From: Verrucomicrobia bacterium S94
GTDB lineage: Bacteria > Verrucomicrobiota > Kiritimatiellia > Kiritimatiellales > Pontiellaceae
Length of the DNA: 64,000 nt
Direction of reading: 5' to 3'
Assembly (NCBI GenBank): GCA_004299845.1
Contig: CP036201.1
Location: 3,286,001 to 3,350,000 of the forward strand
The position numbers were made by a program, and so were the translations under genes. Shown here piece after piece: positions 1 through 64,000 of the stretch. Under the pieces are notes generated by a model. That model was given only the letters and a program-made list of their open reading frames with translations. It was not told where the DNA came from and made no database searches. The first letter of the stretch is position 1. Every line of letters begins with the position of its first letter.

Positions 1-592
1 GGAAAATCGGATTCTGCTTCCGGGTTTCACTGCGATGGCGTGATGCAGCATAACGCGCAGGCTGAACCGCTCCGCTGAGCTCCACGCCATATTCCTCCGC
101 AATTTCGAGCGCCAGTGCCGCTACACCGGCTTCAATGCCGGTCCCCGGATGACCGGCTTTAAAATAAGGGGTAATAATATTCCGCCGGATGCGTCCGGCC
201 GTAGCATCGGGAATCGCGCCCTCCAGACCGTACCCGACTTCGATCCGCATCTTACGATCACGCATCGCCGCCAGAAACATCACCCCGTTGTCTTTCCCCT
301 TTTGTCCGACGCCCCATTTTTCAAACAGACGGTTGGTGAAGTCATCGATTTCGCCGCCTTCCAGGGACTGAAGCGTAACCACCGCGATTTCGGCGGAGGT
401 TTTCTGCTCCAGCTCATCGATCATCGATTCAATTTTTGCCTCCTGCGCGGCAGGAATAATATTGGCATAGTCGTTAACCGCATGCCCGCGTTTCGGCTGC
501 AGTTTCTGCAGCAGGGCATCCGAGGCATACACAGGAAATACCGCTGCAAAAAGAGCCCCGACCAGAACTAGAATTCGTATTGCTTTCTGCAT
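1..592 (-). CDS. TPM-domain (YgcG-type) secreted protein, 3' end outside window
   Basis: The reading frame begins at an ATG whose complement is 590-592 and stays open to base 1, so the C-terminus is missing. The first ~23 residues (MQKAIRILVLVGALFAAVFP...) form a Sec signal peptide. Residues ~35-160 form a TPM domain: VNDYANIIP at its start, then a stretch with SAEIAVVTL, FEKWGVGQKGKDNGVMFL and IEVGYGLEGAIPDA, all typical of the family. TPM proteins are periplasmic or membrane-anchored. Some act in photosystem II repair or as phosphatases, but the bacterial role is mostly unknown. Many members carry a C-terminal membrane segment and a Gly-rich tail, which would lie beyond the window. No partner can be named from the neighbours. 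Confidence 0.85.
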   Translation of the reverse strand, partial: MQKAIRILVLVGALFAAVFPVYASDALLQKLQPKRGHAVNDYANIIPAAQEAKIESMIDELEQKTSAEIAVVTLQSLEGGEIDDFTNRLFEKWGVGQKGKDNGVMFLAAMRDRKMRIEVGYGLEGAIPDATAGRIRRNIITPYFKAGHPGTGIEAGVAALALEIAEEYGVELSGAVQPARYAASRHRSETRKQNPIF

Positions 593-659
593 GGTGCCTA
601 TCCTACTGCATGCCCTTCCGGATGCGATTACAAACCTTCCGCTTTTTTACACCGCGGAT

Positions 660-1874
660 TCATTCCACGGCATTTTTGCGATAATGATCCGCAAAGTCAT
701 CCAGTGATGCCCGAACAACACGTGTATTCAGTGCTTCAAGGTCGACTGCGGAAAGATCAACGTCCCGACCCGATCCATCAATGACCGCAAGCCGGCTGAT
801 CCCGTCGCATTCGAATTCTTTGTAGTAGGATTTAAGCCGTTTTTCGTCCACCGGCTGATCGAAGCAGAAAAAAAGCCATTCCGGGCCGTTCCGGCGGCGG
901 GCCAGCATCGGGAATTCCTGGCAGAAACGGGCGGCGGTTTCGTTACCTCGCTGCGGCTTAAACAGGATGGAATTCGGGCTGAATGTATCGGAAACACCGG
1001 CTCCCCATTTGCGTTTGAAACGAAAGGCACCGTCGCCCATGAACGCACGTGTTCCGGTAAAATCAACCACCTCGCAGCCCTGTTCCTGCGCATACTGGAT
1101 GCCGAAATAATACACCGCACTGATCACCGCTTTCGGCGGCTTTTCAAAACATTCCGGCGCCAGACCGATCCAGAGAAAAAAGAGCGCATCATCCTCTTCA
1201 AACACAATCCCGCCGGCCAGCATGACATCATCCTTCAGTATTTTCAGCAGTGCACCTTTGCGGCCTCGGCGGATAAAATGACCTTTGCGGGCTTTGACCA
1301 TTGAACCGCCGTGTTTACTGCGCATAAACGGCAGATACATCCGGTCATAAAAATCAGCGATTTCTCCCGGATCGGAAGTCGTTTCGGCGCGATAACCCTC
1401 CAGACGGATATACCGCAGATCCTGCCGCCGGATGGTTTTATGAAAAAGCCGCCGGGTTTCATCCCAGCTTTCCTCCAGAAAAAGCGCCATATTTACCCAG
1501 TCAGGCAGCTCCAGAAAACCGCCGTGCCGGTTGACCAGACCATGATAGGGCCAGCCGATATCGCAGAACACCAGATCAGCCTCCGATTCCAGCTTTTCAG
1601 CATGACGGCGAAATCCAAACAGCGTCGTCCGCTTTTCAATTACGGCTTCGAAGCGGTCAAAAATGGCCTTTTCGATGTATTCGCCGTTGTAGCGCCGCCC
1701 GATATAGAGCACCCGCACCGGAATCTTTTCACGGCGGGTGGTACCTTGAATAAGCATGACCCGGCAGCGCGGATCAAAAATCATTTTCATGGCCACGGGA
1801 AAATGCTCCCCGTATAACCGGATAAAGCTGACTGTGCGGCCTACAGCATTCCTGATTTTCACAAGGATTCTCAT
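660..1874 (-). CDS. GNAT/FemAB-like acyltransferase-fold protein
   Basis: This 404-residue soluble protein has no signal peptide. The central and C-terminal part (about residues 165-310) looks like the GNAT-type Acetyltransf_6/FemAB-like fold. It has a helix with FYDRMYLPFMRSKHG, a strand pair around MLAGGIVFEEDDALFFLWIG, and then the helix and motif AVYYFGIQYAQEQGCEVVDFTGTRAF, which resembles the acyl-donor side of that fold. The N-terminal 160 residues match nothing I recognise. Proteins of this sort often modify polysaccharide or exopolysaccharide precursors, but the substrate here cannot be told. It is a single gene, with the TPM gene beginning 67 bases downstream on the same strand. Confidence 0.6.
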   Translation of the reverse strand: MRILVKIRNAVGRTVSFIRLYGEHFPVAMKMIFDPRCRVMLIQGTTRREKIPVRVLYIGRRYNGEYIEKAIFDRFEAVIEKRTTLFGFRRHAEKLESEADLVFCDIGWPYHGLVNRHGGFLELPDWVNMALFLEESWDETRRLFHKTIRRQDLRYIRLEGYRAETTSDPGEIADFYDRMYLPFMRSKHGGSMVKARKGHFIRRGRKGALLKILKDDVMLAGGIVFEEDDALFFLWIGLAPECFEKPPKAVISAVYYFGIQYAQEQGCEVVDFTGTRAFMGDGAFRFKRKWGAGVSDTFSPNSILFKPQRGNETAARFCQEFPMLARRRNGPEWLFFCFDQPVDEKRLKSYYKEFECDGISRLAVIDGSGRDVDLSAVDLEALNTRVVRASLDDFADHYRKNAVE

Positions 1875-2225
1875 ACGCCCGTTCCGGAATCAGCAATCCT
1901 GAAAAATGCCTGTAAAGAAATCATCGTGCATAAAGTAGATTTGCCTCTTTAACGTGTCAAGAACACCTGCTTCCGCTTCGTTCCCGGGTATGCGTTTTTC
2001 TCAAAAATCCATGCCGGCATTGCACCTTTCCGGCCGGTAACCATGTCCAGCAATTTCTTTCCATCCATGAAAGTGACTCCAGGCGTTTGAGTTGCATGAA
2101 AACCGTATAATTTTCGCCGACATAAAAAACATCGACAGTCCGAGATCCCGAAAATCATATCTCTTTACAAGGTAACGACTTTACAGGAAATTCAGGATAC
2201 TGCATCTAAAATCAAGGAGTTGCAC
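1875..2225. other. Intergenic region without a supported gene
   Basis: This 351-base stretch lies between the divergent acyltransferase-like gene and allA. A 69-codon minus-strand frame (1949-2158) is present but has no ribosome binding site or family resemblance. The last bases hold the AAGGAG ribosome binding site (2214-2219) of the allA gene. I see no clear hairpin terminator or promoter. Confidence 0.5.
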
Positions 2226-2705
2226 ATGGATGTAAAAATTGAACCGATCACAAGCAATGCATTTGCTGAATATGGACAATGGATTGAAATGCCTCCGGCC
2301 ACGGAACCTACCATTGCGGTTCCGACCGTAAATTTCTGGAAACAACAGGCTCTGCTCACTGCCGAGGGCGAACTGGAAGTCGGATTTCTGAATGTAAAAA
2401 AAACAGATATGGTTTTCGAGGAACTGGAAAACCACTTTGAAACACAGACCGGGCTGATCTGCCTTTCCGGCGACTGGGCCGTTGGCGTGGCTGCTCCGGG
2501 GGATAATCCTCCAAAAGCTTCCGATTTAAAAGCCTTTCGTATTCCCCGGGGTCAATTGGTGGTTCTCCATGAAAAGTGCTGGCACACCACACCCTATCCC
2601 GTGGAACACAATGAAAGCACCATGCTGGTGATCTGCAAAAAAGATTTTCTGGACGAAGACACCGTCTACGAAAAAATCGATGAGGAAAGTACGCTGATTC
2701 TTTAA
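2226..2705 (+). CDS. allA: Ureidoglycolate lyase family protein (AllA)
   Basis: Ureidoglycolate lyase splits ureidoglycolate, the last intermediate of purine ring (allantoin) breakdown, into glyoxylate and urea. The 159-residue protein has the length and the cupin-like pattern of the family. It has the start IEPITSNAFAEYGQWIEMP and the conserved late block RGQLVVLHEKCWHTTPYPVE with the Trp-His-x-x-Pro element. The ATG at 2226 is preferred over a TTG at 2220 because AAGGAG (2214-2219) stands six bases before it. No other purine genes are nearby, but the urea produced could feed the urease island at 24-29 kb. Its end overlaps the convergent MFS gene by four bases. The precise substrate is inferred from the family. 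Confidence 0.75.
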   Translation: MDVKIEPITSNAFAEYGQWIEMPPATEPTIAVPTVNFWKQQALLTAEGELEVGFLNVKKTDMVFEELENHFETQTGLICLSGDWAVGVAAPGDNPPKASDLKAFRIPRGQLVVLHEKCWHTTPYPVEHNESTMLVICKKDFLDEDTVYEKIDEESTLIL

Positions 2706-4036
2706 ACAGAGGCTTTGGTTTCCGGTTCGCTGACATCCGGCAGTTTGATTATATAGGCAACCGCCACCAGGGACAGCAGCCCCAGCAGCAGCACCGTTGC
2801 CGGGGCCCCCAGCCAGTCGCTGATCAGACCGATTAATCCACCGAAAAACATCAGCACGCCGATCAGCGTATTGGAAACCGCAACATAGGCGGCCCGATTT
2901 GATCCGGTTGCCATATCCACCAGATACACTTTACGGCCAAGGCGTACGCCGCCGTGCATGACATTAAGCACCAGAAAAATCACCGCCAGACCATAAGGAT
3001 TGAGCGCCCAGCTCCATTCCAGTTCAACCGCGGCAAACGTAAACAGACCGAGCACCCCCGAACCGGCAGCGGCAATCGCCATGACCTGGCGGCTGGAACG
3101 GTCGCCCATATAGCCCCAGAACGGTGCTGACAGCGCGGCGGCAAGGCCGTTGGCAATGACCAGCGACCCCAGACCCAGCAGTTTCCCGCCGGCAAACTGC
3201 TGGGCAATCAACACATAAAACGGCGAAGCCAGAGCCACCGACAGCAACAGACCACGGGCAATCACGTAACGGCGGAATCCGCCATCGGTTTTCAACAACG
3301 CCATCTGCTGCAGTGCTACCGCCAGCGCATTCCCGCCGCCTTCAGTAGCCCCCGGCTGTTCCGCGATTCCTGAAAAAAATGCGGCGGCAATAATCCATAA
3401 AACACCGCCGGTCAGCAGTAGCACGGAAAATACACGCGGACCGGCATGAGCCAGATCAACCGTGCCCAGCCAGAGTCCGATCAGCAGCACTGCCACACCG
3501 GAAAGACCGGAACTCCAGCCCATCAATGCACCACGCCTGCTTTTGGAAACGGTTTTACCGAGCACATCTTTGGCGGATACCGAGCAGAGACCGCGGGAAA
3601 CACTGAACAGAACCAGCATCAGAATAATGGTTCCACCCGCCGAAGCTCCTTCAAACCCGATGGCTGTCCAGGCCATACCGAAAAGACTGACCGCAGAGAG
3701 CAGCGCCCCGACAATCCAGACAGTTTTCCGAATGGCCAGTTTCCGTACCGCCGCGGCCACCACCAATTGCGGCAGCAATACCCCGCCCTCACGGATCGGA
3801 ACCAGAAAACCGGTGAATACCGCAGGTACACCCAGCATGCCGAACAGCCAGGGAATGATCAGTTTGGCACTGCCGATTTCATCGGCTACTTTGCCGAGCA
3901 GGTTGGCGGTAAGATAAGCAAAAAAATTACGGGGCTGATCATTACAGGCTGCATCCGGTATATCCTTGCAAACACGGGCATCCTCTTCACCGGTAATGCG
4001 GTTGTAGAGATTTTCAATCAGCTGCTGTCTGTCCAT
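2702..4036 (-). CDS. MFS transporter
   Basis: This 444-residue multi-pass inner-membrane protein has a soluble N-terminal leader of about 45 residues and then roughly 12 hydrophobic segments in two halves separated by a hydrophilic loop near residues 225-250. It shows the family-type loop elements VAAAVRKLAIRK between segments 2 and 3 and FWGYMGDRSSRQVMA in the second half (the G-x-x-x-D-R-x-x-R pattern). The carried substrate cannot be read from the sequence. It converges on allA with a four-base overlap of the stop regions. A role in moving a purine breakdown compound would be guesswork. Confidence 0.8.
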   Translation of the reverse strand: MDRQQLIENLYNRITGEEDARVCKDIPDAACNDQPRNFFAYLTANLLGKVADEIGSAKLIIPWLFGMLGVPAVFTGFLVPIREGGVLLPQLVVAAAVRKLAIRKTVWIVGALLSAVSLFGMAWTAIGFEGASAGGTIILMLVLFSVSRGLCSVSAKDVLGKTVSKSRRGALMGWSSGLSGVAVLLIGLWLGTVDLAHAGPRVFSVLLLTGGVLWIIAAAFFSGIAEQPGATEGGGNALAVALQQMALLKTDGGFRRYVIARGLLLSVALASPFYVLIAQQFAGGKLLGLGSLVIANGLAAALSAPFWGYMGDRSSRQVMAIAAAGSGVLGLFTFAAVELEWSWALNPYGLAVIFLVLNVMHGGVRLGRKVYLVDMATGSNRAAYVAVSNTLIGVLMFFGGLIGLISDWLGAPATVLLLGLLSLVAVAYIIKLPDVSEPETKASV

Positions 4037-4135
4037 AATGCGATCATTATATACGGTGGCTTTTCGGATTCCGACAGCACTTTATGCGATAACCAACAAA
4101 CATACCGCCCGCGCATCCCTGAAAATCCTCTTTTA

Positions 4136-4966
4136 GGGCGTGTTAACACAACGGAAGCATGTCCACAGTCAGGGCGAAGTGGATGAACGCACAGAACATT
4201 ACGTCGAGTTTCTCGAAGCGGGAGAAGATTCGACGGAATCCTTTTAAGCGGCGGAACAGGCGCTCCACTTCATTGCGCCGCTTGTACATTTCCTTGTCGT
4301 ATTCCCAAGGTTCAAGTCGATTGGCCTTGGGCGGCACAACGGGAGTGAGGTCAAGATCGAACACCAGCTGCCGGGTTTCATCTCCTTCGTAGGCCTTATC
4401 CATCAATACATTGCAAATGCCTTCAGGGCGATCCTCGCCCCAGCTGGCCAGTAGTTTACGACCTTCCGGACCATCACCGGCTTGTCCCGGGGAAAGGGAG
4501 AAATCCAGTGCGATCCGGGCGTTGGCGGCGATCAAATGGATCTTGGTAGTCCAGCCACCACGGGACTTTCCTATGGATTGTTTGCCGTTTTTTTTAATGC
4601 GCCGGTTCCGTCGGGATGCACCTTGATCGAGGTGCTGTCGATGGACACCGCTTCAAGGTTGATCTTCACGAGCTGCTGTTTCTGCAGTTCATCGAACACG
4701 TTTGCGAGAACGCCTTTTTTTGCCCAGCGGTTCATGCGGGTGTAAATGGTGTGCCAGTTTCCAAAGCGAGAGGGGAGTCCGCGCCACTTGCAGCCGTGCT
4801 CGGCCACATAGAGAATGGCGTTTAAAACCTCGATATTGGAAAGAGTTACGTTGCCTCGCTGCACCGGCAACACATGGGCGATTTTGTCGTACTGGGCTTC
4901 GGTTATTTTCATATAAAGATAGTACCAGACTTGTTTTATATTGCAAGCATAAGTGTTAACAGGCCC
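4136..4966 (-). mobile_element. IS5-family (IS427-type) insertion sequence, apparently complete
   Basis: The 831-base element is bounded by 14-base terminal inverted repeats: GGGCGTGTTAACAC at 4136-4149 and, read on the other strand, GGGCCTGTTAACAC at 4953-4966 (13 of 14 identical). Both sides are flanked by TA (4134-4135 and 4967-4968), the two-base target duplication usual for the IS427 subgroup. It encodes one transposase in two frames joined by an A8 slippage site. Sharp ends and an undamaged DDE triad suggest a recent or still mobile copy. It sits between the MFS gene and the hybrid kinase without breaking either. Confidence 0.9.
4143..4912 (-). CDS. IS5-family transposase made by programmed -1 frameshift
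   Basis: Two overlapping frames make one DDE transposase. The upstream frame (4571-4912, 113 codons) holds the helix-turn-helix-like IS5 N-terminal domain (LPVQRGNVTLSN, HGCKWRGLP) and the first Asp (SIDSTSIK). The downstream frame continues from a run of eight A on the coding strand (4588-4595). A -1 slip there yields NGKQSIGKSRGGWTTK and then enters the 4143-4535 frame. That frame carries the second Asp (NVLMDKAYEG) and the signature Y-2-R-3-E-6-K in YKRRNEVERLFRRLK. The slip position and joined protein match known IS427-type elements; that slippage occurs here is inferred. Confidence 0.85.
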
Positions 4967-5143
4967 TAATAAATCCGGATCTGTTCAGCCGTTTTGCGTC
5001 ATTTCGCTCTGCGAAGCGGATGCCCTGTTTGGTCTGCAATACAGTTGCTCGAAAAGTTTTTTCAGGTCGGTGTAACCATGCTTCCGCTTGACCGGTCCGG
5101 CCAAGTGGCTTAAAATCTCTTCAGTTTGAAGAAAGCGTGATCA

Positions 5144-7057
5144 ATGGGAGAGCACAGTACGACAGCAGTAACATCACATCCGGATCTTCAGCACAAACCG
5201 CCCGACGATCTTTTTGATACTCTCTACAAAACTGTTATGGATGCGGTTCTGATCTCCAGAATCGACGACCGTCTGGTATATATAAATCCGGCGGCGGAAA
5301 TCCTTACGGGATATCGATGCGGAATGCAGCCGGAACTGAAGCTGCAGACGCTCTTTCCGGAAAAACCGGTTATTGGAATGTCCCGCACGACAATTGTCCG
5401 GCGTGATGGCGCTTCATGCTCTGTTCAGCTGAATCTGTCTGAACTCAGTCTTCAGGATGAAACACTTACCCTGCTCTTTATCCGGCCGGTTGCGGATGAA
5501 ACGGTACCCTTCGCCTCGCTTTCCGAACCCCATTCCATGCAGCTTTTGCTGAAGCATTTAATGGATCACCTTCCGGACAACGTTTATTTCAAAGATCTCC
5601 ACTCCCGATTCATTATGGTCAATCGGGCGTTCTGCAACCATATCGGTATCGACGCCGATCACATCATCGGAAAAACCGATGCCGATCTATTCACTAAAAC
5701 CCATGCCGATCAGGCGCGTAAAGATGAACAGCAGATTATCTATTCCGGCCTTCCACTGGTGAATATAGAAGAGAAGGAAACCTGGGCGGACGGTCACTGC
5801 ACCTGGGTTTCCACCACTAAAATGCCGGTGAAAAACACTGACGGAACTGTGATTGGAACCTTTGGAATTTCACGTGATATCACAGCGGAAAAAAATATGG
5901 AAAAGGAGCGGAAGGCCCGCAAAAGAGCCGAGAAAATCACAGAAGCCAAAACGCTGTTTCTGGCCAATATGAGCCACGAAATGCGGACGCCGCTCAGTGC
6001 TATTGTCGGTATCGGCGACCTGCTGATTGATACCCCGCTTAACGATGAGCAGAAAGATTACGTAAGGACGATTGAATCGAGTTCGGAAGCCCTGCTCGAC
6101 ATCGTAAACAGTGTACTCGATCTGTCTAAAATAGAAGCCGGTAAACTGGATATGGAATCCATTCCGTTCCATGTACGCAAGCTGGTACACAAAACACTGG
6201 ATGTCATCAAACCGCCTGCGCTTTCCATGCACAATGTGCTCTGCCCCGAACTTGACGATGCCGTTCCAGAAACTGTTCGTGGCGACCCGGTGCGTCTGCG
6301 TCAGGTCCTGCTGAACCTTCTGAGCAATGCCAACAAATTTACCAACGGCGGGACGATCAAACTCCGGATGTCTGCGGAGCACCCTGATCTACAGCATGTA
6401 CGCCTGCTCTTCGAAGTGACGGATACGGGCATCGGTATGAAACCGGAGCAGATTCCCAGATTGTTCCAACCCTATGAACAGGCCGATCGTTCCACAACCC
6501 GGAATTACGGCGGTACCGGACTCGGGCTGGCAATCTGCAATAAACTCGTTGAACAGATGGGCGGACAGCTCCGTATTACGAGTCAGAAAGGCCTCGGTAC
6601 ACAGATTCAATTTTCCATTCTGCTCGAAAGCTGTACCGATGATCCGGAGGATGAAGTAAAAACCCATGTAAATCCCGGAAGTCCGCACATTCTGAACCGC
6701 ATTCTGCTGGTAGAAGACAACCGGGTAAACCGGGAGGTCATCCGGCGTATTCTGGATAAACTCGGCTATCACGCAGATATAGCCACTAATGGTGAAGAAG
6801 CGGTGGAGGCCGCGCAGAACCGGACCTATGATCTTATTCTGATGGATGTGCAGATGCCGGTGATGGACGGACTTGAAGCCACCCGGATCATTAAACACAA
6901 AAATGAAGACCGAAAAACGTGCAGCCCCCTGATTGTCGGCTTATCGGCACATGCGTTGAAAGAGCATCATGAACAGGCCGCTGCAGCGGGAATGGATGAC
7001 TATCTGACCAAGCCGATCCGAATCAGGGACCTGCAACAGCTTTTCAGCAGATTCTGA
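5144..7057 (+). CDS. PAS-PAS hybrid sensor histidine kinase with receiver domain
   Basis: This 637-residue soluble signalling protein has no membrane segments. Domain order: a PAS domain (~25-115, with [15 protein letters not shown]), a second PAS (~135-250, with [19 protein letters not shown] and the end [11 protein letters not shown]) and a short coiled linker. HisKA follows with the phospho-acceptor His278 in [13 protein letters not shown]. The HATPase domain has [16 protein letters not shown] and [12 protein letters not shown]-terminal receiver (~517-637) has the phospho-acceptor Asp568 in LILMDVQMP and Lys623 in LTKPI. It probably senses a cytosolic redox or ligand signal through PAS. 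No response regulator with an output domain is adjacent, so the output is unknown. The start lacks a strong ribosome binding site. Confidence 0.9.
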
Positions 7058-7202
7058 AACTTCCGGAAAACGGACACCAGAACGCAGAACTGTAATCCTG
7101 ATTCAGTTCCTGTGAAATTGCTTTGTCAGCTTATTCACATCTCCGCTTCATAAATCCAAATCCCCATGTTAGCGTGAAACAAATTTATCGTGGAGCAGCA
7201 GT

Positions 7203-8585
7203 ATGGAATCCTTTGACATTATTATTATCGGTACCGGCGGCGGAACTAAAATTGCCCGCCCGGCGGCGGATCTGGGCTTTAAAGTCGCTCTGATCGAAAA
7301 AGAAAACATGGGTGGAACCTGCCTGAACCGGGGCTGCATTCCCTCTAAGATGCTGATTCATCCCGCCGATCAGATTCACCATATCAGACAGGCACATCGA
7401 ATTGATATTGCGGCCGATCCCAATCCACGCATGCAGTTTGAATCACTGATCAAACGGGTCACGGAAACCGTGGATAATATTTCCAATGAACTCGCTCCGC
7501 CCTATGAAGAACATCAAAATATCGAGCTGATCCGTGGCGAAGCAACCTTTACCGGAGATCACAGCATTTCCGTGAATGGTCGTATATTATCGGCCGATCG
7601 TATTTTTATCGCTGTCGGCACACGCCCGCACATTCCTGAAATTCCGGGACTCGCCGGAACGCCCTATATGACCAGTCGCGATGCCTTGCGAAATACGGAA
7701 TTACCCGAACGTATGATCGTACTGGGTGCCGGTTATATCGGCTGCGAACTCGGTCATGTCTACAGCACCGCCGGAACCGATGTTCATTTTATTGTCCGCA
7801 GCGAGCTGCTCCGGCGCGAAGACCGCGAAATCAAAGCGGAATTCCACCGTGTCTTCTCCGAAAACAATACCCTGCACGAAGGCTGTACCGCTGAAAATGT
7901 AGAGCACGACGGTTCAGTATTCAAAGTCACAATCCAGGACAGAAACGGCGCGAAAAAAATCCTAGAGGCCGAAGCCCTGCTGGTGGCCACCGGCGTTATC
8001 CCCAACACCGATGCGCTGGGCCTTGAAAATACCTCCATTAAAACCGATGAAAACGGCTATATTCCGGTTGACGGTCAACTCCGGACCTCGGTGCCCGGCG
8101 TCTATGCCATGGGCGATTGCAACGGAAACTATTTTTTCCGCCACACCGTCAACTGGGAAGGCGAATTTCTGATGCGCGTCCTTTTTGAACGCCCATCCGA
8201 TGAAACCATCGATTACGGTGCTGTGCCCCACGCCGTTTTCACATATCCGCAGATTGCCGGCGTTGGAAAAACCGAAGATGAACTCATCAGGGAAAACGTC
8301 GACTATATCCGCGGATGCTGCCGCTACGAAAATACCGCCATGGGCCTCGCCCGTCAGGCCGACCACGGTTTCGTGAAACTGCTGATCGGGAAAAACGACC
8401 GCCGTATTCTCGGAGCCCATATTATCGGTGACGAAGCATCGGACATGATCCATATGATTATTGCACTGATGTATAAAAACGGAACGCTCGATGATCTGCT
8501 GAACATGATCTACATCCATCCCGCTCTACCAGAAACCGTGCGCGACGCCGCCCGCGATGCGAGAGATCAGTTTAAAAGTGCCTGA
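7203..8585 (+). CDS. Dihydrolipoyl dehydrogenase-like FAD/NAD disulfide oxidoreductase
   Basis: This 460-residue class I pyridine nucleotide-disulfide oxidoreductase is cytosolic. The N-terminal FAD motif is IIIIGTGGGTKIA. The redox-active pair is GGTCLNRGCIPSK. A second Rossmann motif for NAD(P)H is VLGAGYIGCELG. The FAD-closing motif is VYAMGDCNGN, and the C-terminal dimer interface has the catalytic His-Glu element IHPALPETV. These are the marks of the Lpd / mycothione reductase / mercuric reductase group. No E1, E2 or H-protein genes lie nearby, so it may serve another thiol or a complex encoded elsewhere. GGAG stands seven bases before the ATG. Its end overlaps the convergent hydrolase by 19 bases. 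Confidence 0.85.
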   Translation: MESFDIIIIGTGGGTKIARPAADLGFKVALIEKENMGGTCLNRGCIPSKMLIHPADQIHHIRQAHRIDIAADPNPRMQFESLIKRVTETVDNISNELAPPYEEHQNIELIRGEATFTGDHSISVNGRILSADRIFIAVGTRPHIPEIPGLAGTPYMTSRDALRNTELPERMIVLGAGYIGCELGHVYSTAGTDVHFIVRSELLRREDREIKAEFHRVFSENNTLHEGCTAENVEHDGSVFKVTIQDRNGAKKILEAEALLVATGVIPNTDALGLENTSIKTDENGYIPVDGQLRTSVPGVYAMGDCNGNYFFRHTVNWEGEFLMRVLFERPSDETIDYGAVPHAVFTYPQIAGVGKTEDELIRENVDYIRGCCRYENTAMGLARQADHGFVKLLIGKNDRRILGAHIIGDEASDMIHMIIALMYKNGTLDDLLNMIYIHPALPETVRDAARDARDQFKSA

Positions 8586-9562
8586 TCAAAAACAACACGG
8601 AACCGCTCAAAATCCTCGATCTGCGGCAGATGGCCCAAATTATCCAGCTCATAGAGCGTCAGCTCCGGAATCAATTCTTTCATACGTTTGCCGAGCAGAT
8701 CATAACGGCCAAGCTCATGCGTCATTCCCGGACGTTTCCAGTTCCGCCCCGGCCCCGTACGGTCGCGCGTACCCAGAATCAACACCGCCGGCACTTTGAG
8801 ATTGGGAAATTCGGTAACAACGGGCTGCGTGAAAATCATATCGTAGGTTAAAGCATTCACGCGGGCCATGATTTCTCGATCCGGTCCCTGCACCCAGCCG
8901 ACCAACGGATAGGTCAGCGCTTCATAGCGCGCATTCCAAGCCCCCGCATAATAGTTTTTCTGTTGATACGAACGGATAGTTTCAGCCGTTTGTTTGCGTT
9001 CATTTTCGTAGAAAAAGTCCACGTCTTTGTACTGAACAAATTTCAGATAATTTTCCAGACCGATCGGATTCACCAACACGAGCTTCAGTGTCTGTTCCGG
9101 ATAAAGCAGCGAAAAGCGCGCGGCCAGCATGCCGCCCATGGAATGACCCACCACAATCGACTGTCCGATATGCAGCGAATCCATCAATGCTTTCGTATTG
9201 GCAGACAATGCCGCAAAAGAATACTGATAATCCATCGGCTTAGACGATTTACCAAAACCGATCTGATCGGGCATCAGCACATTGAACCCCTTTTTATGCA
9301 GATGCCGCGCAGTCTCTTCCCAGTACGCCCCATTGAAATTTTTCCCGTGCAACAGGGTCACCCACGGCCGGCCCTTTTCACTTTTCAAAACCATGTAGGC
9401 CATATTCAGGTCGCGGCCCTGCGACTCGAATTCAAAGGTGTGCACCTCAAACGGATATTCATATTCGGAAAGATACCGATCATACGAAAGATCCTTAATC
9501 TCACTCGCTCGGCCCGCTAAGGCGAAGGCGCCGAGAGTCAGCAGCAGTAAATGTTGTTTCAT
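8567..9562 (-). CDS. Secreted alpha/beta hydrolase
   Basis: Start is placed at the ATG 9560-9562, which has GGAG eight bases upstream and opens a clean signal peptide (MKQHLLLLTLGAFALAGRAS). An upstream in-frame start at 9619 would bury this signal. The 331-residue protein has the full alpha/beta hydrolase set: the oxyanion strand LLHGKNFNGAYW, the nucleophile elbow VVGHSMGGMLA, the acid in ILGTRDRTGPG and the catalytic His in LDNLGHLPQIED. It probably acts in the periplasm on an ester or related substrate. The substrate cannot be predicted. Confidence 0.85.
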   Translation of the reverse strand: MKQHLLLLTLGAFALAGRASEIKDLSYDRYLSEYEYPFEVHTFEFESQGRDLNMAYMVLKSEKGRPWVTLLHGKNFNGAYWEETARHLHKKGFNVLMPDQIGFGKSSKPMDYQYSFAALSANTKALMDSLHIGQSIVVGHSMGGMLAARFSLLYPEQTLKLVLVNPIGLENYLKFVQYKDVDFFYENERKQTAETIRSYQQKNYYAGAWNARYEALTYPLVGWVQGPDREIMARVNALTYDMIFTQPVVTEFPNLKVPAVLILGTRDRTGPGRNWKRPGMTHELGRYDLLGKRMKELIPELTLYELDNLGHLPQIEDFERFRVVFDQALLN

Positions 9563-9652
9563 GTCAGTTTCTCCGTTCAGATAAATGGCATTGCAACTGA
9601 ATGGAACCGCAGAAACCAACCGGCGTTCAAATATATTAAACTATAATAGCCA

Positions 9653-9940
9653 TCAGCTTTGCAGCTTCACCAGAATTCGACGTTTCAAACGTGCGTTCAG
9701 CATGCTGGAAATCTTTTCATCAAGCCGTTCAAGACCGATTTCATCCACCATGTCCGGCAAAGCATCCGGTTTCCAGTCTCTGGAAATCTTTTCCCAGATG
9801 TTCGTCCGGTTTTCCATCGGGTATTCCGCGGAATCGATGCCGATCAGCCGAATACCGCGCAGAATAAAGGGGAAAACATTTACCGGGAGCTCCGCCGACC
9901 CAACCAGCCCGCAGCAGGTAACCGCTCTGCGAGGGATCAA
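9653..9940 (-). pseudogene. C-terminal remnant of a YhdH/AcuI-type quinone oxidoreductase
   Basis: About 95 codons align by eye with only the C-terminal third of the zinc-free medium-chain dehydrogenase group YhdH/AcuI (acrylyl-CoA reductase). The block CCGLVGSAELPVNVFPFILR, then RLIGIDSAEYPMENR, and the ending KRRILVKL are characteristic of its tail. The ~230 residues that should precede it, with the catalytic domain and most of the NADPH fold, are absent. The bases upstream (9941-10135) carry no continuation in any frame. It is therefore a 5'-truncated fragment, probably left by a deletion, and is not expected to make a working enzyme. Confidence 0.65.
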
Positions 9941-10135
9941 ATTTATACCGGATAGTTTTAACGTTTGGTATTATCCTTTCGCAATGCACTGATTATACGG
10001 GTGTCGACCTTTACGCAGTAACAACAATGATCCGTAGCATCCTTTCAGGTTTAACGTGGAGCTGCTTTTTTGTAGTTCCTCAAAAAAATGAGCATCGTCC
10101 TCACCTCGGGGTGAACATCCGATTATCGAAAACGG

Positions 10136-11476
10136 TCAGCTGCGTTTTAAGGAAAGCATGGAGCGGCCTTTTTTGTACAACGTGAGGGTGCCGGTGGATT
10201 CGGAGAGCACCAGCGAAAGCGCATTCGTGCAGGCAGTGATCGCCTGCCCGGCGGTGTGCCGGGCCCCGAGGCCGCCCTGCAGCTGATCGCCCATCACTTC
10301 GGCCCGAATGAAACTTCCGGCCGACATAATGACGCCGTCGCCGCGAATCACAAAGGCCCCGTCGATATGCGCAAACTCTTTGATGGTTTCAGCCAGACTT
10401 GGATCGAGAATATTTTTTTCGTGATCACTGTAGCCCTTGAAGGGATTAATGACCATCTGATGGCATTGATGCTGCACCTGTTCGTAGTCTCCGACCACAA
10501 ACAGGGTTCCGATGGGTTTTCCTTCGCGGCCTTCGCGCGCGAGCTCCGAAGCCAGCGTGAAAATACGCAGCAGCACCTGAAAATCTATAGTCCCGGATGC
10601 AAGCTCTTCGCGCAGCGTAAGCGGTACACGCAGATCTTCGTTGACGTTGAGCAGGCGGATGGTATCAAGCCGCGCGGCATCGGAACTTCCATAGAGACAG
10701 ACAATGGTGTCGTCGGGACGCAGCAGATTCCGGGAAAGAATGAGCAGCAGAGCAAAGTCGAGTGCGTGGCGTGGCAGTACGCCATGAAGCGGAATTTCAA
10801 AAAGGTGGTCAAAAGGCCAATCGGGCGTATCAAGCTGCTGGTGGGGATTGGTAACCAGTAACGTTTTGCAGTGCCCCGGATACCTTTCCACGAAATCGAG
10901 CCCTGCCGGTTGATCAGCCATCACCAGCAGGCAGTCAGCCCCGGTTTTTTCCGCCATACTGCAGGCCGAGGCATAGACCGCTTCTGTATCAGCCTGCCGG
11001 TCGGGATCAATCGAAACACCATCTGATGTTACACATTGGAGCAGTGACCGATATAATGCTTCCGCACTTTGGGCCGTAAGCAGCGAACGTGGAACCGTCC
11101 GGCACTGAAAAGTCCGGGCCAGCATCGCCAGAACCGATAGAAAATCATGCCGGTCGGCTTCATCGCCGATCAGCAGAATAACCAATTGGATACTGGACTG
11201 ACTTGATGCCCCCCAGGAAATACCCTTCCGACTGAGCCCTACAGCAATCTTCGGCGATCCAATGCCCGGAAGCCGCGCATGCGGCAGTGCCAGCCAGTTA
11301 CTGACGTTTGTGCCAACATCGTTTTCCCGAATCAGCACGGCTTCGAGTATCGCTGTTTCATCAAGATGCGGCTCTGTTTCACAAAACAGATGCACCAGTT
11401 CACCGATAGCGGATTTCTCCGTTTCGCTCTGCAGCAGGCAAACCCGCCCGACATTCAAATAATGGGCCAATGGCAT
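10136..11476 (-). CDS. PTS EIIA domain / PK-like domain / diadenylate cyclase (CdaZ-like) fusion
   Basis: This 446-residue soluble protein has three parts. Residues 1-~150 look like a PTS EIIA type-2 (PtsN/fructose) domain, with the phospho-acceptor His66 in WLALPHARLPG. Residues ~160-325 resemble the pyruvate-kinase C-terminal-like domain found in CdaZ cyclases (AVYASACSMAEKTGADCLLV). Residues ~325-446 are a DAC (DisA_N) domain: GTLFVVGD, NPFKGY, the DGA motif at 372-374, GLGARHTAG with Arg406-His407-Thr408, and VLSESTGT. Such domains join two ATP into cyclic di-AMP. The fusion suggests that phosphorylation of the EIIA domain by a PTS or PTS-Ntr chain could tune c-di-AMP production. The domain calls are by eye; activity and control are inferred. 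A separate CdaA lies at 62.5-63.4 kb. Confidence 0.75.
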   Translation of the reverse strand: MPLAHYLNVGRVCLLQSETEKSAIGELVHLFCETEPHLDETAILEAVLIRENDVGTNVSNWLALPHARLPGIGSPKIAVGLSRKGISWGASSQSSIQLVILLIGDEADRHDFLSVLAMLARTFQCRTVPRSLLTAQSAEALYRSLLQCVTSDGVSIDPDRQADTEAVYASACSMAEKTGADCLLVMADQPAGLDFVERYPGHCKTLLVTNPHQQLDTPDWPFDHLFEIPLHGVLPRHALDFALLLILSRNLLRPDDTIVCLYGSSDAARLDTIRLLNVNEDLRVPLTLREELASGTIDFQVLLRIFTLASELAREGREGKPIGTLFVVGDYEQVQHQCHQMVINPFKGYSDHEKNILDPSLAETIKEFAHIDGAFVIRGDGVIMSAGSFIRAEVMGDQLQGGLGARHTAGQAITACTNALSLVLSESTGTLTLYKKGRSMLSLKRS

Positions 11477-11567
11477 AGCCGGATGATATCGTCTGCAGTA
11501 CTCTATTCAAGTTCAATATGTTGCAGAGAAAACGGCGAGGTTAAAAAACTGCCCATATGGACGTGGG

Positions 11568-12755
11568 TCAGGTACGTCTTTTTGCCTTTTGAAAGATCGC
11601 GCCTGCAATCAATAAAGCGAGGCCGGGCAAAAGCCAGACGGACTGACGTTCGATGAAACCCATCCAGAAAAACGGAGAGGTGCAGAGCATCGCGATCCAC
11701 ATGACCCACGGGGATGCTGCCGCTTTTTTCCGGACAATGACGCGATAAAGCATATACGCAGGAAAAATCAGACCATACGCGCTCATGAAGAGGCGGTAAA
11801 CGATTTCACCGGCAGTCAGGCCCTGATACATCGGAAGTTCCGGCACGAAAGCCCCGATCATTCCGGCCGGGATTAAAAGCACAGCCAGTCCTTTTTTTCG
11901 GGCACCAATACCTGGAAGAGTCCGGATGCGGTCGAGATGTACGGTAACGGTAAAGAACCACTGGCAGATAATATGGAGCAGAATTCCGATTGCAAGCAGC
12001 GGACTTAGCGGAAATATAATCCGCTCTCCATCTATTACCGTATTGAAAATACCCGCGTAACGGGTCGTCAGAAAAATCATAAACGGAAAAAAGAGCACAA
12101 AACCGATGGTGAACCCGAGCCGGCCTTTGGATGCGGTCTCCAGCTTCTGCCGGGCATGGTGAAAAGTGACATCGAGATAGGGACACAGCAGAAATCCGAA
12201 GAACATGACCGGCAGCATCCGGAACGGTTCCGCGGATGGTTTGGCGGATTGCACCAGCGTCGCATTAGCACTCTGGAGGCCGGATGAAAAAAACGTCCCC
12301 AGCAATACCGTCAGACTGAGCGCAAGCAATACCAATGCGGATTTCTGTACACTCCCGCGAAACAGCGCCCAGCCGATGAGTAATACGAAAGCACCGAAAA
12401 CACCAAAACCGCCGGCAATCCAGATTCCAGGAATCTCAAGTCCCCTAAAAAGCAACCGGAATAGCCAGCTGATCCAGTAGCAATGAAACGCCAATGTAAT
12501 AGCGGAAAACCACCAGACAGCCCCTGAATGTTTTTCAACAAAACGAACCGAATCAGAACCCGTTTTTATTACCCAGCCCATCGCGGCCGCGCCTATGACA
12601 TTGGGCACCGCAAAAATCAGATAGCCGGGCCATCCCATTTCACGCAAAAGCAGAACCGGCAAAAACATGCCGATACACCAGGTCCACGAGCAGGCAAGAT
12701 AGGCGCCCCACCGTATGGAATCACGTACCGAAGCTGGCCCGGCTGTTATGCTCAT
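11568..12755 (-). CDS. Polytopic membrane protein of unknown function
   Basis: This 395-residue protein has about 10-11 hydrophobic segments and short loops rich in positive residues, so it sits in the inner membrane. I do not recognise a family motif. The first segment region (WGAYLACSWTWCIGMFLPVLLL) and paired segments later have the look of a carrier or sensor rather than an enzyme. Its start overlaps the stop of the upstream hotdog-like gene by four bases (ATGA), so the two are translated together. The EIIA-cyclase gene starts 91 bases downstream on the same strand. Confidence 0.7.
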   Translation of the reverse strand: MSITAGPASVRDSIRWGAYLACSWTWCIGMFLPVLLLREMGWPGYLIFAVPNVIGAAAMGWVIKTGSDSVRFVEKHSGAVWWFSAITLAFHCYWISWLFRLLFRGLEIPGIWIAGGFGVFGAFVLLIGWALFRGSVQKSALVLLALSLTVLLGTFFSSGLQSANATLVQSAKPSAEPFRMLPVMFFGFLLCPYLDVTFHHARQKLETASKGRLGFTIGFVLFFPFMIFLTTRYAGIFNTVIDGERIIFPLSPLLAIGILLHIICQWFFTVTVHLDRIRTLPGIGARKKGLAVLLIPAGMIGAFVPELPMYQGLTAGEIVYRLFMSAYGLIFPAYMLYRVIVRKKAAASPWVMWIAMLCTSPFFWMGFIERQSVWLLPGLALLIAGAIFQKAKRRT

Positions 12756-13384
12756 TTGCTTTTTTTTCTGCGCAGCCTTTTGGCCTTGTGATGCGCCTTA
12801 GGCGTTACATGAAACGTTGCCGTACATCGGCCGACCCGCTTGGGCTTCGCCGGTTTCCCACCCACCATTCTCGGCCGGCTTCCGCGTACCAGTGCCTGAA
12901 CAATATCCATGCGAATGGCAATATTGAACTCTTTTCCCGTGGCCACCAGCTCATGGATATCGTCGAGCGGAGTCATCTGATATTCCGCCGGGCCCATGCA
13001 GGGGCGCAGAAATCGATAATCCAGATGTTTGCAAACGACGGTATAATCACCACCGCACACCTTGAAAATATAGTTTCCGCCGGCAATTTCTGAATTCCCC
13101 AGCAACGATGCGCCTGCCATGGCATTGTACCAGTTTTTATTAAACCGGCGGAAAGGCAGAATCGCCCGATGCTTCGTTCCATCCGACGCCATCGTCAATC
13201 CTGAATGAAAAGCATACGGAAGCCAGATCATGGAACACAAACGGTTCCAGAACAGGTTTCGGGTGGAAAGTTTGGAAATATACGCATCCAGACGTTCATA
13301 TAACGTCAGTTTTTCTTCATGAATTTCGGGGGCTTCACTACGGGTGGTCTCTATTGTGTTTTCTTTATGATCAGGTTGTTCCAT
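12752..13384 (-). CDS. Hotdog-fold (DUF4442-like) protein
   Basis: The ATG at 13382-13384 is chosen; a TTG at 13405 would add seven residues. Residues ~50-160 carry a pattern like DUF4442/PaaI-type hotdog proteins: RAILPFRRFNKNWYNAMAGA, then an Asn/Glu stretch around GNSEIAGGN and the strand DYTVVCKHLDYRFLRPCMGP. The C-terminal ~40 residues are very basic (RVGRC..KAHHKAKRLRRKKSK), which may bind nucleic acid or membrane lipid. Hotdog proteins commonly hydrolyse or bind acyl-CoA. Here the assignment is tentative and the substrate unknown. It is coupled by a four-base overlap to the membrane protein that follows. Confidence 0.55.
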   Translation of the reverse strand: MEQPDHKENTIETTRSEAPEIHEEKLTLYERLDAYISKLSTRNLFWNRLCSMIWLPYAFHSGLTMASDGTKHRAILPFRRFNKNWYNAMAGASLLGNSEIAGGNYIFKVCGGDYTVVCKHLDYRFLRPCMGPAEYQMTPLDDIHELVATGKEFNIAIRMDIVQALVRGSRPRMVGGKPAKPKRVGRCTATFHVTPKAHHKAKRLRRKKSK

Positions 13385-13763
13385 GGAATTCTTTTCGAGC
13401 TTCAAAACCGCACCGTTCTTCCGGCGGTACTACCGTTTATTGATCCGGTTTATTCATAATTTTTCGGTGAACGTTGATATTCGCAGACAAAAGCTTCGCA
13501 GTAAACAAAGAGCGCATACCTAATTTTTAATCTTCTTCCACCATTCCGGTTCATCCGCTCAACCCCCTGCTTTGCACAAAATATTTTTCCCGGATTTATT
13601 AATAAAAAGCGGTCCCCGCAAATGGCGCAAATCATCCTCTTTACAGGACCGGATACCAGCCTGTACCGCCGCGCTGTTTTGGCGGCTTCGGGGCCCTCAG
13701 GAAGCGGCGCGAGATGAAGCACATTCAAACTTCTTAACGCAGTGCTATTCCGGTCCCCACCCT
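13385..13763. other. Intergenic region, one doubtful small ORF
   Basis: This 379-base stretch lies between the DUF4442-like gene and the secreted TIM-barrel gene. A 92-codon minus-strand frame (13450-13728) contains a CAICGDRF..FCAK cysteine pattern that could be a zinc ribbon. It lacks a convincing ribosome binding site and I know no family like it, so I do not call it a gene. No terminator is evident. Confidence 0.4.
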
Positions 13764-14849
13764 TTAGCGGCTCTTTTCTTCAATGGTTCCGGTGTAGCGT
13801 TTTCGGCAATACTGATTGAATGCTTCTAGCAGTTTGTCGTGCGTATGACGTTCAAATTCATAGTTCCAAACCTCGATATAGCGCATACCGAGCTGTTCAG
13901 CCTGTTCAAAAACAGCAGAATACTCTCCAACCGGAAAACGATGCGCCTGATCCGAGCGGCCGATCACCTGACCGTAGATATCCCCGGGAAATTTTTCGAT
14001 TAATTCTAAAAGATCAGGCTGATACGTGTTTTTTCCGGAAATCCACCACATACCGATCCCGACCTGATTTTTAAGCGCAGGATCATCGATGATTGCCTCC
14101 ATGATTTTTTCCGGAACAGCACTGCTGCCGAGCAGCTCATGCACTTCAAACGCAACCGCCTTATTATTGAATGCCCGGGCGGTTGAGCGGATAGCGGTTA
14201 ACGACGCTTCCGTCCAGATCTCAGCGAATTGTTCCTCCTCCCCGGAATCCAGTCCGGCGGCGGAAAGCAGACTGTTGTACGGTACTCCGTTAAAATGCCC
14301 TTCGATTCCGTTGCCGGTCATCTGCGGAACGTAAACCAATTTAAGCCGGTCATCCGTCTTATATTTTTCAGCCAACCCCTGCATCAGTATCCCCAGGCGC
14401 TGCTGCACAACAGGATCCCAGTATTTCGGCATTTTCACTGCCTGTCCGCGAAACTGACAATCGAAGAGTTCAATGTTCATCTCCGACACCATCCATTGCG
14501 GCGTATGTGACGCCATCGGTTTTCTGGAACGCTGCGGCCGATTCACGGCTTTTGTCGGTACAGCGGAACCGGCCTCAATGGATACCCAGCCTGCATAGAC
14601 CGCCAGACTCCAGTTTCTGCCTTCCGGAAGAAGACCGAGCTGCCGTTCAATAGCCGAAAAATCAAACCGGCCCGGTTCCGGTTCCAGTTCAGCCCAGGTG
14701 GTGCGAACCAGCCCGCCCTGCAACTCGGGGTGATTCACCGCCCGCTCCGTCAGCATGCTGCTGTAACACCCCCACGGCTTATCCATCTGCGCCGCACGCC
14801 CGTTCAAACAGAGCACCGCCATAATCAGAATCATCAAACGCATATTCAT
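13764..14849 (-). CDS. Secreted TIM-barrel glycoside hydrolase-like protein
   Basis: This 361-residue protein has a signal peptide (first ~20 residues, MNMRLMILIMAVLCLNGRAA). The opening GGLVRTTWAELEPEPGRFDFSAIERQL is the beta1/alpha1 pattern of GH42/GH5-like barrels, where a heroine of the form W-x-x-x-E-P-x-x-G-x-F-D-F recurs. Later parts include YVPQMTGNGIEGHFNGVPY and a strand ending RYIEVWNYEFERH near the C-terminus, a plausible site for a catalytic Glu. It likely acts on an external polysaccharide, but which bond it cleaves, or whether it is active, cannot be told. It stands alone, 72 bases downstream of metA on the same strand. Confidence 0.6.
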   Translation of the reverse strand: MNMRLMILIMAVLCLNGRAAQMDKPWGCYSSMLTERAVNHPELQGGLVRTTWAELEPEPGRFDFSAIERQLGLLPEGRNWSLAVYAGWVSIEAGSAVPTKAVNRPQRSRKPMASHTPQWMVSEMNIELFDCQFRGQAVKMPKYWDPVVQQRLGILMQGLAEKYKTDDRLKLVYVPQMTGNGIEGHFNGVPYNSLLSAAGLDSGEEEQFAEIWTEASLTAIRSTARAFNNKAVAFEVHELLGSSAVPEKIMEAIIDDPALKNQVGIGMWWISGKNTYQPDLLELIEKFPGDIYGQVIGRSDQAHRFPVGEYSAVFEQAEQLGMRYIEVWNYEFERHTHDKLLEAFNQYCRKRYTGTIEEKSR

Positions 14850-14921
14850 TCCATGAAAACGAAGAATACCGCCGTTTTATTATACCGGTCTGCCGTTTTC
14901 TGCATGTACAGGTGCTGGAAA

Positions 14922-15839
14922 TCAGTCGATATCCTCCAGATTGAACGGCGTCATCTGGTAGACATAATAGTTCAGCCAGTTGGCAAACAGCAGATGCGCG
15001 TGCGACCGCCAGCTGACTTTCGGCATTTTTGAAGGGTCGTCATCAGGAAAATAATTAGCCGGAATAACCGGATTCATGCCCTTGGCCAGATCCCGTTCAT
15101 ATTCCTCTTTCAACGTCAGCGGATCATATTCGGAATGGCCGGTCACAAAAATCTGCCGCCCCTGTCGTGCCAGCACAATATAAATTCCCGCCTCCTCGGA
15201 TTCCGAGATAATAGAGAGCTCTTTGACCGGCTCAATATCCTCACAGCGCACCTCCGTATGCCGGGAATGCGGCGCAAGAAAACGATCATCAAACCCGCGA
15301 ATAATCGGCTCCGTTGTGGTGCGGACCGTATGCTCAAACACACCGGAAATTTTGTTTTCAACTCCGTATTTGGGAATTCCGTAATGATGATAAAGCCCGG
15401 CCTGGGCCCCCCAGCAGATATGCAGGGTCGAAGTGACATGGTTATTCGTCCAGTCGAGAATTTCACAGACCTCTTCCCAGTACTGCACCTGCTCAAACTC
15501 CATCGTCTCCACCGGTGCACCGGTAATAATCATACCGTCATATTTGTTCGCTTTGATGTCAGCAAAGGTTTTGTAGAATGTCGACAGATGCTCCGGAGCC
15601 GTATTCTTCGGTTCATAAGTGGCAGTACGAATGAGATCGACTTCAACCTGAAGTGCCGAATTGGAAAGCAGGCGAAGCAGATGCACTTCCGTATTTTTTT
15701 TAATCGGCATGAGATTAAGAATCACTACTTTGAGAGGCCGGATATCCTGGGTCACCGCCCGGGATTCGGTCATGACAAAAATATTTTCCTGGTTCAGAAC
15801 ATCCGCAGCCGGAAGTCCATCCTGTATTTTTATAGGCAT
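14922..15839 (-). CDS. metA: Homoserine O-acyltransferase (MetA/HTS family)
   Basis: MetA transfers succinyl or acetyl from its CoA ester to homoserine, the first committed step of methionine synthesis. The 305-residue length fits the family. Recognisable blocks are [11 protein letters not shown] at the start, [38 protein letters not shown], the nucleophile Cys in [19 protein letters not shown] and the His-Glu part [13 protein letters not shown]. The start at 15839 has GGAAGG before it; the in-frame extension to 15941 is probably untranslated. Acyl-donor choice (acetyl versus succinyl) depends on a residue I did not resolve. I looked for a SAM riboswitch in the leader and found none I could defend. 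Confidence 0.95.
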
Positions 15840-16106
15840 GTCTATTCCTTCCAATCCTCTCCCGGCCTTACGCAATATGAGAAACTGCCGGGCAGCTAAA
15901 ATATAGCCGGGTAGAATCCGAAATATAACGGCATTAGGCAAATGACAAATTTCTTATATTTCAACTGTTGCAGCACCGGCGGTCCGGGGTCTTGTACCGA
16001 ACTCAATTATCTGCCAAGTTGCGTACCGCATAATCAGAAGATACAGCATCAATAACCGGCGTGCCCATCCTGTACGCCATTCGGCAGACAACGGAGATCA
16101 GTTTTA

Positions 16107-17210
16107 ATGAAAAAAATCAACAGTTCCCTGGTTACCGCGGCAGGATCGCTACTGCTTTCATCCACCGCCTTTGCCGGAAATACCGGCGAAGCCACACTCA
16201 GCGTCATGCCCCAATCCGACAAAGTTCAGCAATCGAACTACGGAAAAAACTCCTTTCAGCTCACCAATACCGGCAGCAAAAATATTGCCGAATTCCGGAT
16301 TGACGTTACCACAGCCCTTTTTCCCGATATTGTCTTCGATCCCGAAGGGATCGCCGGCGACAGCGTAGCCAAACCGCTGCAGATCAATAAAAACGAAAAA
16401 ACCGGCTTCGTTCCGGTCAAAAAGGCCAAAGGAAAAACCTATCTCGGCGAAGGCGGAGCCAAAGGCTATAAAGGCCTGCGCCTGACCTTTGATCCCTCGA
16501 CCGACGGCGGCTTCAATCCCGGAGAGACCCTCGGCTTTTCTATCGATATGGATTCAAACTCGCTCGCAGGAACAGAAAAGGGTCCCATCGACCGCGATAC
16601 CGCGCCTAAATGGGATTGCGGCGGCGTCTCCGGCGCGGAAATGATCGGTTCCACCTTTCGCGTTGTTTTTGAAGATGGATCGCAGGCTTCCGGACAGCTT
16701 TTCTCCACCAAAACCCAGGCCGGATCCCAGGGCGTTGCGAAACAGCAACCCGCTCAATCCTCATTGAAATTAAGCGTTAACGGTAAAAAGCCCGGCGAAA
16801 CCGGAACCTATGATGACCAGGGCATCCGACTGACCATTCAGGGGGAAAAAGGCGCCCGCGTGCGCATTGTTTTGGCCAAAGGATTCATCCAGCCCGTCAG
16901 CGCGTACAGCAAAGATCTTGAAAAACAGCTGGAAAAACTGGCCGCCCGGGATTTCCCCGCAAATAATGCCGTGGAGCTGCAGTTCACCGACGTCACCCTG
17001 ACTGGAAAACCGATGGATCTCTCCGGAAAATTCGACCTTGACGGTGTGGAAAAATACGATTTTTCAGCCGATCCCGATAAACCGTTCAGTACCGATGAAG
17101 ACCGCCTTCCCCTCGCCATTACCGCCGCCGTGATCGATCCCGACAATAAAGACATGCCCATAGGCTCCGTCCTGCCGCCCATCTATCTCACCTACCGGTC
17201 AAATCAATAA
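16107..17210 (+). CDS. Secreted protein of unknown function
   Basis: This 367-residue protein opens with a signal peptide (MKKINSSLVTAAGSLLLSSTAFA). Two beta-rich halves follow. The first (~30-190) has SFQLTNTGSKNIAEFRIDV and FNPGETLGFSIDMDSNSL, and contains DCGGVSGAEMIGSTF. The second (~215-330) starts SLKLSVNGKKPGETGTYDDQG. The style recalls malectin- or bacterial Ig-like surface modules seen in secreted proteins of PVC and Planctomycetes-type bacteria, but I cannot name the family. It may be exported further by the type II system encoded at 36-48 kb; that is only a guess from its signal peptide. Confidence 0.6.
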   Translation: MKKINSSLVTAAGSLLLSSTAFAGNTGEATLSVMPQSDKVQQSNYGKNSFQLTNTGSKNIAEFRIDVTTALFPDIVFDPEGIAGDSVAKPLQINKNEKTGFVPVKKAKGKTYLGEGGAKGYKGLRLTFDPSTDGGFNPGETLGFSIDMDSNSLAGTEKGPIDRDTAPKWDCGGVSGAEMIGSTFRVVFEDGSQASGQLFSTKTQAGSQGVAKQQPAQSSLKLSVNGKKPGETGTYDDQGIRLTIQGEKGARVRIVLAKGFIQPVSAYSKDLEKQLEKLAARDFPANNAVELQFTDVTLTGKPMDLSGKFDLDGVEKYDFSADPDKPFSTDEDRLPLAITAAVIDPDNKDMPIGSVLPPIYLTYRSNQ

Positions 17211-17311
17211 ACCTCCGTTTATCCGGCCAAACCGCCACCGCGTCCGAATGCCGGGATAACGCCTTAATTGTTTCATACATTTGAACAGAATCTACCGGCC
17301 GCCCCACTCTA

Positions 17312-17349
17312 ACTACTAATTTTAGTAGTTATTAGTAATTATTAGTAAT
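17312..17349. repeat. Palindrome plus direct repeat beside fic stop
   Basis: ACTACTAA-TT-TTAGTAGT (near 17312-17330) is a perfect eight-base-arm palindrome. It is followed by two direct copies of ATTAGTAAT. The same TTAGTAAT core recurs upstream of the fic start at 18707-18787. The block sits just beyond the fic stop codon and overlaps its last bases. Confidence 0.75.
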
Positions 17350-18704
17350 CAATCTTTCGCCCGTAAAATGAGGTCAATCTGATCAGAAGGATAATAGATA
17401 AAGCTGCGCCCGAACTGGCGTTTCACCAGTAATCCTTTATCCTCCAGATATTGAAGGTCGCCGCGGGCTGTTTCATAAACAATTCCGTGTGTGTTTTGAT
17501 AAGCTTTGATTGAATACTCCGCACTTGGATTTCTCAGGGCATGGCCCAAAAGCGTAATCTGCCGATGATTAAATTTAAGCGACGAATTTCTCAGCATCAT
17601 TTCAATCGACTGAACAGATTTAGTTTTTTCAGCAATGTAGTGGTGAAGTTCTTTGATGGCCTTCTGAATAATATCCAGATGATAAATGATAAAATAGGTC
17701 AGATCATTTTCATCGGTCTCAGTATGCAGGTATGCTCGGCCATACTTTGATGGTGCTTTTTTAATGATACTTGAAATCGAAATATATTCTGCCAGCCAAT
17801 ACTTTTGCTGAAGCATCGACCAATAAAAAAGGGCCCGCGCAGTACGTCCATTACCGTCCATGAAAGGATGATCGTAGGCCAGCCAGAAGTGCAGGATGAT
17901 GGCTCGCACAACCGGATGAATAAAATACTCAGGAGTATTACCGTTTGCAAAATCACACATCGCCTGCATACGTTTCGGTAATTCGTTGCATTTTGGCGGG
18001 GTATGGAGCACCTCATTCGATAGGTTTTCATAAACCCGTACATTATCACTTGTTCTAAACCGGCCGGCATCATCCGGATTATCCATCGTATCTGCAGTTA
18101 CCGTCCGATGTATTTCGAAAACCAGTTCAGGTGTAAGCGGCTGATCCTTGATTTCCCGAATCAATTGCATCGTCCGGTAATTATTGAGGATCATCTGTTC
18201 ATTTTTATCCCGGGGAGTCCGCTTCTCACGCAGCATTTCCTTTGCAACTTTTCGGGTCGTCGTTGCCCCCTCCAGCTGACTCGAAGTAATCGCTTCTTCC
18301 GTCAACGAGTGTAAAAGATATCGATTTCTCGTTTGAGGATTCGTCAACCCCTCATCCGGCATCTCAATCCGCCCGCCGGCATCCTGATCAATGTGGTGAA
18401 GAAGCTCAGGAATTGGATCCGGTTTTGAAAAAATGAATGGCTCATGCCTTGTGTTAACCAACGAATCCAAGGATTTAACCTGTTTTTGACGGGCACTCTT
18501 TAACGCAAGCCACCATTTTTCATGGGTATATCCTTGGGGAGGATTTAACCGCCTAAGTTTGTCCCAATGAATGTACTCTCCCTTATAACAAACCTCTGTG
18601 TGCATTAATACATCACGCACAGAAGCCGGATTACCATTAAAATAATCTTCGAGGATTTCACGCCAATCCGGAGGAGTTGCAGGAATTTTCATAGCCAATA
18701 CCAT
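17349..18704 (-). CDS. fic: Fic family AMP-transferase (fido) with winged-helix tail
   Basis: Fic proteins transfer AMP (or similar groups) from nucleotides onto target proteins. The catalytic motif HPFMDGNGR is at residues 279-287, preceded by the helix of the fido core. An inhibitory helix with SSQLEGA (141-147, Glu145) precedes the domain, matching the class II layout in which the Glu blocks ATP binding until relieved. The N-terminal ~100 residues are of the DUF4172-like type with two Trp pairs. The C-terminus (~375-451) looks like a winged helix, QITLLGHAL..YETARGDLQYLEDKGLLVKR, suggesting DNA binding. Direct and inverted TTAGTAAT repeats frame the gene, which suggests self-regulation. 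Stand-alone Fic of this type may be a regulator or a toxin-like module; no antidote gene is seen. A second ATG at 18692 is also possible. Confidence 0.9.
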   Translation of the reverse strand: MVLAMKIPATPPDWREILEDYFNGNPASVRDVLMHTEVCYKGEYIHWDKLRRLNPPQGYTHEKWWLALKSARQKQVKSLDSLVNTRHEPFIFSKPDPIPELLHHIDQDAGGRIEMPDEGLTNPQTRNRYLLHSLTEEAITSSQLEGATTTRKVAKEMLREKRTPRDKNEQMILNNYRTMQLIREIKDQPLTPELVFEIHRTVTADTMDNPDDAGRFRTSDNVRVYENLSNEVLHTPPKCNELPKRMQAMCDFANGNTPEYFIHPVVRAIILHFWLAYDHPFMDGNGRTARALFYWSMLQQKYWLAEYISISSIIKKAPSKYGRAYLHTETDENDLTYFIIYHLDIIQKAIKELHHYIAEKTKSVQSIEMMLRNSSLKFNHRQITLLGHALRNPSAEYSIKAYQNTHGIVYETARGDLQYLEDKGLLVKRQFGRSFIYYPSDQIDLILRAKD

Positions 18705-18706
18705 TT

Positions 18707-18734
18707 ATTACTAATTAATACTAAAATTAGTAAT
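18707..18734. promoter_or_regulatory. Inverted repeat immediately upstream of fic start
   Basis: Perfect 10-base arms ATTACTAATT and AATTAGTAAT are separated by eight bases, beginning only two bases before the fic start codon. The position over the translation start and promoter suits a repressor operator. It shares the TTAGTAAT core with the repeat beyond the stop codon. Confidence 0.6.
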
Positions 18735-18757
18735 ATCGGATAATCTACCAGCACTCA

Positions 18758-18787
18758 ACTACTAATTTTTCGGTTATTAGTAATTAG
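18758..18787. promoter_or_regulatory. Second TTAGTAAT-type inverted repeat upstream of fic
   Basis: ACTACTAAT at the left and ATTAGTAATTAG at the right, with a short T-rich centre, form a second imperfect palindrome about 50 bases upstream of the first. The spacing of about five helical turns would let paired dimers bind the same DNA face; this is inference. Confidence 0.5.
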
Positions 18788-18810
18788 ATTTTCCAAAGGA
18801 TGAAAACAAC

Positions 18811-18836
18811 AAAAGCCCCTAATTTTCGAGGCTTTT
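18811..18836. terminator. Possible bidirectional hairpin terminator
   Basis: AAAAGCC at 18811-18817 pairs with GGCTTTT at 18830-18836 across a 12-base loop. The TTTT on one side and AAAA on the other let it serve either strand, but the U tract is short. It separates the fic upstream region from the insertion sequence to the right. Confidence 0.35.
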
Positions 18837-18978
18837 AAGGAAATTTAGGAAAAGAGATTAAAATCTACCTCCAAGATTACGTATTAAATCAATGGTACTC
18901 ATGTAATGTACTCCTGAGCTACAGCATACATCAGGAATAAAGATTTTCTTTCTGCTCTTAGGATCTGACTTTTCCTGA

Positions 18979-20773
18979 GTAACTAGAGCGCGTCCCATTC
19001 ATTGCATGAGCTTTATTCGCAGGGGTGTTCTTCTATAAAAATCCGAGCAAGAGAGGCTTTTTTGCCTCCCTTGCCGGAAAAAGACGCTTTATATTTCCTG
19101 TCCCAACAACAAAGAAAGGTAAAGCGCAGTGAGTATCATCCAATTTCAACCAGAGTTTCGTCCAGCACTTCCTGCAGTAAAAGGCCCAAAAGATTACACG
19201 GACTTCCTTGAGCGTATGGTTCAGATCGACTCGATTCTGATCTCATCGGGGCTCGAACACGAATTCATTAAGCGAAAGATTGCGGATACCCCTTCTGAAA
19301 AAAGTTGTCCAGCGCCTCAAACGCTCCAGCGGGCCCTGCGTTACAATATTCTGCTTGGCGTAACAACGGATTCGGTGAGGAAGCCTGCCGTACGCGTGGC
19401 CGACAGTCCTCTTCTGCAGTGGTTTACCTTTACTGGCTTTGTGGAGATTGCCAGGCCGGTATCCAAAAGCAGTATCGAGCGTTTTGAAAAAATGTTTGAA
19501 ACTCAAGAGATTGAATCGCTTATTCACAGCCTGAACCAAATTATGATGGATCAGCGCAAGGCGGAGCTCCTTCTTCATCAGCAGACCGCTCTCAGGTTCG
19601 AAGAGATCTTTGCCGATACCACCTGCGTGAAAGCCAATATTCATTTTCCGGTCGATTGGGTCCTGCTCCGTGATGCCGCGCGTACACTGGTGAAGGCGAT
19701 TATCCTGATCCGGAAGCAGGGGCTGCGCCATCGCATCGGTTCGCCGGAACAGCTCATGACCAGGATGAATAAACTCTGCATTGAGATGACGCATACCCGC
19801 AGGCGGCCCGATGCCAGAAAGGCGCGCAAAGCTGTTTTGAGAAAGATGAAAACGCTCGCAAAAACCATAGAGTCACATGCTCACAATTACCATGCTCTAC
19901 TTGCCGGGCGCTGGCAGGAAACGGAGTGGAGTGAGCTTGAAAAAGAACAGGTCCTCAATCGTATGCAGCATGTTCTCGATATACTGCCGCAGGCGATTCA
20001 TCAGGCGCACGAACGGATCATCGGAGAGCGCCGGATAAAAAATGCCGATAAAATCCTCAGCCTGTATGAAGACGATATTCATGTTCTGGTACGCGGCAAG
20101 TCCGATGCCGAAGCGGAGTTCGGCAACGCCCTTTATCTCGCTGAGCAGGCCAACGGCCTCATCGTTGATTGGGAATTTATAAAAGATCAGCCGAAGAGCG
20201 ACAGCAGGCTCGTAAAGGAAAGTACAAAACGCCTGCAGAAAAATTACAGTCGCATTCACTCCTATACCGCTAACCGCGGCTTTGATGCGCCGGGAAATAC
20301 TGTCCACCTGGAGGAGCAGCAGATCATCAACGCCATTTGTCCTCGATCCGTAACCCGGTTAAAAGAACAGCTTGAAGACGACGAATTCTGCAGACTCCAG
20401 AAACGCCGAGGCAGCACGGAGGCGCGAATCAGGCTGTTCAAAAATGCGTACCTCAACCGTCCCTTGAAAAGCCGGGGGTTCGCCAGCAGAGAACGCCGAA
20501 TCATCTGGAGCATTCTGACGCACAACCTCTGGAAGCTCGCCGGGATAGCCATTGAGAATAAAAACGGGCTTCTTGCAGACGCGGCATAACCCGTTTGTTC
20601 ATTCCGGCCAGGCTTACTCAAAAGACCCCTTGCGCCCCGATGTCGTCAAAAACATAGAAATGCACGGCAGAGGCGAATGCACAAGTCGTCCAGCTGCATC
20701 AAACTGACTTTTGCTTCCTGCCAGATTTTGAGGCGAAAACAAAAACAGATACTTTGGGACGGGCTCCAGCTAC
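18979..20773 (+). mobile_element. Insertion sequence with imperfect terminal inverted repeats (ISNCY-like)
   Basis: Left end GTAACTAGAGCGCGTCCCA (18979-18997) and the reverse complement of 20755-20773, GTAGCTGGAGCCCGTCCCA, agree at 16 of 19 positions. The span of 1795 bases holds one transposase gene. I could not fix a target duplication: flanking bases AGTAACT and AGCTACA are similar but not identical. The family is uncertain; the transposase is outside the common IS3, IS4, IS5 and IS110 types. A hairpin GAGGC-TTTTTT-GCCTC lies in the left leader near 19050. Confidence 0.65.
19129..20589 (+). CDS. DDE-type transposase
   Basis: The 486-residue protein fills the second IS. The first catalytic Asp probably lies in EIFADTTCVKANIHFPVDW. 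A second acidic region is DDIHVLVRGKSDAEAEF. The Glu of the triad is likely in RRGSTEARIRLFKNAYL, a conserved-looking helix followed by the basic block KSRGFASRERRIIWSILTHNLWKLA, typical of a transposase end. The N-terminal ~90 residues look like a DNA-binding head. The central part is rich in His, Arg and Gln coiled helices. The protein appears unbroken. I assign it to the not-classified (ISNCY-like) set from general appearance only. Confidence 0.7.
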   Translation: MSIIQFQPEFRPALPAVKGPKDYTDFLERMVQIDSILISSGLEHEFIKRKIADTPSEKSCPAPQTLQRALRYNILLGVTTDSVRKPAVRVADSPLLQWFTFTGFVEIARPVSKSSIERFEKMFETQEIESLIHSLNQIMMDQRKAELLLHQQTALRFEEIFADTTCVKANIHFPVDWVLLRDAARTLVKAIILIRKQGLRHRIGSPEQLMTRMNKLCIEMTHTRRRPDARKARKAVLRKMKTLAKTIESHAHNYHALLAGRWQETEWSELEKEQVLNRMQHVLDILPQAIHQAHERIIGERRIKNADKILSLYEDDIHVLVRGKSDAEAEFGNALYLAEQANGLIVDWEFIKDQPKSDSRLVKESTKRLQKNYSRIHSYTANRGFDAPGNTVHLEEQQIINAICPRSVTRLKEQLEDDEFCRLQKRRGSTEARIRLFKNAYLNRPLKSRGFASRERRIIWSILTHNLWKLAGIAIENKNGLLADAA

Positions 20774-21007
20774 AATCTAAAGAAAATCTTCACCCTATCG
20801 GGAAGGTGCGCCCCGGAACGACCGCTCCGAACCGCAAAACAGCACGCCAAGGCCTTGGCGCGACCTATTCTCGCGTTTTCCCGGGTTAAATCCTGCATCG
20901 AGATGAATTATTTGGCTTCAGCAGAAAAGTCTTTCGTAGTTTTGCAGTCAGGCAGTGTTTTAACTCCGACAGGCTGCTAGACACATTGCCATCCCAAAAT
21001 GCATAAC
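20774..21007. other. Intergenic region with a 16-base perfect palindrome
   Basis: Between the IS right end and the leuS stop there is no supported gene. CGCCAAGGCCTTGGCG (20845-20860) is a perfect palindrome. A further segment, AACTCCGACAGGCTGCTAG (near 20969), resembles a loose IS end, but no partner copy was found nearby. No U-rich hairpin terminator for leuS was recognised here. Confidence 0.4.
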
Positions 21008-23530
21008 TTACGAAACCGCAATATTCACCAGGCGGCCGGGAACGATGATGACTTTACGGATGGTTTTATCTTCTAGCCACTTCCGGACGTTTTCGGCAGC
21101 CAAGGCGGCGGCTTCGATATCCTCTTTCGACGCTTCGGAAGCCACCTTGATTTTGTCGCGCGTTTTTCCGTTTACCTGAACCACCAGCTCGATTTCATCG
21201 CGTTTGAGAGCCTCTTCGTTCACGGTCGGCCAGTCGGCATTCATAATGCCGGCACCGTGACCGAGTTCAACCCACAGCTCTTCGGCGATATGCGGTGCGA
21301 AGGGCGAAATCAGCAGAACAACGTTTTCGATGGCATCGCGGAATACGATTTTGGCCGATTCCGAAGAATCATCGGAAATTCTGAGATGATCGACGGCATT
21401 CATCAGCTCCATAATCGCGGCAATCGCGGTATTGAAGGTAAAGGCGCCGTCGAGACCGCGGGTGATCTGCTGGATCACCTCGTTGGTTTTGCGGTAGAGG
21501 TCGCGCTCGGCGTCGGCCATATCGGCAATCACCGGCTGTTTTCCTTCGACCGACTTCAGCAGATCGAGGTTTTCCGAAACCCGGCGCCAGATGCGCTTGA
21601 GGAAGCGGTAGGCCCCTTCCACACCCGAATCCTGCCATTCGGCTTCTTTTTCCGGCGGCCCGATGAAGAGCGTATAGAGACGTACCGTATCGGCACCGTA
21701 TTTTTTGAGCAGTTCTTCCGGAGAAACCACGTTCCCTTTCGATTTCGACATCTTATACAGATTTCCATCGGGCCCCTTTTTGCAGATCATGCCCTGCGTA
21801 AAGAGGTGTTTAAACGGCTCTTCGAAATCGATCAGACCAAGGTCCTTGATGGCTTTGGTGAAGAATCGGGCATAAAGCAGATGAAGGATCGCATGTTCAA
21901 TACCGCCGATATACTGGTCGACCGGCATCCACTTATTGGCGATTTCGGTATTCACCGCCTGGTTTTCATCCCGGGCACTGAGATAACGCAGAAAATACCA
22001 GGAGGAATCGACAAAGGTGTCCATCGTATCGGATTCGCGCCGCGCCGGTTTTCCGCACTTCGGACAGGTGCAATTCATGAAACTTTCGCTCGATTTAAGC
22101 GGCGATTCGCCTTCGGCTTTAAATTCTACATCGGTCGGCAGCAGAATCGGGAGGTTTTCCTCTTTCTCCGGCACGACGCCGCAGTCGTCGCAGTAGACCA
22201 TCGGAATCGGTGCACCCCAGTAACGCTGGCGGGAAATCAGCCAGTCGCGCAGGCGGAAATTAATGGTGCCGCGGCCGAAGCCCTTTTCCTCGGCATATTT
22301 TGTCATGGCGGCGATGGCTTCGCGGTTCGGCATTCCGGTGAATTCACCGGAATCGACGCAGGTGCCGTCTTCGGTGTAGGCCGTTTCCATCTCCTCGAGC
22401 ACAAGAGAATTGTCCGGATTCTGGATGGAAAGTTTGATCGGCAGGTCATATTTTTTCGCAAACGCAAAATCGCGAGTATCGTGCGCCGGAACGGCCATCA
22501 CGGCACCGGTGCCGTACATCAGCACATAATTGCCGACCCACAGCTCAATCTTTTCACCGTTGTAGGGATTGATCAGATAGCGGCCGGTGAAAATTCCGGC
22601 CTTTTCCACCTCGTCGGCCTCGCGGTCAAGGTTGGTCAGTTTAGAACACTCTTTGATGAATTCGAGGATTTCGGCCTCATTCGGCATGCCTTTAATCAGG
22701 TTTTTCAGTTCCGGATGCTCCGGAGCGAGCGCCATATAGGTGCAGCCGTAAATGGTATCCACACGGGTGGTGTAGCAGGTGATTTTATCGATGTTGTCTG
22801 CCGCTCCGTCTTCGCGCGGAACAATATCAAAATCAACTTCCGTCCCTTCAGAACGGCCGATCCAGTTTTTCTGCATGGTTTTCACACGGTCGGGCCAGCC
22901 GTCGAGCGTGTTCAGATCGTCAAGCAGGCGCTGGGCATAGTCGGTGATTTTAAAGAACCACTGCTCCATCGATTTCTGGATGACTTCGGAGTCGCAGCGT
23001 TCGCACGCGCCGTCGACCACCTGCTCATTGGCGAGCACCGTGGCACAGGACGGACACCAGTTCACGTTGGAATTCTGTTTGTAGGCCAGGCCTTTTTTAT
23101 AAAACTGAAGAAACAGCCACTGCGTCCACTTATAGTAGTCCGGCATGCAGGACGTGACTTCCTTGTCCCAGTCATACATACAGCCCCAGGCGCGGAGCTG
23201 CTCTTTCATTGTGGCAATGTTGGCTGTGGTGTATTCCGCCGGCGGCGTCCCCGTTTTGATGGCCGCATTTTCCGCAGGCAGACCGAAAGCATCCCAGCCC
23301 ATCGGGGTGAGTACATCAAAACCCTGCATTTTCTTATAGCGCGCAACCGCATCGCCGATGATGTAGTTACGGCCGTGGCCGACGTGGAGCTTCCCGGACG
23401 GGTACGGAAACATCATCAGGCAGTAATACGGATTTTCCGCTGCCGCCAGATCGGTTTTAAAGTCGCCGTTTTCATCCCAGAAATTCTGCCACTTTGATTC
23501 AATTTCGTTAAAAGGATAGTCTTCGTTCAT
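21008..23530 (-). CDS. leuS: Leucyl-tRNA synthetase
   Basis: LeuS attaches leucine to tRNA-Leu using ATP. The 840-residue length and domain order are those of the bacterial enzyme: the class I signature [12 protein letters not shown] near residue 50, a zinc-type Cys set CPSC..CERC around 160-180, the CP1 editing domain (with the T-rich [22 protein letters not shown] and the Asp of [13 protein letters not shown]) and the catalytic loop KMSKSKGN. The tail is the anticodon-binding and C-terminal domain. The start ATG 23528-23530 has only a weak ribosome binding site. An S23 gene precedes it on the same strand, so leuS may share that transcript. Confidence 0.97.
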
Positions 23531-23540
23531 GTGCTTCGCC

Positions 23541-23569
23541 GTTAATAGTTAATGGTTATTCGTTAATCG
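23541..23569. repeat. Left copy of inverted repeat pair flanking the S23 gene
   Basis: A 29-base GTTAAT-rich sequence covers the S23 stop codon and the start of the leuS leader. Its reverse complement resembles the 30-base right copy at 23959-23988; both are built of GATTAAC/ATTAACC units. The two face each other across the S23 gene. Confidence 0.7.
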
Positions 23570-23949
23570 TCTGCTCCCGGAACCGGGTCTTTAGCCTTTT
23601 TCAGATAGTTCATATATCCATTCGTCAATTTCACCGCATCCCAAACCAGTTTTTCACCTTCTCTAAACAGAGCTTCATCAATCAGCGCCTCATCTAGCGC
23701 AGTCTGCAGATGATCCAAAACCTCATAGGCCGACCCTCTGGCGTTACCGCAGAATTTAGCATTATCCAGATAATGGAACCGCCCGTGTCCTTCAGCAATA
23801 TTGGCCGTGGTCGAACGGGCTACGCGAATGAGCTGATCGGCAAGCCGATATTTTTCATCCCGCGACAGCAAGGGCAGAATCCGGGCATGAACGAAGCGCC
23901 GCAGTTCGCGGCAGGCCTTCCAACATTTCAACTCCCGGAAATCCTTCAT
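23563..23949 (-). CDS. Four-helix-bundle protein (S23 / 23S rRNA-intervening-sequence type)
   Basis: This 128-residue protein shows the S23 pattern: FRELKCWKACRELRRFVH, then LADQLIRVARSTTANIAEGHGR, the strong mid motif NAKFCGNARGSAYEVLDHL and the final helix with LVWDAVKLTNGYMNYLKK. Members are found inside 23S rRNA intervening sequences, near group II introns or diversity-generating retroelements, and widely as stand-alone genes. Their function is unknown; they form pentameric bundles that bind nucleic acid or a partner protein. Here the gene lies alone on the minus strand between ureD and leuS, with inverted repeats at both ends. I do not call it an avd accessory because no reverse transcriptase is near. 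Confidence 0.85.
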   Translation of the reverse strand: MKDFRELKCWKACRELRRFVHARILPLLSRDEKYRLADQLIRVARSTTANIAEGHGRFHYLDNAKFCGNARGSAYEVLDHLQTALDEALIDEALFREGEKLVWDAVKLTNGYMNYLKKAKDPVPGADD

Positions 23950-23958
23950 ACCCTAACC

Positions 23959-23988
23959 CGATTAACCATTAACCAACTAACGATTAAC
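23959..23988. repeat. Right copy of inverted repeat pair flanking the S23 gene
   Basis: A 30-base sequence with GATTAAC at both ends and ATTAACC in its centre lies nine bases upstream of the S23 start codon. It mirrors the left copy at 23541-23569. Together they delimit a unit of about 450 bases. Confidence 0.7.
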
Positions 23989-24071
23989 AGCGAGCCGAAT
24001 CCTTCGGATCGCTAAAGAACGCGAATATTAGAGATTTACCACCGTTTTTCCACTTCCAAAGGCCGGAAAAA

Positions 24072-24869
24072 TCAGATGGAGAAAACATCCATGATTGGCT
24101 GGAGCTGACGGCGGGTGATCGCGAGGCAGCGAAGCATATAACCTCCGAAGGGTAATGGATTGAGTGCGCACAACATTTCCGGATTCGGACGGGTACTGGT
24201 TTGCGGAAGAACATCGGTGTGGTGCTGCTGGAAATCGAGAAACGGCTGCAGCAGTTCCGGATAGCGCTCCGCCGACGGTCCCAGAAGGTAGATGTTCAGC
24301 ATCAGATCGAACGGGCCGAAAACCGCCGGGCTTCGGATATCGTCAACCGCCGGCCGGCAGCTGAATTTTTCCTCCACCACCGGAATATCATCCACCGCAA
24401 TGGAAATCACTGATTCAAACTGCTCAAAAGAAAACTGTTCCGATGATTCGCTGCGGCCCGACTGCATCCAGTCGGCCAGGACCAGATCGGTAGTAGAGGA
24501 AATATTCCAGCGCTGCTCCTGACGAAACCGGGCGCCGGCGTGCAGCACCACCGGTTCCGGCAGAATGTGCACACGGGACCGGCTTCCGCAATCCGCGGTC
24601 AGCAGCTGCACCGCCCATTCTTTCGTTTCGTTTTTATAGACGTGGGTATTGGCCTGTGATTTCAGCAGCAGGCCGGTTTCCTCGCCGCACCGCACGTCGA
24701 GCCCGATCCGGTCGCCCTGCAGGATGCCGCCGCCATAGGAGGCCAGCTGAATTTCCACGGTATCGTCATGCACACCGGTTTCCATCAGCCGCAACGGCGC
24801 CCGACTGACCATGCGCGTCACCCGTGTTGCGGAGCGTATCCGGTCGAGTTCAAGCCTGCTTGTTTTCAC
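24072..24869 (-). CDS. ureD: Urease accessory protein UreD
   Basis: UreD (UreH) binds apo-urease and, with UreF and UreG, helps load nickel. The 265-residue protein has the family marks APLRLMETGVHD, GGGILQGDRIGLDVRC, a Ser/Thr-Gln-Ala-His stretch LLKSQANTHVYKN, LPEPVVLHAGARFRQEQRW and DWMQSGRSES. It is the last gene of the urea operon, beginning nine bases after ureG. Codon style and strand match its neighbours, so it belongs to the same transcript. Confidence 0.92.
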   Translation of the reverse strand: MKTSRLELDRIRSATRVTRMVSRAPLRLMETGVHDDTVEIQLASYGGGILQGDRIGLDVRCGEETGLLLKSQANTHVYKNETKEWAVQLLTADCGSRSRVHILPEPVVLHAGARFRQEQRWNISSTTDLVLADWMQSGRSESSEQFSFEQFESVISIAVDDIPVVEEKFSCRPAVDDIRSPAVFGPFDLMLNIYLLGPSAERYPELLQPFLDFQQHHTDVLPQTSTRPNPEMLCALNPLPFGGYMLRCLAITRRQLQPIMDVFSI

Positions 24870-24877
24870 AATCGGAT

Positions 24878-25627
24878 TTATTTCCCCACAACCTGCTGAT
24901 TGTACGCCGCACGGATATGTTCGATCACTTCAGAAATACCCACATTATTGCGGCACTGCGTGAACAGAAACGGACCGTCACCGCGCATCTTTTTAGAATC
25001 GCGCTCCATCACGCCCAGATCCGCGCCGATCAGTTCGGCAATATCGGTTTTATTGATAATCAGCAGATCCGACTGCGTAATACCCGGCCCGCCTTTGCGC
25101 GGAATTTTATCGCCGCCTGAAACATCGATGACATAAATCGTATAATCAGCCAGTTCGCGGCTGTAGTTGGCCGCCAGATTATCACCGCCGCTTTCCAGCA
25201 GCAGCCATTCAACCCTGCCGTCGAACCGCTCCATCAGTTCTTCAAGCGCATTAAGATTCAGCGAAATATCCTCGCGGATGGCCGCGTGCGGACAGCCGCC
25301 GGTTTCCACCCCGATAATCCGTTCAGCCGGCAGTGCGCTGTTGCGCGTCAGAAACTCGGCATCTTCCTGTGTGAAAATATCATTGGTCACCACAGCCAGA
25401 CTCATTTCATCGCGCAGGGCCTCGCAAAGCGCTTTGGTCAGAGCCGTTTTACCGCTCCCGACCGGGCCGCCTATTCCGATGGTAAACGCCCGTTTTAAAA
25501 AATCGCGACGGAGCGGCACCTCGCGCTCGTCGTAATGCCCCGGATGTTCCATCACTTCGTGCGTATGCCCGTGCTCATGATGGTGATGATCATGCGAATG
25601 ATGATGGTGGTCGTGCGTATGGCTCAT
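24878..25627 (-). CDS. ureG: Urease nickel-insertion GTPase UreG with His-rich N-terminus
   Basis: UreG couples GTP hydrolysis to nickel insertion in the urease active site. The 249 residues include a P-loop [11 protein letters not shown] near 55, the metal/dimer motif [17 protein letters not shown] (Cys-Pro-His), [11 protein letters not shown] and the GTPase base motif NKTDIA. The first ~31 residues contain about 16 histidines ([17 protein letters not shown]), a head found in some UreG proteins that binds nickel. No ureE (the usual nickel chaperone) is in the cluster, so this head may take over its role; that is inference. Confidence 0.95.
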
Positions 25628-25638
25628 ACATGGTTCTC

Positions 25639-26301
25639 CTAATTTTGAAATAATTTGCTATAGAGGGATGGGTGCAGCATCTGTGCGATTTCAAGCATCG
25701 GAGTAAAACGCCGCACATCGCTCATTTTACTGTTTTCCGATGCTGCCAGCACCGCACTCATATCCTGCTCGAATTCCGACTGAATGGACTGTGCCGCCGA
25801 AGGCCCGATCAGCCCCAGCCGGACCGCGGCACTGATCTGGTCACGCAGCAGGGTAAACAGACAGAGTTCCTTCACCTGGGATTCCGATGCACCGGCCGCT
25901 TTCAGGCAGAGCGTCAGCAGCGGCAGGTAGTGCACCGCCGCCCCCGCATCCCTGAACTGTTGTTTAAAATCAACCTTTCCAAGGGCTGGAAAAAGATCGG
26001 CCAGTACACGATACCAGCCGCGTGCCTGGGCGATGGAGGCTTTGCGCATGGGTTCAGCCAGCATCATACGGTCGTAGCGAATAAAAACATCCGCATCGGG
26101 ATTATGGAAAAACCGACCGATAAACGGCTGTTCAAAATGCCCCCACTGTTCCACGGCACTTTTCAGATAGCGAATCAGTTCGGACCGGGTACGCACCATG
26201 CCGCATTTAGCCGCCGCTTCAAGACCGCTGGAAAAAGCAAACCCCCCGACCGGCAGGGCTGAATCCGCCAGGTGCATCATCTGGATGGAGGTCAGAGCCA
26301 T
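25639..26301 (-). CDS. ureF: Urease accessory protein UreF
   Basis: UreF is the all-helical accessory protein that joins UreD and UreG on apo-urease and gates GTP hydrolysis. The 220 residues show the family start [20 protein letters not shown], then [15 protein letters not shown]-like helices and the final [16 protein letters not shown] with the family Gly and Gln. The gene lies between ureC (four bases upstream) and ureG (11 bases downstream). The signature of the helical bundle is clear, although sequence conservation in UreF is low. Confidence 0.9.
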
Positions 26302-26305
26302 GAAA

Positions 26306-28012
26306 TCAGAACAGTTGGTACAGCTGCGCCAGCGGCAGTTTTTCAGCAGGTTCGCAGGTGAGGTGCTCCCCGTCGACAGTCACTTTGTAGGTTTCCGGAT
26401 CAATTTCAATATCGGGAAGCAGGTCGTTAAGCTTCATATCCTTTTTCGTCAGTCCCCGGCAGTTTTTCACAGCGGAAGCAGACTTGTTCAAATGATACCC
26501 GGCCACATTGTCCAGCGAAGCCTGCGAAACAAACACCAGCGAATTATTGGCCGGGGCCGAACCGAAACTGCCGAACATAGGCCGCGAAAAGAACGGCTGC
26601 GGCGTCGGGATCGATGCATTCGGATCACCCATCTGCGCCTGTGCAATCACACCGCCCTTAATGACGATTTCCGGTTTGCTGCCGAAAAAATCGGGGCGCC
26701 ATAAAACCAGATCCGCCAGTTTTCCGGGTTCAATAGAACCGATTTCGTGGCTCATACCATGAGCCACGGCAGGATTGATGGTATATTTCGCCACATAACG
26801 TCGTGTGCGGAAATTATCATTTCCCGTCCCTTCATCCTCCGGCAAAGGTCCGCGCTGTTCCTTCATTTTATGAGCAGTCTGCCAGGTGCGGGTGATGACT
26901 TCGCCGATGCGGCCCATGGCCTGGGAATCGGAGGCAATAATTGAAAGGGCCCCCATATCATGCAGTATATCCTCCGCAGCGATCGTTTCGCCACGGATAC
27001 GGCTTTCCGCAAAAGCAACATCTTCGGGAATCCGTTTATCGAGATGATGACAGACCATGAGCATATCGAGATGCTCATCGATCGTATTCACGGTATAGGG
27101 CCGGGTCGGATTGGTGGAGGACGGCAGCACATTGGGCTCGCCGCACAGCTTCATAATATCGGGTGCATGCCCGCCGCCGGCACCCTCGGTATGGTAGGTA
27201 TGAATGGTTCGACCTTTGAATGATGCACAGGTGTTTTCCACCATTCCCGATTCATTCAGGGTATCGGTATGAATGGCCACCTGCACATCATACTGCTCCG
27301 CCACATCAAGGCAGCAGTCGATCGCCGCCGGGGTCGAACCCCAGTCTTCGTGCAGCTTCAGTCCGGCGGCTCCCGCTTCGATCTGTTCCGTCAGTCCCAC
27401 AGGGCTCGAGCTGTTACCTTTGCCGAGAAAGGCAAAATTCATGGGATAGGCATCGGTGGACCGCAGCATCATTTCAATATGGGTTTTACCGGGTGTACAG
27501 GTCGTGGCATTGGTGCCGGTGGCCGGGCCGGTGCCGCCGCCGAGCATCGTGGTGAGACCGGAAGCCAACGCTTCGTTTATCTGCTGAGGACAGATAAAAT
27601 GGATATGGGCGTCAAATCCCCCGGCGGTGAGAATCAGTTTTTCCCCGGCGATCACTTCGGTGGTCGGACCGCAGATCATATCCGGATTCACACCGTCCAT
27701 CATATCGGGATTACCGGCTTTACCAATGGCATGAATGCGGCCGTTTTTGACGCCGATATCAGCTTTATAAATTCCGGTATAATCGAGAATCAGCGCATTG
27801 GTAATCAGCAGATCCAGCGCGACGTCCTGTGAAACTCCGGACTGCTGCCCCATGCCATCGCGCAGCACTTTACCACCGCCGAATTTACATTCATCACCGT
27901 AGACGGTGAGATCTTTTTCAACTTCAATCACCAGATTCGTATCTCCCAACCGTACTTTATCGCCGGTGGTCGGACCGAACATTGCGGCATAATTTTTACG
28001 CGGAATTTTCAT
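26306..28012 (-). CDS. ureC: Urease alpha subunit, catalytic
   Basis: UreC hydrolyses urea to ammonia and carbamate at a dinickel centre. At 568 residues it has the usual size. All metal ligands are in place: His136 and His138 (GGFDAHIHF), the carbamylated Lys219 ([11 protein letters not shown]), His248 (VAIHTD), His274 (HTYHTEG) and Asp362 ([10 protein letters not shown]). The catalytic His322 sits in MVCHHLD. One substitution near the active site is Ala135 where DTHIHF is more usual. ATGA overlap with ureAB (28009-28012) indicates coupling. It assembles with the fused beta/gamma subunit encoded just upstream. Confidence 0.97.
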
Positions 28013-28764
28013 CTGGCTTCCTCTTCGTGGTTGAAGCTTCGGTTACGAGCCAGCTTCAGGGCCGCCTCTTCCGAATCGGTGGACTGGATCAGCGCATTGC
28101 CGCCGCGCACGGTGGCCGTGCCGCCGATATCAACCAGCTCAACCCGTTTGGATTCGCCGGGTTCAAACCGGATCGCGGTACCGGACGGGATATTCAGCCG
28201 CTTCCCGAACGCCTTGGCCCGATCGAACAGCAGGGCCGGATTGGTTTCAAAAAAAGGATAGTGTGAACCGACCTGCACCGGCCGGTCGCCGTGGTTGAGT
28301 ACAGTCAGTTCAAGGGTTTTCCGGCCGGCATTCAGCTCCAGTTCACCGGTCTCGCAGATGACTTCGCCGGGCATTTTTTCAATGATGTTATCCACCGGAA
28401 TTCCGGCGTTGTTCCGGGTCAGACCGGAACCGTAAAGCGCCAGTTCCGGTTCCCCCTTTTCCCGGCAGACCGGCTGGTGCACCGTAATCAGTTTAGTGCC
28501 GTCCGGAAAGGTTCCTTCCACCTGCACTTCAGGAAGCATGGATGCCACCCCGTCCATTACATCCTCAAAACCGAGCAGTTTTTTTCCGCGTTCCATCAGC
28601 TCAGCCACGGAACAGCCTTCGCGAATGAATTCCAGCAGCTGGGCGGAGAGCAGGGCCACGGTTTCCACATAGTTGAGTTTCAGGCCGCGTGCATAACGTT
28701 TCTGCGCCAGAAACCCGGCATTATGCAGCATCAGCTTTTCAATTTCCCTCGGTGATAAATGCAT
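28009..28764 (-). CDS. ureAB: Fused urease gamma-beta subunit (UreA-UreB)
   Basis: A single 251-residue chain joins the gamma subunit (residues ~1-100: [49 protein letters not shown]) to the beta subunit (~115-235: [18 protein letters not shown], the motif [17 protein letters not shown], and [17 protein letters not shown]). In most bacteria these are two genes; the fusion is known from Helicobacter UreA and a few other lineages. An intact beta core and normal linker suggest a working subunit. It is the first ure gene and stands 78 bases downstream of the porin-like frame. Confidence 0.95.
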
Positions 28765-28807
28765 TCCCGCTCCTCATTCCACACCTCCCCGGTCGAAGAA
28801 TCCTGAG

Positions 28808-28831
28808 CCGGGCGGCCGGAAAACCGCCCGG
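28808..28831. other. GC-rich intercistronic hairpin between porin and ureAB
   Basis: CCGGGCGG (28808-28815) and CCGCCCGG (28824-28831) can pair around an eight-base loop. On the minus strand no U tract follows, so it looks more like an mRNA stabilising or processing element than a terminator. It could set different levels for the transport and urease parts of the transcript. Confidence 0.5.
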
Positions 28832-28842
28832 TTTTCACGATC

Positions 28843-29795
28843 CTAGAAGGTTACAATAGATTCCAATGCAACGGTCTGGATGGTATCATCAGCCACCCCG
28901 TCTTCCAATATGTTATATTCCAGAACAAACGACAGATTGTCGGTCAGAACATAGGATGGAGCCACGGTGAATTTTATGTCGTCGTTCACATCGTTCCCGG
29001 CATCATCCTCAACCATCAGTCCACTGGTACGCAGGGTCAGCCCGAACTGATCCGTGAAGGTATAGTTGGCCATCAGCAGCCATCCGAAACCATCCGTACC
29101 TTCCGCACCCCAGTCGAACACAGCGTTGAATTCGGCTGCGAGCAGCAGCTGATCCATCGCATAGCTGGCCCATATATTGAGCAGAGACTGATCGTAGCCG
29201 GGATAGCTTTCTGTGGCCCCGCCGATTAAAACGGTCAGATCTTCAACTCCGGTGAATTTGGCACTGGCCTCTACACCGCCCCGGGACCCATCCTTATCAT
29301 AGTTATCCCAAACGCCGGCAAGAACGGCACCGTATACAGAAAACCAGTCTGCGGCATAGCGTACTGAAGCCCCGTTCTGCATGCCCGGATATACCAGTGT
29401 TGCGGAATATGAATACTGGAAAAGGTTCGGCGCATGATAGGCTTCCCATCCGAGAGAACTGAGAAATTTACCCGCGGTAATGGTCACGTTGGATATTCCG
29501 GAATAGGCCATATAGGCCTGTTCAAGTTCGATGGAGTTCATCACACTGTTGGTGTCGCCGCTTCCGTTCACCCGGGCTTCAAAATAAACATCGTCGGTTA
29601 ATTGTGAGCTGAATTTGATATTTGCGGCATCGAGACCGTACGAAGTATCCGTTCCGGCTTCCGAATCGCTGGCCGAAACCGACATATCAAGGTAGCCCGA
29701 CACTTCAACCCCTTAATGGTGAAACCTTCATCTTCTGCACCAACTGCCACCGAGCCTATTCCGGCCACTACTGTGGCTATAATCATTCTTTTCAT
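28843..29795 (-). pseudogene. Outer-membrane beta-barrel porin, one-base frameshift
   Basis: A start at 29795 gives a signal peptide (MKRMIIATVVAGIGSVAVGA) but then leaves frame. The rest (from ~29703) continues in the next frame as a 286-residue barrel: VSGYLDMSVSASD, LEQAYMAYSGISNVTITAGK, AYHAPNLFQYSYSATLVYP, and it ends ESIVTF with a terminal Phe. That pattern fits BBP2-type porins (outer-membrane diffusion channels). Loss of one G from a run (now GGGG at 29709-29712) would explain the break: with five G the text reads IKGVEVSGYLD. Lying between urtE and ureAB, an intact version would probably let urea pass the outer membrane. A sequencing error or true inactivation are both possible. Confidence 0.75.
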
Positions 29796-29863
29796 GGCTG
29801 TTCTTCCTTACTATGCTTTCTTTCCCTTAGTAGTGGTCGCGGGGTTGTCGCAATGGATGAACG

Positions 29864-30550
29864 TCAGACGTGAAGATACTCTTCCACAAGCTCTTCACGC
29901 AGATGGGTTATTTCATCCGCGGCAACCACGCGGCCGCGATTCATCAAAACGAAGCGGTCACAGAACTCCTTCACAAAATCCAGATACTGCTCAACAATCA
30001 GAATGGTCATGCCCTGTTCCCGGCTGAGGGAACGCAGCACCTCGCCGATCCGCTGAATAATATTCGGCTGAATGCCTTCGGTGGGTTCGTCGAGAATCAG
30101 CAGCTTCGGACGGGTAACCAGTGCGCGGGCAATCGCAAGCTGCTGCTGCTGTCCGCCCGACAGATCCCCGCCCATGCGACTGCGCATTTCATCAAGCACC
30201 GGAAAATATTCAAAGACCTCGGTCGGAATCAGATCCTGTTTCGAGGCCAGACCGGTCCGCAGATTTTCTTCGACGGTGAGTCGGGGAAAAATCTGCCGCC
30301 CCTGCGGCACATAGGCCATCCCCAGCCGAACGCGCTTATGAGGCGGAAGCACCGAAATATCGGTGCCATTAAAAGTCACACTGCCGAAGGAGAGTGAAAG
30401 CAGTCCCATAATATTGCGGACAAGCGTGGTTTTACCCACGCCGTTGCGACCCATAATGCAGACCATTTCCCCGACAGGCACCTCCATCGTTACCTCAAAG
30501 AGCGCCTGAACCCCACCGTACGAAAAACTCATTTTATCAATCTTCAACAT
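29864..30550 (-). CDS. urtE: Urea ABC transporter ATP-binding protein UrtE
   Basis: UrtE is one of two ATPases that drive UrtBC. The 228-residue chain has Walker A MGRNGVGKTT, the ABC signature LSGGQQQQLAIARAL, Walker B LLILDEPTEGIQP and a switch with VEQYLDFVKEF. Length and the GRNGVGKT spelling fit the LivF/UrtE type. It starts two bases after urtD stops. It precedes the porin gene by 68 bases. Confidence 0.93.
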   Translation of the reverse strand: MLKIDKMSFSYGGVQALFEVTMEVPVGEMVCIMGRNGVGKTTLVRNIMGLLSLSFGSVTFNGTDISVLPPHKRVRLGMAYVPQGRQIFPRLTVEENLRTGLASKQDLIPTEVFEYFPVLDEMRSRMGGDLSGGQQQQLAIARALVTRPKLLILDEPTEGIQPNIIQRIGEVLRSLSREQGMTILIVEQYLDFVKEFCDRFVLMNRGRVVAADEITHLREELVEEYLHV

Positions 30551-30552
30551 GA

Positions 30553-31347
30553 TCAGCGTCCCAGGTAGGCCTCAATGACTTCCGGATTATTTTTCACTTC
30601 TTCCAATGGACCTTCAGCCATAGACCGTCCTTCACAGAGCACGGTGACGCGCGAATCCAGCTGACGGACAAAATCCATATCATGCTCAATTACAATCAGA
30701 GTATGGTCTTTTTTCAGTTCCAGCAGCAGTTCCCCGGTCAGCTCGGTTTCGGCATCAGTGAGTCCTGCCGCCGGTTCATCCACCAGCAGCAGGCGCGGCT
30801 GGGAGAGAATCAATGAACTGATGGCCAGCCACTGGCGCTGGCCGTGGCTGAGATAGCGTGCCTCCGTGTCGGCATCATCGGCCAGTCGCACCCGTTCCAG
30901 CAGATGCATAATGCGGTCGTGTTCCACTTTGCTATTCTGTGCAATCAGCGTTTTAAAAACCCCCTTTGAACCAGGCAGCGAAAGCTCCATATTTTCGTAA
31001 ACTGAAAGACTGTCGTATACGGTCGGGGTCTGGAATTTCCGGCCGATGCCCATGCGCACAATTTCGTCCTCCTTTTTCTTCGTAATCTCGGTGCCGTCGA
31101 ACCAGACTTTGCCGGTGGTCGGCCGGGTTTTTCCGGTAATCACATCGCACATCGTTGATTTACCGGCACCGTTCGGTCCGATCACCACCCGCAGTTCGTT
31201 GTGCAGAATGCCAAGATTTTCGAGGTCAAGCGCCTTGAAGCCATCGAATACCGCTGTGATGCCCGACAGAAAAAGGAGATATTTTTTATCCCAAAGCTCA
31301 TTCTGTTCGGGATTGTCGTTTACGTAATCCGGTGTTTTCAGATCCAT
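30553..31347 (-). CDS. urtD: Urea ABC transporter ATP-binding protein UrtD
   Basis: UrtD is the second ATPase (LivG type). In its 264 residues are the Walker A IGPNGAGKST, signature LSHGQRQWLAISSL, Walker B LLLVDEPAAGLT and a closing His loop VIEHDMDFVRQL. The N-terminal ~25 residues extend beyond the typical LivG start, usual for UrtD. Its ATG overlaps the urtC stop by one base, so the pair is translated together. Confidence 0.93.
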   Translation of the reverse strand: MDLKTPDYVNDNPEQNELWDKKYLLFLSGITAVFDGFKALDLENLGILHNELRVVIGPNGAGKSTMCDVITGKTRPTTGKVWFDGTEITKKKEDEIVRMGIGRKFQTPTVYDSLSVYENMELSLPGSKGVFKTLIAQNSKVEHDRIMHLLERVRLADDADTEARYLSHGQRQWLAISSLILSQPRLLLVDEPAAGLTDAETELTGELLLELKKDHTLIVIEHDMDFVRQLDSRVTVLCEGRSMAEGPLEEVKNNPEVIEAYLGR

Positions 31348-32504
31348 CAGTCAAGCTCCGCCAGTTTACCGATAAGCTTCCGCCAAAGACCGACAATTCC
31401 ATGGGGCAGCGCCAGCACGACCACAATAAACAGCAGCCCGAGCACAAACGGCCAGTAATCGGGTTTCCAGTCAAAACGGCCGATGCTCCACTGCGAAGTC
31501 ATCATGCTGTAAAGCAGGTTGATCACCAGCGCACCGGTAACCGCCCCGACCAATGTACCGCGTCCGCCGACCGCCACCCAGATCACCATAAGGATCGACC
31601 AGCGCGCTTCCATATAGGAAGGGGTCATAATATTCGCCTGCGGCGTATACAACAGTCCGGCCAGCCCGGCCAGCATGCCGGCAAATACAAAGATGGCGGT
31701 TTTATAGGCATAGGGTTTATAGCCGGCAAACCGCAATGCGGTTTCGGAATCGCGCACCGCCAGCAGCACCCGGCCGAAACGTGTTTTGGTGATCAGCAGA
31801 CAGATCAGATAGGCCCCGATCAGACAGAGCAGCGTAACCACATACAGCCCGATCTTTGTCGACGGATCGCTCAGGTCGTGCCCTGCAATGGTTTTGAAAT
31901 GCGTCAGCCCGTTGGTCCCGCAGAGCTTCATCTCGTTTTTACTGAAAAACATCATGGCCGCAACCGTCAAAGCCTGCGTAAGAATCGAGAAATAGACGCC
32001 ACGCACCCGACTCAGAAATCCGGCAAATCCAATGCACCCTGCAACCAGCCCCGGAAGCAGAATACCGAGAATAACCGTCAGCGTGAACGGTTTGAAGATC
32101 TGCCAGAACCAGGGCAGCACTTCCATGCCGCGCGTTTCACCGATTTTATACGGGTAAACCACATACAGCGCTTCCGGAATACCATTGTGCAACGTGCCCT
32201 GATGCGCCAGATGAATACCCATGGCATACCCGCCGAGTGCAAAGAAAAAAGCCTGACACAGACTGAGGATTCCGGTGTAGCCCCAGATCAGATCGAGTCC
32301 CAGCGCCACAATCGCCAACGCCATATAACGCCCGGCCATATTAACCGTTTCAACAGAAACCAGTCCGGCCTGTGCCAGCAGGGGCAGCAGCACGGCAATA
32401 GCCAGCACCACACCGGCAAACGATATATTCATCTGTCCGGCGGAAGTTCCGCAACGCGATCCAAGATGGATACCGGCCGGTTCATTCATCGTTCGCTCAG
32501 TCAT
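31347..32504 (-). CDS. urtC: Urea ABC transporter permease UrtC
   Basis: UrtC forms half of the inner-membrane channel (LivM type). A start at 32504 (MTERTMNEP..) is favoured: GGGAGG lies seven bases upstream inside the urtB tail, and it overlaps the urtB stop by eight bases. The 385-residue chain has about ten membrane helices and the family motif region ALGLDLIWGYTGILSLCQAFFFALGGYAMG, and ends with a basic tail. The permease EAA-like loop LAVRDSETALRFAGYKPY is present, which contacts the ATPases. Confidence 0.92.
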   Translation of the reverse strand: MTERTMNEPAGIHLGSRCGTSAGQMNISFAGVVLAIAVLLPLLAQAGLVSVETVNMAGRYMALAIVALGLDLIWGYTGILSLCQAFFFALGGYAMGIHLAHQGTLHNGIPEALYVVYPYKIGETRGMEVLPWFWQIFKPFTLTVILGILLPGLVAGCIGFAGFLSRVRGVYFSILTQALTVAAMMFFSKNEMKLCGTNGLTHFKTIAGHDLSDPSTKIGLYVVTLLCLIGAYLICLLITKTRFGRVLLAVRDSETALRFAGYKPYAYKTAIFVFAGMLAGLAGLLYTPQANIMTPSYMEARWSILMVIWVAVGGRGTLVGAVTGALVINLLYSMMTSQWSIGRFDWKPDYWPFVLGLLFIVVVLALPHGIVGLWRKLIGKLAELD

Positions 32505-34125
32505 CGGCCAACCTCCCTTTCGGAGCAAAGAGACCGGACGGTTTGAACTGTATGAAGGTGATCACCACGACCAGCACAATGATCTTGGCCCATACCGCAC
32601 CGAAAAAAGTGCCTTCCAGCAGTTTATTCAACAACCCGAGTCCCATGCCGCTGCAGACCACCCCGGCCAGATTACCCACTCCGCCGGTCACCACCACGAG
32701 GAAGGAATCAACAATATAGTTCTGGCCCATATCCGGTGTGATTCCGCCGATGGTCGTCAAAGCATATCCCGCAATTCCGGCCAGACCGGAACCGAGCATA
32801 AACGTAAAACTGTCGGTCATCCGGGTGTTGATTCCCATCGAAGCCGCCATATCACGGTTTTGAATCACCGCCCGCATTTTAAGACCCAGCGAGGTGAAGC
32901 GCATCAGCGCCACTACTCCGCCCACACAGACCGCACAGAGAAAAAAGATGAAAATCCGGTTAAAGGAAAGGCTCATGCCCTCGGAAAGTTCAATGCCACC
33001 CTGCAGCCAGACCGGGGAGTTCGACGGCCGGTTGTCACCGAAAATCAGGCGGATGGTCTGAATCAGTATTAAACCGACGCCATACGTGGCGAGCAGCGAT
33101 TCAAGCGGCCGTTTATAGAGCCGCCGCACCACCGTCCATTCAATCAGACCGCCGAAGGCGGCCGACATCAGAAACGCCGCCGGCAATGCCAGCACATAAT
33201 AGATGCTGTTCGGGGAATCCGGCGTATGTCCGAAAAACAGCTGCATGCAGTAAGTCGTGTATGCGCCGATCATCATCATTTCGCCGTGTGCCATATTGAT
33301 GACACCCATCATGCCGAAGGTCACCGCCAGCCCCAGTGCCATCAACACCAGCACGGAACCGGTGGAAATTCCGGAATTCAGAATATTGAACGTACTGATC
33401 AGTCGTTCACGGGCAGTAATCCGGGCCAGCGCGGTTTTCACGGCCGCCGCAACCCCGGGATCATCCATATTTTCGATAAAGGAACGGGCACGGATACTGC
33501 GGATTTTTCCAAGCTCTTTCACCGCCGCACGTTTCTCCTCTTCCGATCCAAACCGTAGCTGCAGCAGCGCCAGGCTTTCGTTGGCACTTTTACGGATATT
33601 CCGTTTCGGATCGGATTCCGAAAGTTTAAAAAGGGTTTCGCGAAGACCTTCAATATCCTTACCGAGCCCGGAGCGGCGCACCGCTTCCAGCCGCCGGCTG
33701 TGATCCGGCGCATGCAGCTCCAGCAGCATAATCGCATTCAGTACATTTTTTCGTTCGCGGCGCGACGGCTCAACCAGCTCCGTTTCCTCGATCGGAACAA
33801 TCCGCACTGCACCGGATTCATCCTTCAGCGGTTCCCGGCTGAAGAGATCGCCGAGATGAACAAATTCATCCAGATCATCGTTTTCAGTAACCTCCAGCCC
33901 CAGAACCAGCTGATCATTCCAGAGATAAAGACTGCCCAGCCGGTAATCCCCGAGAATCCGAATCAGACGCTGATCTCCGGTTTCGACCAGTCTGGCCAGT
34001 GTAACCTTTCGATGATCCGCATCCGATGAAGCCAGCGCTTTAAGCAGATTTTCAACCGGATCCGCAACAGCCGTCATTCCGAAAAAACACAGCAGTCCGG
34101 TAAAAATAACGTTAAGTTTATTCAT
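32497..34125 (-). CDS. urtB: Urea ABC transporter permease UrtB
   Basis: UrtB is the LivH-type channel half. The start MNKLNVIF at 34123-34125 begins a signal-like hydrophobic stretch; the upstream extension to 34176 looks untranslated. The N-terminal ~240 residues form a periplasmic region with HEAT-like repeats (DADHRKVTLARLVETGDQRL, DPKRNIRKSANESLALLQLRF), which is characteristic of UrtB. The membrane part begins near NSGISTGSVLVLMALGLAVTFGMMGVINMAHGEM, and the EAA-type loop is MRAVIQNRDMAASMGINTRM. The 542-residue size fits the family. Confidence 0.92.
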   Translation of the reverse strand: MNKLNVIFTGLLCFFGMTAVADPVENLLKALASSDADHRKVTLARLVETGDQRLIRILGDYRLGSLYLWNDQLVLGLEVTENDDLDEFVHLGDLFSREPLKDESGAVRIVPIEETELVEPSRRERKNVLNAIMLLELHAPDHSRRLEAVRRSGLGKDIEGLRETLFKLSESDPKRNIRKSANESLALLQLRFGSEEEKRAAVKELGKIRSIRARSFIENMDDPGVAAAVKTALARITARERLISTFNILNSGISTGSVLVLMALGLAVTFGMMGVINMAHGEMMMIGAYTTYCMQLFFGHTPDSPNSIYYVLALPAAFLMSAAFGGLIEWTVVRRLYKRPLESLLATYGVGLILIQTIRLIFGDNRPSNSPVWLQGGIELSEGMSLSFNRIFIFFLCAVCVGGVVALMRFTSLGLKMRAVIQNRDMAASMGINTRMTDSFTFMLGSGLAGIAGYALTTIGGITPDMGQNYIVDSFLVVVTGGVGNLAGVVCSGMGLGLLNKLLEGTFFGAVWAKIIVLVVVITFIQFKPSGLFAPKGRLADD

Positions 34126-34193
34126 GAATTCCAGAGATGGGGAGACATAAGGCTGCCGGGACTCACGCCCCGACAACCCTACTGGAGGAGAGA

Positions 34194-35447
34194 TTATTTT
34201 TTCGGACCGCCGGTCGGTGCCGGGAAGTTTCCGTCGGTATGCAGCAGTTTACTGTAGGAATCCGGCTCAACAAGACCGTCGGATTCATACACAATTTTGA
34301 ACTGACCGTTTTTCAGAATTTCACCCACATACACCGGTTTATAGGTGTGCTGATTACTTTCATGAAATTTCTTTTTACCTCCGGGCGCGTCAAATTCGAG
34401 CCCGTAAAGTGCTTCGCGAACCGCATCCACATCGGTGGTTCCCGCTTTTTCGCAGCCCATGGCCCAGGCTTTAACCCCGAAATACGCCGCTTCGATCGGA
34501 TCATCGGTCACACGGTCTTTACCGCCGGGCAGGTTGTTTTCCGCGCAGTATGCTTTGAAGGCTTTCACGAATGCTTTGTTTTCCGGTGTTTTAATGCTCT
34601 GGAAATAGTTCCAGGCGGCCAGATGGCCTACCAGCGGCTGAACATCCATTGCGCGCAACTCATCTTCTGCAACCGAAAAGGCCATAATCGGGCAGAGTTC
34701 CGAAGTCAGACCCTGGTTGGCAAATTCCTTATAGAATGGAACATTGCTGTCCCCATTGATCGTAGACAATACACAGGCATCGCCGGAGGCGCCGAACTTT
34801 TTGATATTTGCAACAATCGTCTGATAATCCTGGTGATGAAACGGAGTGTATTCTTCGTATATATTTTCGTCCGGTACGCCGACGCTTTTCAGATAGGCTT
34901 TCAGCACTTTATTGGCCGTACGCGGAAACACATAATCGGTGCCCAGCAGATAAAATTTGGTGCAGCCCATTTCCTTCATCATATATTCCGCCGCCGGAAC
35001 CAGCTGCTGATTCGGAGATGCACCGGTATAGAATACATTCAGTGATTGTTCCTCGCCCTCGTACTGCACCGGATAAAACAGCAGTTCATTATATTCCTCA
35101 AAAACCGGAAGGCACGATTTACGACTGACTGATGTCCAGCAGCCGAAGGTTACCGCCACCTTTTCCTTGGTGATCAACTCTTTCGCCTTTTCATTGAACA
35201 GCGGCCAGTCCGATGCCGGATCAACCACCACGGCCTCCACTTTTTTTCCGAGAACACCGCCGGAGGCATTCAATTCCTCCACCGCCATCAGCACGACATC
35301 TTTAAGCGATGTTTCAGAAATCGCCATCGTGCCACTGAGCGAATGAAGCACACCGACTTTAATCGTCTCTTCAGCCTGGGCATCAGTCGCCGCACCAAAG
35401 CCGGCCATCGCAAGGACGGAGGCCGCAATGAAATATTTCCTGTTCAT
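34194..35447 (-). CDS. urtA: Urea ABC transporter substrate-binding protein UrtA
   Basis: UrtA is the periplasmic urea-binding protein. The ATG 35445-35447 has GGAG six bases upstream and opens a Sec signal (MNRKYFIAASVLAMAGFGAATDAQA). The extension to 35477 is dropped. Recognisable family text includes KVGVLHSLSGTMAISETSLKD, VAVTFGCWTSVSRKSCLPVFEE, LFYPVQYEGEEQSLNVFYTGA and the later FHHQDYQTIVANIK. The mature 392-residue protein is the usual size. As first gene of the operon, its upstream region carries the sigma-54 type promoter described separately. Confidence 0.95.
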   Translation of the reverse strand: MNRKYFIAASVLAMAGFGAATDAQAEETIKVGVLHSLSGTMAISETSLKDVVLMAVEELNASGGVLGKKVEAVVVDPASDWPLFNEKAKELITKEKVAVTFGCWTSVSRKSCLPVFEEYNELLFYPVQYEGEEQSLNVFYTGASPNQQLVPAAEYMMKEMGCTKFYLLGTDYVFPRTANKVLKAYLKSVGVPDENIYEEYTPFHHQDYQTIVANIKKFGASGDACVLSTINGDSNVPFYKEFANQGLTSELCPIMAFSVAEDELRAMDVQPLVGHLAAWNYFQSIKTPENKAFVKAFKAYCAENNLPGGKDRVTDDPIEAAYFGVKAWAMGCEKAGTTDVDAVREALYGLEFDAPGGKKKFHESNQHTYKPVYVGEILKNGQFKIVYESDGLVEPDSYSKLLHTDGNFPAPTGGPKK

Positions 35448-35512
35448 AAGTATCTCCTGCTTCTGGGTTAGGTTCAATCTTCAGCAAATAGTGCATCCGA
35501 GCCTGACCCTTT

Positions 35513-35528
35513 CGCAGATGACGTGCCA
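35513..35528 (-). promoter_or_regulatory. Sigma-54 (RpoN) type -24/-12 promoter of the urea operon
   Basis: On the minus strand TGGCACGTCATCTGCG matches the consensus TGGCACG-N4-TTGC with one change (C for the first T). The invariant GG and GC are present with the required ten-base spacing. Its predicted start lies about 55 bases before the urtA ATG, leaving a plausible leader with GGAG. Sigma-54 promoters serve nitrogen-regulated transporters and need an enhancer-binding activator such as NtrC. I could not pick out activator sites in the AT-rich bases upstream. Confidence 0.6.
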
Positions 35529-35832
35529 CCAGAAGGTTATAAAATATGTATAAAATTATCATCTAAATCATAAATACCTTTTAAACAAGAAGTTAAGAAA
35601 AATGAAAAACACTTTCTATCCTATCGGAGCAGCGGTAATCCTACTCTTATATATTACATATATGTTTTATATCTATACATATGATTCATATATGTATTTA
35701 CATTTATACAGCAACTCTTCCCGCGCGTTCCATCGGTCTCTCTTTCAGAAAAAAAGATAAAGAAACAATAATTATCCGGGGCACCCGTTTAATGAACACG
35801 AGCAATAAACAATTCAACCCCAGGAGATAAAA
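35529..35832. other. AT-rich divergent intergenic region with TACATATATG palindromes
   Basis: Between urtA and the EF-hand gene the DNA is strongly AT-rich, with two CATATATG palindromes (near 35657-35665 and 35686-35696) and an unusual run of TA-rich tracts near 35640-35710. Such DNA may be bent and could hold activator sites for the sigma-54 promoter or the divergent promoter. No gene or RNA was recognised. GGAG lies about ten bases before the EF-hand ATG. Confidence 0.5.
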
Positions 35833-36447
35833 ATGAATAACAAGGTATGGCAGACAGCAGGACTCATGATGGCACTCTTTGGTGCAGCCTATGTTGCAGA
35901 AGCACAGCGCCCCGGCGGACAGCGTCCGAACTTTGAAGAAATGCTGAAAAAATATGACGCCGACGGCGACGGACAACTTAGTGAAACCGAACGCGAAACC
36001 ATGCGCAGTGAAATGCGCCAGCGCGGCGGTCAACGCGGAGAACGCGGAGAGCGCCCGAACTTCGAAGAAATGCTGAAAAAATATGACGCCGATGGCGACG
36101 GAAAGCTCAATGAAACCGAACGTGAAACCATGCGCAGCGAAATGCGTCAGCGCGGCGGTCAAGGGCGCCGAGGTCCTGGCGGCACTGCCGCAATGCTGAA
36201 AAAATATGATACCGACGGAAGCGGCGAACTGTCGGCGGCTGAACTCGAAAAACTGATGGAAGACCAGAAGTCCAATCCGGATGCCAAAGCAGAAAACGGA
36301 CGTCCCGACCGCGGACAGGATCGCCAACGTGGTCCGCGGATGAACCGCGAAGAAGCCATGGCAAAATATGACACCGACGGCGATGGAAAACTCAGCGAAA
36401 CCGAACGTGAAGCCATGCGGAATGATATGCGGAAAAACCGCAACTAA
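35833..36447 (+). CDS. Secreted EF-hand repeat protein
   Basis: A signal peptide (MNNKVWQTAGLMMALFGAAYVAEA) is followed by four EF-hand calcium loops of the form D-x-D-G-D-G: YDADGDGQLSETE, YDADGDGKLNETE, YDTDGSGELSAAE and YDTDGDGKLSETE. The loops are joined by Arg/Gly/Gln-rich spacers. The first two units are nearly identical at both DNA and protein level, a sign of recent internal duplication. It probably binds Ca2+ outside the inner membrane; its partner is unknown. It is transcribed away from urtA. An overlapping minus-strand frame of 279 codons is a shadow of the repeats. Confidence 0.85.
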   Translation: MNNKVWQTAGLMMALFGAAYVAEAQRPGGQRPNFEEMLKKYDADGDGQLSETERETMRSEMRQRGGQRGERGERPNFEEMLKKYDADGDGKLNETERETMRSEMRQRGGQGRRGPGGTAAMLKKYDTDGSGELSAAELEKLMEDQKSNPDAKAENGRPDRGQDRQRGPRMNREEAMAKYDTDGDGKLSETEREAMRNDMRKNRN

Positions 36448-36482
36448 GCATTCCTTCAGAAAAGGCGGCTTCGGCCGCTGCC

Positions 36483-36515
36483 AGCACTCAGATTCTATTT
36501 TCTGAGTGCTTTTTT
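36483..36515 (+). terminator. Rho-independent terminator of the EF-hand gene
   Basis: AGCACTCAGA (36483-36492) pairs with TCTGAGTGCT (36501-36510) around an eight-base loop and is followed by TTTTT. All ten stem positions pair. It lies 36 bases after the EF-hand stop codon; a further weaker hairpin with AGGCGGCTTCGGCCGC precedes it. Confidence 0.9.
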
Positions 36516-36587
36516 GTGCTGTAAACAGAATGACAATCAGCAATGCATGACTGCTGTCGCCGCCCTTTTTATATCCGGTAATAACCT

Positions 36588-37436
36588 CTACCGCGACCGG
36601 TTCCGGTTTGAAGAAGAGTTCCTGGAAGAGGAATTCGAATTTCTGCTGTTCGATGAATTCCGGTCCGACGACTGATTTCTCTGACCCCCGGGCTGAAAAC
36701 CGCCTGCAATCCGTTCCGCCAGCCGGGCCCGTTGTTCAGGCGACATGGATTCCACCATGGAACGCATCTGCTGAAAAGCCTGTGCCCGCTGCTGCATGGA
36801 AGAGTTCTGCGGAGCTTTCCGTGCGGTATTTTTTGAATTGTTCGCTGTTTTCGATCCTCCCTGCTCGGTTACCGTCAGTAAACCCTGACCATAGCCCGCT
36901 TCCGCACTGTCCTTGACATGTTTGGAAGGGGTATAATCCACCAGATAGGTTTCCACCTCACCGGTGATGATGTGTTCTACTATCACACCCTCGAAAGTAA
37001 TCTCCTTGATATCCCACTCGCTGAGAAAATCAACAATCGGTTTGCGCACATCCCGCGGATCCGTAATCCGGCTGATGACGGAATCCACGTCTCCTTTCCA
37101 GACCCGAAGATTGGCTTCTGGACGGTATTTAAGCGAAAAAACCGCACTGCTTTCATCACCGACATAAACCCCTTTCACCAGCAGATCGGGAAAGGTGTTC
37201 TGTCCGGTCGCTTTACGTTCTTTCACAAACAGGTGTTTTTCAACCACCTCCTCCATCGTAGGCAGATCGTTTCCGGGGTCCAGGTTTTCCGGAACCCGGA
37301 CATCGTAAGCGGTTTCTCCATCCATCGATAAATCAATATCCAGCGGAGCACGTGCGGAAATGACAACCGCCACCGCACCGGCGGTACAGAGAATGCCCAG
37401 TCCGGGGATCATAAAACGGGTATATTTCAAATTCAT
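36588..37436 (-). CDS. GspC-like type II secretion protein with Ser/Asn-rich tail
   Basis: This 282-residue protein is the last gene of the gsp operon. It has one N-terminal membrane helix (~10-27) and then a GspC/HR-like periplasmic part with LFVKERKATGQNTFPDLLVKGV and FSLKYRPEANLRVWKGD, where the family's VALIE-type strands would lie. The C-terminal ~85 residues are low-complexity and include MSPEQRARLAERIAGGF then a long Ser/Asn/Arg run. GspC links the inner-membrane platform to the secretin GspD. Assignment rests on layout and the HR-like block, so it is moderately sure. ATGA overlap with the gspM-like gene shows coupling. Confidence 0.6.
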   Translation of the reverse strand: MNLKYTRFMIPGLGILCTAGAVAVVISARAPLDIDLSMDGETAYDVRVPENLDPGNDLPTMEEVVEKHLFVKERKATGQNTFPDLLVKGVYVGDESSAVFSLKYRPEANLRVWKGDVDSVISRITDPRDVRKPIVDFLSEWDIKEITFEGVIVEHIITGEVETYLVDYTPSKHVKDSAEAGYGQGLLTVTEQGGSKTANNSKNTARKAPQNSSMQQRAQAFQQMRSMVESMSPEQRARLAERIAGGFQPGGQRNQSSDRNSSNSRNSNSSSRNSSSNRNRSR

Positions 37437-38032
37437 TTTTCACCTCCGGCCTGACAGATAATCTGGATGGACATACGCAGCGACAGACGGGGTTCTGCAG
37501 TATCCGTGCTCGGACCACGCCGCCGTCGGCGGGTCCGCCTTTCGGACAATGAAAAATCCTGCACAAGAATCAGCGGTCGATAGGTTTCCAGACGGTGTAT
37601 GAATTTCAGAATTTCCGGATAACGGCCCTCCCCCTTCAACTCCAGATTCAACTGATTGGCTGCAGCCCCCACTGAAGAACGTCCCGCAGTGGTTTCCAGT
37701 TCAAGATCGGGTCCGAGTTCGTTCAGCAGTTTAATCATGGCGGTCTGTGTGAGAATCCGGTTTTCAATCGGAGGAAAAAGCAGATCATCCGCTTCGCTCA
37801 ATGCACTTTTCAGCTGCTCATGCTCTTCCTCGATCGCCCAGGCATCCAGCTCAAGCAGATACAGTTCTTCCAGCAGTGCCGCTTCATCCTGAAGCATTTC
37901 AAACTGTTCTTCACGAAACGCGGCGGCTTTTTTACCGGCCGGATACAGCACAAGTCCGAACAGCAGCACCCCGCTCCCGGCCAGTACATACAGCCGCTCT
38001 CTGCGCGACAATTTTGCCAAAGGATTTTTCAT
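37433..38032 (-). CDS. GspM/PilO-like type II secretion protein
   Basis: The chain of 199 residues has a short cytosolic start (LAKLSRRERLYVLAGSGVLLFGLVLYP) and one membrane segment (~14-30), then a coiled helix (residues ~35-80) and a ferredoxin-like alpha/beta end, ALSEADDLLFPP.., NQLNLELKGEGRYPEILKFIHRL. This layout is that of GspM and PilO, which pair with GspL/PilN to form the inner-membrane platform. It is followed by the GspC-like gene with a four-base overlap. Confidence 0.7.
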   Translation of the reverse strand: MKNPLAKLSRRERLYVLAGSGVLLFGLVLYPAGKKAAAFREEQFEMLQDEAALLEELYLLELDAWAIEEEHEQLKSALSEADDLLFPPIENRILTQTAMIKLLNELGPDLELETTAGRSSVGAAANQLNLELKGEGRYPEILKFIHRLETYRPLILVQDFSLSERRTRRRRRGPSTDTAEPRLSLRMSIQIICQAGGEK

Positions 38033-38036
38033 ATTT

Positions 38037-39377
38037 TTATCTCCTTAAACTCACGCTGAGTTCAAATTCGTGATACTCCCCCTCTTTTCTGCCGATATCG
38101 GAGGTATTGAGCGTATCAACAAACGGCAGAGCCAGAACCCGTTCCGGCAGGCGGTCCGGCTCTTTCGAATAGCCTTTCAGCGTCAGCTGATCTTCACGAT
38201 AGGACAGTCCGTTTAAATAGGTATCTTCAGGCAAGACTTCGGAAACAGCCTTCAGCATTTCCATGGTACTCGTACGGGATTCACGGATCCGTTCCAGCTG
38301 CACCAGCTGCTTGCGAAACGTGCGGTTGAGATTCCGCATTTCCTGAATTTCAGCTGTGGCGCGGTTCATTTCCTGAATCTCTTTGGCCACCTTTCTGCGC
38401 TGCAGCCAGGGCGCCCCGGACCGAAGGGCATAAGCGGTCAGCAATTCAGCCGTCAGCAGAATACAGAGCGCTGAAATCACCAGCGTACGCCGGCTGATCG
38501 GTACTTTCCGTTTTTTATCTTCAATCAGATTAAGTGTGCCATCAGGAACCACCGAGGCAGCCAACAGCACTTCAGCAAGGGAAGGCTGTTCTTCCGATAA
38601 GGCTGCAGCTTCGGCTTCCGGAATATCCAGCGGCTGAACCTGAAGACCAAATGCCGTACCCAGTTCATCCTCCGCTTCCGGCAGCGGTTCCGGTCCGGCA
38701 GTCAGAATGCGGCTGATACCTTCATCGCCCAGCCAGTTCTTATTTCGGGCCGCCATCTGCCGCGCAGCAGCAACCAGGCGTTGCGGGCTGAATCCCGGTA
38801 CCGAACGCGGAATACACTGCGAATCCTGCAGAATATCCTGCCCGTACAGCCCCAGTTCAATATGGTCCGCATCCGCCAGAACCAGCAGCGTCGGAACCGT
38901 TGAAAGAGCAGGAGAAATCACAGAACTGAATGCAAGCGCCTCATCAATCGGAACGCCGGCCCGCTCAAACTGAGTCACAAGTTCGCATACCTCACCGCGC
39001 CGCGCCGCCGTGAGATTGAGCACCACCTGCTGTCCGTCGGGCGTATCAGCTGAAGACCAGCCCATCAGCCGTTCCTCCTCTGCCAGAGGAATATGACGCA
39101 CCGCTTCAAAACGGATCATATTTTCAAGTTCATCCCGGGCGGCGGCCGGATAACGCAATGTGCGCTGAATAACAGCATTCCGAGGAATACACAGCATCAC
39201 ACGCGCAGGTGTTTTTTCCTCAGTGCTTATCCGTTCAGCAAGGGCTTCAAACAGTTTTTCATCCCGCGGAAACCGTTCAATAAACCGAATCTGTATGCCG
39301 AGCATACTGCGGTCGACAAATACGGCATCTACCGTTCGATCTCCGAACAGAATACACATCGTTGTTTTTGCACTCAT
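38037..39377 (-). CDS. GspL-like protein (PilM-type actin fold joined to PilN-type part)
   Basis: The 446-residue chain begins with a PilM-like actin fold (residues ~1-270: CILFGDRTVDAVFVDRSMLG, RVMLCIPRNAVIQRTLRYP, ENMIRFEAVRHIPL). It then has a single membrane helix (~299-318) and a periplasmic PilN/GspL-like coiled coil and beta domain (EIQEMNRATAEIQEMRN, DTYLNGLSYREDQLTLKGYS). In many pili these are two genes; in type II systems GspL is a comparable fusion. It should anchor the GspE ATPase at the membrane. Its position between gspK and the gspM-like gene is typical. Confidence 0.75.
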   Translation of the reverse strand: MSAKTTMCILFGDRTVDAVFVDRSMLGIQIRFIERFPRDEKLFEALAERISTEEKTPARVMLCIPRNAVIQRTLRYPAAARDELENMIRFEAVRHIPLAEEERLMGWSSADTPDGQQVVLNLTAARRGEVCELVTQFERAGVPIDEALAFSSVISPALSTVPTLLVLADADHIELGLYGQDILQDSQCIPRSVPGFSPQRLVAAARQMAARNKNWLGDEGISRILTAGPEPLPEAEDELGTAFGLQVQPLDIPEAEAAALSEEQPSLAEVLLAASVVPDGTLNLIEDKKRKVPISRRTLVISALCILLTAELLTAYALRSGAPWLQRRKVAKEIQEMNRATAEIQEMRNLNRTFRKQLVQLERIRESRTSTMEMLKAVSEVLPEDTYLNGLSYREDQLTLKGYSKEPDRLPERVLALPFVDTLNTSDIGRKEGEYHEFELSVSLRR

Positions 39378-39401
39378 AACCTGTTGTCCTCACTGACTGA
39401 T

Positions 39402-40502
39402 CTAAATATCTTCCTCTTCCGGAACACCGTACGTAAGAATACGGTCAATCATCTCACCGGAGGCATTCTCCATCATATCCTCCAGTTCATAGCCCGCGTT
39501 ATCGCCCTCACCCAACCTGAGCTTCACCAGAATGAAACGGCGTGGGAAAAAGGAGATTTCTTCCGGTTCCTCTTCAGAAACAATATCTTCGTCTTCATCC
39601 GACGATGCCGGAACATAGCCCTGGGCAATCAGATAGAGCGTATCGGGAAGTACGTTTATCTGTTCATATTCGAGCTCCTCTTCCTCATTCGTATCCACAT
39701 CTTCCGGATAGGTGCCCTGCAGCACATACTGCGCGGAAGCCCTTCCCTCGGGACTGTTATCGCCAACCAGATACCACTGCAATCCGCCGCCCCGGATCAT
39801 ACCATCCTCAATACGGACGGAATGCCCTCTGCCATAAAACAGCTCCGGCGTTATCCCATAAACAAGCATCAGCTCTTCCGGAGAATCCAGCGGCCCGTTT
39901 TTTACATGGCGGGGATTATCCAATGCCTGATAATCGTCCTCCTCCATTCCGTTGGCGCGCGTGTTGCTGTCAGTGTCCGTCCAGTCGATAATACGGTCAA
40001 CGAGCTCGCTGCGTTCAGTGCCCTCCTCCATATCGCAGGCAATTTCAAAAAGACGATGCCAGCCATTCTGTCCCAATTCATTCGGATCCAGGGCGGAAGG
40101 CTTATAGACCAACTGATATGAAAGCACACCGCGACCCAGTGCATACCCGGAACGGTAGGCCTGCAGCTCCTCAATGGCTGTTTCATAATCTTCGGTACCG
40201 GAAATCAGATAAGCATCTCCATATCCGTTGGCATAGAGTCTCGCATTATCCTGACCGATCTCCAACCGGGCCAGTGCCAGCGCACTGCGACAAAGCTGGG
40301 CATTGACCGCCTCCTCATAATTGCTGCCTGCCGCCTTCAGTTCGACATTCATATCCGAGCCGAAGTTCGCCACCAGCAGTGCCAGCACCACGGCCACTGA
40401 AAGAACAATAAGAAGTGCAGAACCCTCTTTCGGTTTTTCCGGCGACCTGAAATCAACCGATCTCAGCGTTCGGTTTTCAAAAAATGGACGTTTCAGTCTC
40501 AT
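39402..40502 (-). CDS. gspK: Type II secretion minor pseudopilin GspK
   Basis: GspK caps the pseudopilus tip. The 366-residue length is right for this large minor pseudopilin. After a ~27-residue leader the cleavage region GSALLIVLSVAVVLALLVANF lacks the usual Glu5, as GspK generally does. The globular domain contains the acidic pattern EGTERSELVDRIIDWTDTDSNTRANGMEEDDYQAL, like the calcium-binding alpha domain of GspK. gspJ overlaps its start by four bases, and the GspL-like gene begins 24 bases beyond its stop. Confidence 0.88.
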   Translation of the reverse strand: MRLKRPFFENRTLRSVDFRSPEKPKEGSALLIVLSVAVVLALLVANFGSDMNVELKAAGSNYEEAVNAQLCRSALALARLEIGQDNARLYANGYGDAYLISGTEDYETAIEELQAYRSGYALGRGVLSYQLVYKPSALDPNELGQNGWHRLFEIACDMEEGTERSELVDRIIDWTDTDSNTRANGMEEDDYQALDNPRHVKNGPLDSPEELMLVYGITPELFYGRGHSVRIEDGMIRGGGLQWYLVGDNSPEGRASAQYVLQGTYPEDVDTNEEEELEYEQINVLPDTLYLIAQGYVPASSDEDEDIVSEEEPEEISFFPRRFILVKLRLGEGDNAGYELEDMMENASGEMIDRILTYGVPEEEDI

Positions 40503-41359
40503 ATACCTTTTCTTCGAATGCTGTAATCAAAACAGAGGGTTTCCCGCTCCATCTTCGGAAGTTTGATTTCCATCTCCACATAATCCGGCAGTTCAAGCGC
40601 GTAATCGCCTTCGATATCCTCCGCCTCCAGCTCAACTGGTTCGGGTTCACCGGTCATCCCCTCTTCATCCAGCTGCCAATGACGGAAAATGATGGCCTCC
40701 GCTTTTTCGATCAATTCAACCTCCTGCGTTGGCAGCTGTGCATCATCAGTAAACATCGCATTGTCGCCCCAGTCCTCACCCACCGGATTATCAATGCCCT
40801 GCAGAAAAGAAACATCGGTCAGCCAGAGACTTTGATATCCCGTTTCTTCATCGGTCCGCACCTCCAGTACAATCCAGTGCATATAGCCATCACGCTCTGT
40901 ACCGAGAAAAGGACGCTCCAGACAGAATCCGACGGCGGTCTCCTCACCTCGGTAGCGGTAATCGCCCTCCGCTGAATCATACGAACCGTCCTCTTCAAGC
41001 ATGGATTTTTCCTCCTGCGTAAGCTGCAGGGCCCGGGCATCGCGCAGCGCACCGCCCAGCACCAGTTCCAGCGATCGCATCCGGGTCAGATTATCCAGCG
41101 AAGCGATTCCCTGATCCACCGAATCACTGGCATTCCGCAGCACTCCGGCAATGGATCCACATAAAATACCCATCACCGCAAGCGCAACCAGAAGCTCCAT
41201 CAAAGTAAAACCTTCACGGGCACCGCCTGAAAACCGTCCAGGGCTGAAAAACCGGAAACCGGAAACCGGAAACGTTTCACTCCTTTTCCGCGATCCTTCC
41301 GGCCGGTGACGATCTGTTTCTGCCATAACGATATCAGCCCGGTTTTTATTCATCTTCAA
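40499..41359 (-). CDS. gspJ: Type II secretion minor pseudopilin GspJ
   Basis: The prepilin motif EGFTLMELLVALAVMGILCG lies unusually deep at about residue 48, after a long leader, so the true start may be further in. Beyond the helix the chain reads MRSLELVLGGALRDARALQLTQEE, typical of GspJ. The C-terminal half has acidic beta strands (DYALELPDYVEMEIKLPK). With GspI and GspK it forms the tip complex. It overlaps gspI by 14 bases and gspK by four. Confidence 0.83.
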   Translation of the reverse strand: MKMNKNRADIVMAETDRHRPEGSRKRSETFPVSGFRFFSPGRFSGGAREGFTLMELLVALAVMGILCGSIAGVLRNASDSVDQGIASLDNLTRMRSLELVLGGALRDARALQLTQEEKSMLEEDGSYDSAEGDYRYRGEETAVGFCLERPFLGTERDGYMHWIVLEVRTDEETGYQSLWLTDVSFLQGIDNPVGEDWGDNAMFTDDAQLPTQEVELIEKAEAIIFRHWQLDEEGMTGEPEPVELEAEDIEGDYALELPDYVEMEIKLPKMERETLCFDYSIRRKGI

Positions 41360-41792
41360 AAAGCTCTATTCCATTCAGCTTCACCTTATGCACCGCCTCG
41401 CCTTCGGCATCTTCACTCCAGGAAACAACCACCTCCATTTCGCAAGGCACCAGGGCATCGGTCTGACTCTCATCATCGCCATCCATCCCCGGCAGCGTAT
41501 CCACATCCCTCTCCTCCACAGTAATCCGCCAGGAAAAACGCCCCTCTTCACCGCCGGACTCCGAATCGGGCACATAGGTTAAACGGCGCAATGCATTCAT
41601 CTCCCGCGAGGCAATCCGAACCGCCATTGCATGATCTTCTGTATAACTGATATCTCTGAGGTTGTAGCCCAGCGCCGTCAGCATCCCCGTTACACCAACG
41701 GCAAAAACAACCAATGCAACCAATACTTCAAGCAGGCTGAATCCGTTACAGTCCCCTCGAAAATCATCCGGCTCTCTGGAAAACCTGTTCAT
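41346..41792 (-). CDS. gspI: Type II secretion minor pseudopilin GspI
   Basis: The short leader ends at CNGFSLLEVLVALVVFAVGVTG, a prepilin N-terminus with Glu5. Length (148 residues) and the following LGYNLRDISYTEDHAMAVRIASREMNALRR are as in GspI. The remaining residues form a small acidic beta domain. Its start overlaps the gspH stop by four bases. Together with GspJ and GspK it initiates pseudopilus growth. Confidence 0.85.
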   Translation of the reverse strand: MNRFSREPDDFRGDCNGFSLLEVLVALVVFAVGVTGMLTALGYNLRDISYTEDHAMAVRIASREMNALRRLTYVPDSESGGEEGRFSWRITVEERDVDTLPGMDGDDESQTDALVPCEMEVVVSWSEDAEGEAVHKVKLNGIELFEDE

Positions 41793-42478
41793 GGAATCCG
41801 AGACCTTTTACTTTCAGATATCAGATGAACCACTTTCGGCCGGCCGGTGAGAATATCTGCGGAAATACTGAGCCGAATATCGTCATAAATCAGTGTAATA
41901 CCGCCCCCGTTGCTTCCCCCGAAATGGGTAAAGGAAACGGCCGGCGGATCACTGCTTTCAACGGTTTCCGGATATGGATTTTCAGTCTGGAACCCGGATT
42001 CCTCCGTTTTTTCATCCGTCTGAATCTGATCCGCTGTGAAAGATTCGATTTCATAATCTTCACCAAACGCCACCACCTTTTCAAAAATACCGGTGCTGAT
42101 TTCCGGAGCCTGAAAAAAGGAATTCTCCGTTTCCACCGTCTGGAAACGGCGTGCTTCAACCATACGTATCTCCCGGGTCTCGGAATCAATACGAAGATCA
42201 ACCTTCACCTTACGGTTTATCGCCGCCATCCGGGCTTCCGTCATCAGCTGCATAATGTTGCGCCCTTCCTTGCGAAGCACATGTTTCGGTGAAGTCATGG
42301 CATCGATCGTCGGAATACTGATGGTGGTGATCACGATAACAATCGCCAGCACCACCAGCAGTTCCAGCATGGTAAAACCGGATTTAACATACCGAAGGTC
42401 TGAAGGCCTCAAGTCCAAAACCGAAGAGCAGACGAACGTTCTTTTATTCTCCTTTAACTGGCCTCTGACATACGGCAT
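41789..42478 (-). CDS. gspH: Type II secretion minor pseudopilin GspH
   Basis: The prepilin motif is KSGFTMLELLVVLAIVIVITTIS. I start the gene at the ATG 42476-42478 because the longer frame runs back into gspG; even this start leaves a leader of ~35 residues, so the exact start is unsure. The helix is followed by SPKHVLRKEGRNIMQLMTEARMAAINRKVKVDLRID and a beta part ending GGITLIYDDIRLSISADI, like GspH. Size (~229 residues) is slightly above the usual length. Confidence 0.75.
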   Translation of the reverse strand: MPYVRGQLKENKRTFVCSSVLDLRPSDLRYVKSGFTMLELLVVLAIVIVITTISIPTIDAMTSPKHVLRKEGRNIMQLMTEARMAAINRKVKVDLRIDSETREIRMVEARRFQTVETENSFFQAPEISTGIFEKVVAFGEDYEIESFTADQIQTDEKTEESGFQTENPYPETVESSDPPAVSFTHFGGSNGGGITLIYDDIRLSISADILTGRPKVVHLISESKRSRIP

Positions 42479-42494
42479 TTCAACCTGCTTAACG

Positions 42495-42938
42495 TTAATC
42501 CAGATTAGACAGATCCTGATCGAACTTCCCTTCTCCTCCTTCTGCCCCATCGGCTCCGTATGAAATAATTTCAAACGGTTCACCATCCGGACCCGGTGCG
42601 GTATAAATATAGTCATTGCCCCAGGCATCCTGAAGATGACGCTCTTTTTTCAGATATTTCGGGCCCCAGCTTCCATCGTCATCCTCCGGAGCTGTAATCA
42701 GTACTGACAGTCCTTCCTCCTCGGTCGGATACCGGCCCATATCCAGCTTAAAGCGTTCGAGCGCATTTTCCAGCGTAGTAAACGATGCCCGCACCGCCTT
42801 GACTCTAGCCTTGTCCTCCTGGCCTGAAAAATTCTGCACCGCAATCGTACCGATCACCATCAGAATCACCAGTACCACCAGCAGTTCCACCAGTGTAAAA
42901 CCGGATCGGCTCTCTTTCTTTTTCTTCTGATTCATCAT
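42495..42938 (-). CDS. gspG: Type II secretion major pseudopilin GspG
   Basis: GspG builds the pseudopilus shaft. The start at 42938 (MMNQKKKKES) has GGAG seven bases ahead. The prepilin motif RSGFTLVELLVVLVILMVIG is at residue ~11, followed by RVKAVRASFTTLENALERFKLDMGRYPTEEEGL and the calcium-site region DAWGNDYIYTAPGPDGEPFEIISYGADG. These are almost consensus GspG. It is 44 bases after gspF on the same strand. Confidence 0.95.
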   Translation of the reverse strand: MMNQKKKKESRSGFTLVELLVVLVILMVIGTIAVQNFSGQEDKARVKAVRASFTTLENALERFKLDMGRYPTEEEGLSVLITAPEDDDGSWGPKYLKKERHLQDAWGNDYIYTAPGPDGEPFEIISYGADGAEGGEGKFDQDLSNLD

Positions 42939-42982
42939 GTTCTGTCTCCTGTTCATTCAAATGCCGCATTTCAAAAGAGGGA

Positions 42983-44197
42983 TCAACCGGCCGAAGTACT
43001 CATCGCCATAATCCCCTGCATCATGCCGATCACAATAAAACCGACCACCACGGCAAGAATCACAATAAAAGCCGGTTCAAGCACACTGACAAACCGTTCG
43101 GTGCTGGCCGTGACTTTTTCTTCATAACGTTCCGCCACTTTATCGAGCATCGTTCCGAGCTCGCCGGAATCCTCGCCCATGGAAATCATACGGGCAGCCA
43201 GTTCCGGAAAAAGCGGATCATTCTGCAGAACCGGTCCCATCGGTTTACCGCCCTGAACGTTTTCATACACCGAACGCATCAGTTTACGCAGTGCCGCATT
43301 TCCCAGCGTTCCGCCTGTAATCGAAATCGCCTGAAGAATCGGAACCTGACCTTCCAGTAATGCGGAAAGCATACGGCAGAAACGGCTTGTTTCAGCTTCG
43401 GCCAGCAGGTTTCCGAGAATTTTAACCTTCAGCAGTTTTGTACCCCAGGCCACTTTGCCCTCTTCAGTCCGCGTCCAGAATTTAAAACCGGCCGCAGCCA
43501 GAACTAGAAGCAGCGGACCCAGCCACCAGTACTGAATACTGAAATCACTGACAGCGATCAGCGCACGGGTGGAAGCAGGCAGCAGCTGACCGGTACCTTC
43601 AAAAAGTGAAGTCAGTTTAGGAATCACCACCATCATCATGACGGCCACAACCACAATCCCCATCATTAAAAGCAGCGCGGGATAAATCATGGCAGTAACC
43701 ACTTTTGAACGCAGTTTCTGCCAACGTTCAAGCAAGGCCGCAATACGCCGCATAATGAGATCAAGCGATCCGGAAGCTTCGCCGCCACGCACCATATTGG
43801 AATAAAAACGCTCAAACACTTTTGGATGTCGTGCAAGCGCATCAGCAAAGGAGGCTCCGCCGGTGACATCTTTCCAGACTTCTGTCAGCACTTCTTTAAA
43901 ACGTTCGTGCGAGCAGAGATCAGCCTGGGTTTTAAGCGCCTGCTCAAGTGGAATTTTCGCATCCAGCAGGGCCGAAGTCTCCGACGAAAATTCCATCAGC
44001 TGCTGTGTGGTAATCCGCCCGTTCAACGATTTCGAAGCCGATGAAAAACCGTCGGCGGAAACACTGTCGACAATATTGAGCACCACCAGCCCCTTCTGCT
44101 GAAGCTGCTGTACCGCCCGGGTTTCGGACGGAGCTTCAATGAAACCGGTCCGCGTTTCCCCGCCGGAGGTAATGGCTTTATATGAGAATTTTTTCAT
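42983..44197 (-). CDS. gspF: Type II secretion inner-membrane platform protein GspF
   Basis: GspF (404 residues) consists of two T2SSF domains with three membrane segments: FSYKAITSGGETRTGFIEAPSE at the N-terminus, then LRSKVVTAMIYPALLLMMGIVVVAVMMMVVIP, and a second half FCRMLSALLEGQVPILQAI..EDSGELGTMLDKVAERYE. The final segment reads EPAFIVILAVVVGFIVIGMMQGIMAMS. It converts ATPase motion into pilus assembly. About 80 bases separate it from gspE. Confidence 0.95.
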   Translation of the reverse strand: MKKFSYKAITSGGETRTGFIEAPSETRAVQQLQQKGLVVLNIVDSVSADGFSSASKSLNGRITTQQLMEFSSETSALLDAKIPLEQALKTQADLCSHERFKEVLTEVWKDVTGGASFADALARHPKVFERFYSNMVRGGEASGSLDLIMRRIAALLERWQKLRSKVVTAMIYPALLLMMGIVVVAVMMMVVIPKLTSLFEGTGQLLPASTRALIAVSDFSIQYWWLGPLLLVLAAAGFKFWTRTEEGKVAWGTKLLKVKILGNLLAEAETSRFCRMLSALLEGQVPILQAISITGGTLGNAALRKLMRSVYENVQGGKPMGPVLQNDPLFPELAARMISMGEDSGELGTMLDKVAERYEEKVTASTERFVSVLEPAFIVILAVVVGFIVIGMMQGIMAMSTSAG

Positions 44198-44278
44198 GAT
44201 CCGTTGAACCGCTAAGCATCGAAATCAACCGGCTTTCATCCCCACACCAATCCGTCCTGTGACGGAGAACCCGTTTTA

Positions 44279-45961
44279 TTATGCCCATTGAGTAACCCTC
44301 CTCACTTCCTCAACAGTACTCACGCCATCCATCATGGCCTGCCAGCCGCATTCACGCAGCAGTTTGGTGCCGGAGCGGCGGGAAAGTTCGCGGATCGGCC
44401 CGGCTTCGGGCGATTTCTGGATCAGTTCGCGCATTTCATCGTTCACGGTCATCAGCTCATAAAGTCCCACGCGACCATAAAATCCGGTTCCGTCGCAGAC
44501 TTCGCAGCCTTTGCCTCGGTAAAGCCGGTATTCCGGAAGAACCGCTTCCGGAAAATCGGAAAGCTGTTTACCGCTGATGGTATAGGATTCAGCACAATGT
44601 GGACAGATGCGTCGGCAAAGCCGCTGAGCGAGTGACCCGGTGAGGGCTGAAGCAATCAGATAGCTTTCAACTCCCATATCAGCCAAGCGGGCAATGGAAC
44701 CGGCGGCATCGTTTGTATGTAATGTGGAAAGCACCATATGACCGGTGAGTGAAGCCTGAATGGCGATATCCGCGGTTTCAGCATCACGAATTTCTCCAAC
44801 CATGATAATGTCGGGATCCTGCCGGACAATAGAACGCAAACCGTTCGCAAAGGTCATTCCGATTTTGGGATTCATCTGAATCTGATTAATACCGCCGAGG
44901 CGGATTTCGACCGGATCCTCAATTGTGATGATCTTTACTTTTTCACTGTTCAGATGAGTAAGCGCTGTGTGCAGTGTGGTGGTTTTACCACTGCCGGTCG
45001 GCCCCGTAACCAGAATGAATCCCTGCGGCTGTTCCACCATTTTTGTGAAGAGCTTTTCTTCTCGTTCAGGCATCCCCAGACTGGAAAAATTGAGTTCCAC
45101 CTGCTGCTGATTCAGCAGACGAATAACAATATTCTCCCCGTAAATCGTGGGTGTAGTGGCTACACGCATATCCAGATCATGCCCCTGAATCTGCATTTTA
45201 ATCCGTCCGTCCTGGGGAATCCGGCGTTCAGCAATATCCAGTTTAGCCAGCAGTTTCATGCGTGAAATAACTGCGGCATGGTGCTTCTTATCGATTGATT
45301 CCGCTTCGTGAAGCACCCCGTCAACGCGATAGCGGACACGCAGATTATATTCCCCCACTTCAACATGAATATCCGACGCGCGTTTTTCAACCGCCTGAGT
45401 GATGATCAGATTCACCATCCGGACCACCGGCGCCTCCAGGGCAAGGTCGCGCAGATGCTCCTCTTCATCCCCCCAGTCACCGGCTTCAAACACCTCGGCA
45501 TCCTGCATCATGGTACCAAGATTATTGGCGGCAAAATCCTCCACCCGAGCTAGTGCAGCATTCATTTCGGGAGTCGGAATCAGAAAAACCTGGAGTTCCC
45601 GGCCTTTATACAAACGGGCCGCTTCTATGGTCGACCAGTCGGTGGGATCGTCGGTGACCGCAATCAGTTTTTCATCATCCAGAACGAACAGCAGCCGATG
45701 CTCAACCATAAACGGATAAGGAAGATCCTCTTCGAGACAGACATGATCCGCGGGTTTACCCATTCCGCAGACCGGTACATCATACTGCTCGGAAAGCGCC
45801 CGGATAAGTTCCTGTGGCTGGAGATCACCGTTTTCAACCAGAATTTCTCCAAGCCGCGGAGTCCCTCCCCCTTCATGCTGTTTGCGGAGCGCGGCCTGAA
45901 CGGCATCGCGGTTAACGGCGCCGTGTGCCACCAGAATATCGCCGATCTGACGATAAGCCAT
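44279..45961 (-). CDS. gspE: Type II secretion ATPase GspE
   Basis: GspE powers pseudopilus assembly. The 560-residue chain has an N-terminal T2SSE_N part (~1-140: VAHGAVNRDAVQAALRKQ), then the catalytic core with ASDIHVEVGEYNLRVRYRVDG, Walker A GPTGSGKTTTLHT (320-332), an Asp box, Walker B IIMVGEIRDAETADIA and a four-Cys zinc motif CRRICPHCAESY..CEVCDGTGFYGRVG (449-489). It overlaps gspD by one base at 45961. Spacing fits the GspE rather than the PilT type because of the zinc motif. Confidence 0.95.
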   Translation of the reverse strand: MAYRQIGDILVAHGAVNRDAVQAALRKQHEGGGTPRLGEILVENGDLQPQELIRALSEQYDVPVCGMGKPADHVCLEEDLPYPFMVEHRLLFVLDDEKLIAVTDDPTDWSTIEAARLYKGRELQVFLIPTPEMNAALARVEDFAANNLGTMMQDAEVFEAGDWGDEEEHLRDLALEAPVVRMVNLIITQAVEKRASDIHVEVGEYNLRVRYRVDGVLHEAESIDKKHHAAVISRMKLLAKLDIAERRIPQDGRIKMQIQGHDLDMRVATTPTIYGENIVIRLLNQQQVELNFSSLGMPEREEKLFTKMVEQPQGFILVTGPTGSGKTTTLHTALTHLNSEKVKIITIEDPVEIRLGGINQIQMNPKIGMTFANGLRSIVRQDPDIIMVGEIRDAETADIAIQASLTGHMVLSTLHTNDAAGSIARLADMGVESYLIASALTGSLAQRLCRRICPHCAESYTISGKQLSDFPEAVLPEYRLYRGKGCEVCDGTGFYGRVGLYELMTVNDEMRELIQKSPEAGPIRELSRRSGTKLLRECGWQAMMDGVSTVEEVRRVTQWA

Positions 45962-48156
45962 TATTCCGACTCCTTCTCTGTTTCCCCGGTTAAATCGGCA
46001 TGTTCCATTTCAGATGGATCATCACTGAGATTGTACAATGTGCGAATATCCTTTTCGTCCATGGCCCCGAGGATTTTATGTTTGAACTCCTCAGTCAGCA
46101 AATCGGTTTCCTCACGGGTATCAACCACCCGCGGAGTCAGAATCATCAGAATTTCAGAACCCACTTTCGCGGTTTTGGTGCGACCGAAAACCCAGCCGAT
46201 CAGCGGAAGCCGGCTGAGAAACGGAATACCGGTACGAACCTGCTGATCCGTCCGCTCAATCAATCCGCCGAGAATAAGGGTCTGGCCATCTTCAACCTGA
46301 AGATTGGAACGGATTTCACGGGTATAGAACGTGGGAGCATCATCATCCTCAGAATCCGCATCAAGCGAACGAACGGTCTGCTCGATATCCAGAGTGACCA
46401 TACGGTAATCGTCAATTTTCGGTGTTACCGTGAGCGTGATTTTGGCATCACGATAATCATAGGAATAGTTTTCCGTACCGGAATCCGTGACACTGCTCTG
46501 TTCAATCGGAACCTCTTTACCGAAAGAGACTTCAGCTTCCATACCGTCACGGGTGAGTACCGTCGGTGAGGAGAGCACCTGCAGACGATCGTCATCCTGA
46601 GCAGCGTGAATTAACGCCATGGCTTTTTCATTGGCATTCAGAAGATACGTCAGACCATCGGATGCCTCGGACAATGCCGTGGAACCTGAAGTGATTTCGT
46701 TCAGCTCCAGACCGGCGGTCTGGGCTGCAGAATGGGAATGGTCTCCGGACCCGAGAACCGCCCATTCTATACCGAGATCCAGCGATTCGTCCAAAGTAAC
46801 CTCCACCAGTACAGTTTCAATCAGTACCTGACGGCGAGAGCGGTCGAGTTCCTCGATGGTTTTGGCAATTTCCTTATGCATGCTGGCCGGAGCATTCACA
46901 ATAAGGGTATTGGTGTCTTCATCGGAAAGAATGATCACCTCTTCATCCACCGTTATCCCCGCCGCATCGCCGCCGGGAGTCGATGGTGTATTTTTTGGTG
47001 CCGGCTGAGCGGAAGAAGCCTGGTTGTTATTTTTTTTCGCGTTGTTCGTTTTGTTGTCATTCGATGCATTCGCATTTTTGGTTACCGTTTTACCCAGTTC
47101 CTCTTCCTTCTGCTGTGCCTGGGTGTACAGACTGGAATAGAGATCATCCAGCGTTGCACCAATGGTCTCCGCCTCCACCACTTTGAGGCGGTAGATTTTA
47201 GTGACACGCTCATTGGTTCCATCAGCCCGGTCAAGCATCTGAACCCAGCGCTCTATTTCCGGAACCATCGCCTGGGTTGCATTATGTGCAACCACCATAT
47301 TCAGCCGGGCAATAGCAAAAAACTGAACCGCGGAACCATCATATCCGGTGCGGCGGTAGAATATATTTGATAGCTCTTCCGCCACATCCGAAGCATCCGC
47401 ATTTTCCAATACATACTGGACCAGGACAGAAGTGGGTACATCGACAATTTTCAGCAGATCCTGCATCTGCTGGAGCCAGGCCTGTGTACCGAGCGCAATC
47501 AGAACATTGGAATTGTCCATACCGAAAATCCGCTGCGGCTTGCCGGTAAAATTATTCAGAAAAGTCTGGGCGCTGGAAGCATCAATATTTTCAAGCTCAA
47601 TAACCCCGATAATCGGTTTTCCATCCGGATAATCGGTTTCCTCACCGGCCCTGATAATCGGACGCAGGTCAGAAGGGGAAAAAACCCAAACGCGTCCGCG
47701 TTCTATGCGCTGAACCCCGGCGGTTTCCAGAATGGCATCAAACATTTCCAGTTTATCCGCCCGTTCCCATTCTGTGACATTCCCCGCCCGGATACTGACC
47801 TCCTGGGTCACGTTAACCGACGGCGAAATAATGAATTCCATACCTAAATCGCGGCAGAGAATCTCAATACAGTCTTTAAGCGTGATATTCTCCCAGTTGA
47901 CGGCCACCTGCGATCCGGCGGTTTCCCGGGTCACACTGCTGCTGAGCTGCGGATTCGGTCCACTGTCGGTATTTGAGGAATTAACGGTTGAACCGCCCGG
48001 TGCAGCTGAACGCATTCCATCACCGGACATTCCGCCGAATCCCCCGGGACGCCGCCGCTGCTGTCCCTCCTGCTGCTCCTGAGCAGAAGCTACCGGAAGA
48101 ATCCCGGTCAGAAGTACCCCTGTCAATACAACCAAAACGCCCTGTTTACCCTGCAT
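45961..48156 (-). CDS. gspD: Type II secretion secretin GspD
   Basis: GspD forms the outer-membrane gate. The 731-residue chain has a signal peptide (to ~AQEQ), N0 domain (~85-160: WENITLKDCIEILCRDLGMEFIISPSVNVTQEVSI), N1-N3 repeats (VIELENIDASSAQTFLNNF, VQYVLENADASDVAEELSNIF, IYRLKVVEAETIGATLDDL), a low-complexity Asn/Lys insert (~350-400) and the secretin core with VLSSPTVLTRDGMEAEVSFG, the family motif VEDGQTLILGGLIERTDQQV and PFLSRLPLIGWVFGRT. It is the first gene of the operon. Proline- and Gly-rich bases follow the signal. Confidence 0.95.
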   Translation of the reverse strand: MQGKQGVLVVLTGVLLTGILPVASAQEQQEGQQRRRPGGFGGMSGDGMRSAAPGGSTVNSSNTDSGPNPQLSSSVTRETAGSQVAVNWENITLKDCIEILCRDLGMEFIISPSVNVTQEVSIRAGNVTEWERADKLEMFDAILETAGVQRIERGRVWVFSPSDLRPIIRAGEETDYPDGKPIIGVIELENIDASSAQTFLNNFTGKPQRIFGMDNSNVLIALGTQAWLQQMQDLLKIVDVPTSVLVQYVLENADASDVAEELSNIFYRRTGYDGSAVQFFAIARLNMVVAHNATQAMVPEIERWVQMLDRADGTNERVTKIYRLKVVEAETIGATLDDLYSSLYTQAQQKEEELGKTVTKNANASNDNKTNNAKKNNNQASSAQPAPKNTPSTPGGDAAGITVDEEVIILSDEDTNTLIVNAPASMHKEIAKTIEELDRSRRQVLIETVLVEVTLDESLDLGIEWAVLGSGDHSHSAAQTAGLELNEITSGSTALSEASDGLTYLLNANEKAMALIHAAQDDDRLQVLSSPTVLTRDGMEAEVSFGKEVPIEQSSVTDSGTENYSYDYRDAKITLTVTPKIDDYRMVTLDIEQTVRSLDADSEDDDAPTFYTREIRSNLQVEDGQTLILGGLIERTDQQVRTGIPFLSRLPLIGWVFGRTKTAKVGSEILMILTPRVVDTREETDLLTEEFKHKILGAMDEKDIRTLYNLSDDPSEMEHADLTGETEKESE

Positions 48157-48263
48157 GCTCTCATCCCTGTACTGGTTACCGGCCCATGTCTTTATGTGAT
48201 GTTTCCAAACATCCCCCTAAAGACAGATCCACAACACAGATGATGCGGATCATCCATCAAAAC

Positions 48264-48293
48264 AAAAAAAAAGACGGAAACAGGTTCCGTCTT
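48264..48293 (-). terminator. Rho-independent terminator after the Minf_1886-family gene
   Basis: On the minus strand AAGACGGAA and TTCCGTCTT (complement of 48285-48293 and 48271-48279) pair with a five-base loop and run into a long T tract (48264-48272). It ends the transcript of the gene at 48323-48733 before gspD. Confidence 0.9.
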
Positions 48294-48322
48294 ATTGCAG
48301 TTTATTTCAGAATTTAAACCAA

Positions 48323-48733
48323 TCAGTTGATCGTGATGGGTTTTCCGGTTTTCAGCATCTGTGGATTTTCCGGCTGATACGGTTTGATGAAAGCCTCGTG
48401 AAAATCATAGCCGTTCATGAAATCCTCAATGGAGTCCTCGTCGGTTTTTCCCAGCAAACCGGCATCCACCAGATTAAAAACAATATTGCCGAAATCGACA
48501 CATTCATGAATCCCCCACTCCGACAGCACCCGTTTAGTAACCGGGCCGTATTCTTTCAGGGCATATTCCCGCATTCCTTCCAGCAGTTCCTGACCGGAAA
48601 CATGGCGGGGTTTATCCAGTTTTTTCACGGTGTGATCCAGACCTTCCCGTACAAACATATAAGCCTGCACCGTATAACGCTTATCTTTAGCGAGAATCGG
48701 CTTCAATAATTCATGTAGACTAGGATTGTTCAT
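48323..48733 (-). CDS. Minf_1886-family protein
   Basis: This 136-residue protein looks like the Minf_1886 family: LLKPILAKDKRYTVQAYMFVREGLDHTVKKL, then GQELLEGMREYALKEYGPVTKRVLSEWGI and the block DFGNIVFNLVDAGLLGKTDEDSIEDF. The family is widespread in Planctomycetes, Verrucomicrobia and relatives and has no known function. It is probably cytosolic. It starts two bases after the HIT gene stops, so they share a transcript. Confidence 0.85.
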   Translation of the reverse strand: MNNPSLHELLKPILAKDKRYTVQAYMFVREGLDHTVKKLDKPRHVSGQELLEGMREYALKEYGPVTKRVLSEWGIHECVDFGNIVFNLVDAGLLGKTDEDSIEDFMNGYDFHEAFIKPYQPENPQMLKTGKPITIN

Positions 48734-48735
48734 AA

Positions 48736-49149
48736 TTAAAGCTGTTGACGCAGTTTATCGGCCAGATCATTCATTTCATTCAAATCTTCATATTTCCCGG
48801 CATTCCAGTTCCAGTGATGCCCGTCATTCTCAAACCGCGGAATGACATGTACATGTATATGCTCGACCTCCTGTCCTGAAGCTTTACCGTTATTCTGCAT
48901 GATATTGACCCCGTCCGCACCCAGTCCGTTCATCTGCGCTTCGGCAATTTTTTTAGCCGTAATGTGCAGTTTGGCCAGCACATCATCCGGCGTTTCCGTA
49001 ACAGGATCATAGTGCTTTTTCGGAATCACCAGCGCATGTCCTTTGATAATCGGCCCGATATCCATGAAAACAAGAATTTCCTCATCTTCCCAGATCACCG
49101 TAGCCGGTATCTCTTTTTTAACAATTTTACAGAAAATACAATCACTCAT
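48736..49149 (-). CDS. HIT-family nucleotide-binding protein (HinT type)
   Basis: Start at 49149 is set by GGAG seven bases upstream; it overlaps the small membrane gene by eight bases. The 137 residues hold CIFCKIVKKEIPA at the N-terminus, VFMDIGPIIKGHALVIPKKHYD and the family motif HIHVHVIPRFEND (His-x-His-x-His). HinT-type proteins hydrolyse aminoacyl- or lysyl-AMP-type phosphoramidates. The Cys pair CIFC is usual for the zinc-binding subgroup. Confidence 0.92.
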   Translation of the reverse strand: MSDCIFCKIVKKEIPATVIWEDEEILVFMDIGPIIKGHALVIPKKHYDPVTETPDDVLAKLHITAKKIAEAQMNGLGADGVNIMQNNGKASGQEVEHIHVHVIPRFENDGHHWNWNAGKYEDLNEMNDLADKLRQQL

Positions 49150-49339
49150 GATTCTGCTCCGTTTTTTCAACCTTTTCAGGCTGCGGATCCAATGGCGGAG
49201 AAGGCCTGCGGTTGTTCAAATACAAATAACGCGCACCGATCCCTAGAATAAACAGCACACATATTACAAGAATATATAGTTTTTCCTGATTACTGATCCA
49301 GAACGCGGCCTGGAATGGACTGGGCTTTTTGTCTGACAT
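49142..49339 (-). CDS. Small single-pass membrane protein
   Basis: The chain of 65 residues starts MSDKKPSPFQAAFWISNQEK, has one membrane helix (~21-38, LYILVICVLFILGIGARYLYL) and a Pro/Glu-rich tail (RRPSPPLDPQPEKVEKTEQ). Its stop overlaps the HIT gene start, and it continues the same direction. I know no family; it could be a ComEA-like N-terminal part without the helix-hairpin-helix domain. The overlap with HIT supports that it is translated. Confidence 0.55.
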   Translation of the reverse strand: MSDKKPSPFQAAFWISNQEKLYILVICVLFILGIGARYLYLNNRRPSPPLDPQPEKVEKTEQNHE

Positions 49340-49458
49340 GCGGGAAATGTAGCAGACCTTCGGACGATTTCTATTTCAAAACACCAAAGACCGGCCCTTC
49401 CATTATTTCCACTGCCGATCAATCTTTCTTTGCGGAATCCGTTTTCCATAAAACCGGT

Positions 49459-49495
49459 AAAAAAAAGGCGCCGACCGGAAAAGAGTCAGCGCCTT
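49459..49495 (-). terminator. Rho-independent terminator after the Spy-like gene
   Basis: On the minus strand AAGGCGCTGAC and GTCGGCGCCTT pair over 11 positions (one G-U) around a nine-base loop, then a run of T (49459-49466). It ends 21 bases after the Spy-like stop codon at 49516. Confidence 0.9.
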
Positions 49496-49515
49496 AAGTA
49501 TGGGGAAGGAATGTA

Positions 49516-50115
49516 TTACGGAACCGGAGACGTCTCTGGGGAACGTGATCGGTCTTCTCGTTTTTCATAGCCCGGAACCGGCGGCTTGCCATCGCGACGG
49601 CCATGTTCTTTCCAGCGGTTCCGCGCCTTATTCATAAACTGCCGGAATTTTTCTTTGCCCAGAATCCGCTCCATCTGAATCCGGTTTCGCGCCAGAATCT
49701 TCATCTGTTCCGCCTGCGCAGCGGTAACTTTATCAATCGCACGGAAGATTTCATCCTGAGGCGCGCTTTCCTCCTCCAGTTTCTTCAGCTTTTTCTTTTT
49801 ATCTTCAATATTCAGATACGCCGCCCGCATCTGTTCTTTCATCTGATTCTGCAGCTCGGTTATTTCCAGCTTCTGCTCCTCGGTAACCCCGATTTCCCGC
49901 AACGTCTTTTCCAGCATCTGAAGCCGCCGCTCATTCATTTTTTCGCGTTCCTCGGCTGTCAGTTCCCGTCGTTCACCGCGACGTCCATTGCGGTCATGGC
50001 CGTTTTTACCGTATTCATAACGCTCATCCACCGCATCACGCGGCGGCTTATTGCTCTGACTCAACGCCGGCAGCACCAGCAAAACTGCACTGAATATCAT
50101 TATCTTTTTCTTCAT
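49516..50115 (-). CDS. Periplasmic Spy/CpxP-like helical protein
   Basis: This 199-residue protein has a signal peptide (MKKKIMIFSAVLLVLPALSQS) and a basic, all-helical body with LTAEEREKMNERRLQMLEKTLREIGVTEEQKLEITELQNQMKEQMRAAYLNIEDKKKK, a style of the LTxxQ/Spy family and of heavy-metal-resistance-like sensors. Residues ~60-160 are a long charged coil; the tail is Arg/Pro-rich. Spy-like proteins chaperone periplasmic proteins or sense envelope stress. Which ligand it binds is unknown. Confidence 0.65.
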   Translation of the reverse strand: MKKKIMIFSAVLLVLPALSQSNKPPRDAVDERYEYGKNGHDRNGRRGERRELTAEEREKMNERRLQMLEKTLREIGVTEEQKLEITELQNQMKEQMRAAYLNIEDKKKKLKKLEEESAPQDEIFRAIDKVTAAQAEQMKILARNRIQMERILGKEKFRQFMNKARNRWKEHGRRDGKPPVPGYEKREDRSRSPETSPVP

Positions 50116-50174
50116 GGTATAACCTCCGGAACGAGTGTTCGGGTGTATAACGCAAAGTAGCAGGCTGCTATTGC

Positions 50175-51302
50175 CTACAAAAGTTCAAACTTTTTCGGGC
50201 AGGACGCCAGAAAACGAAATCCATCCTCAGTAACCACCACGGTATCTTCAATCCGGACACCGCCGAGACCGGGATAATACAGGCCCGGCTCAATCGTGAT
50301 TACATTTCCGACTTCCAGAATTTCCCCCGACTTTCCAACCCGTGGACTTTCATGAATATCCAGCCCCACTCCATGACCGGTGCCATGGATAAAACCGACA
50401 TGCCTCCCCTCTTTTTCCTCAGTCTGAAAACCGCGTTGTTCAAAAATTTCACAGCAGTTCCGGTGAATTTCATCCGCACAAATCCCCGGTTTCACCATCT
50501 TCAGGGCCGACAACTGCGCCGCCTTCACCGCATTATACAGCTTTTTAAGCTCCGGAAAAGCCGGACCGCGGCAGACCGTGCGTGTAATGTCGCCCCAATA
50601 GCCTGTTTTTTCGGAACGTGGAAAAATATCAAGAATGATCGACTGCCCGGCAAAAAGCGGACCGCTTCCTCGCTCGTGCGGATCGGTGCCCTGGTCGCCG
50701 CCGGCGACGATGGTTTCAACGCCCGAACAGTCATAATCGATCAGCGTTTTATGAATCAGCTGCCGGACCCTTTCCGAAGTCAGCTTTTCTCTTCCCTTAT
50801 AAAGGACCCCGTTTTTACCGATTCGCGAAGATCCGATCAGTTCAATCCCCGCTTTCATGGCAGCCACAGCAGCGCGCTGACTTTTCCGGAGTTTGGAAAT
50901 TTCGGCGGCGGTTTTGACCTTCCGCTCAGGACAGACCGGTTTCTTTTCAACGGAAATCCGAATCCCCTTTTTTTCCAGCGTCTTAAAAAGACCCACCGGA
51001 AAATCGGCCGGAACCCGGAGCCGGCGTACACCGGCCTGTTTCATCAGCGCCGGAATCTGTTCGGAAAAATCCCACGCTTTTTTTCCGGAGAGCCCGAGAT
51101 CCTGCGGCGTGAAAACCTGTGTACCGGGAGTGGACTGACTGCATGCCCGCCCTTTTTCCATCGGCGAAACACAGAGCAGTCCGCCGGTGGCGGTTTTCAG
51201 ATAAAGAAACGCATCCGGTGCTGTAAATCCGCTTAAATAGTGAATATTTGTGGTACTCGGGAATGATCCTGAGCATAAAATCAGACCTGTTAATTTATTC
51301 AT
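50175..51302 (-). CDS. M24-family Xaa-Pro peptidase
   Basis: Aminopeptidase P-like proteins remove an N-terminal residue before proline. The 375-residue chain has a creatinase N-terminal part (1-~125) and the pita-bread catalytic domain. Metal ligands are visible: Asp in SIILDIFPRSEKTGYWGDITRTV (two), His in FIHGTGHGVGLDIHESPRVG, and Glu in VITIEPGLYYPGLGGVRIEDT (two). The ATG has AGGAGG ten bases upstream. It faces the dnaA gene (303 bases away) from the opposite strand. Metal choice and in-vivo substrate cannot be told. Confidence 0.9.
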   Translation of the reverse strand: MNKLTGLILCSGSFPSTTNIHYLSGFTAPDAFLYLKTATGGLLCVSPMEKGRACSQSTPGTQVFTPQDLGLSGKKAWDFSEQIPALMKQAGVRRLRVPADFPVGLFKTLEKKGIRISVEKKPVCPERKVKTAAEISKLRKSQRAAVAAMKAGIELIGSSRIGKNGVLYKGREKLTSERVRQLIHKTLIDYDCSGVETIVAGGDQGTDPHERGSGPLFAGQSIILDIFPRSEKTGYWGDITRTVCRGPAFPELKKLYNAVKAAQLSALKMVKPGICADEIHRNCCEIFEQRGFQTEEKEGRHVGFIHGTGHGVGLDIHESPRVGKSGEILEVGNVITIEPGLYYPGLGGVRIEDTVVVTEDGFRFLASCPKKFELL

Positions 51303-51605
51303 CCGGGCACAACCTCCTTGAAAATGAAGCCTTATAAAACCTCCATGAATTGGAGGTACATTTTTGTTCTAACATTTCACCAACAATATGACAGCTATCT
51401 TGTGGTTGGTGCAGTTGTATCATCCACATTTTGTGGTTCCATTTTTTTTAGAGCTAAATATATCCAGAAAACTTGAGCTTAGGATCAGCTTACACTACCT
51501 TCCAATATTGCGTTACGTATCTGCGGAACAAGGGGAAGTATCTGCCTGTTAATAACTTGTCAATAACTGCAGGCAACCTGTTAAAGGGAAAGATTTAAAT
51601 AAAAA
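51303..51605. other. Divergent promoter region of dnaA
   Basis: This AT-rich spacer between the M24 peptidase gene and dnaA has a perfect CCTCCA-TGAAT-TGGAGG inverted repeat (near 51341) and a TCATCCACA (near 51420) that differs in one base from the DnaA-box 9-mer TTATCCACA. DnaA often regulates its own gene through such a box. A weak AAAGGGAAAG precedes the dnaA start by about 13 bases. No gene seen. Confidence 0.5.
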
Positions 51606-52985
51606 ATGAACAGAGATAGCTCAAAAATATGGGAAGAAGCCTGTAAACAGCTCAAAGGCATTCTTTCCGGCGATATTTATGATCGATGGATTGCGGTCAT
51701 CCAATGTCTGGATATCAACGGACGGACTATGCGTCTTGCAGTGGCCAATGATTTTTATAAGGACTGGCTGGAGGAAAACTATTTTCCAATGATCCGCAAA
51801 GCCGTCATGGTGGTCAGCGGCGAAGAAATGGATATCTCGCTGGAAGTCGACTCCACGGCATTCGACAGTGCAAGAGAGGAAGCTTCCGCACCGGAACCGG
51901 CCAGCTCTCTCTCGATTCCCAATCCATTTGAAAAGAAAAAGACGAATCACAACCTGAATCCGAACTATACGTTTGATTCCTATGTGGTCGGTTCCGCCAA
52001 CCAGTTTGCCCACGCGGCAGCCATGGCGGCGGCCAACTCTCCGTCACGAACCTATAACCCGCTCTTTATCTACGGCGGCGTCGGACTGGGAAAAACCCAC
52101 CTGATGCAGGCCATCGGTAATCACATTATTTCCAAAAAGCCGCGCGCTAAAGTCTGCTACATCACCTGCGAAACCTTCACCAACGAATATATTGAAGCCC
52201 TGCAGAACAACAACGTGTCCAACTTCCGTAAAAAATACCGGAAAATCGACATGCTGATGATCGACGATATTCAGTTCCTTGATGGAAAACAGCGTCTGCA
52301 GGAGGAATTCTTTCACACCTTCAACACCCTTTTTGAAAGTCATAAGCAGATTGTGCTGACTTCGGACCGTACACCGAGCGAAATGGCCGGACTGGCACCG
52401 CGCCTGATTTCCCGTTTTGAATGGGGACTCGTCACAGAACTCGGAAAACCGGATGTGGAAACCCGAACCGCAATTCTGCGTAAAAAGGCCGAACTCCTGA
52501 ACCTGAATATCGATCATGAACTGCTGGATTATCTGGCACAGCGTGTTTCCTCCAACGTACGGAGCCTTGAAGGCGCTCTGATTCGTGTGGCTACCTTTAT
52601 GTCGCTCACCAATCAGAAGGTGGATATCCAGAAAGTGGAGGAACTCCTCCACGACCTGCTCGACAAAGAATCCGCGGCCGCGATCAGTGTGGATCTCATC
52701 CAGCGTACTGTTGCAGAACATTTTGACCTGCGTCCCCAGGATCTGACCAGTAAAAAACGTTCGAAGGATATCGCCTGGCCGCGCCAGATTGCGATGCATC
52801 TTTCGCGTACCATGACTTCACAGTCATTCCCGGTCATCGGCGAGCAGTTCAGCCGCAATCATGCGACGATTCTCTATGCCCACGATCAGGTATCCGAAAA
52901 AGCCAAAGACGACCGAGGCCTCCAGCAGACCCTCTCCATCCTGAAGGATAAGATCAATAAAAACGCTTCCAAGGCACTCAGCTGA
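51606..52985 (+). CDS. dnaA: Chromosomal replication initiator DnaA
   Basis: DnaA binds the origin and opens it. Of 459 residues the N-terminal interaction domain runs to ~85, a linker to ~115, the AAA+ core to ~350 (Walker A GGVGLGKTHLMQAIGN 157-172, Walker B MLMIDDIQF 216-224) and the DNA-binding domain IV to the end. The signature of domain IV reads IGEQFSRNHATILYAHDQV. Where the usual text is G-R-D-H-T-T, this protein has S-R-N-H-A-T (Arg417, Asn418, His419, Ala420, Thr421). This part contacts DnaA-box bases, so box preference may differ; that is inference. An origin is likely next to the gene. Confidence 0.97.
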   Translation: MNRDSSKIWEEACKQLKGILSGDIYDRWIAVIQCLDINGRTMRLAVANDFYKDWLEENYFPMIRKAVMVVSGEEMDISLEVDSTAFDSAREEASAPEPASSLSIPNPFEKKKTNHNLNPNYTFDSYVVGSANQFAHAAAMAAANSPSRTYNPLFIYGGVGLGKTHLMQAIGNHIISKKPRAKVCYITCETFTNEYIEALQNNNVSNFRKKYRKIDMLMIDDIQFLDGKQRLQEEFFHTFNTLFESHKQIVLTSDRTPSEMAGLAPRLISRFEWGLVTELGKPDVETRTAILRKKAELLNLNIDHELLDYLAQRVSSNVRSLEGALIRVATFMSLTNQKVDIQKVEELLHDLLDKESAAAISVDLIQRTVAEHFDLRPQDLTSKKRSKDIAWPRQIAMHLSRTMTSQSFPVIGEQFSRNHATILYAHDQVSEKAKDDRGLQQTLSILKDKINKNASKALS

Positions 52986-53019
52986 TCTTCTGTTTTTACT
53001 CCTGATATTACGTCTCTAC

Positions 53020-53051
53020 GCCGCCTTCGTATCCGGAAGGCGGCCTTTTTT
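53020..53051 (+). terminator. Rho-independent terminator of dnaA
   Basis: GCCGCCTT (53020-53027) pairs with AAGGCGGC (53037-53044) around a nine-base loop and is followed by CTTTTTT. It lies 34 bases after the dnaA stop codon, so dnaA and dnaN are not read as one plain transcript. Confidence 0.9.
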
Positions 53052-53394
53052 ATGCATATTTCCGGAGCCTTGCACGCTTCTGTTCAGAAAATACGTGCGG
53101 CTCCATCCACTCTATAAACGACGGGAAAGGGTCTGTAAAAAGAAGAGAACGGCCTGACATACCTACCCGCAACAGATGGAACAGAACGGTTTCTGCAATA
53201 CCGATTTTCCGGCTCGATCCCCTGCTTTCGTTCTCTTCAGCGACGGTTTCCGGGGCCTCACTTCTCCCCCGCGCCCCCTCTACTAATATTCCTGCTTCCT
53301 TTGGTTGGAAAATGCGGCGGTTTCAGGCATTCTTTTTACATTATTCGAATCCCGTTCGGAGTTCATGAGAAGCGTCGGGAAACGCTAACGGCCT

Positions 53395-53622
53395 GTTAAT
53401 GAAAACTGAATAACCTGTGGAGTATCTGATGATGAGTTTAACAACTCGGTGTTGTGCACAGAACGCTCAGGTTATACCCAGTTTATCAACAGGGTTGTTA
53501 TGTTTTTCAAACTTTTACTGGTGACGGGGTTACGAAAAATAAGTAGGTTTTCAGGCGGTTGTTCACAGACCATATTAATAGTGATTTTTATAAAATAGAT
53601 ATACTTATATTACAGGAGGCTT
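53395..53622. other. Candidate replication origin (oriC) between dnaA and dnaN
   Basis: The 641-base gap (52986-53626) has no gene. Its last ~230 bases hold DnaA-box-like 9-mers: TTATCAACA (53483-53491, one change from TTATCCACA), TTGTTCACA (53559-53567), TTGTGCACA (53452-53460) and TTATACCCA (53472-53480). A following AT-rich stretch (53565-53610, e.g. TATTAATAG and TATAAAATAG) could be the unwinding element. Neighbouring dnaA and dnaN, and the apparent change of G/C strand bias between them, support oriC. Boxes are off-consensus, so the exact extent is unsure. Confidence 0.5.
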
Positions 53623-53626
53623 GTTA

Positions 53627-54721
53627 ATGAAGTTCAGCATCGAGAAGGATCAGATTCTGGAAGCGCTGCAGAAGGTGCAATCGATCGTAGGTCAGCGCAC
53701 CACGCTGCCGATTCTTTCCAATGTGCTGCTTGAGGCAAGCCACGGAAAACTCACCCTCACAACAACGGACATGGAGGTGAGTGTGCGCACCAGTATTGAG
53801 GCGGACATTGATGAAGATGGAGCCACTACCCTGCCGGCACGCCGTTTTTTCAGCATCTGCCGCGATCTTCCGAGTCATCAGGTGGATATCGGAGTGAGTA
53901 ACGATGATGTGGCTACCATTCTTTCCGGTTCTTACAATTGTAAGCTGGAGGGGCTTTCGAAAGATGATTTTCCGCCGATGCCCACATTTGAAGAGAGTTT
54001 CTCCTACACGCTGCAGCAGGATACGCTGAAGGATATCCTGCAGAAAACCTCCTATGCGGCCAGTACGGATGAATCTCGTGCTATTCTGAACGGTTCTCTG
54101 ATGGCTTTCCGGGACAGTAAGCTGACGGTGGTCTGTACCGACGGCCGCCGTCTGGCCCTGGTTGAACAGGAAATCGATATGCCGGACGATGCGGAAACCG
54201 ATATTGTGGTTCCGACCAAAGCGGTTAATGAGCTGATCAAAACGCTGGGCGATGAAGGCGAAGCTCATATTAAAATGTCCTCCACGCAGGTGGCTTTTGA
54301 ATTCGGTAATATCTTCATTATCTCTAAACTGGTGGATGGAACATACCCGAATTACCGCCAGGTGATTCCGTCGCAATGCGAGGAGCGCATCGCGATCGAC
54401 CGTGAAATGCTGCAGAGTGCAGTGCGTCGTGTTTCGCTGATGCTGGACGATCAGGCGGCTTCGGTGAAAATCCAGATCACGGAAAACCGTATGGAATTGA
54501 TGACCTCTTCTCCGGAGATCGGCGAATCGCGGGAAGCGGTTCCGGTGAAATATTCCGGAAAAGATATCACGATTGCATTTAATCCGGCCTTTCTGATGGC
54601 CCCGTTGAAACATCTGGATTCCGATGAAATCTATCTTGAGCTTTCCGATGAACTCAGCCCGGGCGTGATTAAAACGAATGTTCCGTTCCTTTATGTGATC
54701 ATGCCGATCCGCGTGAGCTGA
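53627..54721 (+). CDS. dnaN: DNA polymerase III beta subunit (sliding clamp)
   Basis: DnaN forms the ring that holds polymerase on DNA. The 364-residue chain starts at ATG 53627 (AGGAGG seven bases ahead; a TTG at 53621 is too near). Three clamp repeats are seen: MKFSIEKDQILEALQKVQSIVGQRTTLPILSNVLLEA, DTLKDILQKTSYAASTDESRAILNGSLM and a third ending FNPAFLMAPLKHLDSDEIYLELSDELSPGVIK. The C-terminal FLYVIMPIRVS is typical. Its codon and base composition is richer in G than dnaA on the same strand. Confidence 0.96.
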   Translation: MKFSIEKDQILEALQKVQSIVGQRTTLPILSNVLLEASHGKLTLTTTDMEVSVRTSIEADIDEDGATTLPARRFFSICRDLPSHQVDIGVSNDDVATILSGSYNCKLEGLSKDDFPPMPTFEESFSYTLQQDTLKDILQKTSYAASTDESRAILNGSLMAFRDSKLTVVCTDGRRLALVEQEIDMPDDAETDIVVPTKAVNELIKTLGDEGEAHIKMSSTQVAFEFGNIFIISKLVDGTYPNYRQVIPSQCEERIAIDREMLQSAVRRVSLMLDDQAASVKIQITENRMELMTSSPEIGESREAVPVKYSGKDITIAFNPAFLMAPLKHLDSDEIYLELSDELSPGVIKTNVPFLYVIMPIRVS

Positions 54722-54743
54722 GTCCGGATGTGAGATGGAAATG

Positions 54744-54774
54744 AAAAAAGGACGGCATTTTCGCTGTCCTTTTT
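54744..54774 (+). terminator. Rho-independent terminator of dnaN
   Basis: AAAAAGGACGGC (54745-54756) and GCTGTCCTTTTT (54763-54774) pair (one G-U type position) around a six-base loop and end in T. It lies 23 bases after the dnaN stop codon. The A-rich left side may let it act on the opposite strand for the tRNA transcript as well. Confidence 0.85.
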
Positions 54775-54820
54775 GGTCTCAGAAGAAATTCACGAATGAA
54801 TATTCTGTTCTATAGTAAAA

Positions 54821-54894
54821 TGGTTGCCGAACTAGGGGTCGAACCTAGACTAAGCGAGTCAGAGTCGCTTGTGCTGCCATTACACCATTCGGCA
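54821..54894 (-). tRNA. tRNA-Gln (anticodon CTG)
   Basis: On the minus strand the 74 bases fold as a full tRNA: acceptor TGCCGAA/TTCGGCA, D arm GTGT..GCAC, anticodon stem AGCGA/TCGCT with loop CTCTGAC giving anticodon CTG (glutamine), variable region TAGT, T arm CTAGG-TTCGACC-CCTAG, and CCA encoded at the 3' end. All stems pair. It lies between dnaN and a small plus-strand gene. Confidence 0.97.
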
Positions 54895-54955
54895 ATGAAT
54901 GAGGGCAGAAAGTAGCTATTTCCCCGGAGCGGATCAAGCAGGATTTATCGAAAAA

Positions 54956-55195
54956 ATGCCGAATGCTAACCCGAAAAAAATTATCCGTCTGCTTGGTGTT
55001 GGATTTGATGCCGAGGATGGCCACGTCCGAATCACCCAGGGAGAAAACTATGATGTACTCATGGGCTCGGAAGAGAGTCATGAGTACATACAGCAGTTGA
55101 TCCGTAAAATTGAGGACGCCCTCGCGGAGAAACATCTTACGCTGGATGATTTTACGCCGGATGAATTTGCTGAGTTCGTGAAAAACAATCTATAA
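54956..55195 (+). CDS. Small conserved-looking hypothetical protein
   Basis: The 79-residue chain (start MPNANPKKIIRLLGVGFD) reads as an ordered alpha/beta protein: NPKKIIRLLGVGFDAEDGHVRITQGENYDVLMGSEESHEYIQQLIRKIEDALAEKHLTLDDFTPDEF. The strong charge pattern and codon use support coding. The longer start at 54899 would begin five bases beyond the tRNA gene. I know no family. A weak AGGA is ~12 bases ahead of the ATG at 54956. Confidence 0.6.
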   Translation: MPNANPKKIIRLLGVGFDAEDGHVRITQGENYDVLMGSEESHEYIQQLIRKIEDALAEKHLTLDDFTPDEFAEFVKNNL

Positions 55196-55247
55196 AACAC
55201 TGCAGAAGTTGGGGGATTGGTTCCTGATCTTACTGTTTTACGTTTTA

Positions 55248-56219
55248 TCACGTCCAGATTCCTTCGATTTCCGATCCGCACTTTGTGCACTTTCCCTCGG
55301 TAAGCTGTATCGATACGATGCGGTAACCGTGCCTTCCAACCAGACAGGCTCCGCATTCGGGGCACCACGTAGACTCCCCTGCCCTATCCTGCATATTTCC
55401 GACATAAACAAACTGCAATCCGGATTCGAGAGCAATTTCGCGGGCCCGTAAAACCGTCTCCGGGGGAGTCGGTGGCAGATGGCTCAGTTGATACTGTGGA
55501 TAAAAACGTGAAAAATGCAGGGGCGTTGATTTACCGAGCGTATTGACGATCCATTTACACAGCATTCCGGTCTCTTCTTCAGCATCATTAAGTGTCGGGA
55601 TCAGAAGGTTGGTGATTTCCAGAAAAACACCGCTGGACTTCATGATTTCCAAGGCCTGGAGAACAGGTTTCAGGCGCGCGTCACAGATATTCCGGTAAAA
55701 ATCGTCGGAAAACGACTTTAAATCTACGTTTGCAGCATCAACGACGGTACAAATTTCACGCAAAGGCTTCGGATTTATGAATGCGGCCGTTACCAGGACA
55801 TTTTTCAGCCCTTTTTGGTGAGCGGTTTCACAGCAGTCTTTTGTAAATTCATACGAGACCAGCGGTTCTGTATAGGTGTAGGCAATGGACCGTATTTTTT
55901 TCCGTTCAGCGGTTTCGGCAATTTCAGCCGGAGAAACAATTTGCTCGGAAACAAAGCTGCTTTGGGAAATCGCAGCATTCTGACACGGTTTGCAATGAAG
56001 ATTGCAGCCGGCTGTGCCTACCGAAATAATTTCTGTTCCCGGCATAAAATGATAAAGCGGTTTTTTTTCAATAGGATCTGTCTGGATTACACATGGCCGG
56101 CCGTACGTGATGCATTGAATGCGGCCGTTAATGTTTTTCCGAACCCGGCAGTCACCGGTTTCATTCCGTGAAAGTTCGCACCCTTTCGGGCAGATCGTGC
56201 ATCTGGTTTTAGTGTTCAT
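55248..56219 (-). CDS. amrS: AmmeMemoRadiSam-system radical SAM enzyme
   Basis: This 323-residue radical SAM protein has the cluster-binding Cys set in SVGTAGCNLHCKPCQNAAIS (Cys-x3-Cys-x2-Cys) and the leading zinc-like Cys pair TRCTICPKGCELSRNE. Further family text is IRSIAYTYTEPLVSYEF, VDLKSFSDDFYRNICDA and LHFSRFYPQYQLSHLPPTP, with a C-terminal WCPECGACLVGRHGY..CTKCGSEIEG Cys set. The system normally also has MEMO1-like and AMMECR1-like partners, not seen in this window. Reaction and target are unknown. The ATG 56217-56219 overlaps the yajD stop by 11 bases, supporting this start. Confidence 0.88.
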   Translation of the reverse strand: MNTKTRCTICPKGCELSRNETGDCRVRKNINGRIQCITYGRPCVIQTDPIEKKPLYHFMPGTEIISVGTAGCNLHCKPCQNAAISQSSFVSEQIVSPAEIAETAERKKIRSIAYTYTEPLVSYEFTKDCCETAHQKGLKNVLVTAAFINPKPLREICTVVDAANVDLKSFSDDFYRNICDARLKPVLQALEIMKSSGVFLEITNLLIPTLNDAEEETGMLCKWIVNTLGKSTPLHFSRFYPQYQLSHLPPTPPETVLRAREIALESGLQFVYVGNMQDRAGESTWCPECGACLVGRHGYRIVSIQLTEGKCTKCGSEIEGIWT

Positions 56220-56564
56220 CCTTTTCTGATTTTGAAAAAAGAGTATCCAGCCCCTCGAAGGCATTGAATCCCCCACCCTGAAAGGAATCATCGGAAATGG
56301 TATTGAATCCCTTCATCTTTTGTTTTTCATGTTCGTGGTCATGGCAGTAGACGCAGAGCAGTTCCCAGTTGCTGCCGTCGGGGGATTATTCTGATGGTTG
56401 TGGTCTTTATGGTGTACGGTCAGTTCTTTTAATCGGGCTCCTTCGAATTCACGTCCGCAGCTGGCGCAGACATGCGGATACATTTTCAGCGCCTTCGCGC
56501 GGTATCCTTTTTCGCGCTCCGCCATTTTCTGGTGGATTCGTTCAAGTTCGTCGCTTCTTTTCAT
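56209..56564 (-). pseudogene. yajD: HNH nuclease YajD, one-base frameshift
   Basis: The first part, HVCASCGREFEGARLKELTVHHKDHNHQNNPP, is the YajD HNH motif start with its Cys pair and His-His-x-Asp. The reading then leaves frame at a run now of five C on the coding strand (56380-56384). The next frame continues perfectly as GSNWELLCVYCHDHEHEKQ and further to a tail with FNAFEGLDTLFSK, as in YajD, stopping at TAA 56209-56211. Six C would restore one gene. The HNH zinc/nuclease centre is split by the shift. A sequencing error is as possible as a real inactivation. It overlaps the amrS and epimerase genes. Confidence 0.75.
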
Positions 56565-57412
56565 TTCAATACAGCCTTCAGTGCAGATTTAAGATCCGGA
56601 TGTTTAAAGTGATAATTATTTTCCAATAATACATTCGGGATCACGCGGGTACTGGAAAGAAGCAGTGCATTCGCCATTTCCCCGAAAAGCAGGCGCGCTG
56701 CAAATGCCGGGAGCGGCAGGATCGTCGGACGTTTCAGTACATTTCCGAGTATTCTGGTGAAACGGCGATTGGTTTCAGGTTCGGGGGCGGTCAGATTAAC
56801 CGGCCCCTGAACTGTCGGGGTGTTCAGAATGTGGATGATGGCCCCTACCATGTCCTCAATGGAAATCCAGCTCATGTACTGCCGGCCGTTACCCATTATG
56901 CCGCCTGCACCTATTTTAAAAGGGGGCAGCATTTTTTTCAGTGCCCCGCCCTCGCTGGAGAGTACAATACCGGTTCTTATCAATGCTGTTCGTATACCGG
57001 ATTGCGATGCCGATTCGGCCGCCATTTCCCATTCGGAGCATACATCTGCAAGGAAACCGCAGCCCGCTGTGCTGGTTTCGGTCAGCTTTTCATCTCCCCT
57101 GTCCCCATAATAACCTATAGCCGAAGCGGAAATAAAAACTTCGGGACGGTTTGCGGAAGAGCTCAGCTGCAGGCTGAGTGCCTGGGTTCCGTTGATCCGG
57201 CTGTCTCGAATGGCTGCTTTTCTGCGGCTGGTCCAGCGGCCGCCCGCAATATTTTCGCCGGCCAAATGAATAACGGCATCCACCCCCGTGAAATCAATGG
57301 ATTCTGAAAAAACGCGGCCCAGTCGGATGACTTCATTTCCGTCAGATATAAGTCGAGACGTCAATGCATTGCCTATCAGACCATGTGACCCTGAAATCAT
57401 TACTTTCATCAA
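56561..57412 (-). CDS. TIGR01777-type NAD-dependent epimerase/dehydratase-like protein
   Basis: This 283-residue short-chain dehydrogenase-like protein has the NAD motif MISGSHGLIGNALTSRLI, then DAVIHLAGENIAGGRWTSRRK, a catalytic Tyr in SASAIGYYGDRGDEKL, and the DUF1731 tail with LPLPAFAARLLFGEMANALLLSSTRVIP. These are typical of the SulA/YfcH (TIGR01777) family. Its natural substrate is unknown. It precedes yajD with a four-base overlap, and reads away from mnmG. Confidence 0.88.
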   Translation of the reverse strand: MMKVMISGSHGLIGNALTSRLISDGNEVIRLGRVFSESIDFTGVDAVIHLAGENIAGGRWTSRRKAAIRDSRINGTQALSLQLSSSANRPEVFISASAIGYYGDRGDEKLTETSTAGCGFLADVCSEWEMAAESASQSGIRTALIRTGIVLSSEGGALKKMLPPFKIGAGGIMGNGRQYMSWISIEDMVGAIIHILNTPTVQGPVNLTAPEPETNRRFTRILGNVLKRPTILPLPAFAARLLFGEMANALLLSSTRVIPNVLLENNYHFKHPDLKSALKAVLK

Positions 57413-57642
57413 TACACCTCTTTCTTTTGAATTCGATATTACGCCTCAATATGGAGGTTCTGAATCTTTTTTTAGTATTGTTCGGAATGACCGGAAATAA
57501 CTGGGATTATTCATATTTTGATCTGACCTATTCTATTGCGGAATATTCATTCTAACCGATGGTTTGTAGCAACTCCTTGTAGACAAAATGGTTGTATGGT
57601 GCGAGTATCGCCGCCCGTTAATTGGAAAAGAAAGTATATATT

Positions 57643-59544
57643 ATGAATAAGTCTTTGTATAAAGTAATTGTTGTCGGTGGTGGTCATGCAGGCTATGAAG
57701 CGGCTTTGGCTTCCGCGCGTTTAGGAGTTAAAACCCTTTTAATAACGCTGAATAAATCACTTATAGGAAGACTTCCCTGTAATCCTGCTGTTGGAGGTAT
57801 TGCAAAATCTCATCTTGTATCTGAACTTGATGCATTGGGCGGAGAACTTGGCCGGAATACCGATTATACCGGTATTCAATACCGAATGCTGAATACCCGG
57901 AAAGGACCGGCTGTACAGTCCAACCGGGTGCAGTGTGATAAGGATCTTTTTCCGGTTAGAATTCAGGCTGTTCTGGAAAGGCAGCAGAATCTTGATATTC
58001 ATGATGATATCGTTACAGCAATTCGTACAAAAGGCACGTCAATCTGTGGAGTCACAACGCGTGGTGCTGGTGATATTGATGCCAATGCGGTTGTTATTTG
58101 TACAGGAACATTTCTTCGTGGACGTGTTCTGATCGGAATGAAAAGTATTAAAGAGGGTCGCATGGGAGAGGAATCAGCAGAAGAACTTTCGGCGTCCTTT
58201 GATCGTTTCGGATTTGAGCTGGCTCGGCTGAAAACGGGTACCCCTCCCCGCATCCATAGGGATTCTGTGGATTACAGTCGAATGGAGATTCAACCAGGCG
58301 ATAATCCCCCACCCTTTTTCTCACGGATGGCGCGCATGGAGTGGAAAATGTTCCACATGGAACATAATGATCCGGATTCTTCGGTTATGAATCGAATGTT
58401 CCACGTGGAACAGGATGAATTGCACCCCTGGGTGCCGGGTTTTGACCAGATACCCTGCTGGTTAACGCATACCAATGAGAATACTCACCAGATCATCGCT
58501 GATAATCTTCAGAAAAGCGCTATGTACGGAGGGATGGTAGAGGGTACCGGAGTTCGGTATTGTCCATCGATTGAAGATAAAATTATTAAATTTTCCGGTC
58601 GTGATGCGCATCATGTGTTTATTGAGCCTGAAGGGCGTAATAATATCCGTCTTTATCCGAACGGAACATCCAATAGTCTTCCGGAGGATGTGCAGGAACA
58701 GATGATCCATTCGATAGAAGGTTTGGAAAATGCTGAAATTATCCGTCCAGGCTATGCAATCGAATATGATTATGCGAATCCAACGCAGCTTTTCCATACA
58801 TTAGAAACAAAACGCGTGGAAAATCTGTTTTTTGCCGGTCAGTTGAATGGTACGACGGGTTATGAAGAAGCCGCTGGTCAGGGATTTGTTGCCGGAGCTA
58901 ATGCCGCTTTGAAAGTACTGGGAGAAAATCCGTTTGTTTTAAGCCGAAATGAAAGTTATATCGGGGTGTTGATTGATGATTTGGTGACGAAAGGAACCGA
59001 TGAGCCATATCGCATGTTTACTTCCCGTTCGGAGCATCGTTTGACGTTGCGTCAGGATAATGTCTATTTTCGTCTTCTGGAAAAGACCAGGCAGCTTAAT
59101 ATTGTCGATTCAGAGGAAATTAATGATATTTCAAGCCACTGGAAGGATATTCATGCAGAAATTGAGCGTCTTGAAAAAGTATTTCATAATGGAAAGTCGC
59201 TCGCACAGCTGCTTCGTCAGCCGGAAAATCTGTATTGTAATCTTCCGCAGGCGAACCGGAATCTCTCTGAAGAGGTTATTAAGCAGGTTGAAATTGAAGT
59301 TAAATATGCCGGCTATATTAAACGCGAGAAAGAACGTATTGATGCTGCGCGTCGTCAGGAAAAACAAATTTTGCCACCGGATTTCGATTATGATGCTATT
59401 CAGAGTCTGCGTTATGAAGCTCGTGAAAAGTTAAAGAAAATACGGCCGGAAAATCTGGGACAGGCAGGGAGAATTTCCGGTGTAAATCCATCTGATATTT
59501 CAATTTTAGGTATGTGGTTGAAACGGGAAGCTGCTGAAAAATAA
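57643..59544 (+). CDS. mnmG: tRNA uridine-5-carboxymethylaminomethyl modification enzyme MnmG
   Basis: MnmG with MnmE modifies the wobble U34 of several tRNAs using FAD and 5,10-methylene-THF. The 633-residue chain has the FAD motif [19 protein letters not shown], the block [20 protein letters not shown], a methylene-THF stretch around [17 protein letters not shown] and [18 protein letters not shown]. The start ATG 57643 is preferred; the TTG at 57622 is poor. Between FSRM and [10 protein letters not shown] there is an insertion of roughly 28 residues relative to E. coli MnmG; it encodes MFHMEH and MFHVEQ. Its DNA carries two parS-like palindromes. Base composition is more AT-rich than in the left part of the window. 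Confidence 0.95.
58349..58364. promoter_or_regulatory. parS-like site 1 inside mnmG
   Basis: TGTTCCACATGGAACA is a 16-base near-palindrome, one base off the symmetric TGTTCCACGTGGAACA and matching the bacterial parS form TGTT(T/C)CACGTG(A/G)AACA at 15 of 16. ParB-type proteins bind such sites close to the origin. It is read in frame as part of MnmG (MFHMEH). Confidence 0.7.
58397..58412. promoter_or_regulatory. parS-like site 2 inside mnmG, perfect palindrome
   Basis: TGTTCCACGTGGAACA is a perfect 16-base palindrome with the parS core CCACGTGG. It lies 48 bases from site 1, encodes MFHVEQ in the mnmG frame, and sits about 5 kb from the putative origin, as expected for parS. No parA or parB is in the window; they may lie beyond the end. 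Confidence 0.8.
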
Positions 59545-59587
59545 AATATTTTGATACAATTAGCTGGTATCATACATAATGAAAATG

Positions 59588-59622
59588 AGCCGGGAAACAG
59601 GATGTTTCCGGCTTATTTTTTT
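59588..59622 (+). terminator. Rho-independent terminator of mnmG
   Basis: AGCCGGGAAAC (59588-59598) can pair with GTTTCCGGCT (59604-59613) with one bulged G, around a short loop, and is followed by TATTTTTTTT. It is 44 bases after the mnmG stop codon. Confidence 0.85.
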
Positions 59623-60301
59623 TAGTCTATCAACGATGTATCAGAGAATAGGAAAATAATTGGGAGTAGCTGAATTCTTGAATCGGTGATATAGGTAGAA
59701 TATTGCATGAACAGGAGTGAAATATGCTCATCATTGCTACTGTTCTTAACTGATTTTACATCAATTTCATAGATGTACTATGGATGTCATTTTCAGGAGT
59801 TATAGGGCGAATCTAGAGTAATTTTCGTTATTTTTACGAAATAGCTAAACTGGATATATAGCTACTAGTTATCTATAATCCGTTGGTTTGTAGATAGAAC
59901 TGTTGGATAGTGTATATATCAATAAGGTAATCTATGTGCAATAGTATTAGGAACATAAGTAATCCTTTTTTTTAAGATAGTTGTAATACCATGTTTGATT
60001 ACTTCTCTGTATAAATCCCGCAGTGCAGAACCTCCGAAGTTTCACTACGGAGGACACAGAGGAAGGACTCTGTGCTCTCTGAGTCCTCTAGCGAAGAGGG
60101 TGGTAAATATATACCAGTATGTTTTAGTACGTGCTATGAGCTGCAGGGAGATGGGATATTTTATGTAAAAGAATATTTAAGACTTTTTTTTAAAGATTTA
60201 TATATTTATCAATTGTGGACAGGCAATGTAATAGGGAAATGAGGCTGCTTTTCTTTCGTAAGTTCCTTGAACAAAAAAGTATGAATGAGCACTATTCGCA
60301 G
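59623..60301. other. Long AT-rich noncoding region with tandem GC hairpins
   Basis: About 680 bases between mnmG and the next gene hold no supported gene. Two hairpins lie side by side: CCTCCG..CGGAGG (60031-60053) and AGGACTC..GAGTCCT (60064-60087). The bases between and after read as TTCACTACGGAGGACACAGAGG, which resembles repeats seen between genes in many bacteria. Their role is unknown; an RNA or a repeat family copy is possible. The rest is AT-rich and holds short A/T tracts. Confidence 0.55.
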
Positions 60302-60333
60302 TTCCAATCATTGGAAGTTCCAAAGGTTGGAAC
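60302..60333. repeat. Two adjacent TTCCAA/TTGGAA palindromes upstream of the 60346 gene
   Basis: TTCCAATCATTGGAA (60302-60316) is a perfect 15-base palindrome with one centre base. GTTCCAAAGGTTGGAAC (60317-60333) has seven-base perfect arms. They abut and end three bases before the GGAG ribosome binding site (60337-60340), so they may form an operator or an mRNA structure controlling the gene. Confidence 0.75.
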
Positions 60334-60345
60334 GCTGGAGAACAT

Positions 60346-60885
60346 ATGAGTTTACAGGTTATTGCAATTATTCTTGGAGTATTGGGAACTGTCGGTGGTT
60401 TTACGGGGATTTTCCGACCTGATTTAGTTAAACGTTTTGCTGAGTTGTTTCCCCGAAGTACTGTACCGGCCTGGGTGTTGACAGCACTCTGTTGTTTTCT
60501 CGGGGCCAGAGAGGCCGGTGCCATGAATATGGGAGCTGTGGATGTGATCAAGCCGTATATTCCGTTTATTGCTGTCGGCGTTTTTGCGGCGAGCGTTATT
60601 TATATGAAAGAACTTCTGGCTCCGCGTGCACTGGGTGGATTTCTTTGTCTGATTGCAGTACCCGTTTGCAAGACTGCGGCACAGTCCGGATCACCTTTTT
60701 TTCAGGTTGTAACAGCAGTAATGTATATGGCGGTCATTTATGGAATTACCATTCTGATGTCACCGTGGTACTTCAGAAAAATTTATACACCTCTGGTTGA
60801 GAATGAGCTGTTGTTCAAGGTGACGGCCATTGCTAAAACGGCGGTGGGGCTGCTTATTCTTATCCTTGGTATTTTTGTCTATTAA
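60346..60885 (+). CDS. Small polytopic membrane protein of unknown function
   Basis: This 179-residue chain has about five hydrophobic segments: VIAIILGVLGTVGGFTGIF, PAWVLTALCCFLGAREAGAM, YIPFIAVGVFAASVIYM, GGFLCLIAVPVC and ITILMSPWYF..AVGLLILILGIFVY. It sits in the inner membrane. I know no family. The start ATG 60346 has GGAG five bases upstream and two palindromes before that. It stands alone between mnmG and the convergent TPR gene. Confidence 0.65.
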   Translation: MSLQVIAIILGVLGTVGGFTGIFRPDLVKRFAELFPRSTVPAWVLTALCCFLGAREAGAMNMGAVDVIKPYIPFIAVGVFAASVIYMKELLAPRALGGFLCLIAVPVCKTAAQSGSPFFQVVTAVMYMAVIYGITILMSPWYFRKIYTPLVENELLFKVTAIAKTAVGLLILILGIFVY

Positions 60886-60954
60886 GAAAATGGGGTAGGG
60901 CAGCTGTAGCTCGTTTATTTTTGGAAGATGATTGTCTTAAACTGAAACCGGGTA

Positions 60955-61614
60955 TCATTCTTCTCCGTCTTCCAGCATTTTCTGGGTGTCCCAGGCGCGT
61001 TTACATTTCCGGATCTGTTCATTGTATGCATCAACCTGTTCTTTGGTAACACCCTGAGCATGTTGCGAGGCTTTCCGCGCCATGGTTGTGATCGCATTAT
61101 AGGCGCGTTCATAATCACCATTAATATAATGGGCTTCCGAAAGTGTACTCCACACGTGGTGATCATCGGGCGCAATGGCCAGGGCCTCCTGCGCATAGCG
61201 AACCGCTTTTTCGCCATTGCGGTATTTTAAATCCTCTGCGGTGGCATACAGCCAGGCCAGATTATTCATGAGCTTGAAGTCATCGGGATTTTCATCGATC
61301 AGTTCGAGCAGTAAGGCTTCGGCTTTTCCATATTGTTTTGCGTTAATATAAACATGGGCCACCACATAGCGGGCCTGGAAATTTTCCGGATCAATCTCAA
61401 GAATGCGTTCATAGGCGTTTACAGCGGAATCATAATCTTCTTCTGCAAAATACGCCTGCGCGACATTGAGCAGAAATTCAATACGCTCTTCATTGGTTCG
61501 GTTATCCAGCGTTAAGCCGGATGAAACCTGCGAAACAGATTGTGTATTCTGAGCCATTGCGGTGGTGGCCAGAGAGAGGACACAGAGGTGAAGCGTAAGT
61601 TTTGAAATTTTCAT
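60955..61614 (-). CDS. Secreted tetratricopeptide-repeat protein
   Basis: Start at 61614 (MKISKLTLHLCVLSLATTAMAQ) opens a signal peptide; the longer start at 61656 would bury it. The ~219-residue chain carries about four TPRs (EFLLNVAQAYFAEEDYDSAVNAYERILEIDPENFQARYVVAHVYINAKQYGKAEALLLELIDENPDDFKLMNNLAWLYA) that mediate protein contacts. It is probably periplasmic. It begins eight bases after the stop of the YbbR gene and closes the folP-cdaA-cdaR unit. Confidence 0.82.
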   Translation of the reverse strand: MKISKLTLHLCVLSLATTAMAQNTQSVSQVSSGLTLDNRTNEERIEFLLNVAQAYFAEEDYDSAVNAYERILEIDPENFQARYVVAHVYINAKQYGKAEALLLELIDENPDDFKLMNNLAWLYATAEDLKYRNGEKAVRYAQEALAIAPDDHHVWSTLSEAHYINGDYERAYNAITTMARKASQHAQGVTKEQVDAYNEQIRKCKRAWDTQKMLEDGEE

Positions 61615-61621
61615 ACAGTTC

Positions 61622-62569
61622 CTACTTAACATTGGTAATTTCAACTTGAATGACACTTGGATCGGTTTTTATGGCCTGAACACCTTCAGGCAGATCAATT
61701 TTGACCGGTAATTCATAGAAGGCCGCTTCCGGAAGATCATGACAGTCGATATACGCAAACAGTTCTTCTTCGCTGAGTTTTTCAATCTGTTCTTTTCGTC
61801 CCTGCACGACAAGGCTTATATATTTCGGGTAGATGTCAATAATACGGTCTTCACCCGGGGATGAGACCACCCGGAGGGGAATTTTTTCAAATTCCGCCGT
61901 GCTGTTGCGTTCAACCAGTACCACTTCGATGGATACCCAGTCCGGGTCTACCGCCATTCGACCGACCAGCGGAAGAGCAATGGGTACACTTTCTTTAAAG
62001 GAGGCCTGTCGGTTCGTCAGATCGATTTTTTCAGTATGTATATTTTCCATACTGTCGAGCACCTGACGGGCACCTGCAACTTTTACCGATGCCGGTGTTG
62101 CTATAATTCTTTCTATTTCAATACCTTCGGGTAAATTTCCGGTGGTGGCCGCTTTTACCGGAAGCAGGCGTTCTCCTTTCTGGTCCATACGGACCACCAT
62201 TTCGGAAGGACTGAAACTGACAATTTTCGCGCCTGTAGGATTGCGCAGAAACGCGCCTGTAAGTTTAATGGTCATCTCTTCGCCTTGAACGGGGTTCTGA
62301 ACCGGAACCACAAGATGAAGCTGGTCGCTGTTCAGGTAGCGAATGTCCTCGCGCGAACCGCGGAATACAATATTCACCCGCTGCATCGATTTTTCCCAGA
62401 CCGCCCAGCCTGAAGGGGCTTCCACATCCACCGGGATGCCGGAAACTGAAACTTCAAACCCAATAGTTTTCCGGATACTCTGCCAGCCCAGAAAAGCGAG
62501 GACAAAGCAGAGAAGGATCAGAAAACGATCTTTCCAGAACTGATGCCAGGCGTTGGAAATTCTATTCAT
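61622..62569 (-). CDS. cdaR: YbbR/CdaR-like regulator of diadenylate cyclase
   Basis: YbbR proteins stand beside CdaA in the membrane and modulate c-di-AMP synthesis. The 315 residues start with one membrane helix (RFLILLCFVLAFLGWQSIRKTIG) and continue as three to four YbbR repeats outside the membrane (FEVSVSGIPVDVEAP, LRNPTGAKIVSFSPSEMVVR, IIATPASVKVAGARQVL, IPLRVVSSPGEDRIIDIYPKYISLVVQG). It overlaps cdaA by eight bases, as usual for the pair. Confidence 0.85.
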   Translation of the reverse strand: MNRISNAWHQFWKDRFLILLCFVLAFLGWQSIRKTIGFEVSVSGIPVDVEAPSGWAVWEKSMQRVNIVFRGSREDIRYLNSDQLHLVVPVQNPVQGEEMTIKLTGAFLRNPTGAKIVSFSPSEMVVRMDQKGERLLPVKAATTGNLPEGIEIERIIATPASVKVAGARQVLDSMENIHTEKIDLTNRQASFKESVPIALPLVGRMAVDPDWVSIEVVLVERNSTAEFEKIPLRVVSSPGEDRIIDIYPKYISLVVQGRKEQIEKLSEEELFAYIDCHDLPEAAFYELPVKIDLPEGVQAIKTDPSVIQVEITNVK

Positions 62570-63422
62570 CGTTTTTCTCCTCGCCGAAAGGCATCAGTAC
62601 GGTATCGGAGAGATCCGCTTCACCGGTCTGGATCTTTTCACGGAAGCGCGAGAGGCCGGTACGTTCCCGCCGCAGCATGGACTGCAGAACCCGCCGCAGT
62701 CGCTCCTCGCCAAGGCCTCGCCGCAGTCGACCGTTATAGGCAAGGGAAACAGCACCGGTCTCTTCTGAAACCACCACCACAATGGCATCCGTCTCTTCGG
62801 TAATGCCGATGGCTGCGCGGTGGCGTGTTCCGAGTGTTTTACTTAATTCCTCTTTCTGGGATAGGGGAAAAAGGCAGCCGGCTGCACAAATCCGGTCTCC
62901 GGAAATTATAACACCGCCGTCATGAAGCGGGGTATGCGGGAAGAAAATGGTGGAAAGCAGCTCGGCACTGACCGAACTGTTCATTTTCGTTCCGGTGTCC
63001 TGAATGGTGCGTGTACCGATTTCCCGTTCAATAGCAATAAGAGCTCCGATCTTACGTTTTGAAAGCAGTTTTACCGTCTGCATAATAGGTTCAATCAGAT
63101 TGCGCTGCGAAGCCATACTGTTGGTGCGCCACGGCTGACGGCCGAGCCGCGCCAGAACACGGCGTATTTCCGGCTGGAAAATCACCACAATTGCCAGTGT
63201 AATATAGAGCATCAGCTTCGAGAGAATCCAGTTAAGCACCTCCAGATGGCTGAGATTGGTGATGGCATTGAGTGCGCCGAAAAGGATGATAAGGCCGGTG
63301 AGAATGGCTGAGCCGCGTGTTCCTTTAAACAACCGGAAGATAAAATAGAGGAGGGCGGCGAGAATCAGAATCTCGACCCAGCCAAGCACATCAGGCAGTT
63401 CAAAAGCATCTTTCCATTGCAT
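62562..63422 (-). CDS. cdaA: Diadenylate cyclase CdaA
   Basis: CdaA makes cyclic di-AMP from two ATP at the membrane. The 286 residues start with three membrane helices (EILILAALLYFIFRLF, LTGLIILFGALNAI, LMLYITLAIVVIFQPEIRRVL) and then the DAC domain with HDGGVIISGDRI (Asp168) and the RHRAA motif GTRHRAAIG (198-206), then SEETGAVSLA. The first motif reads DGG in place of the common DGA. It overlaps folP by one base (TAATG) and cdaR by eight, the standard gene order. Confidence 0.93.
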   Translation of the reverse strand: MQWKDAFELPDVLGWVEILILAALLYFIFRLFKGTRGSAILTGLIILFGALNAITNLSHLEVLNWILSKLMLYITLAIVVIFQPEIRRVLARLGRQPWRTNSMASQRNLIEPIMQTVKLLSKRKIGALIAIEREIGTRTIQDTGTKMNSSVSAELLSTIFFPHTPLHDGGVIISGDRICAAGCLFPLSQKEELSKTLGTRHRAAIGITEETDAIVVVVSEETGAVSLAYNGRLRRGLGEERLRRVLQSMLRRERTGLSRFREKIQTGEADLSDTVLMPFGEEKNDE

Positions 63423-64000
63423 TATAAGTCACCGTTGCAAAGTGTATCCACGATACGACATACATCGCAAGTGTCTAATACGTCGTGCACCCGCAAAATA
63501 TGCGCACCGAACGCCGCCGACCATCCGGCAACACCCAGGCTTCCTGCCAGACGCTGATTCGGATCTTCCCGCTCCAGAATTTTTCCGATCATGCTTTTAC
63601 GTGATGCCCCGATCATAACCGGTGCTGTTGCTGCAAAGTCGGGAATACGGCGCAGTAATTGAAGGTTGTGCTCGAGTGTTTTGCCGAATCCGATCCCGGG
63701 ATCAATCACGATGTTTTTCCGTTTAACACCACGATCAACGGCAAAAGCGATCCGCTTTTCCAGATAGTGGAACACCTCGCGTACGGGATCTTCATAATCC
63801 GGATTGGTCTGCATCGTCTGAGGGGTACCTTTCATATGCATCAGAACAACCCCTGCACCCGATCCGGCCGCAACATCCGCCATCTTTTCATCAAATTCAA
63901 ATCCGGAAACATCATTAATAATATCCGCGCCGGCTTCCAGAGCCTGGAAAGCGGTTTTCGATTTCATGGTATCGATCGAAATCAGGACATCGGTTTTTGC
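63422..64000 (-). CDS. folP: Dihydropteroate synthase FolP, 5' part outside window
   Basis: FolP joins p-aminobenzoate to the pterin in folate synthesis. Only the C-terminal ~190 residues lie in the window; the frame continues through base 64000. Visible parts are VLISIDTMKSKTA, GADIINDVSGF, VVLMHMKGTPQTMQ, the block NIVIDPGIGFGKTLEHN and MIGASRKSMIG, plus RVHDVLDT near the end. The pterin and sulfonamide-binding loops are thus normal. The gene is followed directly by cdaA. Confidence 0.93.
   Translation of the reverse strand, partial: AKTDVLISIDTMKSKTAFQALEAGADIINDVSGFEFDEKMADVAAGSGAGVVLMHMKGTPQTMQTNPDYEDPVREVFHYLEKRIAFAVDRGVKRKNIVIDPGIGFGKTLEHNLQLLRRIPDFAATAPVMIGASRKSMIGKILEREDPNQRLAGSLGVAGWSAAFGAHILRVHDVLDTCDVCRIVDTLCNGDL

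What the first reader, a model, noticed from the sequence alone, without database searches (positions are those of the whole stretch)
10136..11476. PTS EIIA domain fused to a PK-like domain and a diadenylate cyclase
The protein has a PTS EIIA-type His66, a CdaZ-type PK-like centre and a DAC domain with DGA and GARHT motifs. A CdaA with CdaR lies in the same window, so the cell has two c-di-AMP sources, one apparently tied to sugar or nitrogen PTS status. I know no experimental study of this arrangement.
Basis: partly seen in the sequence, partly recalled or inferred. Interest (0 to 1): 0.7.

Follow-up and report, generated by a model that had tools for sequence, protein, structure and literature searches.

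The report
PTS-linked c-di-AMP synthase (EIIA-PK_C-DAC)
This gene encodes a predicted c-di-AMP-making enzyme carrying a built-in phosphorylation switch from the bacterial PEP phosphotransferase system; the same fused enzyme is found in several phyla and is the only predicted c-di-AMP source in most Opitutia genomes examined, but nobody appears to have tested it.

Summary
Window 10136-11476 (-) is one 446-aa protein: PTS EIIA_2 (15-146, His66), a pyruvate-kinase-C-like domain (165-282) and a diadenylate cyclase (313-438). HMMs, two AlphaFold models and fold searches support all three.

It is an old, widespread family, not a one-off. Full-length copies occur in 63 of 388 sampled genomes of the phylum and in Spirochaetes, Fibrobacteres/Chitinispirillia, Planctomycetes and others. 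His66 is kept in 134/141 proteins; the cyclase Asp-Gly and Arg-His are invariant. The CdaA metal-ligand Glu is an invariant Ser here.

The host (Pontiellaceae-like) also has CdaA/CdaR, but 55 of 65 checked genomes have this fusion as their only DAC. In Opitutia it lies directly behind nuoA (38 of 39 loci). The host PTS looks regulatory: two EIs (one GAF-EI-Ntr), two HPrs, ten EIIA domains, no PF02378 EIIC. So 'sugar status' is unlikely.

Best reading: a c-di-AMP synthase tuned by PEP-derived phosphorylation of His66. Synthesis and phosphorylation are inferred. Class DacD (Corrigan and Gruendling 2013), cited for the same taxa, may already list this architecture; I could not read that source, and found no experimental study.

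The parts
10136..11476 (-). EIIA-DacZ_P-DAC fusion gene, 446 aa, ATG start
11039..11434 (-). PTS EIIA type 2 domain, residues 15-146
   Evidence: Pfam PF00359 67.0 bits; fold match to EIIA-Ntr 1a6j Z 21.4
11279..11281 (-). codon of His66, predicted phospho-acceptor
   Evidence: kept in 134 of 141 relatives
10631..10984 (-). DacZ_P domain, pyruvate-kinase C-terminal (allosteric) fold, residues 165-282
   Evidence: Pfam PF21755 49.6 bits; PK_C domain of pyruvate kinases Z 13.9
10163..10540 (-). diadenylate cyclase domain, residues 313-438
   Evidence: Pfam PF02457 67.2 bits; DisA/CdaA Z about 15-16
10361..10363 (-). codon of Asp372 of the DGA motif
   Evidence: invariant in 141 relatives; aligns with the CdaA DGA
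10256..10261 (-). codons of Arg406-His407 (GxRHxxA motif)
   Evidence: invariant in 141 relatives; aligns with CdaA GTRHRAA
10196..10198 (-). codon of Ser427, where CdaA has the metal-binding Glu (SEE to SES)
   Evidence: Ser in 140 of 141, one gap; CdaA role from PMC7288161
11568..12755 (-). 395-aa multi-membrane-span protein upstream on the same strand (91 nt gap), no Pfam match; possible operon partner
   Evidence: same order in a congener, L115
62562..63422 (-). CdaA, the second predicted diadenylate cyclase of the genome
   Evidence: TIGR00159 240.7 bits, cut-off 188.8; CdaA_N and DAC
61622..62569 (-). YbbR/CdaR homologue next to cdaA
   Evidence: PF07949 72.4 bits

Best explanation
The protein is a soluble DacZ-type diadenylate cyclase that joins two ATP into c-di-AMP, with two stacked input domains. 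EI (or EI-Ntr) takes phosphate from PEP, HPr passes it to His66 of the N-terminal EIIA domain, and the phosphorylation state, relayed through the pyruvate-kinase-C-like domain (which may also bind a metabolite), changes how two DAC domains meet and so changes the c-di-AMP level. Output: the PEP/pyruvate (energy and nitrogen) state of the cell is turned into c-di-AMP, alongside direct EIIA control of an ion antiporter and an amino-acid permease that carry EIIA domains of their own. The unphosphorylated form is probably the active one. Shown here: the architecture, its conservation, and the presence of the donor proteins, of a PgpH-like phosphodiesterase and of other EIIA proteins. Inferred: catalysis, phosphorylation of His66, the direction of control, the physiological output.
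For: Three domains over Pfam cut-offs and matching folds. In the EIIA domain R50, E51, P65 and H66 are among the most conserved columns, H66 in 134/141. Cyclase D372, G373, R406 and H407 are 141/141. In 55 of 65 genomes this is the only DAC, and a PgpH-type (7TMR-HDED) protein is present in 27 of 32, own genome included, which fits real c-di-AMP turnover. EI and HPr are in all 66 genomes; the own genome has EI, GAF-EI-Ntr and HPr, ten EIIA domains, some on a Na/H exchanger-type protein, CBS protein and amino-acid permease, and no PF02378 EIIC. In two congeners the gene sits between an EIIA-zinc-ribbon gene and a permease-EIIA gene, in one with EI next door. His66 is lost in four genomes (L111-L114) where the DAC motif stays and the fusion is the sole DAC, so phosphorylation is unlikely to be needed for basal activity there.
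Against: No biochemistry. The invariant Ser at the CdaA metal-ligand Glu, A/S at its Thr and T/A at the third residue of RHR could mean altered metal use or lower activity. EI and HPr presence has no control sample, so it shows possibility, not association. His66 loss, with at least five changes of state on the tree, shows the switch is dispensable in some lineages. The neighbours in the window are uninformative. The direction of control rests on one indirect argument.
Confidence: 0.6

Rival explanations
1. The protein is an active c-di-AMP synthase, but the real input is a metabolite bound by the pyruvate-kinase-C-like domain (as FBP, AMP or amino acids bind pyruvate kinases); the EIIA domain only docks the enzyme to HPr/EI or to partners.
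For: PK_C fold match Z 13.9, best hit an AMP-bound pyruvate kinase; His66 lost in several lineages while the middle and DAC domains stay; EIIA-less DacZ_P-DAC proteins exist (L100, L104).
Against: His66 with R50/E51 is kept in 95% of proteins over several phyla, more than most columns of the domain; the DacZ_P domain is no more conserved than EIIA.
Confidence: 0.25
2. The fusion works the other way round: c-di-AMP or ATP state of the DAC/PK_C part gates the EIIA domain, which acts as a regulatory EIIA on transporters or on other PTS proteins.
For: PTS-Ntr EIIA proteins act on targets by direct binding (PMC13104625); the gene lies beside an EIIA-bearing permease in two congeners.
Against: In 55 of 65 genomes the DAC is the only one, so its cyclase output cannot be a side role; the DAC is the most conserved domain.
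Confidence: 0.08
3. In the window's lineage, where CdaA is also present, the fusion is a weak or redundant cyclase under relaxed selection, kept from a horizontally acquired or anciently inherited copy.
For: Only 4 of 28 genomes of the genus have it, all with CdaA; the clade groups loosely with Spirochaete and Kiritimatiellae sequences on a long stem; T408/G410 replace the usual A/A.
Against: DGA, Arg406-His407 and His66 are intact in all four congeners at 63-81% identity.
Confidence: 0.12

Closest known systems
DacZ / DacY-CdaZ diadenylate cyclases (Haloferax volcanii DacZ, Methanocaldococcus CdaZ)
   Same: PK_C-fold domain followed by a DAC; DacZ_P and DAC models match; NF041371 aligns over residues 223-443. 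H. volcanii DacZ makes c-di-AMP with Mn2+ (PMC6741144).
   Different: Has an extra N-terminal EIIA domain; scores 116.5 against an NF041371 cut-off of 430, so it is not that equivalog.
DacD class of Corrigan and Gruendling 2013 (as cited in PMC6741144)
   Same: Its listed representatives are Lacunisphaera, Puniceicoccaceae, Coraliomargarita and Opitutae, i.e. the group in which this fusion is usually the sole DAC.
   Different: The source could not be read, so its domain content was not compared.
PTS-Ntr EIIA (PtsN)
   Same: Fold (Z 21.4), phospho-His site, probable regulatory use without transport; GAF-EI-Ntr present.
   Different: Fused to a cyclase instead of acting by binding separate targets such as TrkA, YcgO or KdpD (PMC13104625).
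CdaA / DisA
   Same: DAC fold and the DGA and GxRH motifs.
   Different: No membrane or DNA-binding part; SES in place of SEE; RHT/RHA in place of RHR.

Membership tests
DAC (diadenylate cyclase) superfamily | PF02457 match over cut-off and DAC fold | tested here: met
   67.2 bits vs 27; Z about 15-16 to DisA/CdaA
DAC (diadenylate cyclase) superfamily | DGA and GxRH catalytic motifs | tested here: met
   D372, G373, R406, H407 in 141/141
CdaA/DisA-type DAC (consensus of characterised members) | (V/I)SEE motif with metal-binding Glu | tested here: not met
   SES in the window; Ser427 in 140/141; motif from PMC7288161
DAC (diadenylate cyclase) superfamily | c-di-AMP synthesis | not testable with these tools
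   needs a biochemical assay
PTS EIIA type 2 | PF00359 match and fold | tested here: met
   67.0 bits vs 27; EIIA-Ntr Z 21.4
PTS EIIA type 2 | phospho-acceptor His with the RE...PH signature | tested here: met
   R50, E51, P65, H66
PTS EIIA type 2 | accepts phosphate from HPr | not testable with these tools
   EI and HPr genes are present
DacZ/CdaZ class | PK_C-like domain directly before the DAC | tested here: met
   PF21755; PK_C fold Z 13.9
DacZ of haloarchaea (NF041371 equivalog) | NCBIfam NF041371 score over cut-off | tested here: not met
   116.5 bits vs 430
DacD class | attached-domain definition of Corrigan and Gruendling 2013 | not testable with these tools
   paper not held; same taxa named in PMC6741144

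The most novel reading that the evidence does not exclude
A PEP-driven phosphorelay directly sets the level of c-di-AMP: PTS phosphorylation of a fused EIIA switches the only c-di-AMP synthase of most Opitutia, and its operon with nuoA ties c-di-AMP to respiratory complex I and the proton-motive force. This would be a c-di-AMP input signal not described in the papers I could read.
Probability: 0.4. Interest if true: 0.8.

Novelty: new variant of a known kind. Interest (0 to 1): 0.6.

Why it matters
What signals control c-di-AMP synthesis is poorly known. A cyclase with a PTS phosphorylation domain makes a direct, easily tested link between the PEP/pyruvate state and a second messenger of ion and osmotic balance. 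Regulatory PTS and c-di-AMP both act on K+ homeostasis in other bacteria (PMC13104625, PMC7900238), and here the two are one protein. The conserved nuoA neighbour in Opitutia adds a possible tie to respiration. Because it is the sole predicted c-di-AMP source in many Opitutia, a cultured member can be tested genetically.

Tried and rejected
First genome-contig scan with the single sequence found nothing; the alignment scan worked. No ydaO-type c-di-AMP riboswitch (RF00379) in 28 genomes of the genus. Idea that genomes without His66 had lost EI/HPr: rejected, both are present in all 66. Idea of a sugar-transporting PTS: no PF02378 EIIC in 19 of 20 genomes; other EIIC families were not searched. 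Idea that window neighbours show the function: the two upstream genes and the 361-aa gene have no Pfam match. NuoA link for the window genus: it has no nuoA. No single neighbour is shared by the copies outside Opitutia. A regex look for a NuoB-like motif in ORFs of the fetched loci found none, a weak check. The library papers on DAC classes I opened do not describe the fusion; Corrigan and Gruendling 2013 and He 2020 are not held.

Full report
WHAT IS THERE. The minus-strand ORF at 10136-11476 starts with ATG and encodes 446 aa. Pfam finds PTS_EIIA_2 at 15-146 (67.0 bits), DacZ_P at 165-282 (49.6) and DAC at 313-438 (67.2), all over their curated cut-offs. AlphaFold2 on a 62-sequence alignment gave mean pLDDT 85.8 and pTM 0.62. 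VIA-align matches residues 1-151 to EIIA-Ntr (1a6j, Z 21.4, 148 aligned, 2.0 A) and 288-444 to DisA/CdaA (Z about 15-16). The middle domain folded alone (pLDDT 84.8) matches the C-terminal domain of pyruvate kinases (5ws9, Z 13.9, 121 aligned, 2.6 A).

ACTIVE SITES. His66 sits in the EIIA signature R50-E51-...-P65-H66. Across 141 full-length relatives His66 is kept in 134, R50 and E51 in 140; D372, G373, R406 and H407 in all. Aligned with Listeria CdaA, DGA and GxRH agree, but GTRHRAA becomes GARHTAG and SEETG becomes SESTG. The second Glu of SEE coordinates the metal in CdaA (PMC7288161). Here it is Ser in 140 of 141 (one gap), and EIIA-less DacZ_P-DAC proteins L100 and L104 also have SES (sequences). 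It is thus a trait of this cyclase lineage rather than damage; whether it changes metal use is untested. H. volcanii DacZ works only with manganese (PMC6741144); its own motif was not compared.

HOW WIDESPREAD. In the genus 4 of 28 genomes have the fusion. In the phylum 66 of 388 sampled genomes have a DacZ_P match, of which 63 encode the full three-domain protein of about 450 aa. A scan of 84,980 species genomes returned 80 full or near-full relatives (the cap), including Spirochaetes, Chitinispirillia/Fibrobacteres, Planctomycetes, Kiritimatiellae, one labelled Deltaproteobacteria and many Opitutia. The records of two congeners name the host group as Pontiellaceae. On a quick tree the window clade (3 rows) falls loosely among Spirochaete/Kiritimatiellae sequences and apart from a strongly supported Opitutia clade; deep forks are unsure.

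SOLE SOURCE OR SECOND SOURCE. The window genome has exactly two DACs, the fusion and CdaA, and CdaA sits next to a YbbR/CdaR gene. But 55 of 65 genomes with a DacZ_P-DAC protein have one DAC only, the fusion. A PgpH-type 7TMR-HDED protein is in 27 of 32 genomes, including the window's. So for most Opitutia examined the fusion is the predicted c-di-AMP synthase.

THE PTS. All 66 genomes have EI and HPr; there is no control sample, so this shows that a donor is available, not a correlation. The own genome has an HPr-EI pair and a 761-aa EI with a GAF domain, as in EI-Ntr, and ten EIIA_2 domains. Among these are EIIA joined to a Na/H-exchanger-type protein, to CBS, to a zinc ribbon and to an amino-acid permease. 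PF02378 EIIC is absent from it and from 19 of 20 genomes tested. This is the make-up of a regulatory PTS.

NEIGHBOURS. In congeners G001 and G009 the gene lies in a run of pntB-like, EIIA-zinc-ribbon, radical-SAM and permease-EIIA genes, with EI adjacent in G001 ('pntB-like' is my reading of the sequence). In Verrucomicrobiota of the Opitutia type, nuoA lies immediately upstream on the same strand: 54 of 67 distinct loci in the whole-genome set (three duplicate loci removed) and 38 of 39 Opitutia-type loci with enough upstream DNA in the named set, against 0 of 32 others. The two sets overlap. It is usually the only nuoA of the genome and a true Oxidored_q4 match. No literature link between c-di-AMP and complex I was found. 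The window genus has no nuoA.

A NATURAL TEST OF THE SWITCH. His66 is Tyr, Ser, Ser or Cys in L111-L114 and Gln in three Chitinivibrionales-type proteins, at least five changes of state on the tree. In L112 the EIIA match falls below its cut-off. In the four genomes of L111-L114 the fusion is still the only DAC with an intact cyclase motif. If that cyclase works, the unphosphorylatable state must be active, so phosphorylation is more likely to tune down than to switch on. This is inference.

MECHANISM. My best reading is PEP to EI to HPr to His66, relayed through the PK_C-like domain to DAC dimers. PTS-Ntr EIIA acts on K+ transporters and KdpD in other bacteria, in most cases in the unphosphorylated form (PMC13104625, PMC9239096); c-di-AMP controls K+ and osmotic balance (PMC7900238, abstract). 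The fusion would join these two controls.

NOVELTY. Braun et al. 2019 cite a bacterial DAC class DacD, with members in Lacunisphaera, Coraliomargarita, Puniceicoccaceae and Opitutae, from a classification by attached domains. That class is probably this architecture, but the original could not be read. I found no functional study. I rate it a new variant of a known kind (DacZ-type DAC plus EIIA), with the caution that it may already be listed by name.

Noticed in passing
whole-genome set and L080-L119, L145-L199 (Opitutia-type loci): nuoA, usually the only copy in the genome, sits directly upstream of the EIIA-DAC gene in nearly all Opitutia loci; no other nuo gene was recognised nearby (weak check).
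   Followed up: partly
L200-L209 (own genome): Ten EIIA_2 domains in one genome without PF02378 EIIC, several fused to an exchanger-type transporter, amino-acid permease, CBS or zinc-ribbon parts: an expanded regulatory PTS.
   Followed up: partly
L111, L112, L113, L114 and L130-L132: Lineages that lost the EIIA phospho-histidine (Y, S, S, C, Q) but kept the cyclase motif; a natural series for testing the role of phosphorylation.
   Followed up: partly
window 62562-63422: The CdaA of the window has DGG in place of DGA in the first catalytic motif.
   Followed up: no
window 4143-4912: Two adjacent ORFs (130 and 113 aa) look like a split IS5-type transposase by eye.
   Followed up: no
window 11568-13405: Two tightly overlapping genes (395-aa membrane protein, 217 aa) without Pfam match lie upstream of the fusion and are kept in a congener.
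   Followed up: no
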